Shown here in pieces: positions 1 to 38,499 of a stretch of DNA of 38,499 nt. How positions within the stretch are numbered: position 1 is the first letter of the stretch; each line of letters begins with the position of its first letter. The notes below the pieces were generated by a model. It made no database searches and had not been told where the DNA came from. It worked only from the letters and a program-made list of their open reading frames with translations. The stretch is from contig CANQJK010000011.1 of the NCBI GenBank assembly GCA_947624235.1, positions 1 to 38,499 of the forward strand. Reading direction: 5' to 3'. Made by a program: the position numbers and the translations under genes. This DNA comes from an uncultured Clostridia bacterium (lineage in GTDB: Bacteria > Bacillota > Clostridia > Christensenellales > CAG-314).

Positions 1-1468
1 TTTAAGCGTCAATTGCGCGTTGTCCACCGAGTAGTTGGTCAGCTTGGTGCCTTCTCCCGCAACAGGCTTTGCAGTCAAGTCTACGGAGCCGACGTTTTTC
101 AATGTTCCCGCAATAGTAAGCGTTACGCTTTCGCCATCGACAACGCCCTCTACCGACCAATATTGCTTGTCACTGCTTGCATGTTGCTCTTTGGTGTTGA
201 ACACAACGCTTTGCTTTTGCAATGTGACGGTCAACTTTTTGGCGGTGATGGTCACTGTTCTGTTGAGCACGAGAGATTTGTAGCTACCCATTGTAACGGT
301 TATTGTTACGTTGTAGTTGCCTGCGTCTTTCGGTTCGCCCTCAATTGCGCTGTCGCCTTGCTTATACACATAGGTTGCTTTGGCGCCGTCGGGCAAACCC
401 TGCGCGGTCACGGGGTGTGTTTTGCCGTCGTAATCTACCGTCACGTCGGCTACGGTCACATCCTTAAACACTGCTTCTGTTATTGTGTAGGTACCCTTTG
501 CCGATACGTCGATGTTGTAATTTTTGGTAAGTTCCGTTTCGCCGAGCGTAACAACGATGTCGAATGTTTTGCCTGCCTCCGCTTCGGATACGTTTTCATC
601 GTTTGCCAACTTGACAGTCAACACCGATTTGAGAGTATTCAGATCATCGCCGTACATCGTGCCGTCAATTCTGTAACTGAGTTGCACCTGCGCTTCTCCT
701 TGGGGAGACTCCGCATTGTTGGGCGTAACTTTAACTTGCGCTTTGCCGATTTCAAAACTCTGTTCAACGCTTCCGCTGAAATTGCCTTTGAATTGCACTG
801 TGAATTTGACTGTGCCCGCGTTGGTGCGGTCGGAATTGCCGTACTCTATCGTGTAGTCGTTTGCCGTCAACGTAAAGCCTGTCAATGTGACGGTCACTTG
901 TACGCTTTGCGCTTGCGCGTTGTAGGTGTAGCTTCCGTTGACTTTCACTTGCGCTTGGCTTGCGTCCTTTGCGGTGATTGTAAACGTAAATTCCTTTGTT
1001 CCAGTGTAGTTGCCCTTGCCCTTGACGGTGACAGTGCCCTTTTCTGCAACAGCCGTGTTTGTGCCGTACACCACGTCAAAGTCGTCCTTGGTGAGGTCAA
1101 CTTCACTGAACTTGACGGTAACAGTGGGCTGTATCGCCTTGCCCGTGTAGGTGTAGCTACCATTCACTCCGCCAAACGTGAGGTCGGCAATATCCTTTTG
1201 CTCCACGGTGAAACCGTTTTTAAGCGTCAATTGCGCGTTGTCCACCGAGTAGTTGGTCAGCTTGGTGCCTTCTCCCGCAACAGGCGTTGCAGTCAAGTCT
1301 ACGGAGCCGACGTTTGTCAACGTTCCCGCAATAGTAAGCGTTACGCTTTCGCCATCGACGACGCCCTCTACCGACCAATATTGCTTGTCACTGCTTGCAT
1401 GTTGCTCTTTGGTGTTGAACACAACGCTTTGCTTTTGCAATGTGACGGTCAGCTTTTTAGCGGTGATG
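1..1468 (-). repeat. Long-period direct repeat (1,218 bp) inside the surface-protein gene
   Basis: Bases 1-250 and 1219-1468 are nearly identical (about seven mismatches by eye). The offset of 1,218 bp is a multiple of three, so the reading frame is preserved. The repeated protein segment runs from TVTLQKQSVVFNTK to NAQLTLK. The copy at 1-250 is cut by the window edge, so the repeat may continue further. It separates four intervening MBG-like modules that are more diverged from each other. Confidence 0.9.
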
Positions 1469-4400
1469 TTAAACTCCAATTGCTTTTCGCCGTTGTAGTT
1501 GCCGTTGCCCTTGATGGTCACGGTGCCTGTGCCCTTGTCGAGGTTTTCGCCGTACTCAACGGTGTAGTCCGTTGTCATGGTGAGTAACTTGTTGTTTACG
1601 GTTACCGACGTCACAGAAGGTTGAATTTGGTCTCCCGTGTATTCCTTGTCGCCTTCCTTCCAGTTCACTGTTGCGTCGCTTACGGAACGAGGAACGATAC
1701 GGAACGTCTTGGTGACTGTTCCTGCAAAGTTGGTGCCCGTGCCCGTCACGGTGATAGTCACTTCGCCCACGTTTGTGTGATCGTCGCTGTACTTGACATC
1801 GTAGTCCGTGTGTTCTGCAAGCTTCACGCCGTTGTAGGTAACCACAACTTGCTTGGTGATAGCGTCGCCCGTGTACGTCACTTCGTCCGTGTTCACTTGC
1901 ACGTCACCGTCTTTCAATGTCGCCTTGCCGACATGGATCGTACTTTCATATGACTTGCTCACATTGTCGCCACTCAGTTCGCCGTCGGCGCTCAACATCC
2001 AGAAACCGCGTTCAAACGTGACCGTTATCGTGTATCCCGAAGTGTTGTAATCTTTGAACGGTGTATATTGCAGTGACGCAACTCCCAGTTCGAACAGATC
2101 GTATCCGCTACCGAACAATGCGTTGATAACGTCTTTTATCTGTTGTTCCTCAATAGTTTTGCCTGTGTAGGTTATCTGTCCCCAATTTTCGGGAGCAAGT
2201 ACCAATTGATATTCTTCGGTATGTTCGCAACCTGCAACTTGACATTGCAAAGTCAACGTGATGTGTTTGTTTTCGTCATCGAGAGTTTGTTGGTCGCCCA
2301 CGATATAGTTGAGGTCGAGTATGTGATCTTCGTGCTCCAACATCCAACTGCCGTGAAGTTTTTGACCAAAAGTCAATTGTGCCGTTGTGGCGCCTGCGCT
2401 ACTGCCGTAGTTTAGTTTGCCGAGGTCGCCCGACAAAGTCCACTCGTCGCCCGAGGTCGCTTTGTAGGTTTTGCCTGCTTCCAACTTAACAAGCGTACCC
2501 TTGCTCAAACCTTGCTCCACATTGCTTTGTACGACGTGCGTTCTGTCAAACACATATGCGTTCAAAGTTGTTTCGAAATAGTTGTTGTTTTGCGCGCCGT
2601 CCTTGATCGTGTAGTTGAGCACAACGCCTTTTTCTATAACGATCTTACCTGTGTTGCTTGTCGATTGAACAACGCCCACAAAAATTATATGTTTATCTTC
2701 GTTGCCGACAACGGTGCTCTTTTCGCTCTTTACTACCAAATTGCCGTTGACGATAAGGTTTCCTTCGGTGGACAATCCCGCCTCTTGCAGTTTTTCGGCA
2801 GAAGGATAACTCTTGTTTGCCAAACTACCCGCAACAAGTCCCGGGAATACCCACAGATCTTCCTTCAATGTGAGGGTTGCTCCTTCGTCTACCGTAACCG
2901 TTGCACCGGGCATTATCATAAATTCGGTAACCGTTTCGTATTCGGCGTCCTGTCCGCCCAAAACAACGTCAAAGTTGTAGGGTATCGAGAACTGGAAGCC
3001 CTTGGTAGGCACCGTCACGCCCATAGCGGAGAAGGTCATATAACTGAAAGTCGCTCCGCCCGTAAACACCATCTTGGTGCGACCGATCAATTCGGTATTG
3101 TTGGTGAAAGATTTTTCCACCACCGTTGCAGGATTGTAGGTGATCCTGACGCTTGCGTCCTTGTGCAACATCACGAATGTGTCGTTGCCTCTGCCGTCGC
3201 CGTCCATGTCGCTGATGAAAGGTTGGTCGAGAGTCGCCATCATTCCCAATGCAAACAGGCTTGCATGACCTACGAGTTGTCCGCCGTAGTTGACTGTGAT
3301 GGGGCTTTCGATATTGATCATGGCGTAACGCTTAAAGGGAGTAAGTCCGTCCATGAAAACGCTTAACGTTGCGCTACCGCCGGGGTAGTCCAAAATGAGG
3401 AAAGGCTCGTACAGCTTACCGCCGTTATTGACGGTTATTTCGCCCTCTCCCGTTACTCTTCCGTAGACGTCAAACACACCGCCCTGCTCCACAACGATCG
3501 TTCCGTTGTTGACAAGGTGAGAATACGCGCCCGATGTGTGAGCCTGCGCGCTTTGGCTGGGATAATGCAATATACCGCCGACAAACAGACTGCCCCTTAT
3601 CGTCAACGTCGCCTCGTCGGCTATCGTCATCGTAAAGTACTTGAATTTTGCTTCTAATTCGGGAGTTGCCCAAGCAATGTGATCGGTGGTTTCCACTCCG
3701 TCCACCTTGGGAATACCCGAACCGTAATACTCGCCTTTTACCGAATATGGAAGTATAACGGAAATGCCGACGGGTATCTCCAACGAAGAAGATACTTCGT
3801 AATTGTTGATAACAATAACAATTTCATCTCCGCTTTGAGCTTTGCTCAACGCACTGTCCTCAGTGTAGGCAAAATGTTCATAAAATTTGCCCTTGATACG
3901 CGCTTCGTAGTCGCCTACCGAACCGATATACGCAATGACGTCGGTTGTGGACTCGACAATATCTACATCCAACGTTTGATCCGCGTAGAACTCGCCGTTT
4001 ATGCTCCAACCGAAGAACACTTGTCCGTCGGGCACGTTAGCTTCGATGTGCAAAGTTTCGCCGATATTTATGCTTTCGTACGTTACCTTGTCGGCGCTCT
4101 TTTCGTTACTTTGTTCGCCGATGTTGGAAGTGACCGTTCCGCCACCGTTGCCCTTTGTTACCAAATCAACGGTAACGGAGCCTATACCCGTGTAGTAATT
4201 GAAATCTCTTACCGTAAGGTAGCAAGGCGTTGTACCGCCACCTCCGCCCACCAAACCTCCGAGCAAGCTCGACATCGGGTTTTTAGCAAACAAAAATCCG
4301 ATAGAAATGTTTTCGGTATTTTCGGAAATTTTTATCTTGGCTCTATACCAACCGCCACCTACGCTCATGACCTCTGCGCTGGTGCCGATCAAATTGCCGT

Positions 4401-6984
4401 CCATAGTCCAGGCATAACGTTTAAGCGCGGGATTTGTCGGGTTAAATTCACCTTCCAAGGCGTTTTCCATATCGTTGATGTCGGTGCTGTCAAATACTCC
4501 CGTTTTGACAAACAGTTGTGCCAATCTTTTACCGCCTTGTCCCGATTCGCTCATATCCATGTTGAAGTACTCGCCCGCCATTTGGAACTCGAACGTTATC
4601 ATGCCCGCGCCCTTGTTTGTGTTGGCAAATTGAAGTACCGCACCGCCTGCCATGAAATCTTCGTCGGCAAAGGCTTTGGAGCCGTCAAATTTGTATGCGC
4701 GGTTTTCACTTGTGGAGCTTGCGGGCCAAAACTCGAAGTTTATTCCTTCGGGAACTTCCTGCGTAGACTCGCTCACCGTCAAATGGTCGCTACCTTTGTG
4801 AATGATATCTTGCAGACTTCCGCCCTCGATTGTTTCGCAAACTTTGAAAGTAAATACCGCGTCTCCGCTGTAATATCTTTCCGATTGCAGAGAAATCGTT
4901 ACCGTGTGATTGGTTACGTCTGCCATGAGAACGCTGTAATATCCACCCTCGCTTATCAACTTTTGTATAACGCCGTCAACGGTTATTTTGAGTTCGTCCT
5001 CTCTGATACCCGTCGTTTTGACCTTTATCTGCAAAGAGTTTTGTTGACCGAAATTGAAGTTTACCGTATTGTCGGCGCTTTCGACCTGTTCTCTTGTTAA
5101 ATCGGTATTGGAACCCGTCACCATCTTTGTGAAGGAAATTTCAGGCAAAATTGCCTTTTCCTGATAGTTATAGGTCAGCGTAAAATGCTCGTCGTCAAGC
5201 TCAACATCGTAAATGGAATATGAGTCTACGGAAGTGGGCTTGCTGGTAGAATCCGAACATAAAACAACGCGGTCGGAACGCATCATTATCCAAGTTTTTT
5301 GGTTGTTGCCGTAACCGTAGGTGGGTTGCTCCTTTTTGCGATCGCTATCGGAACCTTGAAACCTGTACAAGTTGTTGGTTATGCGTACGTCGTCTCTCGT
5401 GCCGACGTAAACGCCCGTTTGTTGCAACAGATCGATGGAAGAAGTGATACTGCTCTTTGCCCGCACCTCTACCAACGTGTAGTTACCCATGGGCAACTCC
5501 AAGTTGTATGTCACAAGTCCGTTTTCGTCCGGTCCGCTTACCGCCTGCGCAGTCGTATCGAGTTGATCCGCTACGTAAAGGTCTGCCAAATCAGGATTGT
5601 ATTTTAGCGTTATTGTTCCTTTGGTAACGGGATCGTCCGAAATCGCAAAATTACCCACCGAGCACCTGTCCCAGTCATGCAAATTGCGTGCGGTTCTAAT
5701 ATAGAAGTTAAACTCTACCTTGTGATAACCCTGATCGGCGAAGTAGCAAACTACCGATTGAGTAGTGTCGCCCTGAGGAGCGGTAGGTTGGACATAAGTG
5801 GGATCCAGGTCACCCGAAAAGAACTTACTGGTTTGTCCGTCGCAAGTCATAGCCAGGCTCAAACGAGATGAACCAATGTCACTTGTAATAAACCCAATCA
5901 AATCGTAATCAAATTTGAAGTACTTGGCTCCGTAAAACTCTACCGTAATTTTGACTTTATTCTCAGACTTCAACTCGCCATTGACGTCTTGAATTTTGTA
6001 CATCTCCCCTTCTTGTACCCAACCGTTTTGTTGTTCCTTGTTGTCCACATTGACGGACATAACTCCGTCCTTGGCAAAATAGGCGGTCGTTTCGTACTCT
6101 ATCACGCCGTCTTGCGCCAATTCGACAGATTTTCCTTTGAATGTGAACACATTCTTTTCAGCGCTTGTGGGAATAGCCGTTGCATACCTTGCGCCTTTGA
6201 GCGCTTGGTCGTCACGATAAAAGTCGCCGACGCTCCAATATCCGTGCAGATATCCATCCGCAGGCGTAGAAACAAGGTCCAGCTTGTCGGACAACGCCTG
6301 AGTGAAATCAAGCGATTCAGACGCTTGACCGCCGTGCGTTATCTTGTTGCCCGCTTCGGCGTCGCCAAGTCCCTCTACCACTACTGCATTTGCCTTGACA
6401 TGGACTTGTTGTTGAGGCTTTTTGAGTCCCCATACTCTGAAATTGAAGTAATTGTAATCGTAGCCTGCACCAGCATCTCCGCCACTGAACGAGTAGGTTA
6501 TGGTGACCTTATCGCCAATTTCCAAATTTTCCACTTTTTGGGTGGCTTCGGTATTGTTCTTGACGGTACCCGAAGTGAACACGTCCTCAGGCTCCCCCGT
6601 AGAAACAGGCGTTTTGATGACCTTGATTGTACCTTTTGTATTGTCGGAAGAATATCCTTGGCTTCCGAACTTCCACTTAAACTCAACGTCGCCCGCAGAT
6701 GTTATATTCAACACCAATGATACGCTATGTTCGGGATCGCCGTATTTGCCGTGCCAGTTGTACTCGTTTTTCCATACGTTATTTTCCGAGTCGTACTGGA
6801 TGAAATATTCGTCATCCGTTTCGAAATCTACCGTGTAGTCTGCCGTGTTGCCTTCGAGTACGATTTGTTCCTGCGCTACGGCGTCTTTTTCGGGGAACAA
6901 ATAAATTCCCGTTATCACCACCGCAGTGAAGAATATCGCGCACAGAACTACAAGGGAAATTTTCCATAGTCTTGTTTTGCTCAT
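1..6984 (-). CDS. Giant exported repeat-rich surface protein, partial (N-terminal 2,328 residues)
   Basis: The minus frame is open from ATG 6984 to the window edge, so the gene is cut on its C-terminal side. The start has an AGGAGGAAGT site directly upstream. Residues 1-40 form a signal peptide (basic MSKTR, long hydrophobic stretch, likely cut after AVA near 38). About 930-1030 resembles a divergent InlB B-repeat (GGGTVTS ... FFGWSINGEFY). About 1120-1210 has glycine-turn beta-helix-like repeats (NNGTIVVEQGG, GEGEITVNNGG). From about 1660 onward there are tandem Ig-like MBG-type modules of roughly 65-85 residues (YTGDAITKQVVVTYNGV; YDGKTHPV; NAGTVKFTVQFKGNFSG). The last 250 bp in the window nearly duplicate 1219-1468. 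No sortase or S-layer anchor is visible because the C terminus is missing. Function is inferred as adhesin or cell-surface structure; no catalytic domain was seen. Confidence 0.9.
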   Translation of the reverse strand, partial: MSKTRLWKISLVVLCAIFFTAVVITGIYLFPEKDAVAQEQIVLEGNTADYTVDFETDDEYFIQYDSENNVWKNEYNWHGKYGDPEHSVSLVLNITSAGDVEFKWKFGSQGYSSDNTKGTIKVIKTPVSTGEPEDVFTSGTVKNNTEATQKVENLEIGDKVTITYSFSGGDAGAGYDYNYFNFRVWGLKKPQQQVHVKANAVVVEGLGDAEAGNKITHGGQASESLDFTQALSDKLDLVSTPADGYLHGYWSVGDFYRDDQALKGARYATAIPTSAEKNVFTFKGKSVELAQDGVIEYETTAYFAKDGVMSVNVDNKEQQNGWVQEGEMYKIQDVNGELKSENKVKITVEFYGAKYFKFDYDLIGFITSDIGSSRLSLAMTCDGQTSKFFSGDLDPTYVQPTAPQGDTTQSVVCYFADQGYHKVEFNFYIRTARNLHDWDRCSVGNFAISDDPVTKGTITLKYNPDLADLYVADQLDTTAQAVSGPDENGLVTYNLELPMGNYTLVEVRAKSSITSSIDLLQQTGVYVGTRDDVRITNNLYRFQGSDSDRKKEQPTYGYGNNQKTWIMMRSDRVVLCSDSTSKPTSVDSYSIYDVELDDEHFTLTYNYQEKAILPEISFTKMVTGSNTDLTREQVESADNTVNFNFGQQNSLQIKVKTTGIREDELKITVDGVIQKLISEGGYYSVLMADVTNHTVTISLQSERYYSGDAVFTFKVCETIEGGSLQDIIHKGSDHLTVSESTQEVPEGINFEFWPASSTSENRAYKFDGSKAFADEDFMAGGAVLQFANTNKGAGMITFEFQMAGEYFNMDMSESGQGGKRLAQLFVKTGVFDSTDINDMENALEGEFNPTNPALKRYAWTMDGNLIGTSAEVMSVGGGWYRAKIKISENTENISIGFLFAKNPMSSLLGGLVGGGGGTTPCYLTVRDFNYYTGIGSVTVDLVTKGNGGGTVTSNIGEQSNEKSADKVTYESINIGETLHIEANVPDGQVFFGWSINGEFYADQTLDVDIVESTTDVIAYIGSVGDYEARIKGKFYEHFAYTEDSALSKAQSGDEIVIVINNYEVSSSLEIPVGISVILPYSVKGEYYGSGIPKVDGVETTDHIAWATPELEAKFKYFTMTIADEATLTIRGSLFVGGILHYPSQSAQAHTSGAYSHLVNNGTIVVEQGGVFDVYGRVTGEGEITVNNGGKLYEPFLILDYPGGSATLSVFMDGLTPFKRYAMINIESPITVNYGGQLVGHASLFALGMMATLDQPFISDMDGDGRGNDTFVMLHKDASVRITYNPATVVEKSFTNNTELIGRTKMVFTGGATFSYMTFSAMGVTVPTKGFQFSIPYNFDVVLGGQDAEYETVTEFMIMPGATVTVDEGATLTLKEDLWVFPGLVAGSLANKSYPSAEKLQEAGLSTEGNLIVNGNLVVKSEKSTVVGNEDKHIIFVGVVQSTSNTGKIVIEKGVVLNYTIKDGAQNNNYFETTLNAYVFDRTHVVQSNVEQGLSKGTLVKLEAGKTYKATSGDEWTLSGDLGKLNYGSSAGATTAQLTFGQKLHGSWMLEHEDHILDLNYIVGDQQTLDDENKHITLTLQCQVAGCEHTEEYQLVLAPENWGQITYTGKTIEEQQIKDVINALFGSGYDLFELGVASLQYTPFKDYNTSGYTITVTFERGFWMLSADGELSGDNVSKSYESTIHVGKATLKDGDVQVNTDEVTYTGDAITKQVVVTYNGVKLAEHTDYDVKYSDDHTNVGEVTITVTGTGTNFAGTVTKTFRIVPRSVSDATVNWKEGDKEYTGDQIQPSVTSVTVNNKLLTMTTDYTVEYGENLDKGTGTVTIKGNGNYNGEKQLEFNITAKKLTVTLQKQSVVFNTKEQHASSDKQYWSVEGVVDGESVTLTIAGTLTNVGSVDLTATPVAGEGTKLTNYSVDNAQLTLKNGFTVEQKDIADLTFGGVNGSYTYTGKAIQPTVTVKFSEVDLTKDDFDVVYGTNTAVAEKGTVTVKGKGNYTGTKEFTFTITAKDASQAQVKVNGSYTYNAQAQSVQVTVTLTGFTLTANDYTIEYGNSDRTNAGTVKFTVQFKGNFSGSVEQSFEIGKAQVKVTPNNAESPQGEAQVQLSYRIDGTMYGDDLNTLKSVLTVKLANDENVSEAEAGKTFDIVVTLGETELTKNYNIDVSAKGTYTITEAVFKDVTVADVTVDYDGKTHPVTAQGLPDGAKATYVYKQGDSAIEGEPKDAGNYNVTITVTMGSYKSLVLNRTVTITAKKLTVTLQKQSVVFNTKEQHASSDKQYWSVEGVVDGESVTLTIAGTLKNVGSVDLTAKPVAGEGTKLTNYSVDNAQLTLK

Positions 6985-7091
6985 ACTTCCTCCTGAAATC
7001 CTCAAATATTAGCATTTGAAATTTTTTTATATTTAATCAAGTCAAAACGATTTTGCGCCAAAAAAGCACAAGTTTTGGCATTGTTATCTAA

Positions 7092-7120
7092 ATGATAGTA
7101 CTTTCAGAAAACCTTGTCAA
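7092..7120 (-). promoter_or_regulatory. Predicted sigma-70-type promoter of the surface-protein gene
   Basis: On the minus strand, TTGACA (7120-7115) and TATCAT (7097-7092) are separated by 17 bases. The predicted RNA start near 7085 gives a leader of about 100 bases, A/T-rich, ending in the AGGAGG site. The remaining gap up to 7369 has no gene I can support; it holds a run of ten C at 7238-7247. Confidence 0.7.
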
Positions 7121-7369
7121 TTGTTTAAGTTTATTTTAAGCACGATTTTTTGGAAAAATTCTTTGTTTTTTGTGCGTTTTGCGTCGTTATGCTATGCCTT
7201 TGTTATGCTTGTGTTGCCAATACGTTACATTTAGGCGCCCCCCCCCCGTTTGCTGAAACGAACCTGAAAGAATTTGCCCAACAGCATTTCAGTTTTGGCT
7301 TAAAACGCCCTTTGCGCCCCGCTCCGCCATACCGCAAGCGCGCAAAACTCCCCCTGCCCCGCCAAAAGC

Positions 7370-7398
7370 TTGACGGAGCAAAGGTTATCTTGTAAAAT
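7370..7398 (+). promoter_or_regulatory. Predicted promoter of the cyclodeaminase-like gene
   Basis: TTGACG (7370-7375) and TAAAAT (7393-7398) lie 17 bases apart. The predicted RNA start is about 12 bases before the ATG at 7417, leaving just room for the AGGTGA ribosome binding site. Confidence 0.6.
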
Positions 7399-7416
7399 AA
7401 ATTGACAGGTGACAAT

Positions 7417-8010
7417 ATGTTTGAAGAACTTTCGCTAAAACAATACAACGATCAACTTGCAAGCAACGCCCCAACGCCGGGTGGCGGAAGCGCGCTTGCC
7501 CAAGCGGGAGCAATGGCGTGCAGTCTTGCGCAGATGTCGGCAAACGTGACGCTTGCCAACAAGGACTTGGACGAGCAACTGCGCGAGCATTTGACAAACA
7601 AATCCAACACGATAGCGCATGCGCAAAAGGCGCTGTACAAACTTTCGGACGAGGACGCCTGCGCATACCAACGGGTAGTAAGCGCGCGCCGATTGCCCAA
7701 GGACACCGAAGCCCAAGCAAGTGAACGACAGCGCCAACTGCAAAAAGCGTACCACAGCGCCACCACCGTCCCATTGGACGTGATGCGCCTTTGCCGAGAG
7801 TTGATACGCATTTGCACAAGAGAAATTTTGCCCTACACAAGCAAGTATGTGCGGAGCGATTGCGAAATAGCCGTTGCGTTGTTGCGAACGGTTGCGCAAA
7901 ACAGCATGCTGAACGTGCAAGCCAACGCAACTTGCATTTGCAACGCCGAATTGCGCGCCAACATCGAAAAGCAAGGCAAGGACATTTTGAACGAAATTGC
8001 CACATTATAA
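7417..8010 (+). CDS. Formiminotetrahydrofolate cyclodeaminase-like protein (FTCD_C family)
   Basis: This 197-residue protein carries the family signature near its N terminus (PTPGGGSALAQAGAMACS, about residues 19-36) followed by helical sequence, as in the all-alpha FTCD_C/FchA fold. FchA-type enzymes convert 5-formimino-THF to 5,10-methenyl-THF and ammonia; some relatives are uncharacterised, so the reaction is a family inference. The length of about 200 residues is that of a stand-alone cyclodeaminase, with no formiminotransferase domain. I chose ATG 7417 over an upstream TTG at 7402 because AGGTGA sits five bases before it. No histidine- or purine-degradation genes lie beside it, but folA and thyA are nearby on the other strand. 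The gene is transcribed alone and ends at a strong terminator. Confidence 0.85.
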   Translation: MFEELSLKQYNDQLASNAPTPGGGSALAQAGAMACSLAQMSANVTLANKDLDEQLREHLTNKSNTIAHAQKALYKLSDEDACAYQRVVSARRLPKDTEAQASERQRQLQKAYHSATTVPLDVMRLCRELIRICTREILPYTSKYVRSDCEIAVALLRTVAQNSMLNVQANATCICNAELRANIEKQGKDILNEIATL

Positions 8011-8029
8011 AATAAATCTCGATAACAAA

Positions 8030-8060
8030 GCCCCCTATCCGACCAAAACGGGTAGGGGGC
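8030..8060. terminator. Bidirectional terminator between convergent genes
   Basis: A 12-bp stem (8030-8041 with 8049-8060, one G-T pair) with a 7-base loop lies between the cyclodeaminase-like gene and the MATE gene. T-rich sequence follows on both strands (TGTTTTGT on plus; TTTGTTATC on minus). Confidence 0.85.
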
Positions 8061-8091
8061 ATGTTTTGTCGCGCAAACGCGATCGCGCAAA

Positions 8092-9615
8092 TCAGTTTTG
8101 ACTGTGCACTTTGTGTTCGGCATATTGGTTGGCTTTGTAGCGAAATTGCTTGCGATAGTCGTGCACGGCAAAGGGTGTGTACACAATGAGCGAAAGTACC
8201 TCTGCAACGGGATAGCAAAACCAAATGCCCGATTGTTGCCACAGGTAGTTGAACAGCAACGCCGACGGAATGAGGAACAACAACTGTCGCGAAAGGCTCA
8301 TTAGCAGGCTGGACACGGAGCAGTTGATAGATTGCAACATATTGATGATGAGTATGCTGAACGCCGCGGGAATGAAGGCAATGCTGATAGCGCGAAAAGC
8401 GTAGGCTCCTTCCCTTACAAATACGTTGTTCAATTCGTCCAACATTTCCTGCGTTTGTCCGTCCGAAAGGGCGTTGCTTTTGAATATGGACATCAACAGG
8501 TCGGGGCACGCCTGAAACAGCAACGTCCCCACCGCCATGACGCCCAGCGCAATGTACAGCCCCAATTTGAAGGTGTCGTTGAACCGCTTTTTTTGATTGG
8601 CGCCGTAGTTGTAGCTCATTATGGGCATTGCACCCTGCATAAGCCCGAAAACGGGCATAAATATGAAGGACTGCACCTTGAAGTACGCCGACAAAATGGA
8701 AATGCCGTTTGTGTAGTTGCGCAAAATGGAGTTGAGCACTATCGTCACAACAGAGTTCATTGCGTTCATGATAAACGCAGGCAAACCTATCTTGAAAATG
8801 TGAAAAAAGTACTTCTTTTGAGGGCGAAAACCCTTCAAAGATATGGAAACATCCTGCTTGCGCGCAAAAAACGCTACGATATCTATTGCGGCGGCCACCC
8901 ACTGACCGATGACCGTTGCGAGGATCGCGCCCAAAACGCCCCACTTGAAGCCCACAATGAACAGCGCGTCCAACGCTATGTTGGTGACGGCGCCCACAAG
9001 TTGCGTTATCATGGGGATCTTCATGTTGCCAGTTGCTTGAAGCATTCGCGCGCAGGTAATATCCATTATCACGCCGACGCTTCCCGCCATGTAAATTTCC
9101 AAATAGAGCGCGCCTTGCTCGATAACATAGTTTATGTCGGACGCGTTTTGCTCGTTGACAAACAGGCGCATAAAGGGCTTGGACACGACAAACGCCAATG
9201 CTACCATTACCAACCAACTTGCAATTGCCATTATCACAGCCGTTTTGGCGCATTTGTCGGCATGTTTGCGGTTGTCCTCGCCCAATTTGCGCGCTATATA
9301 GGCGTTTGCGCCGACGCCTATACCTATGCCGATGGCGACAACTATCATCGTCATGGGCATGACGATACTGACGGCGTTGAAACTGTCCTTGCCGACGTTG
9401 GATCCGACGTAACCTATCGGTTTGTAGGTGATGCCCGTGAGGAACAGCGAGTCTACAATGTTGTAGAGGGACTGCACCAACATGGATATGATGGCGGGCA
9501 GACTCATGCTGATAAGCAATTTGCCTATTTTGGTGTTGCGCATTTTGTCCGATTGCAATTGCGCTACGGACGCTTCGTCCTGTTGTTGTTGAGTATTGTT
9601 ATTTAATTCTTCCAT
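8092..9615 (-). CDS. MATE family multidrug/cation efflux transporter
   Basis: The 507-residue protein has the length and about 12 hydrophobic segments expected of MATE exporters, which use Na+ or H+ gradients to expel cationic compounds across the cytoplasmic membrane. It begins with a soluble Gln/Asn-rich tail of about 30 residues, then a conserved first helix (LLISMSLPAIISMLVQSLYNIVDS) and a typical second-half segment (PVFGLMQGAMPIMSYNYGA). I chose ATG 9615 (MEELNNN); the ribosome binding site there is weak, and a further upstream start would have to begin inside the predicted promoter. The gene has its own promoter and a hairpin at the predicted RNA 5' end. Substrate cannot be told from sequence. 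Confidence 0.9.
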   Translation of the reverse strand: MEELNNNTQQQQDEASVAQLQSDKMRNTKIGKLLISMSLPAIISMLVQSLYNIVDSLFLTGITYKPIGYVGSNVGKDSFNAVSIVMPMTMIVVAIGIGIGVGANAYIARKLGEDNRKHADKCAKTAVIMAIASWLVMVALAFVVSKPFMRLFVNEQNASDINYVIEQGALYLEIYMAGSVGVIMDITCARMLQATGNMKIPMITQLVGAVTNIALDALFIVGFKWGVLGAILATVIGQWVAAAIDIVAFFARKQDVSISLKGFRPQKKYFFHIFKIGLPAFIMNAMNSVVTIVLNSILRNYTNGISILSAYFKVQSFIFMPVFGLMQGAMPIMSYNYGANQKKRFNDTFKLGLYIALGVMAVGTLLFQACPDLLMSIFKSNALSDGQTQEMLDELNNVFVREGAYAFRAISIAFIPAAFSILIINMLQSINCSVSSLLMSLSRQLLFLIPSALLFNYLWQQSGIWFCYPVAEVLSLIVYTPFAVHDYRKQFRYKANQYAEHKVHSQN

Positions 9616-9630
9616 AATATCTACAAATAA

Positions 9631-9654
9631 ACGGTTGCCGAACACGACAACCGT
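9631..9654 (-). promoter_or_regulatory. 5'-leader hairpin of the MATE gene
   Basis: On the minus strand ACGGTTGTCG and CGGCAACCGT form a near-perfect 10-bp stem around a TGTT loop, followed by TTTATTT and the ATG 15 bases later. It starts essentially at the predicted transcription start, so it could act as an RNA 5'-end stabiliser or an attenuator. This is inference from position and base pairing. Confidence 0.55.
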
Positions 9655-9658
9655 ATGT

Positions 9659-9687
9659 ATTGTAACACGTTTTGCATATTTCGACAA
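9659..9687 (-). promoter_or_regulatory. Predicted promoter of the MATE gene
   Basis: On the minus strand TTGTCG (9687-9682) and TACAAT (9664-9659) have a 17-base spacer. It lies within the gap between folA and the MATE gene, so the transporter need not depend on folA transcription. Confidence 0.6.
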
Positions 9688-9738
9688 CCGAATAGCGCCA
9701 TATGCGAAAATTTGCATTGCGCAGAGACCGTTGCCCCG

Positions 9739-10224
9739 CTAATTTGTCCTTTTGCGGTATCGGCAAAAACAAATTGAGTAGCCGTTGTCCTCGGTGACAG
9801 CCGACTGCTCAGCCAGTTGCCAATCGGCGCGCTCGTCCAGATTTGGAAAGAACACATCCGCTTCTCCGTCGGCAAACACCTTGGTGACGAACGCCTCGTC
9901 ACACATGTCCAACAACAGGCGGTAAACGCTTGCTCCGCCTATCACGAACACGTCGTCGCTGTTGACGTCCACAGCGCGCAAAAGTTCGTCTACGCTGTGC
10001 ACCACGACAGCGTTTGCGTAGTCGCGTTCGGCGTCGTCCAACACCACGTTGGTGCGCTTGGGCAGGGCGCCGTTCGGTAAACTGCGAAACGTGTTCGCCC
10101 CCATCACCACCGTTTTGCCGAGGGTTTTTTGGCGGAAAAACGCCATATCCTTTGTGAGATGAAAGAGCAAATCGCCCTTTTTGCCTATACCCCAGTGCTC
10201 GTCTACGACAACAATTGCTTTCAC
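9739..10224 (-). CDS. folA: Dihydrofolate reductase
   Basis: The 161-residue protein matches DHFR in length and order of motifs: VKAIVVVDEHWGIGKKGDLL at the N terminus, HLTKDMAFFR with the substrate-binding acidic residue, GKTVVMGANTFRSLP for NADPH, then VIGGASVYRLLL. It reduces dihydrofolate to tetrahydrofolate, replenishing the cofactor oxidised by ThyA, which is encoded upstream on the same strand. The start is GTG 10224, supported by AGAGGTGG at 10235-10228; the frame stays open further upstream but without another good site. A 298-bp gap with a palindromic element separates it from thyA, so read-through is uncertain. Confidence 0.93.
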   Translation of the reverse strand: MKAIVVVDEHWGIGKKGDLLFHLTKDMAFFRQKTLGKTVVMGANTFRSLPNGALPKRTNVVLDDAERDYANAVVVHSVDELLRAVDVNSDDVFVIGGASVYRLLLDMCDEAFVTKVFADGEADVFFPNLDERADWQLAEQSAVTEDNGYSICFCRYRKRTN

Positions 10225-10383
10225 ATGCCACCTCTTAACTGCTTGCCCACAAATTGTACAATTTTTAGGCGAATTTGGCAAGAGTTTTGCGCCGATTTGC
10301 ACCCGTCACGCCAAAAGCCTCCGCCTAAACGCCCACGAAAAACGAAACAACTCAAAATATTCGACATATAGCCGAAAAAAAAT

Positions 10384-10510
10384 GGGGCTGTCGCATCAAA
10401 CATTTTTATACAAATTTGACATCAAAAACGGCTTGAAAATATTGATTTCAAGTCGCTTTTTGTATAATTATTCATTTTTTGATCGTTTATGCGACCAATG
10501 CGACAGCCTC
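10384..10510. repeat. 127-bp imperfect inverted repeat between thyA and folA
   Basis: Outer arms GGGGCTGTCGCAT (10384-10396) and ATGCGACAGCCTC (10498-10510) pair with one mismatch. Inside are further imperfect complementary A/T-rich arms and a central hairpin (10425-10460) of the type that recurs at 33661 and 38458. No coding frame fits. It could be a terminator for thyA, a small mobile palindromic element, or both. Confidence 0.65.
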
Positions 10511-10522
10511 AATTGCGCTCTA

Positions 10523-11353
10523 TCAGATAGCCACTTCGAACCGCTCGGAAAAGTCCTCGTACTCGTAGCCCTCCAACGCAAAGTCGTCCAAAGTGAATTT
10601 GTAAAAATCCTTTACGTCTTTGTTGATGACGAATTTGGGCGCAGGGTGAGGCTTTCCGCTTATCAATTTGCGCACTGCGTCCTCGTGGCGGTCGTATATG
10701 TGAGCGTCGGCTATCACATGCACAAGTTCGCCCACTTGCAGATCGGATATCTGCGCAAGCATGTGCACAAGCACGGCATATTGCACCACGTTCCAATTGT
10801 TGGCAACTGCCATGTCGTTGGAGCGTTGATTGAGCAGGGCGTTGAGTTTGTTTCCGCTTACGTTGAAAGTGACGGAATAGGCGCAGGGATACAAGTGCAT
10901 CTCGCTGAGATCGCTGTGCACATATATATTGGTTATTATGCGACGGGAAAGAGGGTTGTGTTTGAGGTCGTATATCACCCTGTCCACTTGGTCGAATTCC
11001 CCCTCGGGGTACTTGCTTTTTACTCCCAGTTGGTACCCGTAGGCTTTGCCGATACAGCCCGTTTCGTCCGCCCAACTGTCCCATATGTGCGATTTGAGAT
11101 CGTTGATGTTGTTGGACTTTTTTTGCCAGATCCACAACAACTCGTCTATCGCCGACTTGAATGCGGTGCGCCGAAGCGTGATGATGGGAAATTCCTCCGC
11201 AAGATCGTAGCGATTTACCACACAAAAACGCTTGCGCGTATAGGCGGGAGTTCCGTCCGCCCAGTGAGGACGAACGTTTGTGCCCGCGTCCGTTGTGCCG
11301 TATTGCAAAATTTCTTTTATGTTGGATATGAATATCTCGTCTGCCTTGCTCAT
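10523..11353 (-). CDS. thyA: Thymidylate synthase (ThyA type)
   Basis: The 276-residue protein methylates dUMP to dTMP using methylene-THF, producing dihydrofolate for FolA. It shows the N-terminal segment RPHWADGTPAYTRKRF, the catalytic cysteine in YPCAYSV (Cys157), and the dUMP-binding QRSND (176-180). The C-terminal portion is the usual one, ending in EVAI. The start is ATG 11353, eight bases after GGAG; an in-frame ATG seven codons upstream lacks such a site. It sits about 100 bases downstream of glmM on the same strand. Confidence 0.96.
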   Translation of the reverse strand: MSKADEIFISNIKEILQYGTTDAGTNVRPHWADGTPAYTRKRFCVVNRYDLAEEFPIITLRRTAFKSAIDELLWIWQKKSNNINDLKSHIWDSWADETGCIGKAYGYQLGVKSKYPEGEFDQVDRVIYDLKHNPLSRRIITNIYVHSDLSEMHLYPCAYSVTFNVSGNKLNALLNQRSNDMAVANNWNVVQYAVLVHMLAQISDLQVGELVHVIADAHIYDRHEDAVRKLISGKPHPAPKFVINKDVKDFYKFTLDDFALEGYEYEDFSERFEVAI

Positions 11354-11452
11354 TTGTTTCTCCGCAATGAACACATTTTAGCAAATGCGCCCCTCATCGT
11401 CAAACAAAAAAGCGAGACTTTGCCAATAAAAGAAAAAAACAAAATTTGTTCT

Positions 11453-12766
11453 CTAAACCTTTTGGTCGGGCTTGCATTGAGCAAATGTGGCAACGACCGC
11501 GCTCATCGCCTCCGTCGCCTGCTCGCCTTCGAGGTACGCCCTGACGGCATTTTCCGTTCCGCTACGACGCAACACCACCCTGCAAGAGGGGTAAAGCTCC
11601 GTTATCCGCCCCGCCGTGGCGCTGAGACTTTTGTCCGTGGCAAGCCGTTGATTGGCGTGCGTTATGGGAATGCTTGCGCTTGCATAGGGCTTGTCGCAAC
11701 ACTCCGCCGTGTATTTGAGCAGGCTTCCCTTTTCGAAAAATATCTTGCAAAGCACAAGGGCGTTGACAACGGCGTCGCTACTGGTTGCGTAGTCGCACAA
11801 CAGATAGTGTCCGCTTTCCTCTCCGCCGAAGTTGAGGCTTTCCTCCACCATTTTGTTGAACACGTTCGCGTCTCCCACCGCCGAGCGCAAGAGCTTTATG
11901 CCCAAACGCGCAAGAGCCAACTCCACTCCGCCATTGGTAAGTACCGTTCCGCACACGGCGTCCCCGTGAAGTTTGCCTTTTTCTTTGAGATACTTGGCGT
12001 ATGCGTAGAAAACGCGATTGTTGGACACCTGCTCGCTCCCCTCGAACACGGCAAGACGATCGGCGTCGCCGTCCAACGCAAAACCCAAAACACAGCCGTT
12101 GGACTTCATTTTTTCCGCCAAAAATTCCGTGTGCGTGGCACCGCAATCGACGTTGATGTTTGCGCCGACATTTTGATTGCAGTACGCCACCACGTCCGCC
12201 CCCGCTTTGCCCAGCGTCAAGGGCGCAACGCGATAACCTGCGCCGTAGCAACAATCCACGGCGATCTTTGCAAAGGGCAACTTGCATCTTACCGTTTTGA
12301 CGACGTCGTCGGCATATATGTTTTCGATGTCGTAAAAAACAGGCTCGTATATTCTTTCCGCAACGGCGCGCTCGTTTTTCAGACTGTCCATCATGCGAGA
12401 TACCGCCGTCTGTTTGGAAGGACACAGCTTGACGCCGTACCTATCGAACACTTTTAGCCCGTTATCGGTGGGTTTGTTGTGACTTGCCGTTATCATCACG
12501 CCGTAGTCACCTCCGAATTTGCGCACAAAGTGTCCCACTGCGTTGGTGGGCAATATCCCGAGGTTGATGACGTTGCCACCGCCCGAGTAAACGCCCTGCG
12601 CAAGCGCGGTGAAAAGATTGTCCCCCGAAAGGCGGGTATCCCTTGCAATGACGATTATGGGACAATCGCCCAAAAGCGCCAGACTTTTGCCAAGCAAAAA
12701 GGCAGTACTGTCCTTCAAGGTACTGCCATACGTTCCGCGTATTCCGTCCGTACCGAAAAAGTTCAT
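11453..12766 (-). CDS. glmM: Phosphoglucosamine mutase
   Basis: The 437-residue protein converts glucosamine-6-phosphate to glucosamine-1-phosphate for UDP-GlcNAc and peptidoglycan synthesis. It begins with MNFFGTDGIRGTYG, has the phosphoserine motif TASHNKPTDNGLK (Ser95; the Pro usual after SHN is Lys here), the metal loop ALDGDADR, and the phosphate-binding LRRSGTENAVRAYLEG at the C terminus. Length is slightly below the usual 445-450. ATG 12766 has AAGGAG seven bases upstream. It follows the trxB-like gene by 59 bases and precedes thyA, suggesting one operon. Confidence 0.94.
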   Translation of the reverse strand: MNFFGTDGIRGTYGSTLKDSTAFLLGKSLALLGDCPIIVIARDTRLSGDNLFTALAQGVYSGGGNVINLGILPTNAVGHFVRKFGGDYGVMITASHNKPTDNGLKVFDRYGVKLCPSKQTAVSRMMDSLKNERAVAERIYEPVFYDIENIYADDVVKTVRCKLPFAKIAVDCCYGAGYRVAPLTLGKAGADVVAYCNQNVGANINVDCGATHTEFLAEKMKSNGCVLGFALDGDADRLAVFEGSEQVSNNRVFYAYAKYLKEKGKLHGDAVCGTVLTNGGVELALARLGIKLLRSAVGDANVFNKMVEESLNFGGEESGHYLLCDYATSSDAVVNALVLCKIFFEKGSLLKYTAECCDKPYASASIPITHANQRLATDKSLSATAGRITELYPSCRVVLRRSGTENAVRAYLEGEQATEAMSAVVATFAQCKPDQKV

Positions 12767-12825
12767 GATCTTTCTCCTTGATTTATTATACTTCCTTGGT
12801 ACTTCGGTTTTGTATTTTTTCTTTG

Positions 12826-13725
12826 TTACTTTGCCTTTGCGGAAAATGCCGACGCAAAGGATCCCGCCTTTGCTCCGTCCGCACAAGCGGTAACTATTTG
12901 TTTGAGACTTCCGCTCGTAACGTCGCCTGCGGCGAACAGACCTTTTACCGAGGTTTCTCCCCTGCCGTCCACCACGATATATCCGCGTTCCCGCTTCAAG
13001 TCGTTTATCTGCACAAAATCCGTGACGGGTTGCGCTCCCGTTGCGACAAAAAGCGCGTCTGTTTCGATCTCGCTCAATTGTCCGTCGCTGTACACCTTTA
13101 CCGACCGTACCTGATCTTCTCCGCAAACGGAAGCCACGGTAGCGTTGTACAAAATTTGCACGTTGGCGTGAGAAACAAGCTCTTCCACAGCCTTTTGCTC
13201 GGCGTCCAACTCGGCAGAGGGCACAAGCAGGTACACCTTTTCGCACAGATTTGCAAGATAGGTCGCTTCGCTTACCGCACTGCGTCCTCCGCCTGCTACC
13301 GCTACCGGTCTGTTTCGGAAAAACGCTCCGTCGCATGTGGCGCAGTAACTTACGCCCCGTCCGACGTAGTCGCCCTCGATGCCCAGTTTGTTGTGGGCTG
13401 TGCCCGTTGCAATAACTGCCGACGGAAAGGTATATTCGCCTTTATCGGTGACAATTTCGAACCCCATATCGCTTTTTTTGAGGGAAAGAACCCTTTGTCG
13501 GATAACTTTAAGCCCCAACGCCTTTGCCTGCGACGCCATGTCGTTTGCCAGTTTCCAACCCTCCACCGATTTGTAAGATGGAAAGTTTTCGATTTTGTCT
13601 ATCGTCGCGACCAGTCCTCCCAAGCCGAACTGTTCGAACAGCGTCACATCCGCACCGCTTCGAAGCGCATATATCGACGCGGAAAGTCCCGCTACGCCAC
13701 CACCGATCACTGCTATACTTTTCAT
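12826..13725 (-). CDS. Thioredoxin reductase-like flavoprotein without the usual NADPH motif
   Basis: The 299-residue protein has the TrxB layout: N-terminal FAD-binding IGGGVAGLSASIYALRSG, redox cysteines CATC (128-131), the second dinucleotide motif AGGGRSAVSEA (about 144-154), and C-terminal GLFAAGDVTSG. In NADPH-dependent TrxB the second domain carries GGGDSAxEEA and HRRxxxR; here the Asp is Arg and the HRR segment is replaced by VPSAELDAEQ. It is therefore either a TrxB with altered electron donor, possibly ferredoxin-dependent as in some clostridia, or another disulfide reductase of the family. ATG 13725 follows AAAGGAG. It is the first gene of the trxB-like, glmM, thyA series. Confidence 0.85.
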   Translation of the reverse strand: MKSIAVIGGGVAGLSASIYALRSGADVTLFEQFGLGGLVATIDKIENFPSYKSVEGWKLANDMASQAKALGLKVIRQRVLSLKKSDMGFEIVTDKGEYTFPSAVIATGTAHNKLGIEGDYVGRGVSYCATCDGAFFRNRPVAVAGGGRSAVSEATYLANLCEKVYLLVPSAELDAEQKAVEELVSHANVQILYNATVASVCGEDQVRSVKVYSDGQLSEIETDALFVATGAQPVTDFVQINDLKRERGYIVVDGRGETSVKGLFAAGDVTSGSLKQIVTACADGAKAGSFASAFSAKAK

Positions 13726-13822
13726 AAAAACTCCTTTGTATAACGCCGTCACACACTATTTTAGCGCCATTGACGCGCGTATAATGTAAAAATTTGCCTT
13801 TTTGTTTGCGGTATTGACAAAA

Positions 13823-14536
13823 TCACCACACCAGTTTGCCCGACATCGCATTGCCGTACGGAAGAAACTTGCGGTTTATAAATCTCAGCAATTCCCACAC
13901 GCCCCACAGCAAACTCAACATGCAAATGTACCAGGCGACATACCACCACCATTTCAGTTGCATATCGGGGAAAAACTCGTTTTTGAACACCGTACCCTCT
14001 ATCATGTTGACAAGAAAGTCGTTGACGGCGCCAAAGTGGAACACATGCTTGCTCAACTCGGCAAACGCCACCGCAACTGCGACAACACCGCCCACGATAG
14101 CCATGTCGTACTTTTTCAACTCAAATTGGCTCAGCATCAGCAAACTTCCCACGACCAGGATGTCGTGAGTGATGAACCCAGGCAAATAACTCAACCCGAA
14201 AGCGCCCATATGGGTGAGAAATTCGGGACGGAACAAATATCCCGAGGTGTACATGCCTCCTGCCAAAAAGGCGAAAAACGCCACCACCGCTTTGAGCGGA
14301 CGCCAAGGGATAAAAACGCCCAAGCCGAACATCCAAAACGCCATTGTGGAAAAGGCAATAAAAAACGATCCTCTTGCCACGTCCGCTATCTGCCATGCCA
14401 AGACGTACAGCGCCAAGCACCACAAGACGATACGCGACGTCCACTTGTGTCTTATCAGAAACAGCACGGCAAAAACCTCCATTACCAAAACCAACAGAGT
14501 AAGTATTCCGATGTACCAATAATCTTTACTAAACAA
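13823..14536 (-). CDS. YwaF/TMEM164-like multi-pass membrane protein
   Basis: This 237-residue protein has about six to seven hydrophobic helices, basic loops, and a C-terminal WWWYVAWYICMLSLLWGVWELL segment (longest quoted elsewhere omitted); size and pattern resemble the YwaF family of integral membrane proteins whose function is not established. The start is TTG 14536, supported by AGAGGT five to six bases upstream; no ATG is nearby. It is transcribed alone from a promoter at 14574-14602. The family assignment is by pattern only. Confidence 0.65.
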   Translation of the reverse strand: MFSKDYWYIGILTLLVLVMEVFAVLFLIRHKWTSRIVLWCLALYVLAWQIADVARGSFFIAFSTMAFWMFGLGVFIPWRPLKAVVAFFAFLAGGMYTSGYLFRPEFLTHMGAFGLSYLPGFITHDILVVGSLLMLSQFELKKYDMAIVGGVVAVAVAFAELSKHVFHFGAVNDFLVNMIEGTVFKNEFFPDMQLKWWWYVAWYICMLSLLWGVWELLRFINRKFLPYGNAMSGKLVW

Positions 14537-14573
14537 AACCGACCTCTTTGCCGTGTAGTATGATATATACTAA

Positions 14574-14602
14574 TTTATACTATACAATCCGTTTTTAGTC
14601 AA
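14574..14602 (-). promoter_or_regulatory. Predicted promoter of the YwaF-like gene
   Basis: On the minus strand TTGACT (14602-14597) and TATAAA (14579-14574) are spaced by 17 bases. The predicted leader is about 30 bases and includes the AGAGGT site before TTG 14536. Confidence 0.6.
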
Positions 14603-14627
14603 CTTGAATTGCTCAATTTTTGCCTGC

Positions 14628-14655
14628 GCACCTTTTCGGTGCTTTATTTTTTTGT
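14628..14655 (+). terminator. Short plus-strand terminator-like hairpin with no gene upstream
   Basis: GCACC (14628-14632), loop TTTTC, GGTGC (14638-14642), then TTTATTTTTTT. The stem is only five base pairs. The nearest plus-strand gene upstream ends more than 6 kb away, so it has no obvious client unless a short RNA is made from 14540-14627. Confidence 0.35.
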
Positions 14656-14775
14656 CATTTTAATGTAAAATGGTACAAAAACGCAACAATTTGCCACGGC
14701 TCGGTGCTTGCAAGCAAAATTTCGACTTTGTATGATCGAAGCGCAAGCGACAAAACGTCTTGCAAGGAGGATAAA

Positions 14776-15000
14776 ATGAAATACAGTGAAAAATTGAAGC
14801 AACTTCGCGTAGAACGCGGAATGTCGCAGGAACAACTTGCCGACGCGCTCGTTTACATCGTTACAATGTTTATTTCGCCCAAAACGAATATGCTCGCCAC
14901 GATACTGCCTCTTGCGGGAGTTGTGGCGCTTCCCTTTGCGATTTGCCTTGTGTATCAGGGTGTCTTTCGCAAACGCACCGTGACGGAGGGCGCACGTTGA
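14776..15000 (+). pseudogene. Shortened HTH (XRE-type) plus membrane-segment ORF, probably an internal-deletion remnant
   Basis: The 74-residue product starts like an XRE-family DNA-binding protein (MKYSEKLKQLRVERGMSQEQ, then LADAL), which covers only the first two helices of the domain. It then passes directly into two hydrophobic segments (VYIVTMFI; ATILPLAGVVALPFAICLVY) and a basic tail. Intact relatives have a full 55-residue HTH followed by a longer linker and several membrane segments, so recognition helix and linker are missing here. The ribosome binding site is strong (AAGGAGG at 14764-14770), so a product may still be made. I regard it as a degenerate regulator; a genuine mini-protein is the alternative. 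Confidence 0.6.
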
Positions 15001-15161
15001 AGATAAACCGCCTGCCAAAACGCCGACAGTAAGACCGACGTCGCAAACAATCACGCAACGGTCCCTTTGCGCAAACAAAACCGCCTGTTGACAAACGTTT
15101 CGTAAAATACTACAATTATGTTGCGCCATTTTGGCAAAAAAAAACGCAAAGGAGTATTTTT

Positions 15162-15410
15162 ATGGAATATATTTATGACACACAGCTACTATTGGAAGGC
15201 AAAAATCTAAACGATCAACAGATCATCGATTACATCAACAACAATATCGAGGGCGACTGCCTGCTCGTTGTGGGCGATGACGAGTTGATAAAACTGCACT
15301 TCCACACCAACACACCTTGGAAAGTGTTGGAATATTGCGCAACTTTGGGCGAGGTCTACGACGTGGTGATAGAAAATATGCGTAGACAGGCGGAAGGTTT
15401 GCAAGGTTAA
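15162..15410 (+). CDS. Stand-alone FakA/YloV middle-domain-like small protein
   Basis: The 82-residue protein resembles the central domain of the fatty-acid kinase FakA (DAK2 family, YloV): GDCLLVVGDDELIKLHFHT (31-49), then LGEVYDVVIENMRRQ, matching the FakA pattern GDSLVVVGDD-x-VKVHVHT ... GEL-x-x-IxxENMREQ. The His-x-His-Thr motif is retained (His46, His48), but the family's Cys-Thr-Glu-Phe segment reads YDTQL. The kinase domain is absent, so it cannot phosphorylate fatty acids itself; it may bind a partner or be a remnant. The start ATG 15162 has AAAGGAG. It lies alone, ending before a strong palindromic terminator. The 160 bases upstream hold nothing I recognise. Confidence 0.7.
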   Translation: MEYIYDTQLLLEGKNLNDQQIIDYINNNIEGDCLLVVGDDELIKLHFHTNTPWKVLEYCATLGEVYDVVIENMRRQAEGLQG

Positions 15411-15474
15411 ATCGCCCAAAACACACCGCGTTGTTGGACGGTTTTTATCGGTAAATATAGCAAGTATCAGCAAA

Positions 15475-15503
15475 GGGGGCTGTCGCGTAACGCGTCAGCC
15501 CCC
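15475..15503. terminator. Strong palindromic terminator between convergent genes
   Basis: GGGGGCTG (15475-15482) pairs with CAGCCCCC (15496-15503), continued inward by CGCGT/ACGCG after one T-T mismatch. It separates the FakA-like gene from the TIR-NACHT gene. It lacks a long T tract, so efficiency is uncertain. Confidence 0.65.
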
Positions 15504-15552
15504 TCAAAATATGTGTTATTAAATTTTTAGTGCGTCAAACGTTTTCGGAGTT

Positions 15553-15599
15553 TTGCCCGAACGTGAGTGCTAATATCAAAAGATATTGCCGTCGGGCAA
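15553..15599. other. Two-tier hairpin downstream of the TIR-NACHT gene
   Basis: TTGCCCGA (15553-15560) pairs with TCGGGCAA (15592-15599), and inside it AATATC (15572-15577) pairs with GATATT (15582-15587) around AAAA. It lies in the 3' flank of the TIR-NACHT gene, whose stop is at 15635. It may be a 3'-end structure or part of termination. Confidence 0.45.
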
Positions 15600-15634
15600 T
15601 GCCGAAACGCCGAACGCGGTAGGCGCAGTTGGCG

Positions 15635-18600
15635 CTACGACAGATAGCTTCGGATAAATTCGGCGAAGTATAATCCGCCTTTGCGCTCTGTCAAGTGAGT
15701 TATAGTGTTTATTGCGCCGTTCGAGTAGCCTCGTTGTCTGAGCGCACGGTCGAGCGTTGCGTCAAACACTTCGTAGTTGGCGTTGTACTCGTCCATTTCC
15801 TCTTGGGTGACTCCGTGTATCTCGTAGTCCAACTTCATGACCAAGTCCACCGCTACGTCCTGCCACATATAGTTGTCGCTACCCAACCGTCTGGGCGTCA
15901 TTAGTTTGTTAAGCTTGCCAAGCGATGTGTTTTGATCTTCCTGCCAACCTATATAATAATCTATGTCGTCATTGCGCAAACGGTAAATTATCTTATACAC
16001 ATACCTGCATGCAAAAAACGATGTAAATATATCGTGCGTTATTTGTTCCTGCGTAATTATCCCTCGTGAACTCAGGTAGTCGTATATCTCCTTGCCTATT
16101 TGTTCGGGAGTCAGACTATTGAGCAATTTGGCGTCCTCGCTGTCTTTATCCGAGTGTGCCTTGTCTATGTAGTACTCCTTTATCAGTTCCTCAAAGTGCT
16201 TGTCCTCTGCGGAACACAACTTGCGGTAAGCGACCGTCTCCAACAAGTCAGACAGCTTTCCGCTTTTCAAAAATTGCTTGCAATTGGGAAAACGATCCAA
16301 TATCCTGCGGTCCTCTTCCAAGTCGTTTAGGAATATCTTGACAGACAGGTCGAGCAAACTGTGCTTATTTACGGTATCCGCTTCTGCACCGCGCCCGCGA
16401 TTGTACAAGTGAATAAATATGAGGTTGGACAGCAACATGGGGTTTGCCTTGATGTCATCCTCTATCATCTCCAACATTTCAAAAAAGCTCTTTTTGAGGG
16501 ACTGCTTTTGCCGTTCCTGTGCGTTTTGCCTTGATTGTGCGTCCTTGTTGTCCATTATATCCGACGGCAAATTGAAGGTTGCATTTTGAGCGATGTTATC
16601 AAAGAGCTTTTCACAATCGACTCGGTCGAACTTGCGCAGTTGACACTTTTCCAAATCTCCAAGAGCGCTTTGCAACCGTCCAAAGACGTCGTCCGTACGC
16701 GAGGTGAAAATGAACCTGTCGCCCCTTTGCGAACGCATGTACTGTTCCACCATTTCACACAGGGCGCGACGTGCGTCGTCGCTTATTTCATCCAGTCCGT
16801 CAAAAACATATATTATGCGGTTTTTGCCGTTGTTTCGCGCACGCACCATAGGCTCCGCCGAACGATACTCGTCGTCGGCAAGACTGCGGTTAAGTTCTGC
16901 ATTGGCAAAGTCTGTGAGATATTTGCTTTGTTTGAAATTGCTCAACGTCATGCTGTCGGCAAAGTTGAAACGCACAAAAAAGTTGTTATCGCAAAAGTGT
17001 TTGCGTATTAGTTGGCTTATAAATAACGTTTTGCCCGTTCCGCCCTCGCCGAGGATATACAAGTTCTTCCCTTCGGCGAATATCTGTTCCAAACTCTTTT
17101 CTCCCGAAGTGGTTATGAGCATTCTGTCCACATATCCGTTGTCGTAGTTCAACGTGGTCTTTACCTCCGACGCGCCAATGCCGACCAGACGGTTTGCGGA
17201 AACATTTTTCAAAGTGATGGCAAAGGGTGACAATTCCCGTTGGAGAGAACGGTATCTATCCAACGCCTCCGCCTCCAACGTTTCGCGTATGTTGTCGCAA
17301 AGCCTGTGTACCAGTTCGTCGTCGTTGCTGTCGGCGCTTCTGTACTTGCCTGCGTATACGGACAGCCTGTGGAACACCTCGTACCTGCTCGCCTCCTCCG
17401 ACGAAAGATCCTTCCTGTCGGCGGATAGCTCCATGCCAACGTCAAAGCCCTCTTCGTTCACATAGATAACAAACAAGTTTTCCGCAGAAATCTCGCCCCT
17501 GTCTATCCTGTCCAAAAACATCTTCGATTCCGTCGCCACCCAGTTGCTTTGGAGACTATTGCGAGAAAGTATTACCACAAAAAATTTGATGTTATTTACA
17601 ACACTTTGTATGCAATCGGTTATAACTCCGCTTGCCTCTCTGTCGCTGTCCCAGGCGCGGTAGTGAGCAAACACCTTGCCGTCGTGCTTGCCCGTGCGGT
17701 CAAAGTTGTAGTTTTCGACGGCATTGACGAGTTTGTCTTTGAACGCCTTGTCATGGTGGTTCCAGGACACAAACATGTCGTAACGATTGCCGTTGTTGGC
17801 AATTTGCAGGGACTGCTCCAACTGCCGTTGATTTTCTTTCAACAACCTGTCGTACGCTTCCTTTGCCTCCTCGTCGCCCTGATCGGAAGCAAGCTTGTAG
17901 TACTTTAACGCCTGCTCGATATCTCCTTTAACGCCGTCGCACCCTTTTTCGTAAAGTTCACCCAAATATTTTTGTGCATATTTGTTGCCTTGTTCAGCAG
18001 ATTTTGTATACCAGTAGACAGCTCGTTCGTAATTCTGTTCTACTCCTTTTCCGTCATCATAACAAATCCCCAAATTGAACTGTGCATCAGCGTTGCCTTG
18101 CTCCGCAGATTTTGTGCACCAATACACAGCTTGTTCGTAATTCTTCTCTACTCCTTCGCCGAAATAATAACTAGATCCCAAACTATTCTGTGCAATTGCG
18201 TTACCTTGCTCCGCAGATTTTGTGTACCAATACACAGCTTGTTCGTAATTCTGTTCTACTCCTTTTCCGTCATCATAACAAATCCCCAAATTGAACTGTG
18301 CATCAGCGTTACCTTGCTCCGCAGATTTTGTGTACCAATACACAGCTTGTTCGTAATTCTGTTCTACGCCTTCACCGTAATAATAGCAATCTCCCAAACT
18401 GTTCTGTGCGTACGCATCTCCCTGTTCTGCAGATTTAGTAAACCAGTAAACAGCCTGTTCATATGACTGTTTTACGCCGTCGCCTTTTTCATAGCAAAGT
18501 CCTAAAAACCACTGTGCTGTTGCATTGTCTTGTTCAGCAGATTTTGTATACCAGTAGACAGCTTGTTCGTAATTCTTCTCTACGCCTTGCCCGTTTTCAT

Positions 18601-19213
18601 AGCAAAATCCCAAACTGCGCTGTGCGTCAGCGTCTCCCTGTTCTGCAGATTTGGTAAACCAGTAGACGGCTTGTTCGTAATTCTGTTCTACGCCTCTCCC
18701 AATTTCACAACAGAATCCCAAACTATTCTGTGCGCTTGCATTATCCTGTTTTGCAGATTTAGTAAACCAGTAGACGGCTTGTTCGTAATTCTGTTCTACT
18801 CCTCGCCCGTCATAATAGCAATCTCCCAAACTATTCTGTGCGTACGCATTGCCCTGTTCTGCAGATTTGGTAAACCAGTAGACGGCTTTTTTGTGATTCT
18901 GCCCTACGCCCTCGCCGTTTTTATAACAAAGTCCCAAATACCACTGCGCATACGAGTCTCCATGCTTTGCTGATTTGGTGTACCAATTTACCGCTTGCTT
19001 AAAGTTTTTCTCTATACCTTCTCCGAAATAAAAGCAATTTCCCAAATTGAACTGTGCGTCAATATTGCCCTGTTCGGCGGATTTAGTCCACCAGTAGACA
19101 GCTTGCTCGTAATTTTGTTCTACACCATCACCTTCGTAATAGCAACAACCTAATTGGTATTGCGCTTCGGCGTCGCCCTTTTCGGCTTTGGCAAGCAATT
19201 CTTCGAAGTTCAT
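15635..19213 (-). CDS. Sel1(12)-TIR-NACHT STAND protein, candidate NLR-like immune protein
   Basis: The 1,192-residue protein has three parts. Residues 13-445 are twelve Sel1 repeats of 36-37 residues (consensus YEQAVYWYTKSAEQGNADAQ, then FNLGICYDDGKGVEQN). Residues about 477-640 are a TIR-like domain: YDMFVSWNHHDK at the start, then SRNSLQSNWVATE with Glu562 where NAD-cleaving TIRs have their catalytic glutamate. Residues about 715-1075 are a NACHT NTPase: Walker A GEGGTGKT (722-729), Walker B IIYVFDGLDEI (800-810), FIFTSR (834-839), and the winged-helix-like signature THDIFTSFFACRYVY around His1060. Only about 115 residues follow, with no C-terminal repeat sensor. ATG 19213 follows GGAGGGGAAC. 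From known bacterial TIR and NACHT systems I infer ligand sensing, ATP-driven assembly, then NAD depletion and cell death on phage infection. It is a single-gene unit with its own promoter. Confidence 0.9.
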   Translation of the reverse strand: MNFEELLAKAEKGDAEAQYQLGCCYYEGDGVEQNYEQAVYWWTKSAEQGNIDAQFNLGNCFYFGEGIEKNFKQAVNWYTKSAKHGDSYAQWYLGLCYKNGEGVGQNHKKAVYWFTKSAEQGNAYAQNSLGDCYYDGRGVEQNYEQAVYWFTKSAKQDNASAQNSLGFCCEIGRGVEQNYEQAVYWFTKSAEQGDADAQRSLGFCYENGQGVEKNYEQAVYWYTKSAEQDNATAQWFLGLCYEKGDGVKQSYEQAVYWFTKSAEQGDAYAQNSLGDCYYYGEGVEQNYEQAVYWYTKSAEQGNADAQFNLGICYDDGKGVEQNYEQAVYWYTKSAEQGNAIAQNSLGSSYYFGEGVEKNYEQAVYWCTKSAEQGNADAQFNLGICYDDGKGVEQNYERAVYWYTKSAEQGNKYAQKYLGELYEKGCDGVKGDIEQALKYYKLASDQGDEEAKEAYDRLLKENQRQLEQSLQIANNGNRYDMFVSWNHHDKAFKDKLVNAVENYNFDRTGKHDGKVFAHYRAWDSDREASGVITDCIQSVVNNIKFFVVILSRNSLQSNWVATESKMFLDRIDRGEISAENLFVIYVNEEGFDVGMELSADRKDLSSEEASRYEVFHRLSVYAGKYRSADSNDDELVHRLCDNIRETLEAEALDRYRSLQRELSPFAITLKNVSANRLVGIGASEVKTTLNYDNGYVDRMLITTSGEKSLEQIFAEGKNLYILGEGGTGKTLFISQLIRKHFCDNNFFVRFNFADSMTLSNFKQSKYLTDFANAELNRSLADDEYRSAEPMVRARNNGKNRIIYVFDGLDEISDDARRALCEMVEQYMRSQRGDRFIFTSRTDDVFGRLQSALGDLEKCQLRKFDRVDCEKLFDNIAQNATFNLPSDIMDNKDAQSRQNAQERQKQSLKKSFFEMLEMIEDDIKANPMLLSNLIFIHLYNRGRGAEADTVNKHSLLDLSVKIFLNDLEEDRRILDRFPNCKQFLKSGKLSDLLETVAYRKLCSAEDKHFEELIKEYYIDKAHSDKDSEDAKLLNSLTPEQIGKEIYDYLSSRGIITQEQITHDIFTSFFACRYVYKIIYRLRNDDIDYYIGWQEDQNTSLGKLNKLMTPRRLGSDNYMWQDVAVDLVMKLDYEIHGVTQEEMDEYNANYEVFDATLDRALRQRGYSNGAINTITHLTERKGGLYFAEFIRSYLS
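17881..19177 (-). repeat. Sel1-repeat coding array (108-bp units)
   Basis: Twelve units of 108 bp (the last 111 bp) encode the Sel1 solenoid. Neighbouring units differ, but the segment from about 18025 recurs at 18241 (offset 216 bp, two units) over roughly 140 bp with about two mismatches, so part of the array was recently duplicated. The units are in frame and coding, not a CRISPR array. Confidence 0.9.
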
Positions 19214-19249
19214 GTTCCCCTCCGTACATTTGCAGAATGTAATATAATA

Positions 19250-19278
19250 ATTTTACTTTTTATAACATATTTTGTCAA
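19250..19278 (-). promoter_or_regulatory. Predicted promoter of the TIR-NACHT gene
   Basis: On the minus strand TTGACA (19278-19273) and TAAAAT (19255-19250) are spaced by 17 bases. A near-consensus promoter suggests constitutive expression. The 250 bases between it and the rpsI terminator show no gene I can support. Confidence 0.7.
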
Positions 19279-19531
19279 TAGTTGTCGAGAAAGTTTTGCC
19301 GAATATAAAAATTGCAATGGTCATTTTATCGGATCGACTTAAATTCTCGCCTGCCTTGTGGAACGCACCTTCTACAAATTCGGCAAAATGCCTGCATGCG
19401 GGGAAAAACTACCTTTCTGCGACAGTCCTGCCACAAAAGAGATATGCCTACTCAATTTTTGCTTGTACTCCCGCCCCGACACTGGACACAAAGCCTTACA
19501 TGTCCGCACCCCAACATTTCTTACAAAACAA

Positions 19532-19567
19532 CAAAAAAGAAGCCCGCGACAATGTGTTGCGAGCTTC
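19532..19567 (-). terminator. Intrinsic terminator of rplM-rpsI
   Basis: On the minus strand GAAGCTCGC and GCGGGCTTC (19567-19539) form a 9-bp stem with one G-T pair, followed by a run of six T (19537-19532 region). It lies about 55 bases after the rpsI stop and isolates the ribosomal operon from the TIR-NACHT gene. Confidence 0.85.
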
Positions 19568-19620
19568 CGTTTGATCGATGTTGTGCACCGCGTTTGGGCA
19601 ACGCAAGGCGTTGATACGCA

Positions 19621-20025
19621 CTAACGTTTGCTGAATTGCGGAGCTTTGCGGGCTTTTTTGAGACCGTATTTTTTACGTTCCTTCATGCGCGGATCGCGAG
19701 TGAGGAAACCGTTCTTTTTGAGCACTGCCTTGTCCTCGCCTGCAAGCACCAACGCACGACTGATACCGTGGCGAATTGCGCCTGCCTGACCTGTGTAGCC
19801 ACCGCCCGTGACGTTGACTGCAACGTCGTATTTGCCCAGCGTATCCGTGGCGTTGAGAGGTTGACGTACGATGTACTTCAAAGTGTCCAGTCCAAAATAG
19901 TTGTCGATATCGCGTCCGTTAATGGTGATAGTTCCGTTTCCGCCGGGGATAAGTCTTACGCGAGCAATGGACTTCTTTCTTCTGCCCGTTCCCCAAAATT
20001 GAACCTTTTTGCTTGATTTAGCCAT
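19621..20025 (-). CDS. rpsI: 30S ribosomal protein S9
   Basis: The 134-residue protein shows the S9 hallmarks: [20 protein letters not shown] near the N terminus, [19 protein letters not shown] in the middle, and the basic C-terminal tail ending KAPQFSKR, whose terminal residues contact tRNA in the ribosomal P site. It starts at ATG 20025 with GGAGGA upstream. It is the second gene of the conserved rplM-rpsI pair, separated by 14 bases. Confidence 0.98.
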
Positions 20026-20039
20026 TGTCTATCCTCCTC

Positions 20040-20474
20040 CTAGTCCAACACCATCACTTGCGGATGTTGCGCTTCGTGCTTGTGTTCTGCGCCCTTGTAG
20101 ACGCGAAGTTTTGTCAGCATCTTTCTGCCGAGACTGTTGTGGGGAAGCATGCCTTTAACTGCGTGCATAACAGCAAAGTCGCTTCTTTCCGCCATAAGCT
20201 TGGCGTACTGCGTTTGTTTGAGATGTCCCGGTCTGGGAGAACGACGAACGTACATTTTCTTTGTGAGCTTGTCGCCCGTGAGCACCACTTTGTCGCAATT
20301 GATAACGATGACGTAATCTCCGCAATCGACATGCGGTGTAAAGGTGGGCTTGTGTTTTCCGCGAAGAACGGACGCAACCTGACTTGCCACCCGTCCGAGA
20401 GGCTTGCCCGTAGCGTCTACTACATACCAATTTCTTTCCACGGCTTCCTTTTTAGCCATAAAAGTTTTTACCAT
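20040..20474 (-). CDS. rplM: 50S ribosomal protein L13
   Basis: The 144-residue protein has the L13 pattern: [20 protein letters not shown], a central [20 protein letters not shown], and [21 protein letters not shown]. It is a core large-subunit protein. ATG 20474 lies nine bases after CAGGAG; the frame extends 16 codons upstream without a better site. It is the first gene of the rplM-rpsI operon, behind a leader of about 115 bases. Confidence 0.98.
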
Positions 20475-20506
20475 TGTTTTACTCCTGAAATTTAAGTTTA
20501 TGCGCT

Positions 20507-20520
20507 GTTCACGGTTGAAC
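20507..20520 (-). promoter_or_regulatory. Hairpin in the rplM leader (possible L13-type autoregulatory leader)
   Basis: GTTCA/TGAAC (20520-20507) form a small stem in the untranslated leader about 33 bases before the rplM start. Firmicutes have a described L13 leader RNA; whether this fits its covariance model cannot be decided by eye. Confidence 0.35.
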
Positions 20521-20595
20521 AATTACCGCCAGTGGAAATGCGATTTAGACAAAACAGAGCTTAAAATATCTTGCCGAATTGCTCACAGCCTTTTT

Positions 20596-20625
20596 ATTAT
20601 ACAAAACACGGTTATATGTTGTCAA
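20596..20625 (-). promoter_or_regulatory. Predicted promoter of rplM-rpsI
   Basis: On the minus strand TTGACA (20625-20620) and TATAAT (20601-20596), both consensus hexamers, are spaced by 18 bases. The leader would run about 115 bases to rplM, long enough for an autoregulatory structure. Confidence 0.8.
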
Positions 20626-20701
20626 GCAAAAAATGGGTACAAAAAGACAACTTTGTTGCAAAAATATACTCAAAATCATATTGTAAAACAAGGATCTTTA
20701 T

Positions 20702-22756
20702 ATGAAACGACACAACGTTAGGTGCACCTTTGCACAGGACGTATTCGACGACGCAAAGATGCGAAAATACATACCCAAAGCCACCTATCAAGCCATTGTT
20801 TACGCGCGCGAAAACTTTGCCGAGCTATCCGCAGAACACCGCAAAATATACGCAAACGCGTTGTGCAAATGGGCGCAAAGCATGGGCGTGACGCGCTATA
20901 CGCATTGGTTTTTGCCCCTCAACAACCGCACCGCCGAAAAGCGCGACAGCTTGTACTCGATAGACGGAAGTTACAGCGCCGTGGTCAAATTTCGCGAAAA
21001 GGAACTAAAAGGCGAGGGGGACGCAAGCAGTTTTCCCAGCGGAGGCATGCGACAGACCTTCGAGGCACGGGGCATCACTCAATGGGACTGCACCGCCTAC
21101 TCCTTTATCAAGGACGGTTGCTTGTGCGTGCCTTGCACCTTTCAAAGCTTTCACGGAGAGGCGTTGGACACAAAAACGCCCCTGCTCAAAAGCCTGAAAT
21201 CGTTGGATAAACAGGCTGTTCGGGTGATGCGCGCCCTCGGCGAAAATGTCAAACACGTTTACAGCGCGGTGGGCATAGAACAGGAGTATTTTGTCGTGGA
21301 CAACGCGCTGTTCGAAAGACGTCCCGACCTTGTGTACACAGGCAGAACGCTTTTCGGAGCGCCAACGCCCAAAGGACAGGAGTTCAACGACCACTATTTT
21401 TGTCCGCCAAGCAAAAAATTGGAAAGATTTATGCAAGAAGCGGACGAAAGATTGTGGAAATTGGGGATAGTCGTCAAAACGGAACACAACGAGGTGGCAC
21501 CGCATCAATGCGAACTTGCCTCCTGTTATCTGCGCGCCAATCTTGCATGCGACCACGATCACCTCACTGCGGAAATTCTCAAAAAGACCGCCGAAGAACA
21601 CGGGCTTGCCTGCCTTTTGCACGAAAAGCCCTTTGCGCGCATAAACGGAAGCGGAAAACACAACAACTGGTCTTTGATGACGGATAAAGGGGAAAATTTA
21701 CTGGAAATAGGCGATATGGGGTGGCAAAACGCACGATTTTTGCTTGTAATATGCGCCGTGATAAAGGCTGTGGACGACTACTCCGATCTGTTGCTTGCAA
21801 GCATTTCTTCTCGTGGCAACGATTGCAGACTGGGCGGTTGCGAAGCGCCTCCGCGTGTAATGACGGTGTTTTTGGGAGAACCTTTGCAACAAGCGATAAC
21901 CTACGCCCTCAGCGGAAAATGGCACTGCGGTAAAGACCTGTTGCCCGATGTTTCCATGGGTACGGACAGAAACAGAACATCCCCGTTTGCATTTACGGGC
22001 AACAAATTCGAATTTCGCTCGGTAGGTTCCGCAACGTTGTCGGCAGACGTCAACACCGCGCTCAACACCGCCGTAGCGGAGAGTTTCAGACAGTTTGCCG
22101 ACAGATTGGAGCACGCCCCGAACGTTTGGAAAAGCGTGAACGAACTGATAAGCGAAACATTTTCAAAGCACAAACGCGTGCTTTTTGACGGAAACAACTA
22201 CTCGCAGGCGTGGGCGGAAGAGGCAAAAATGAGAGGGTTAAAAGAACACGGTTGCGTCACAGCGTTGGAAACATTGTCCAATGCCCACAACATCAACCTG
22301 TTTGTACGCCACGGCGTGCTTTCGCAACGGGAGATGCTTGCGCGACAAAAAATATTGCTTCAAAGTTACGTCAACACGGTAAAAACGGAATGTAATGCGG
22401 GCGTGGAAATTTATCGCAGACGCGTCTGCGTTGCCGTCGAGAACTACCTGTTGCGCCTCGCCGATTTGACGCACGTCAAAAGCGACCTGAATTTGGATCG
22501 CCAAAGCGAATCGCACAAGTTGGAACGCGTGTCCAAACTGACCAAAAAGGCAAACGCCCTGTGTGGCAGATTGAAAAAGTTGCTGGGCGAACTTGACGAC
22601 GTCAAAACCATTGCCGAACAAGCGCACTACTGCGAGCAATTGCTTGTTCCCGCGCTGGACGCGTTGCGCATACCGATAGACCAACTGGAAAAACTGTGCC
22701 CAGCCGACTTGTGGCCCTTGCCCACTTACGGTCAACTGCTATTCGACGCAAAATAA
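20702..22756 (+). CDS. glnN: Glutamine synthetase, type III
   Basis: The 684-residue protein has the GSIII size (about 700) rather than the 440-470 of GSI. Visible signatures include FSVDGSYSAVV-like YSIDGSYSAVVKF, GGMRQTFEARGITQWD, VGIEQEYFVVD (metal-binding glutamates), KTEHNEVAPHQCELA, GSGKHNNWSLMT and FGGNEFEFRSVGS-like FTGNKFEFRSVGS. It makes glutamine from glutamate, ammonia and ATP in the cytoplasm. ATG 20702 follows AAGGAT. No nitrogen regulator lies beside it. It is divergent from rplM and converges on alaS. Its product is the amino acid used by GlnRS encoded later in the window. Confidence 0.95.
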   Translation: MKRHNVRCTFAQDVFDDAKMRKYIPKATYQAIVYARENFAELSAEHRKIYANALCKWAQSMGVTRYTHWFLPLNNRTAEKRDSLYSIDGSYSAVVKFREKELKGEGDASSFPSGGMRQTFEARGITQWDCTAYSFIKDGCLCVPCTFQSFHGEALDTKTPLLKSLKSLDKQAVRVMRALGENVKHVYSAVGIEQEYFVVDNALFERRPDLVYTGRTLFGAPTPKGQEFNDHYFCPPSKKLERFMQEADERLWKLGIVVKTEHNEVAPHQCELASCYLRANLACDHDHLTAEILKKTAEEHGLACLLHEKPFARINGSGKHNNWSLMTDKGENLLEIGDMGWQNARFLLVICAVIKAVDDYSDLLLASISSRGNDCRLGGCEAPPRVMTVFLGEPLQQAITYALSGKWHCGKDLLPDVSMGTDRNRTSPFAFTGNKFEFRSVGSATLSADVNTALNTAVAESFRQFADRLEHAPNVWKSVNELISETFSKHKRVLFDGNNYSQAWAEEAKMRGLKEHGCVTALETLSNAHNINLFVRHGVLSQREMLARQKILLQSYVNTVKTECNAGVEIYRRRVCVAVENYLLRLADLTHVKSDLNLDRQSESHKLERVSKLTKKANALCGRLKKLLGELDDVKTIAEQAHYCEQLLVPALDALRIPIDQLEKLCPADLWPLPTYGQLLFDAK

Positions 22757-23032
22757 GCAGGAACTTTCTGCTTGAAGAATGCACTCTCGCGCGAAAAAGA
22801 GCACCGTTCGCGTGTTCCCCGTCAAGTCTCCTATATCGACTTGATGGGGGCGCAGTTTGCCCTCATTACAGATCGTTTTGATTGGGATATGCTCACTATC
22901 GGCAAAATAAGCAGGGGACATTTTGGGACTTACGGTTTCGGTTGCGACATTCTCGCAAATGCGTACCGAGCGCTTAAATTCTGCTTTGAAAAATTGCACA
23001 TTCGTATCCTGTTTGCCTTTGCACCACGACAT
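22739..23032 (-). CDS. Unrecognised 97-residue ORF between glnN and alaS
   Basis: The frame runs from ATG 23032 to a stop inside the last codons of glnN (18-bp tail-to-tail overlap). The product is rich in Cys and His, for example MSWCKGKQDTNV, YFADSEHIPIKTICNEGKL and HQVDIGDLTGNTRTV, and reads like protein rather than noise. There is no ribosome binding site, and a TATAAT hexamer (23040-23035) lies too close to the ATG, so start and expression are unclear. The plus strand here also has an 89-residue open frame, less protein-like. I do not recognise the family. Confidence 0.35.
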   Translation of the reverse strand: MSWCKGKQDTNVQFFKAEFKRSVRICENVATETVSPKMSPAYFADSEHIPIKTICNEGKLRPHQVDIGDLTGNTRTVLFFARECILQAESSCLFCVE

Positions 23033-23049
23033 TTATTATAGAACCAACA

Positions 23050-23084
23050 AAAACAGAGCCAAGCGCAACGCCTGACTCTGTTTT
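23050..23084. terminator. Bidirectional terminator between glnN and alaS
   Basis: AAAACAGAG (23050-23058) pairs with CTCTGTTTT (23076-23084), with a GCG/CGC mini-stem inside. T-rich ends occur on both strands (TTTTGTTATC on plus, TTTTTGTTGG on minus), suiting the convergent arrangement. Confidence 0.8.
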
Positions 23085-23119
23085 GTTATCCTACAATCGA
23101 ACTTTCGGCTATGCCGTTG

Positions 23120-24907
23120 TTACTTGCGCAGTTCTGCCTTGATACGGCGCACGCCTGCCGACGAGGACTGCTCCTTTGTAATCACAAAGTGACCGAGTTC
23201 GCCCGTATTTTCGGCGTGAGGTCCGCCACAAATTTCCTTGCTGAAATCGCCTATCGTATAAACCTTGACCACTTCGCCGTATCTGTCGCCGAACAAACCT
23301 ATCGCGCCCGTTTTGCGCGCTTCTTCGATGGGCATTTCCTCGCAGGTGACGGGAATTTTGCGTTCTATCGCTTCGTTTACAAGGCGTTCCGTTTCCGCTA
23401 TTTCTTCCGCTGTCATCGGGCGGGAGAAACTGAAATCGAAACGCAGGCGTTCGGGAGTGATATTGCTACCCTTTTGCTTCACCTCGTCTCCGAGTACGCG
23501 CCTCAACGCCGCTTGCAAAAGGTGCGTTGCCGTGTGCAGACGAGTGGTCTCGATGCCTCCGCCTTCCGCCATACCGCCCTTGAAGCGCTGTTCGCTACCC
23601 GCGTGCGACTTGGCTTGGTGTTCGGCAAATTTTTGTCTGAAACCCTCCACGTCCACGTCGTATCCGTTTTCGCGAGCAAGCTCCACCGTCATTTCCACGG
23701 GGAAGCCAAACGTATCGTACAGTTTGAAAGCCGTTCCGCCGGGCACGATTTTGCCGGGAATGTGAGATATCACCTTGAAAAATTCCTTTTCGCCCGCCAC
23801 AAGCGTCTTGCTGAACCGTTCCTCTTCCTTGTCCAATTCGCTGACGATCTTGTCGGCGTTTTGCGACAGTTCGCAGTAAACGTCTCCGTAGACCTCGATG
23901 TACACCTTGGCGATTTGCGAAACGGAACCTTTGGGCATATCCAAAGTGTTGCACATGCGAACGGCGCGACGAATAAGGCGTCTCAAAACATAGCCCTGAT
24001 CGACGTTGCTGGGCACCACGCCCACGGGATCTCCCAAAAGAAACACTGCTGTGCGGACGTGATCGGCAATTATGCGCATTGCCCTTGTCGTCTTGGCGTC
24101 CGCTCCGTATTGCTTTCCGCTCAGTTGGCAAATTTTTTCCAATGCGCCCTGAAACACGTCTATGTCGTAGACGGAATCCATTCCGTTAAGCACGCAAACG
24201 GTACGTTCCAAACCCATGCCCGTATCCACGTTTTTCTGCGCGAGGGGCAAATAGGTGCCGTCCGCTTGACGGTTGAATTGCATAAAGACGTTGTTCCATA
24301 TTTCCAAATATTTTCCGCAGTCGCAGGAAGGATCGCACTTGTCGGAGCAGGGCGCCTTGCCCGTATCCCAAAATATTTCCGTATCGGGACCGCAGGGACC
24401 TGTTGTGCCCGCTATCCACCAGTTGTTTTTCTTGGGCAAATAGTAAATGCGCTCCTTGGGGATACCGCATTGCTCCCACACCTTTGCCGAATCCTCGTCG
24501 CGCGGTGCGTCGTCGTCTCCCGCAAATACCGTTACGGACAGTCTGTCGGCGTCCAAACCGAGATAGCGTTTGCTTGTGAGAAATTCGTAACTCCAAGCGA
24601 TAGACTCGTGATTGAAGTAGTCCCCTAACGACCAATTGCCCAACATCTCAAAAAAGGTCAAATGACTGTCGTCGCCCACTTCTTCGATGTCTCCCGTGCG
24701 CACGCATTTTTGCACGTCCGTAAGCCGTCTGCCCGCAGGATGTTTTTGCCCCAACAAGTAGGGGATCAACGGGTGCATTCCCGCCGTTGTAAACAGCACC
24801 GACGGATCGTTTTCGGGAATGAGGCTGGCGGAGGAAATCACCGCGTGTCCCCTTTCCTCAAAGAAACTCAAAAACTTTTCTCTCAAAAACTGTGATGTGA
24901 TTTTCAT
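23120..24907 (-). CDS. alaS: Alanyl-tRNA synthetase, short form
   Basis: The 595-residue enzyme charges tRNA-Ala. The class II aminoacylation domain is complete: FFEERGHAVISSASLIP, the TAGMHPLIPYLLG region, RTGDIEEVG, LEIWNNVFMQFNR and GLERTVCVLNG. Editing-site ligands are present: HTATH (His458, His462) and CGGPH (Cys560, His564). Two pieces of the usual 870-residue bacterial enzyme are missing. The barrel-like segment before HxxxH is absent, since HxxxH lies near 564 in E. coli. The protein also ends at GVRRIKAELRK, so there is no C-Ala domain. Both sides are cleanly bounded, with a genuine stop. ATG 24907 has AGAGGT upstream. It lies 90 bases after the zinc-ribbon operon, beyond a hairpin; no T-box fits in that gap. 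Confidence 0.93.
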   Translation of the reverse strand: MKITSQFLREKFLSFFEERGHAVISSASLIPENDPSVLFTTAGMHPLIPYLLGQKHPAGRRLTDVQKCVRTGDIEEVGDDSHLTFFEMLGNWSLGDYFNHESIAWSYEFLTSKRYLGLDADRLSVTVFAGDDDAPRDEDSAKVWEQCGIPKERIYYLPKKNNWWIAGTTGPCGPDTEIFWDTGKAPCSDKCDPSCDCGKYLEIWNNVFMQFNRQADGTYLPLAQKNVDTGMGLERTVCVLNGMDSVYDIDVFQGALEKICQLSGKQYGADAKTTRAMRIIADHVRTAVFLLGDPVGVVPSNVDQGYVLRRLIRRAVRMCNTLDMPKGSVSQIAKVYIEVYGDVYCELSQNADKIVSELDKEEERFSKTLVAGEKEFFKVISHIPGKIVPGGTAFKLYDTFGFPVEMTVELARENGYDVDVEGFRQKFAEHQAKSHAGSEQRFKGGMAEGGGIETTRLHTATHLLQAALRRVLGDEVKQKGSNITPERLRFDFSFSRPMTAEEIAETERLVNEAIERKIPVTCEEMPIEEARKTGAIGLFGDRYGEVVKVYTIGDFSKEICGGPHAENTGELGHFVITKEQSSSAGVRRIKAELRK

Positions 24908-24933
24908 TTTTTACCTCTGTATTTTGCATTAAC

Positions 24934-24965
24934 AAAGACCACAACGCCAAGCGCTCATGGTCTTT
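24934..24965 (-). terminator. Hairpin between the zinc-ribbon operon and alaS
   Basis: AAAGACCA (24934-24941) pairs with TGGTCTTT (24958-24965). The T tract on the minus strand is short (TTTGTTAAT), so it may attenuate rather than fully stop transcription into alaS. Confidence 0.5.
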
Positions 24966-24998
24966 TTGTTTGGTCGTTGAAATCGTCGGTCGCGACGT

Positions 24999-25970
24999 TT
25001 ATTTTTTTTCTTTGAGCACTTTGCCTTTGGCGAATATCGAGTACACAAAGAATATCCAATAGTACAAGGGAAGTATCCATATGGCGTAACCGACCTTGAA
25101 CCCTTCGGGAAGTTTGAACAGACTTGCGATCTTGTTGACTACCGCAAATTTGAATTGCACGCTGTTGAACAACACTATCAACCCTACGATAACGGTGTAA
25201 AGCACTGCCATCGTAAAAATCAGCCAGTTGACGCGTTTGCTTTTCTTGGATGTGACGCAACGCGCAATACACACCGCAAGATGCGCGATCATTGCCACAA
25301 GGGCCACAACGGTAAGCCCTGCCAGTAGCCAGTTTGCGCTACCCACCGCAGGCGCCGTACCACCACCGCGCTTTGCCGTAAACAACTGTATCAGCAGGTA
25401 CAGATAGTTACCGCCGTACCAAGCGTATCCGTTATTGGACACAAAGCCCCTGTCGAGTTTTGTGAGGAAAGCAGGACGCCACGCCACCGAGCCTGCGCTT
25501 ACCGGCGCAAACGCCAAATATGCAAAAAGCAACAACAAGATCATGGCGCCTATTGCAAAACCTCTTCCGCCCTTTTTGCTAACGACGGCAGAACTCTTTT
25601 TCGTGTTCGCCTTTGCAACGGTTTTGGAGGGCTTTTGAGCGACCGTATGCGCCGTCTCTCTGACGGGAGTTTTGAGCGGTTGCGTTTGTTGAAACGTCAC
25701 AAAAGAATATCCGCATACGCAAACCGTTGCGTGAGCGTCCACTTCCTTTCCGCACTTGGGGCATATTTTCGTTTCCAACCCCACTTTCAGCACGGCTCCG
25801 CAATTGCGACAGAAATTAGCCATCGGCGAATTGCGCGTGTGACATTTGTGACAAACAACGGGTTCTTCGGGAATTTTGAGTTGTCCTCCGCAACGCGAAC
25901 AGTATTTTGCGCTGAGCGCATTGCTGTTTCCGCATCGCGGGCATATATTGAAGCTGTTAGAGCTGTTCAT
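24999..25970 (-). CDS. Zinc-ribbon membrane protein
   Basis: The 323-residue protein starts with three Cys4-type zinc-ribbon pairs (ICPRCG ... YCSRCG; VCHKC ... FCRNCG; ICPKCG ... CVCG) in the first 90 residues. A Thr/Lys-rich linker follows, then about five hydrophobic segments, the first being GRGFAIGAMILLLLFAYLAF. It ends in a basic GKVLKEKK tail. Such double-zinc-ribbon (DZANK/zf-ribbon) membrane proteins are common in clostridia and of unknown function. The start is decided by spacing: GGAGG abuts the ATG at 25976 but lies six bases before ATG 25970. It follows the next entry by 14 bases and is probably co-transcribed with it. Confidence 0.8.
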   Translation of the reverse strand: MNSSNSFNICPRCGNSNALSAKYCSRCGGQLKIPEEPVVCHKCHTRNSPMANFCRNCGAVLKVGLETKICPKCGKEVDAHATVCVCGYSFVTFQQTQPLKTPVRETAHTVAQKPSKTVAKANTKKSSAVVSKKGGRGFAIGAMILLLLFAYLAFAPVSAGSVAWRPAFLTKLDRGFVSNNGYAWYGGNYLYLLIQLFTAKRGGGTAPAVGSANWLLAGLTVVALVAMIAHLAVCIARCVTSKKSKRVNWLIFTMAVLYTVIVGLIVLFNSVQFKFAVVNKIASLFKLPEGFKVGYAIWILPLYYWIFFVYSIFAKGKVLKEKK

Positions 25971-25984
25971 AGACATCCTCCACA

Positions 25985-26788
25985 CTATTGTTTCTTTTGT
26001 CCGCAATTGGTACAAAACAGGTCGGCTTTGTCGTTGACGCTGTCGCATGACGGACATATCCAGGTTTCCTTTTTGGGCACGTCTCCCTCAAAAGCGAACC
26101 TGCACTTTGCGCAAAACACGTTGTCCGCCGAATTTTCGCTACCGCAATTGGGACAATATTTCTTGGGTTCTTCGAGGACCAGTTTCAACCCGCAATTGAC
26201 GCAAAACGCCTCTTCCGGTTCGTTGAGCGTTCCGCAATTGGGACAAATGACCTTTTTGCCGTCCGCACCTTCGAGATAGGTCTGTCTGACCGTGAGATCT
26301 CCGAGATTTTGCGCGTCATGCGTGACCTGCAACTGTTGAGTATCGGCATTGAGCAACGAAATGAAGCAATAGGAACAAAAATTTGCGTCGATCTTGTTTA
26401 AGCGTCCGCAATGAGGGCATACCTTGCGCTGAACCACCCTGTGACTGTGCAAATTTGCCACGCTCGTACCGCACTTTTGGCAAAATATCGCCGTGATGGG
26501 CACAACGTCGCCACAGTGAGGACAACGCGCCGTTTCGGAGGGAACGGACATCATGCCGATACCGTCATATGTGACGGTTCCGCCCTGTTCAACTGGTACG
26601 GCGACAGCCCCGCCCTTTTCCGACAAAGGATTTCCGCAATTGATACAGTGCGTAAACGTCTTGTCGTTTACGGCTCCGCAATGGGGACAGACGGTTTCCT
26701 CCCGCAGTATAAAGTTGGATTGACCGCAGTTGCAACAGTACAACGAGTCGTTGACGTTGATCTCACCGCAGTTCTTGCATACCTTCAT
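25985..26788 (-). CDS. Protein built of seven zinc ribbons
   Basis: The 267-residue protein is almost entirely zinc ribbon: seven CxxC ... CxxC pairs, for example VCKNCG/YCCNCG, VCPHCG/HCINCG, RCPHCG/FCQKCG, VCPHCG/FCSYC, ICPNCG/FCVNCG, YCPNCG/FCAKC and ICPSC/FCTNCG. There is no signal peptide, membrane segment or catalytic domain. By analogy it could be a protein- or nucleic-acid-binding scaffold, but this is inference. ATG 26788 follows AAGGTG; it is the first gene of a two-gene operon with its own promoter. Confidence 0.8.
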   Translation of the reverse strand: MKVCKNCGEINVNDSLYCCNCGQSNFILREETVCPHCGAVNDKTFTHCINCGNPLSEKGGAVAVPVEQGGTVTYDGIGMMSVPSETARCPHCGDVVPITAIFCQKCGTSVANLHSHRVVQRKVCPHCGRLNKIDANFCSYCFISLLNADTQQLQVTHDAQNLGDLTVRQTYLEGADGKKVICPNCGTLNEPEEAFCVNCGLKLVLEEPKKYCPNCGSENSADNVFCAKCRFAFEGDVPKKETWICPSCDSVNDKADLFCTNCGQKKQ

Positions 26789-26818
26789 AGTGACACCTTA
26801 TGTAAAACCACTTGTACT

Positions 26819-26847
26819 ACTATATACTATTTTAGTAGAATTGTCAA
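26819..26847 (-). promoter_or_regulatory. Predicted promoter of the zinc-ribbon operon
   Basis: On the minus strand TTGACA (26847-26842) and TATAGT (26824-26819) are spaced by 17 bases. The predicted leader is about 25 bases and includes the AAGGTG site. It lies between the glnS stop and the operon. Confidence 0.7.
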
Positions 26848-26873
26848 GATTAAATGTCCCGAGTATTATACGG

Positions 26874-28514
26874 CTACTTGGCGCCGTTGAAGCTGTCCTT
26901 CAAGCTGACTATCTCGTTGAATATCGGTTTGTCGGGGGTGCTGTACCTATCCAAAACGTAGTACCCTACGCGCATAAACTGAAATCTGTCCTCCGCTTGT
27001 GCGGTGGAAAGACTTTGCTCTACCTTGGCAGGCACTATCTGCATGCTTTGCTCGTTGAAGCGTTCGTTGAAGTCCGTCACTCCGTCCACAACGTCCGTCA
27101 AAAGGCTTTGCAGTTTGCGCACCGTCACATCGATACACGTTTCGGCGTCCACCCACTGAATGACGCCCTTTACCTTTATACCGCTGGTGTCCTCGCCCGA
27201 TTTGGAATTGGGCACCACCGAGCAATTGAGTTGGACAACATTGCCGTCGTCGTCCGTGACAGCCTCGTCACAGTGTATGATGTAGGCGCCTTTCAACCTG
27301 ACGTAACCGTCAAGTTTGAGACGATAGTACTTCGGCGGAGGCACCAACGCAAAGTCACTGCGGTCTATAAACAGTTCTTTGGAGAAGGGAACAGACCTGT
27401 ATGTGATCTCTTCGGCATTGCCGTTGTTTTCCACTTGAAGTTCCTCTCGTCCGTCGTAGTTGGTAAGCACGACTTTGAGCGGATCGAACACCGCCATCAC
27501 CCTGTTTGCCGTTCTGTTGAGATTGTCGCGCACGCAGGACTGCAAGTAACTTTCCTGCACCTCGCTGTTGGCTTTGGAAACGCCTATACGTTCGCAGAAA
27601 TCGCGTAACGCTTCGGGCGGATATCCGCGCCGTCTGAGACCGGAAAGAGTGGGCATGCGCGGATCGTCCCATCCCAACACCTTTCCCTCGTCCACCAACT
27701 TTTTGAGGTAGCGTTTGGACATTATGGTATTGGTGATGTTAAGACGGGCAAATTCTATTTGTTGAGGCAACGGTTCGGGAAAATCGCACGCTCTGACCAC
27801 CCAGTCGTACAACGGACGGTGATCTTCGAATTCAAGCGTGCAAATGGAATGCGTGATGCCCTCGTATGCGTCCTCGATGGGATGCGCAAAGTCGTACATG
27901 GGGTAAATGCACCATTTGTCTCCCGTGTTGTGATGCGTTGCATGCAAAACGCGGTAAATAACGGGATCGCGCATGTTCAAGTTGGGGGACGCCATGTCTA
28001 TTTTGGCGCGCAACACCTTGGATCCATCGGAATAAACGCCGTCGCGCATTTCGTAAAACAGGCGCAGATTTTCCTCCACGCTACGTCCGCGATAAGGGCT
28101 TTCCGTGCCCGCTTCGTACAAGGTGCCCCTGCGTTGCTTTATTTCCTCCGCCGACTCGTCGCTGACATACGCCATGCCCTTTTTGATAAGTTTTACGGCG
28201 CAGTCGAACATTACGTCAAAGTAGTCGCTGGCGAACAACAGTTTGTCCCAACTGAAACCCAACCAAGCGATATCCGACTTGATGCTCTCCACATATTCGG
28301 TATCCTCTTTGCTGGGGTTTGTGTCGTCAAAACGCAAGTTGCACTTGCCGTTGTATTTGGATTTTATGCCGAAATTGATGCACAAGCTTTTGGCGTGTCC
28401 GATATGCAAATATCCGTTCGGCTCTGGTGGAAACCGCGTATATACGGTGCTGACCTTTCCGCTTGCCAAATCTCCGTCTATGATCTCTTCGATAAAATTT
28501 TTGCTTTCACTCAT
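26874..28514 (-). CDS. glnS: Glutaminyl-tRNA synthetase
   Basis: The 546-residue class I enzyme charges tRNA-Gln directly. It shows RFPPEPNGYLHIGHAKS (HIGH motif), the GlnRS-type LRFDDTNPSKED, CTLEFEDHRPLYDWV and TIMSKRYLKKL (KMSKS-like). Its length and a C-terminal beta-barrel anticodon-binding region (from about 340) fit GlnRS rather than GltX. Many Bacillota make Gln-tRNA through GatCAB; a dedicated GlnRS indicates the direct route is available. A tRNA-Gln(CUG) gene is also in the window. It lies 29 bases after dnaB and is probably co-transcribed; the ribosome binding site (GTGAGAG) is weak. Confidence 0.96.
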   Translation of the reverse strand: MSESKNFIEEIIDGDLASGKVSTVYTRFPPEPNGYLHIGHAKSLCINFGIKSKYNGKCNLRFDDTNPSKEDTEYVESIKSDIAWLGFSWDKLLFASDYFDVMFDCAVKLIKKGMAYVSDESAEEIKQRRGTLYEAGTESPYRGRSVEENLRLFYEMRDGVYSDGSKVLRAKIDMASPNLNMRDPVIYRVLHATHHNTGDKWCIYPMYDFAHPIEDAYEGITHSICTLEFEDHRPLYDWVVRACDFPEPLPQQIEFARLNITNTIMSKRYLKKLVDEGKVLGWDDPRMPTLSGLRRRGYPPEALRDFCERIGVSKANSEVQESYLQSCVRDNLNRTANRVMAVFDPLKVVLTNYDGREELQVENNGNAEEITYRSVPFSKELFIDRSDFALVPPPKYYRLKLDGYVRLKGAYIIHCDEAVTDDDGNVVQLNCSVVPNSKSGEDTSGIKVKGVIQWVDAETCIDVTVRKLQSLLTDVVDGVTDFNERFNEQSMQIVPAKVEQSLSTAQAEDRFQFMRVGYYVLDRYSTPDKPIFNEIVSLKDSFNGAK

Positions 28515-28543
28515 ATATATGTGCTCTCACTTGAAATATTTTA

Positions 28544-30070
28544 TTAGTCCTCGGGCTTGTCCTCTGCAATAAACATATCCTCCGACTCCTCGGTAAACTC
28601 CATTTCTTCCGACGGCTGATCGTTTTCCGTTTGCGACGGAGTTTGCTGTTGTTGAGTGGCATGGATACCCTGCTGTTCGAGATAGTCCTCGTCCACGAAA
28701 CGCACTATCTTGCCCAACCAATAAATGGAAATGTTGCCCGTTTCGCCGTTACGGTGTTTGGCAACTATCAGATTGAACTTGCCTGTGGTGGTGGAATCCG
28801 TTTCTTTGTGTATAAACAGAACTATGTCCGCGTCCTGCTCTATTGCGCCCGATTCGCGAAGGTCGGACAGCACAGGCTCTCCTCCTCCGCCTTCCTTGCC
28901 CTTTATGTTGCGTATTTCCGCGTCGCGCTTTAACTGACTGAGCGCAATGACGGGGACGTTGAGCTCCTTTGCGAGCAGTTTCAACGCGCGGGAAATGTTG
29001 GCGACCTCTTGTTGACGGTTTGCTTCTCTGCCGTCCGCCTTGCCGTTCATCAACTGAATATAGTCTATCACAACAAGGTCCAATCCCTTTTGATTTTTGA
29101 GCCTGCGACATTGCGAAGCGATCTCGGACGGCTGAATGTTGGCATAGTCGTTGCCGTACAAGCGCATGGTGGAAGAAATCGTTTCCTGCGCGACCATAAG
29201 TTTGTTGAGATCGCTTGCTCCGCCGGGGAGTTGTCCGCTCTTGATAAACTCCAACGGCACGGAGGACATGCTGGAAAGCAAACGCTCTATGAGCTGTTGA
29301 TTGCTCATTTCCAAACTGAACACCGCAACGGTCTTTCCCTGCTTGGCAACGTGCTCCACTATATTCATTGCAAGCGCCGATTTACCCACGCCCGGGCGCG
29401 CCGCAAGCACGATAAGCTCTCCGCCGTGCAAGCCGTTTGTCAGTTTGTCAAAACGCCGAAAACCCGTTTGTATCCCGCGGAACTGTCCCGGGTTTTTGTA
29501 CCTTTCGCTTATTTGCCACAACGCCTTGGCGGTTTCTTCCTGCAACGACACCAATCCGCCGTTGGATCCGCCCTGCGAAAGACGGAATATTTCCTCCTCG
29601 GCATAGGTGATGGCTTCCTCCGCACTGGCAAGACTGCGCGCCTTTTGAGTGACCTCGGCGCAAATGCGTATCAGTTTGCGCATTTTGGACGCGCGTATCA
29701 CTATGGAAAGATAATCCTCATAGTTGGCGGTGCTGGGCAAAAAGTCGTTTAACCTCGTTATGTATTCGATATCTCCCACCTGAGCGAGTTCTCCGCTTCG
29801 CCTCAGATAGTCTATTACCGAAGCGATGTTGACGGCATTGGGAACGGTTTCGTCGCCGACGCGGTGCGTTGTTGCGTTTATATCCCGCATGGCGCGGAAA
29901 ATAACGGCATGATTGCGTTGGTAGAAGTCATCTTCGTTCAACTTTGCGATGATATCTCCCTGAAACGCCTCGTCGCGCAATATGCAACACAAAACACTTT
30001 GTTCCGCTTCGACGCTGTTGGGCATACCCTGTATCTGTGCGACAGAGGGTTGTTCTTTTTTGCTTGGCAT
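28544..30070 (-). CDS. dnaB: Replicative DNA helicase DnaB
   Basis: The 508-residue hexameric 5'-3' helicase unwinds DNA at the fork. The N-terminal domain (MPNSVEAEQSVLCCILRDE) is followed by the RecA-like domain with Walker A AARPGVGKSALAMN, Walker B LDLVVIDYIQLM, ALSQLKRDAE and SDLRESGAIEQDADIVLFIH. The last 50 residues are an acidic, Gln-rich tail (EEMEFTEESEDMFIAEDKPED region). ATG 30070 follows AAGGAGACAACA; an upstream ATG at 30118 has no such site. It heads a dnaB-glnS unit with its own promoter. Confidence 0.97.
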   Translation of the reverse strand: MPSKKEQPSVAQIQGMPNSVEAEQSVLCCILRDEAFQGDIIAKLNEDDFYQRNHAVIFRAMRDINATTHRVGDETVPNAVNIASVIDYLRRSGELAQVGDIEYITRLNDFLPSTANYEDYLSIVIRASKMRKLIRICAEVTQKARSLASAEEAITYAEEEIFRLSQGGSNGGLVSLQEETAKALWQISERYKNPGQFRGIQTGFRRFDKLTNGLHGGELIVLAARPGVGKSALAMNIVEHVAKQGKTVAVFSLEMSNQQLIERLLSSMSSVPLEFIKSGQLPGGASDLNKLMVAQETISSTMRLYGNDYANIQPSEIASQCRRLKNQKGLDLVVIDYIQLMNGKADGREANRQQEVANISRALKLLAKELNVPVIALSQLKRDAEIRNIKGKEGGGGEPVLSDLRESGAIEQDADIVLFIHKETDSTTTGKFNLIVAKHRNGETGNISIYWLGKIVRFVDEDYLEQQGIHATQQQQTPSQTENDQPSEEMEFTEESEDMFIAEDKPED

Positions 30071-30141
30071 TGTTGTCTCCTTGGTCGAAAAAGCGCAAAA
30101 TTCTCTGCAAACAAGCATTTTACGCCCATTTTGGTAGTTTA

Positions 30142-30170
30142 ATTATACTTTATTTGCCGATATAAAGCAA
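30142..30170 (-). promoter_or_regulatory. Predicted promoter of dnaB-glnS
   Basis: On the minus strand TTGCTT (30170-30165) and TATAAT (30147-30142) are spaced by 17 bases. The predicted leader is about 65 bases. Confidence 0.55.
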
Positions 30171-30202
30171 TAATATTCGCTTAAATTTATTTTTATAAGA
30201 TT

Positions 30203-31432
30203 TCAGCCGTCAGTTTCGGGAGCTTCTCTCGTCAGCGGACCGCGCGCAATGACGGCGTCTACCCGTTTGTAACTGTTTGTGCGTATCAACTTTGTGCACA
30301 CGAGTTTGCCGTCGCGGTAGTATTTGAGGAATGACTTCGTCTTTACGCCGTCCGAACCGCCCACCACCACCTTGGTTTGATCGGCGTACACGAGGTCGGG
30401 ATACTTTTGTTCGTCCACAATGTAGTTGGTGGCAAATTTGTCGCGAGTTTCCACGCTAACGCGCTCCACCGTGTAGGGGTTTGGCTCGCCGTACACGGAA
30501 AAATACACGTTTTTGTCTTTTACCCAGGCGGAAATATACACGGGGTGCTCCGTAGTGTTCACAAACGTCAAATCTGCCGAACCGTAACTCACCATTGCGT
30601 CAAATCCCGCCTTGACGTAGGAGGACACCAACGAGTGTTGCATTGCGCAGGGCAAAAAAGAGGACAACAACAGCGCGTTGTAAAGCGTTGTGGATACCTG
30701 ACATACGCCACCGCCCACGCCCTCTGCGTAAGCGCCGTCCATTATCACTTTGGAAGTTTTGTAGCCCCTTGCCTCGGTGCGATCTCCCACGATTTGGTTG
30801 AAACTGAATTTTTCGCCCGCCTCCACGATCGTGCCGTTGAGCGCGTCCACGGCCTTTGCTATGTTGTAACTTCGGTTTGCTCCGCTGTTTGCAAAGGACG
30901 TGCCGAACGTCGCCCTGCGCACCGTGTTGGCTTTTAGTTCATCTACGGTCATCGCCCTGTCCACATTGAGAGGGAGCGTTATTTTGAGAAGTTTTCCGCA
31001 AGATGTCAGGGCTTTTTCAAACAGTTTTTGTGCGTCGATCGCCACCCCGTCCTGCCCGTTTTGGTAGTGAAATCCCTTTTTGTCAAATTGTACCGAAGCG
31101 TCCGCCCTTTCCCTGCGGACGTAGGCAAAGTGCGCTGTTATGCTGTCGAAGTTAGGCAAAATATAGTTGTAAACGGCTTCGTCGGGCAAGCCGAGACTTT
31201 GCAATCTGCGGTAGAGATCTTGCTTTCCGCTTTGACCGAGATATATCCCTCGCGCCGTCGTATCCGCACCGCCGATGTTGTCGCTCAACTTGTATTCAAA
31301 AACATCTCCGCGGTATTCTACGCTGAGCACAACGTCCCACGGATAAACGCTTTGCGCAAAAACGCTTTCGCAAACAAAAACGCTCGCCAATATCGCGAGC
31401 GCAAGTGCAAACGTCAAAAATATTTTTTTCAT
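30203..31432 (-). CDS. Exported VanW-family protein with a C-terminal G5-like domain
   Basis: The 409-residue protein has a signal peptide (MKKIFLTFALALAILASVF, likely cut after VFAQ). The centre, about 170-320, carries the VanW-family pattern: RRATFGTSFANSGANRSYNI, EKFSFNQIVGDRTEARGYK, GVGGGVCQVSTTLYNALLL and NTTEHPVYISAWV. About 330-400 resembles a G5 domain. VanW proteins are cell-envelope associated and were first seen in vancomycin-resistance clusters, but most, as here, stand apart from any vanHAX genes, and function is unknown. Its ATG overlaps the stop of the PHP gene (ATGA), indicating translational coupling. Confidence 0.88.
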   Translation of the reverse strand: MKKIFLTFALALAILASVFVCESVFAQSVYPWDVVLSVEYRGDVFEYKLSDNIGGADTTARGIYLGQSGKQDLYRRLQSLGLPDEAVYNYILPNFDSITAHFAYVRRERADASVQFDKKGFHYQNGQDGVAIDAQKLFEKALTSCGKLLKITLPLNVDRAMTVDELKANTVRRATFGTSFANSGANRSYNIAKAVDALNGTIVEAGEKFSFNQIVGDRTEARGYKTSKVIMDGAYAEGVGGGVCQVSTTLYNALLLSSFLPCAMQHSLVSSYVKAGFDAMVSYGSADLTFVNTTEHPVYISAWVKDKNVYFSVYGEPNPYTVERVSVETRDKFATNYIVDEQKYPDLVYADQTKVVVGGSDGVKTKSFLKYYRDGKLVCTKLIRTNSYKRVDAVIARGPLTREAPETDG

Positions 31433-32241
31433 ATTCCCAGTACCTTGCGAGTGTACCCATTGGGCGAAAAACTCTTTGTTCCCAACTCCTTGCCGTGCAC
31501 ATAGTCATGAAAATCACTGCCGCCTGTGGAAACGAGCTTGTATTTTTTCGCCATACGGTTGTAGAAATTACGCTCGGAGATATTGTGTGTAAAATAGTTT
31601 GCTTCGATACCCGAAAGCCCCACGGCGACAAGCGGTCTCAAAAATTCTTCGAAAGCGCGTTCGTTCAGATGCAACTGCTTGGGGTGCGCCAAAACGGGGA
31701 TACCCCCGAAACTCAAAGTAAAACGTATCGCTTCGGCGGGCGTAAGCCTGCGCGTCTGCACATAACAGCATTTGCCTGCTCCCAAATATTTGTCAAAAAC
31801 TTCGGCAACGTCTTTGCAGTAGCCCAAACGCACCATTTCGCGCGCGATGATCGGCCTGCCCACATAGCCCTGCGACGACAGGGACGACAAGTCGATGTTT
31901 ATTCCTTGCTCCGCCAGCTTTGCCACCATTGCCACGTTGCGTTGATTTCTCAAATTGGCTATGCGTTGCAAATTCTCTTCGAACTCGGGCGCGTCGATAT
32001 TGACGTTGTACGCAAGCATGTGAACGTCTGTACCGTTCTGCACGCAGGACAACTCTCCCCCGACGAGGTATTTGATGCCCAACTGACGAGCGCGCGCCTG
32101 TGCGCGTTTTGTACCGCCAAAATTGTCGTGATCGGTGATGGAAATACACTCCAAACCGCGTTCCTGCGCCATATCTACCAGTTGTTCGGGGCTGAAAATG
32201 CCGTCGGAAAAGTCGGAGTGAATGTGAAGATCGCATTTCAT
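31429..32241 (-). CDS. PHP-domain metal-dependent phosphoesterase (RNase AM/nucleoside-bisphosphatase-like)
   Basis: The 270-residue protein shows the PHP metal ligands in order: HIHSDFSDG at the N terminus, ITDHDNFGG, VGGELSC, HMLAYN, VLAHPKQL and GSDFHD. This set and the length match the YciV/RNase AM-type family that hydrolyses 3',5'-bisphosphonucleotides or trims RNA 5' ends; the exact substrate is inference. ATG 32241 has no ribosome binding site and lies six bases after the predicted -10 box, so the message is probably leaderless. It is the first gene of a two-gene unit with the VanW-family gene. Confidence 0.9.
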   Translation of the reverse strand: MKCDLHIHSDFSDGIFSPEQLVDMAQERGLECISITDHDNFGGTKRAQARARQLGIKYLVGGELSCVQNGTDVHMLAYNVNIDAPEFEENLQRIANLRNQRNVAMVAKLAEQGINIDLSSLSSQGYVGRPIIAREMVRLGYCKDVAEVFDKYLGAGKCCYVQTRRLTPAEAIRFTLSFGGIPVLAHPKQLHLNERAFEEFLRPLVAVGLSGIEANYFTHNISERNFYNRMAKKYKLVSTGGSDFHDYVHGKELGTKSFSPNGYTRKVLGI

Positions 32242-32247
32242 ATTTCA

Positions 32248-32276
32248 AATATACCAAATTTTGCAAAAAGTGTCAA
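32248..32276 (-). promoter_or_regulatory. Predicted promoter of the PHP-VanW operon, giving a leaderless message
   Basis: On the minus strand TTGACA (32276-32271) and TATATT (32253-32248) are spaced by 17 bases. Only six bases separate the -10 box from the ATG at 32241, placing the RNA start at or next to the start codon. Confidence 0.7.
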
Positions 32277-32340
32277 CGATTAGACAAAATCCGCACGGTT
32301 TGCCACAACGAGAACTCGTCGCGCACTTCTCGAAAAACTA

Positions 32341-32369
32341 TTGAAAAAAAGATTTTTTTGTGATATCAT
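32341..32369 (+). promoter_or_regulatory. Predicted promoter of the GNAT gene, giving a near-leaderless message
   Basis: TTGAAA (32341-32346) and TATCAT (32364-32369) are spaced by 17 bases. The ATG is at 32380, so the leader would be about four bases or fewer. No ribosome binding site precedes the ATG. Confidence 0.65.
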
Positions 32370-32379
32370 ATTTTGTGCT

Positions 32380-33096
32380 ATGGAACAACTTGCAATAAAC
32401 AAAGAACTTTTGGACTTTTTCAAATCAGATCCCGAAACCCTGCTTTTTGACGGCTTCGCCTGCTACGACGACAACGCGGTCGCCTATCGCGAAGGCAACA
32501 GTCTTGCATTGGTGGCAAAAGTGCGCGACACCTACAAACTATGTCTCAAAACGGACAGCGAGCAATTTGTGCTGAATATACTTTCCTCGCTTCACGGTAA
32601 AATCGAGTTTTGCGGAGTTGACACCTTTGTGACAGAGTGGATCAGACCGCGCTACCCCTTCGCGTGGGAAACAAATTGTTACCTCTACGCTTGGAACGGC
32701 AAGCCGTTGGAGTACGTTTGCAAGGAAAAATTGTACCCCATGTCGGCAAAATACGCTCAAATGATATCCGACGGCACACATTACGGCGCTCCCCTCGAAG
32801 AAATAAAGGAGAGTTTGAAAATGTATCCTTCCGTGGCGGTGTTTTTGGACGGAAAGCCCGTTAGCTGGTGCTTGTGCCACAACGACAAAAGTCTCGGCAT
32901 GCTGTACACCGTGCCCGAGCACCGTCGCAAAGGTTACGCGTTGGAAGTGATGACGGCGCTGTGCAACAAAGTTATTGCCGAAGGCAATGTGCCCTATGCC
33001 TACATTGTGCGCACAAACACGCCCTCTTTGAATCTTGCGCCCAAATACAACCTCGAACGAGTGAAAGAGGCGGACTATTTTTTGATAACAAAGTGA
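32380..33096 (+). CDS. GNAT family N-acetyltransferase
   Basis: The 238-residue protein ends in a GNAT domain: PSVAVFLDGKPVSWCLCH (beta strands), then the acetyl-CoA loop LYTVPEHRRKGYALEVM (V-x-x-x-x-R-x-x-G-x-A pattern) and the C-terminal NTPSLNLAPKYNLER. The N-terminal 120 residues are a diverged first half like FR47/glycine-acyltransferase-type relatives. Substrate is unknown. I chose ATG 32380 (MEQLAINKE); the TTG further upstream coincides with the predicted -35 box. It is divergent from the PHP gene. Confidence 0.8.
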   Translation: MEQLAINKELLDFFKSDPETLLFDGFACYDDNAVAYREGNSLALVAKVRDTYKLCLKTDSEQFVLNILSSLHGKIEFCGVDTFVTEWIRPRYPFAWETNCYLYAWNGKPLEYVCKEKLYPMSAKYAQMISDGTHYGAPLEEIKESLKMYPSVAVFLDGKPVSWCLCHNDKSLGMLYTVPEHRRKGYALEVMTALCNKVIAEGNVPYAYIVRTNTPSLNLAPKYNLERVKEADYFLITK

Positions 33097-33192
33097 TCTG
33101 CGACGCGTTTTGAAATAATAAAGACCAAAATAAAGTTTGTCGTTGTCGCGCTCGGCTTACGCGCGAAAAAATCAAAAGAAAAAGGAGTTAGT

Positions 33193-33582
33193 ATGCTTTC
33201 TTGTATCGGAGAGACTTTCGTGGAAATTCTCAAAAACGAATGGTTGGGCATTGTCGCATCTGCGTTCGTGTTGGTATCGTTTTTGTTCAGTAAACAGACG
33301 GTAACGCGCCTCATCAATATTTGCGGTTGCATTGTATTTGTCGTGTACGGCATTTTGTTGCCCGCATACTCCACCGCTTTTATGAACGGCGCACTTATAA
33401 TAGTGCATATCGTGTTTCTTGTAAAAGACTACCTTGCCAAGAAAAAAGGCAAAGGCGCGCCCGAAATTGCAGACATTGCCGAAGACTCCTCCGCAAACGC
33501 GCAAGTTGAAGGTTTCGGCGTAACGGACGTTGGTATTAGTTCCGACAACGGCGCCGACGACAAAATCGACAACGGAAATTGA
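33193..33582 (+). CDS. Small YgjV-like membrane protein
   Basis: The 129-residue protein has about three hydrophobic segments (WLGIVASAFVLVSFLF; INICGCIVFVVYGILL; GALIIVHIVFLVK) with the TRLINICG ... YGxLL ... N(G/A)xLIxxxIxx pattern seen in YgjV/Imp-like proteins. The 50-residue C-terminal tail is acidic and soluble. Function is unknown. ATG 33193 follows AAAGGAG. It stands alone, about 100 bases after the GNAT gene on the same strand. Confidence 0.65.
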   Translation: MLSCIGETFVEILKNEWLGIVASAFVLVSFLFSKQTVTRLINICGCIVFVVYGILLPAYSTAFMNGALIIVHIVFLVKDYLAKKKGKGAPEIADIAEDSSANAQVEGFGVTDVGISSDNGADDKIDNGN

Positions 33583-33660
33583 CGTCGGTAAAATAAAGTG
33601 AATTTATCGAAATTTGTCGAATAGATAGCGCAAAGAGCTGAAAAATCAAATTGTCACAAA

Positions 33661-33694
33661 AAAACGACTTGAAATCACAATGTTTCAAGCCGTT
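33661..33694. repeat. Palindromic core element, intergenic copy
   Basis: AAAACGACTTGAAA and TTTCAAGCCGTT pair around a short loop. It matches the cores at 10425-10460 and 38458-38495. No T tract follows on plus. The rest of 33583-33879 holds no gene I can support. Confidence 0.6.
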
Positions 33695-33879
33695 ATCGAT
33701 ATTATTTTGCACAAAATTTGTTTGGCAAGAACGTACTGCGCGTAAAACCTTTGCGTAGGCGCAAGTTCGAGCAAAAAACTTTTCAAACAAGGCGCAGGCA
33801 GATACAAACTTTTGCGTATTGATCGTCGCCGTTTTGTGTGCGTTGCAATGGAAAAATTTTGGCAACTCGTACAAAGCGA

Positions 33880-33908
33880 TTGACAACTTGACGCAAAAGT
33901 TTTATACT
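33880..33908 (+). promoter_or_regulatory. Predicted promoter of the tRNA-Gln gene
   Basis: TTGACA (33880-33885) and TATACT (33903-33908) are spaced by 17 bases, placing the RNA start about five bases before the mature tRNA. Confidence 0.8.
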
Positions 33909-33919
33909 ATATGCGTTAT

Positions 33920-33994
33920 TGGGGTATCGCCAAGCGGTAAGGCAACGGATTCTGACTCCGTCACCCGCAGGTTCGAATCCTGCTACCCTAGCCA
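33920..33994 (+). tRNA. tRNA-Gln, anticodon CUG
   Basis: The 75-base gene folds as a cloverleaf. The acceptor arms TGGGGTA and TACCCTA pair with one G-T. The D arm is GCC/GGC, the anticodon stem ACGGA/TCCGT with loop TTCTGAC, and the T arm GCAGG-TTCGAAT-CCTGC. The 3' end is encoded as GCCA. The anticodon CTG reads CAG (Gln), and the body resembles known tRNA-Gln. It has its own promoter and terminator. Confidence 0.95.
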
Positions 33995-34024
33995 CAATGC
34001 GACATTGTTTTACCGTCGCAACGC

Positions 34025-34056
34025 AAAGAGGCGCACGCAAAGTGCACCTCTTTTGT
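34025..34056 (+). terminator. Intrinsic terminator of tRNA-Gln
   Basis: AAAGAGGCGCAC (34025-34036) pairs with GTGCACCTCTTT (34042-34053), with one mismatch and a 5-base loop, followed by TTTGTTTTG. Confidence 0.85.
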
Positions 34057-34126
34057 TTTGCCTTTCGCTTGTTATTTATAACGGCAAACGCGCCCGATAG
34101 CGTTCGCTAAATCCAACTGTCGCATA

Positions 34127-34396
34127 TCAGCCGTTATCTTGTTCGAACATCGGCATAAGAGCGTTCACCGTCTCCTCCTCCGTCAGTTCCATACGCTTGA
34201 ACAGCGAAACGTAAAGCAATATTTTGAGACAATGTGCCGTATCGAATATTCCTCCGTGCAACAACGGCTTGTCTCCGTTTGCTATCATGTCTCGGCAAGC
34301 CACAAAGTTGTGCAAAGATCCCTCAGACAACCCGTCTATTCGCCCTTTTGTAAGACGGACAAGCCGAAAATTATCGACTTGACCGTTCGTTAAAAT
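34127..34396 (-). CDS. Unrecognised small protein (about 89 residues) with no ordinary start codon
   Basis: The minus frame is open from a stop at 34405-34403 to TGA at 34127. Its sequence is coherent: NGQVDNFRLVRLTKG, LHNFVACRDMIANGDKPLLH, GGIFDTAHCLKILLYV, then ELTEEETVNALMPMFEQ. The first half lacks ATG. AGGA (34409-34406) sits nine bases before an ATT codon at 34396, giving an 89-residue product; TTG 34330 (67 residues) lacks a site and would cut off coherent sequence. It lies about 70 bases after the pyrophosphorylase gene and could be third in the galE unit. I do not recognise the family. A frameshift or mutated ATG is the alternative. Confidence 0.5.
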   Translation of the reverse strand: MLTNGQVDNFRLVRLTKGRIDGLSEGSLHNFVACRDMIANGDKPLLHGGIFDTAHCLKILLYVSLFKRMELTEEETVNALMPMFEQDNG

Positions 34397-34467
34397 ATTT
34401 TTTTATCCTATGCCATTGCTACAACTAACAAGCCGACAGGCAACTTGTCGCGTAGCGTTACCTGAAA

Positions 34468-35679
34468 TTACAGTTTTACTCCGTTGAGAGCGAGCAGTCT
34501 GCGGGCGGATTCCACGCTGTCCACGCCCGTTTTGTTTTTGATAGGCGCAAACTCACGCTCTCGCTCTACTTCGAACGGCAGGCACGTCTCCATTTGGCGC
34601 ACCATGTCCAATATCAGCGTCTCGAATTTGTATGCGTTTTCGCTATCGGGTTTCTTCGTCTCGCCGTTTTCGTACTTTGCCACCTTTTTCTTTACCACAT
34701 GTATCGGTATCTTCTTGCCTACCGTATCGCGCAACTTTTGCAATTTGAACAGGTAGTTAAGTATCACGCCGTAACAATATGCCAAATTTCCTTCCGCGTC
34801 CTTTTCGTTTGCCATATCTTCCGTCATCTCGTAATACTCTATCACGGAAGATATTCCGTCCTCCAAGCACAGCACCCCCACCTTTTCGTACGGGTGGTTC
34901 TTACGCACCACCTTTGCACCGCTGTTCTTTCCGCTCAATATCGTGGCGCCCACAAACGCGGGATCCGCTATCCTTTGCAGTACGTTGTCTACGGCAAACA
35001 CGTTGAGCCACTCTATGTCGCGAAAATCTTTTAATATCCCCGACTTTTCCATTGACGTGTACCAACCGCCGTTTCCGTTGGGGGACATAGCCAATCTGTT
35101 TGCGCTTTCCATTACAAGTTTGCCGTTAAGATCCACCACGGGAGCCATTTCCTGTACGAAAAATCTGATGTACTCCTTCGGGTATCCGAAATATCCGTGC
35201 TCTTGCAAAAACGCCTTGGTTTCCGCGTCGTTTAGCTCGCTTGTCATCACAAACAACGGCACGTATCTTTCGCAAAGTTTACATACATCCTGCAAATTGC
35301 GTATCAATTGCTCAAATATGTACAACGAATGAGTTTCGCCTATATCGTATGCTCCTTTGGGACCGTTTACTCCCAGTCGCGTTCCCTGTCCTCCTGCCAA
35401 CAGTACCGCGCCGACTTTGCCTTGCGCTATTGCCTGCTTTCCCGCTTGTAAAAACTCTTCCCGTTTTTCGTTTATTTCTTTGAGCGTCAGTCCCGTTATG
35501 GGGCGCACTCTCCCCTTTCCGCTCAGATCCTCGGGATGTTTCCACAACTCGACCATGTCCCAGTCTATTTGCTCTATCCGGCGGACAAAAGCCTCTCGTT
35601 CAGCCCCTTCCAACCTATCCAAAACTTTGAGCAAATGCTCCTGAGAGTGTTCTGTGAGCATTGCGGATATATCTTTCAT
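34468..35679 (-). CDS. UDP-sugar pyrophosphorylase, eukaryotic (UAP1/UDPGP) type
   Basis: The 403-residue enzyme belongs to the UDPGP family that makes UDP-GlcNAc, UDP-GalNAc or UDP-Glc from UTP and sugar-1-phosphate. The signature LAGGQGTRLGVNGPKGAYDI (about 93-112) is the nucleotide-binding loop. Further family traits are FVMTSELNDAETKAFL and MSPNGNGGWYTSM. The C-terminal EREREFAPIKNKTGVDSVESAR segment, with a conserved lysine region, is typical of UAP1-like enzymes. It differs from bacterial GalU and GlmU. ATG 35679 overlaps the galE stop (TAATG), indicating coupling. Paired with GalE it probably supplies epimer pairs such as UDP-GlcNAc/UDP-GalNAc; the sugar is inference. Confidence 0.9.
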   Translation of the reverse strand: MKDISAMLTEHSQEHLLKVLDRLEGAEREAFVRRIEQIDWDMVELWKHPEDLSGKGRVRPITGLTLKEINEKREEFLQAGKQAIAQGKVGAVLLAGGQGTRLGVNGPKGAYDIGETHSLYIFEQLIRNLQDVCKLCERYVPLFVMTSELNDAETKAFLQEHGYFGYPKEYIRFFVQEMAPVVDLNGKLVMESANRLAMSPNGNGGWYTSMEKSGILKDFRDIEWLNVFAVDNVLQRIADPAFVGATILSGKNSGAKVVRKNHPYEKVGVLCLEDGISSVIEYYEMTEDMANEKDAEGNLAYCYGVILNYLFKLQKLRDTVGKKIPIHVVKKKVAKYENGETKKPDSENAYKFETLILDMVRQMETCLPFEVEREREFAPIKNKTGVDSVESARRLLALNGVKL

Positions 35680-36692
35680 TACGAATTATACCCCCTTGGA
35701 TTTTTTGTTTGCCAATTCCACAAAGACGCGCACATCTCGTCAATGCCCAACTTGGCTTCCCAGCCCAGTTCGCGCTTTGCCTTGTCGCAACTCGCATAGC
35801 ACATGGCTATATCTCCCGCGCGACGAGGCTTTATGCTGTACGGCAGTTTGTGTCCGCAGGCTTTTTCGAACGCATGTATTACTTGCAAAACGCTGTATCC
35901 CGCTCCCGTGCCCAAATTGTAGGTGTAAACCCCCGAGCGAGTCAGCTTGTCTATTGCCACCAAATGTCCCTTGGCAAGATCCACCACATGTATGTAGTCT
36001 CTCACTCCTGTGCCGTCGGGAGTGTCATAGTCGTCGCCGAACACTCCTATCTCGGGCAATTGTCCTATTGCCACCTTGGCAATAAAGGGCGTGAGATTGT
36101 TGGGTATTCCCGACGGATCTTCTCCTATAAGTCCGCTTTCGTGCGCGCCTACGGGGTTGAAATATCTCAACAAGACCACCGTCCACTCGCTATCTGCTTT
36201 GTACACGTCGTTTAGGATCATCTCCTGAAAATATTTGCTTGTGCCGTAGGGGTTGGTCGTGCCTCCCGTTTTGCAAGATTCGTCAATGGGCAGTCTTTCG
36301 GGATCTCCGTACACCGTTGCAGAAGAGGAAAACACTATCTTCTTGCAGTTGTGAGCTTTCATTGCCTCCAACAATTTGAGCGTTCCGCCGATGTTGTTAT
36401 CGTAGTATTCGAGGGGTTTTGCCACCGATTCGCCCACGGCTTTCAGCCCCGCAAAATGTATCACCCAATCTATATTGTGCTCGGAAAATATCCTGTCCAA
36501 CAGCTCCGTATCACGCACGTCGCCCTTGTAAAAGGGAACGCGCTTGCCCGTTATTTGCTCTATCCTCTGCAAACATACGGGCGAAGAATTGCTCAGATTA
36601 TCCACTACCACAACTTCGTGCCCCGCCTGCTGTAACTCTACTACCGTGTGCGATCCTATGTATCCCGCGCCTCCCGTTACCAACACTTTCAT
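35679..36692 (-). CDS. galE: UDP-glucose/UDP-N-acetylglucosamine 4-epimerase
   Basis: The 337-residue SDR epimerase interconverts UDP-glucose and UDP-galactose (and, in some enzymes, the N-acetyl forms). It has the NAD-binding [12 protein letters not shown] (5-16), SSSATVYG (122-129) and catalytic YGTSK (Tyr149, Lys153). [15 protein letters not shown] and [17 protein letters not shown] also match GalE. ATG 36692 follows GAGAGGTAGACAGAC. It is first in a unit with the UDP-sugar pyrophosphorylase and is divergent from udk. Confidence 0.96.
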
Positions 36693-36831
36693 GTCTGTCT
36701 ACCTCTCTTCAATCTAAATTGCGTTGCCTTGCGCAACACGTGATATTTGCAAAAATATTTTAACACAAAATCTCCAATGCGTACAGATAAAATTTGTACA
36801 TATTTTTTATCCAAGCCATGCCCCGCGTCAA

Positions 36832-36861
36832 TTGACAATATATGCCATGTTTTGATACAAT
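36832..36861 (+). promoter_or_regulatory. Predicted promoter of the udk unit
   Basis: TTGACA (36832-36837) and TACAAT (36856-36861) are spaced by 18 bases, with a leader of about 13 bases carrying AGAGGTG. Just upstream, GTACA (36781-36785) and TGTAC (36795-36799) form an inverted pair between the divergent galE and udk genes. Confidence 0.7.
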
Positions 36862-36880
36862 ATTATCGACAGAGGTGCAC

Positions 36881-37504
36881 ATGGACAGGATAGTTATCGG
36901 AATAGCAGGCGGAACGGCGTCGGGCAAGACAACTGTGGCAGAAAGAATATACGAGGCGTTTCAAAAAGACGCGGTAATTTTGTCTCACGACTATTACTAC
37001 AAACAACACGACGACCTCACAATGGAGCAAAGGGGAAAACTCAACTACGACCACCCCGATTCGTTGGATACCGATCTGCTGGTAAAGCACATAGAGGAGT
37101 TGAAAAAGGGCAATGCCATCATGCACCCCACCTACAACTTTACCACCCACACCCGCAATGCCGAGTGGCAAAGAATGGAAAGCGCCAGGATAATCATTGC
37201 GGAGGGTATCCTTATCTACACAAATAACAAACTGTGCAAACTGTGCGACATAAAACTATTTGTAGACGCCGACGCAGACGTTCGCTTTATACGCCGTTTG
37301 ACGCGCGACGTTAGCGAACGCGGAAGAAGCGTGGAATCCGTTGTCACGCAGTACCTCAGCACGGTAAAGCCCATGCACGAACAATTTGTGGAACCCACCA
37401 AATCCAAAGCCGATCTTATCATTCCTCAGGGCGGACACAACGAGATAGCGATCTCCATGATAATCGACGGCATCAAAAAAAGACTCGGAAATCAAAATAT
37501 ATGA
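36881..37504 (+). CDS. udk: Uridine kinase
   Basis: The 207-residue protein phosphorylates uridine and cytidine to UMP/CMP. It has the P-loop GIAGGTASGKTTVAE (7-21), the DYYYKQ substrate motif, NYDHPDSLDTDLLVKHI and RRLTRDVSERGRS (lid arginines). Length is that of bacterial Udk. ATG 36881 follows AGAGGTG; an earlier ATG at 36842 lies inside the promoter. Its stop overlaps the start of the next gene (ATGA). It is part of pyrimidine salvage and so of UTP supply for the UDP-sugar enzymes encoded next door. Confidence 0.94.
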   Translation: MDRIVIGIAGGTASGKTTVAERIYEAFQKDAVILSHDYYYKQHDDLTMEQRGKLNYDHPDSLDTDLLVKHIEELKKGNAIMHPTYNFTTHTRNAEWQRMESARIIIAEGILIYTNNKLCKLCDIKLFVDADADVRFIRRLTRDVSERGRSVESVVTQYLSTVKPMHEQFVEPTKSKADLIIPQGGHNEIAISMIIDGIKKRLGNQNI

Positions 37505-38301
37505 CAATAGAATTGGAAAAAGTAAGCAATGCGCGCGACCTCGGTGGGATAAAGACCTCCTACGGCACCGTCAAATACAACCGTTTGATACGTTCGGGAC
37601 ATTTGAGCATCGCAACCGAGCAGGACGTTGCCGTATTGAAAAATCACGGATTGCAACGAATAATAGATCTGCGCACATCGGCGGAAATCGCCAACCACCC
37701 GAACGTGCCCATTGAGGGCGTGTCCACGGTGAACATCTCCATAATGAATTCCACCACATTCGGGATAAGTTTCGAAACGTTGGACGGCAAGCAGATCGCG
37801 CTGAAATTGCAAGCGGGCATAGAGCGTATGTTGGCGCGCGGAGAAACTCCCATTGAACACATGCGCATACTGTACAAAAAATTCGTACACGATCCCGCCA
37901 GCCTTGAAGGATACGGACGGTTTATCAAAACGCTTGCAAACAATGCCGTGGAGGGCGCAACTCTGTGGCACTGCACCGTGGGCAAGGACAGATGCGGAAC
38001 GTGCACCGCGTTGTTGCTGTATTGTTTGGGCGCAAGTCGCGAGGAAATTTTGAGGGACTATTTGTTGACAAACGTACAAACGGAAAGCCGTTCAAACAGT
38101 ATCCTCAACAAAGTTCGCCCCTTTGTAGACGATGACAAAATGGCATTGGTAACTTCCATGCTTACGGTAGACGAAAGCTATATCGACTGTTTTTTGTCGG
38201 AAGCGACCGCGCAGTACGGCAGTTTGGACAAATTTCTCGACGCCTGCCGAGTTACGCCCGAGGACAAACAAAATCTTCGCAATATTTACCTCGATCGATA
38301 A
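37501..38301 (+). CDS. Tyrosine-protein phosphatase (Y_phosphatase3 type)
   Basis: The 266-residue protein has NARDLGGIKTSYG near the N terminus, GLQRIIDLRTSAE, and the CX5R loop HCTVGKDRCG (Cys158, Arg164). These mark the bacterial dual/tyrosine phosphatase family also active on phosphoinositides. It has no signal peptide, so it acts in the cytoplasm. The physiological substrate is unknown. Its ATG overlaps the udk stop by four bases, so the two are translationally coupled; the functional link is not obvious. Confidence 0.9.
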   Translation: MTIELEKVSNARDLGGIKTSYGTVKYNRLIRSGHLSIATEQDVAVLKNHGLQRIIDLRTSAEIANHPNVPIEGVSTVNISIMNSTTFGISFETLDGKQIALKLQAGIERMLARGETPIEHMRILYKKFVHDPASLEGYGRFIKTLANNAVEGATLWHCTVGKDRCGTCTALLLYCLGASREEILRDYLLTNVQTESRSNSILNKVRPFVDDDKMALVTSMLTVDESYIDCFLSEATAQYGSLDKFLDACRVTPEDKQNLRNIYLDR

Positions 38302-38336
38302 AAAAACTCACCCCATGTAAAGAAAATGCCTCCGAA

Positions 38337-38499
38337 TTTGTCGCATTAAACAATTTTAGTCTCCGCGTCAAATGTCGGTGGCAAATCAAAAGAAAGAAAC
38401 TTGTAGGTTTATTTTTACACAGCGACATTTGTCACCGAACCCAATTTAACAAAATCAAAAACGGCTTGAAAAACCCATTTCAAACCGTTTTTTTGTGAT
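38337..38499. repeat. Palindrome-rich intergenic segment at the right edge
   Basis: CGGTGGCAAAT and ATTTGTCACCG (one mismatch), and AAATGTCG and CGACATTT, form overlapping inverted pairs; the core at 38458-38495 (AAAACGGCTTGAAA ... TTTCAAACCGTTTTTTT) is a hairpin with a T tract. The segment resembles the 10384-10510 element (both have TGTCGCATyAAAcA and then the core). It may be cut by the window end. It could terminate the udk-phosphatase unit. Confidence 0.6.

Follow-up and report, generated by a model that had tools for sequence, protein, structure and literature searches.

As put in the part of a review cited here (PMC9031893), 70S ribosomes bind the AUG of leaderless mRNAs directly. According to excerpts of a survey of 953 bacterial genomes, leaderless genes occur in 207 of them, those of the Firmicutes being concentrated in Lactobacillales and Mycoplasma, and information-storage categories are relatively higher among leaderless genes (Zheng et al. 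2011, PMC3160421). Published accounts of cultured Clostridia, likewise cited from excerpts, report 15 potentially leaderless genes in C. difficile (PMC7438776), approximately 2-3% leaderless transcripts in three solventogenic clostridia (PMC9045289) and, for C. phytofermentans, a 4% leaderless share among intergenic sense starts, the genes concerned generally having a further start upstream as well as a typical ribosome binding site (PMC5171806). For C. acetobutylicum, an excerpt counts 212 leaderless transcripts of genes whose proteins were detected. No publication on leaderless genes in family CAG-314 was among the matches listed in a literature search that was largely confined to work outside subscription journals.

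The DNA analysed here (the window, 38,499 nucleotides in all) is contig 11 of a 94-contig genome totalling 1.66 Mb, which is grouped in the genus of Candidatus Fimimonas. The genus description, in the part cited here, places Fimimonas in order Christensenellales, family CAG-314, in GTDB release 95 (PMC8035907). In NCBI taxonomy, Candidatus Fimimonas (taxid 2840648) is filed under Myxococcaceae, and a sequence from the same genus as the window, JAMPAB010000014.1 (L094), carries the title Corallococcus sp.; in both cases a misfiling seems likely. A sequence-only reading of the window had singled out a divergent pair of apparently leaderless genes, one encoding a PHP-domain protein and the other a GNAT-fold acetyltransferase.

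Results

Promoters and start codons of the PHP and GNAT genes

The PHP-domain gene (31429..32241, minus strand) encodes a protein of 270 amino acids that matches Pfam PF02811 (E 4.1e-14). The best curated models for this protein are 3',5'-nucleoside bisphosphate phosphatase (NF041577; E 5.1e-56, 189.8 bits, cut-off 400) and RNase RNM (NF047791; 160.1 bits, cut-off 375). With both scores far below the cut-offs, the protein appears to be a PHP-domain relative of these families. Direct reading and a promoter scan recovered the arrangement initially proposed: on the minus strand, a TTGACA -35 box (32271..32276), a 17-nt spacer and an extended -10 box, TATATT (32248..32253, with TGG upstream), followed after six bases by the ATG (32239..32241). 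Transcription generally starts some 6-7 nt from the -10 box; thus, the PHP mRNA would begin at the AUG, the predicted start, placed by its distance from the -10 box, lying at or beside the A of this codon.

The GNAT gene (32380..33096, plus strand) encodes 238 amino acids with matches to Pfam families FR47 (E 3.7e-12) and Acetyltransf_1 (E 3.2e-7). It too begins with ATG, and here again direct reading and the promoter scan agree with the first description: a TTGAAA -35 box (32341..32346), a 17-nt spacer, an extended TATCAT -10 box (32364..32369, with TGA upstream) and ten bases to the ATG at 32380. This layout supports a nearly leaderless GNAT transcript, with a predicted leader of 2-4 nt; unlike the 6 nt of PHP, the 10-nt distance exceeds the roughly 6-8 nt between -10 box and start codon that mark a leaderless gene, and qualifies as leaderless only under the "leader under 6 bp" definition found in an excerpt of the work on solventogenic clostridia (PMC9045289). 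The term "apparently leaderless" is therefore well supported for PHP, on the strength of its orthologs (see below), and for GNAT only in the sense of such a 2-4 nt leader.

As initially noted, neither gene has a ribosome binding site: no Shine-Dalgarno (SD) match of at least four bases was found 3-12 nt before the PHP or the GNAT ATG. The clear sites ascribed to neighboring genes do precede several of them (GGAGG before the ATG at 19213, AGGAGG at 20025, AGGAG at 20474 and AAGGAG at 33193), but not the gene after PHP (ATG 31432), where there is only a weak AAGG. The latter gene (30203-31432, minus strand), which overlaps the last bases of PHP, encodes a VanW/G5-domain protein and is probably carried on the same mRNA as PHP. 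Translations resembling the VanW/G5 gene were also seen, by eye, after PHP in several other loci of the genus. PHP could also be transcribed into a longer mRNA from a further promoter within GNAT, running antisense to that gene.

Conservation of the two layouts

Orthologs were scanned with a promoter threshold looser than that of the genus-wide sample described below and, by design, for ATG starts only. A PHP ortholog was present in all 25 genus genomes searched, the window's own included. The -10 box lies 6 nt before the ATG in 23 of these; the two exceptions are L019, at 7 nt, and L016, at 9 nt and with a weak AAGG as well. The -35 box matches the consensus at all six positions in 24 of the 25. 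Outside the genus, in 12 genomes that represent ten genera of the family and whose PHP proteins show 40-58% identity, the distance is 6 nt in nine, 7 nt in one and 9 nt in one (for G051 and G043, the ATG used precedes the aligned start by a few codons); the remaining gene (G048) lacks a close -10 box and has a 4-base SD-like match. Identity to the window's PHP protein goes down to 41% among the orthologs with a close box. The promoter spacer (32254-32270, with GCAAAATTTGG before the -10 box) is conserved as well. By coordinates, TGNAAAATTTGGTATATT is matched at the PHP promoter, with at most two mismatches, in 16 of the 25 genus genomes. A role for the spacer as the operator of a regulon was considered and rejected, since at the same stringency TGNAAAATTTGGTATATT matches the PHP promoter alone in the window's genome.

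The GNAT layout is less stable. A -10 box is found 6-10 nt before the ATG in 11 of 19 orthologs, a count from which the weak paralogs L050-L060 are left out (6 nt in two, 8 nt in one, 9 nt in five, 10 nt in three). Seven of the eight orthologs lacking the close box are also devoid of an SD, so that for this gene SD absence alone proves little. All eight (L035-L041 and L043) are divergent from PHP.

Taken alone, the two promoter sites of the window are weakly beyond chance: the scan of 32150-32550 returned two promoter-like sites, whereas shuffled sequence gave 0.6 on average (sd 0.9). It is the orthologs that make the case. That the boxes are chance matches in AT-rich intergenic DNA, with the real promoters lying upstream, is to us a highly improbable explanation: the scan found no promoter-like site in this interval besides the PHP and GNAT ones, and the 6-nt PHP distance recurs in 23 of 25 genomes within the genus and in 9 of 12 outside it, although the upstream DNA otherwise varies. 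Less probable still is that the starts were misread and that translation truly begins elsewhere, behind an SD. An in-frame TGA lies two codons upstream of the PHP ATG, and DLHIHSD, which we take to be a motif typical of PHP proteins, spans residues 4-10, making a longer or much shorter protein implausible. GNAT does offer an in-frame TTG at 32341, the only longer start listed, but this codon falls inside the -35 box of the gene, and in the closest ortholog (L032) no start codon precedes the ATG in frame. A longer true start with a ribosome binding site, named in the sequence-only reading as what would refute it, is thus improbable for either gene.

The facing arrangement of the two genes could be taken for a coordinated unit in which both leaderless starts matter, for example through a regulator shared between the promoters, and indeed in the window's genome and in G021 the two genes diverge and each has a close -10 box. 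By coordinates, however, GNAT adjoins PHP divergently in just 10 of the 19 genomes, and these two are the only ones of the ten in which it has the close box, the other eight being without it; where GNAT lies elsewhere, the box is present in nine of nine (Fisher 0.0007). Moreover, no GAAC-N4-GTT site was found in 32201-32420, the PHP spacer and -10 box have no second match in the window's genome with up to two mismatches, and the PHP layout is kept with or without GNAT alongside. Hence, the facing pair, put forward as a meaningful arrangement in the initial description, does not represent two leaderless genes conserved as a unit. By these comparisons the divergent pairing is incidental, and we give very little credence to coordination between the two starts.

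Close promoters at lexA and AddB

Similar layouts were found at two other genes, whose starts were placed by coordinates. LexA was found in 23 of the 25 genus genomes; partial or second matches (L216, L217, L271-L274) and rows to which no locus belongs are not counted. The -10 box lies 6 nt before the lexA ATG in all but one of these 23 loci (L193-L215), the exception being L213, which has AAAGGGG before the ATG. In 22 of the 23 loci lexA is also preceded by a GAAC-N4-GTTT site, similar to the Bacillus LexA operator, that starts 56-57 nt upstream of the gene. The 6-nt box recurs in five of eight lexA loci from other genomes of the family. Among 18 loci from other families of the order, where the start was taken as the nearest in-frame ATG and some starts may be wrong, only one has a close box (L256, 7 nt, possibly by chance), and 11 of the 17 others have an SD. 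For PHP, and to a large extent for lexA, the close-box layout thus persists beyond the genus within the family.

AddB behaves differently, its layout, like that of GNAT, differing between species of the genus. With fragments lacking the N-terminus left out (L238, L242), a box occurs 6-9 nt before the ATG in 15 of 25 AddB genes, none of which has an SD. Eight of the ten AddB genes without a close box have an SD, including the window genome's own (L236); these ten include L229, where a TATAAT lies 7 nt before the ATG but the -35 box is too weak.

A probable leaderless class in the genus

The sequence-only reading had proposed counting -10 boxes a few bases before ATG codons. This was done in 60 stretches of 20 kb from five genus genomes plus the window (61 stretches, 1,238,499 bases), which contain 988 ORFs of at least 100 codons, some of them surely spurious. 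For promoters matching the consensus at 9 or more of 12 positions, we scored the distance to an in-frame ATG near the ORF start. Two matches were obtained at 0 nt; 0, 0, 0, 0 and 1 at 1-5 nt; 19 at 6 nt and 10 at 7 nt; 3, 3, 6 and 3 at 8-11 nt; and 0-3 per position at 12-18 nt. Distances of 6-7 nt thus account for 29 matches, where 1.8 would be expected from the twelve flanking positions (1-5 and 12-18), which together have 11 (Poisson p ~8e-25). Because the promoter threshold is strict, 29 of 988 gives a rough size of the class. The same idea fared less well when the perfect consensus TTGACA-16/18-TATAAT was sought across the 25 whole genus genomes, with 33 occurrences at 6-7 nt versus 25 at 12-13 nt before any ATG, a contrast that is probably weak because most ATGs are not starts. 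The ORF-anchored counts were therefore used; a contrast in promoter distance does not emerge unless each ATG is linked to an ORF. These counts point to a minority leaderless class that would be general in the genus, alongside ordinary SD-led genes. The view that such starts are unusual in Bacillota is right only in part: the excerpted maps of cultured Clostridia contain leaderless transcripts, from a handful up to a few per cent, and this genus has them as a regular minority class.

None of the 29 sample ORFs with a box at 6-7 nt has an SD, as opposed to 73 of 101 with a box at 19-40 nt. When PHP, GNAT, lexA and AddB were pooled, an SD was found in 1 of 90 close-box starts versus 24 of 40 others (Fisher 1.5e-14) and, after removal of the order-level loci, in 1 of 89 versus 13 of 23 (p 4e-10), values that overstate the difference because the rows are related by descent, orthologs not being independent samples, and because the geometry excludes most SDs. 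Such contrasts are partly built in, since a -10 box 6-7 nt before the ATG fills the place of the SD; what is informative in them is that most starts lacking a close box have an SD. Matches to 16S rRNA were found in 2 of the 25 genus genomes; the one 3' end among them (G004) reads GGATCACCTCCTTT / GGATCACCTCCTTTAAGG, with a normal anti-SD. Judging from this one 3' end, the SD system would be intact, and a changed 16S tail was ruled out as the cause of the missing SDs.

Thirteen of the 29 sample ORFs at 6-7 nt (26 of which were scanned, a second AddB, L147, and two PHP rows being named by likeness) encode DNA replication or repair (8) or RNA-modification (5) functions, versus 1 of 18 leadered controls (Fisher 0.007), a bias that is a lead only, because the categories were picked after the data were seen. 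The controls are the 18 scanned out of 20 drawn, and the single positive among them, a ChlI/ComM-type ATPase, was counted generously. For DNA replication and repair genes alone the difference is not significant (8 of 29 versus 1 of 18, Fisher 0.12).

Discussion

The data presented here suggest that sigma-70-type promoters lie so near the PHP and GNAT start codons that the mRNA begins at the AUG itself (PHP) or 2-4 nt before it (GNAT), and that both genes belong to a minority leaderless class of the genus. We regard this as very likely; the layout is probably real and of a known kind. With the mRNA beginning at or next to the AUG there is no room for an SD, so that translation most likely starts by direct ribosome binding to the 5'-terminal AUG. 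By analogy with work on other bacteria, it would be the 70S ribosome that binds in this way. From sequence we infer this mode of initiation, as well as the position of the transcription starts and any effect on expression.

It is tempting to speculate that the family keeps a selected leaderless set, biased to DNA repair or replication and RNA modification, and that changes in 70S availability or in initiation factors thereby tune genome and RNA maintenance together. The proposed set comprises LexA (behind its GAAC-N4-GTTT site), DnaA, a RecF-type protein, AddB, a Y-family polymerase, Nth, a DNA-deoxyinosine glycosylase, MnmE, TsaE, a TcdA-like protein and the PHP phosphatase/nuclease relative. 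We hold this idea tentatively and consider it rather unlikely.

The findings suggest that, in a gut Clostridia family that possesses an SD system, certain genes remain leaderless over long distances, and that single genes such as AddB and GNAT vary between close relatives in having a leader. The AddB and GNAT variants offer naturally matched pairs in which the consequences of leaderless initiation can be studied. The results also call for caution with gene callers that lean on SD sites.

Leaderless mRNA is a known mechanism, for which family CAG-314 is a new lineage. As far as the excerpted text of Zheng et al. goes, the genes described here are like the TA-led genes of Actinobacteria and Deinococcus-Thermus in that a -10 box sets the transcription start at the start codon and no SD is present; they differ in coming from a family of Clostridia with, in the one 16S tail available, a normal anti-SD (PMC3160421). 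Within the order, lexA of other Christensenellales families, encoding an orthologous or related repressor, lacks the close -10 box in 17 of 18 loci, unlike lexA of this genus. The low share of leaderless genes is similar to that in the parts cited of the studies on cultured Clostridia (PMC7438776, PMC9045289, PMC5171806). Unlike the leaderless genes of C. phytofermentans, as portrayed in the excerpt (PMC5171806), the starts described here are without an SD, and in the case of PHP and lexA different species share the layout.
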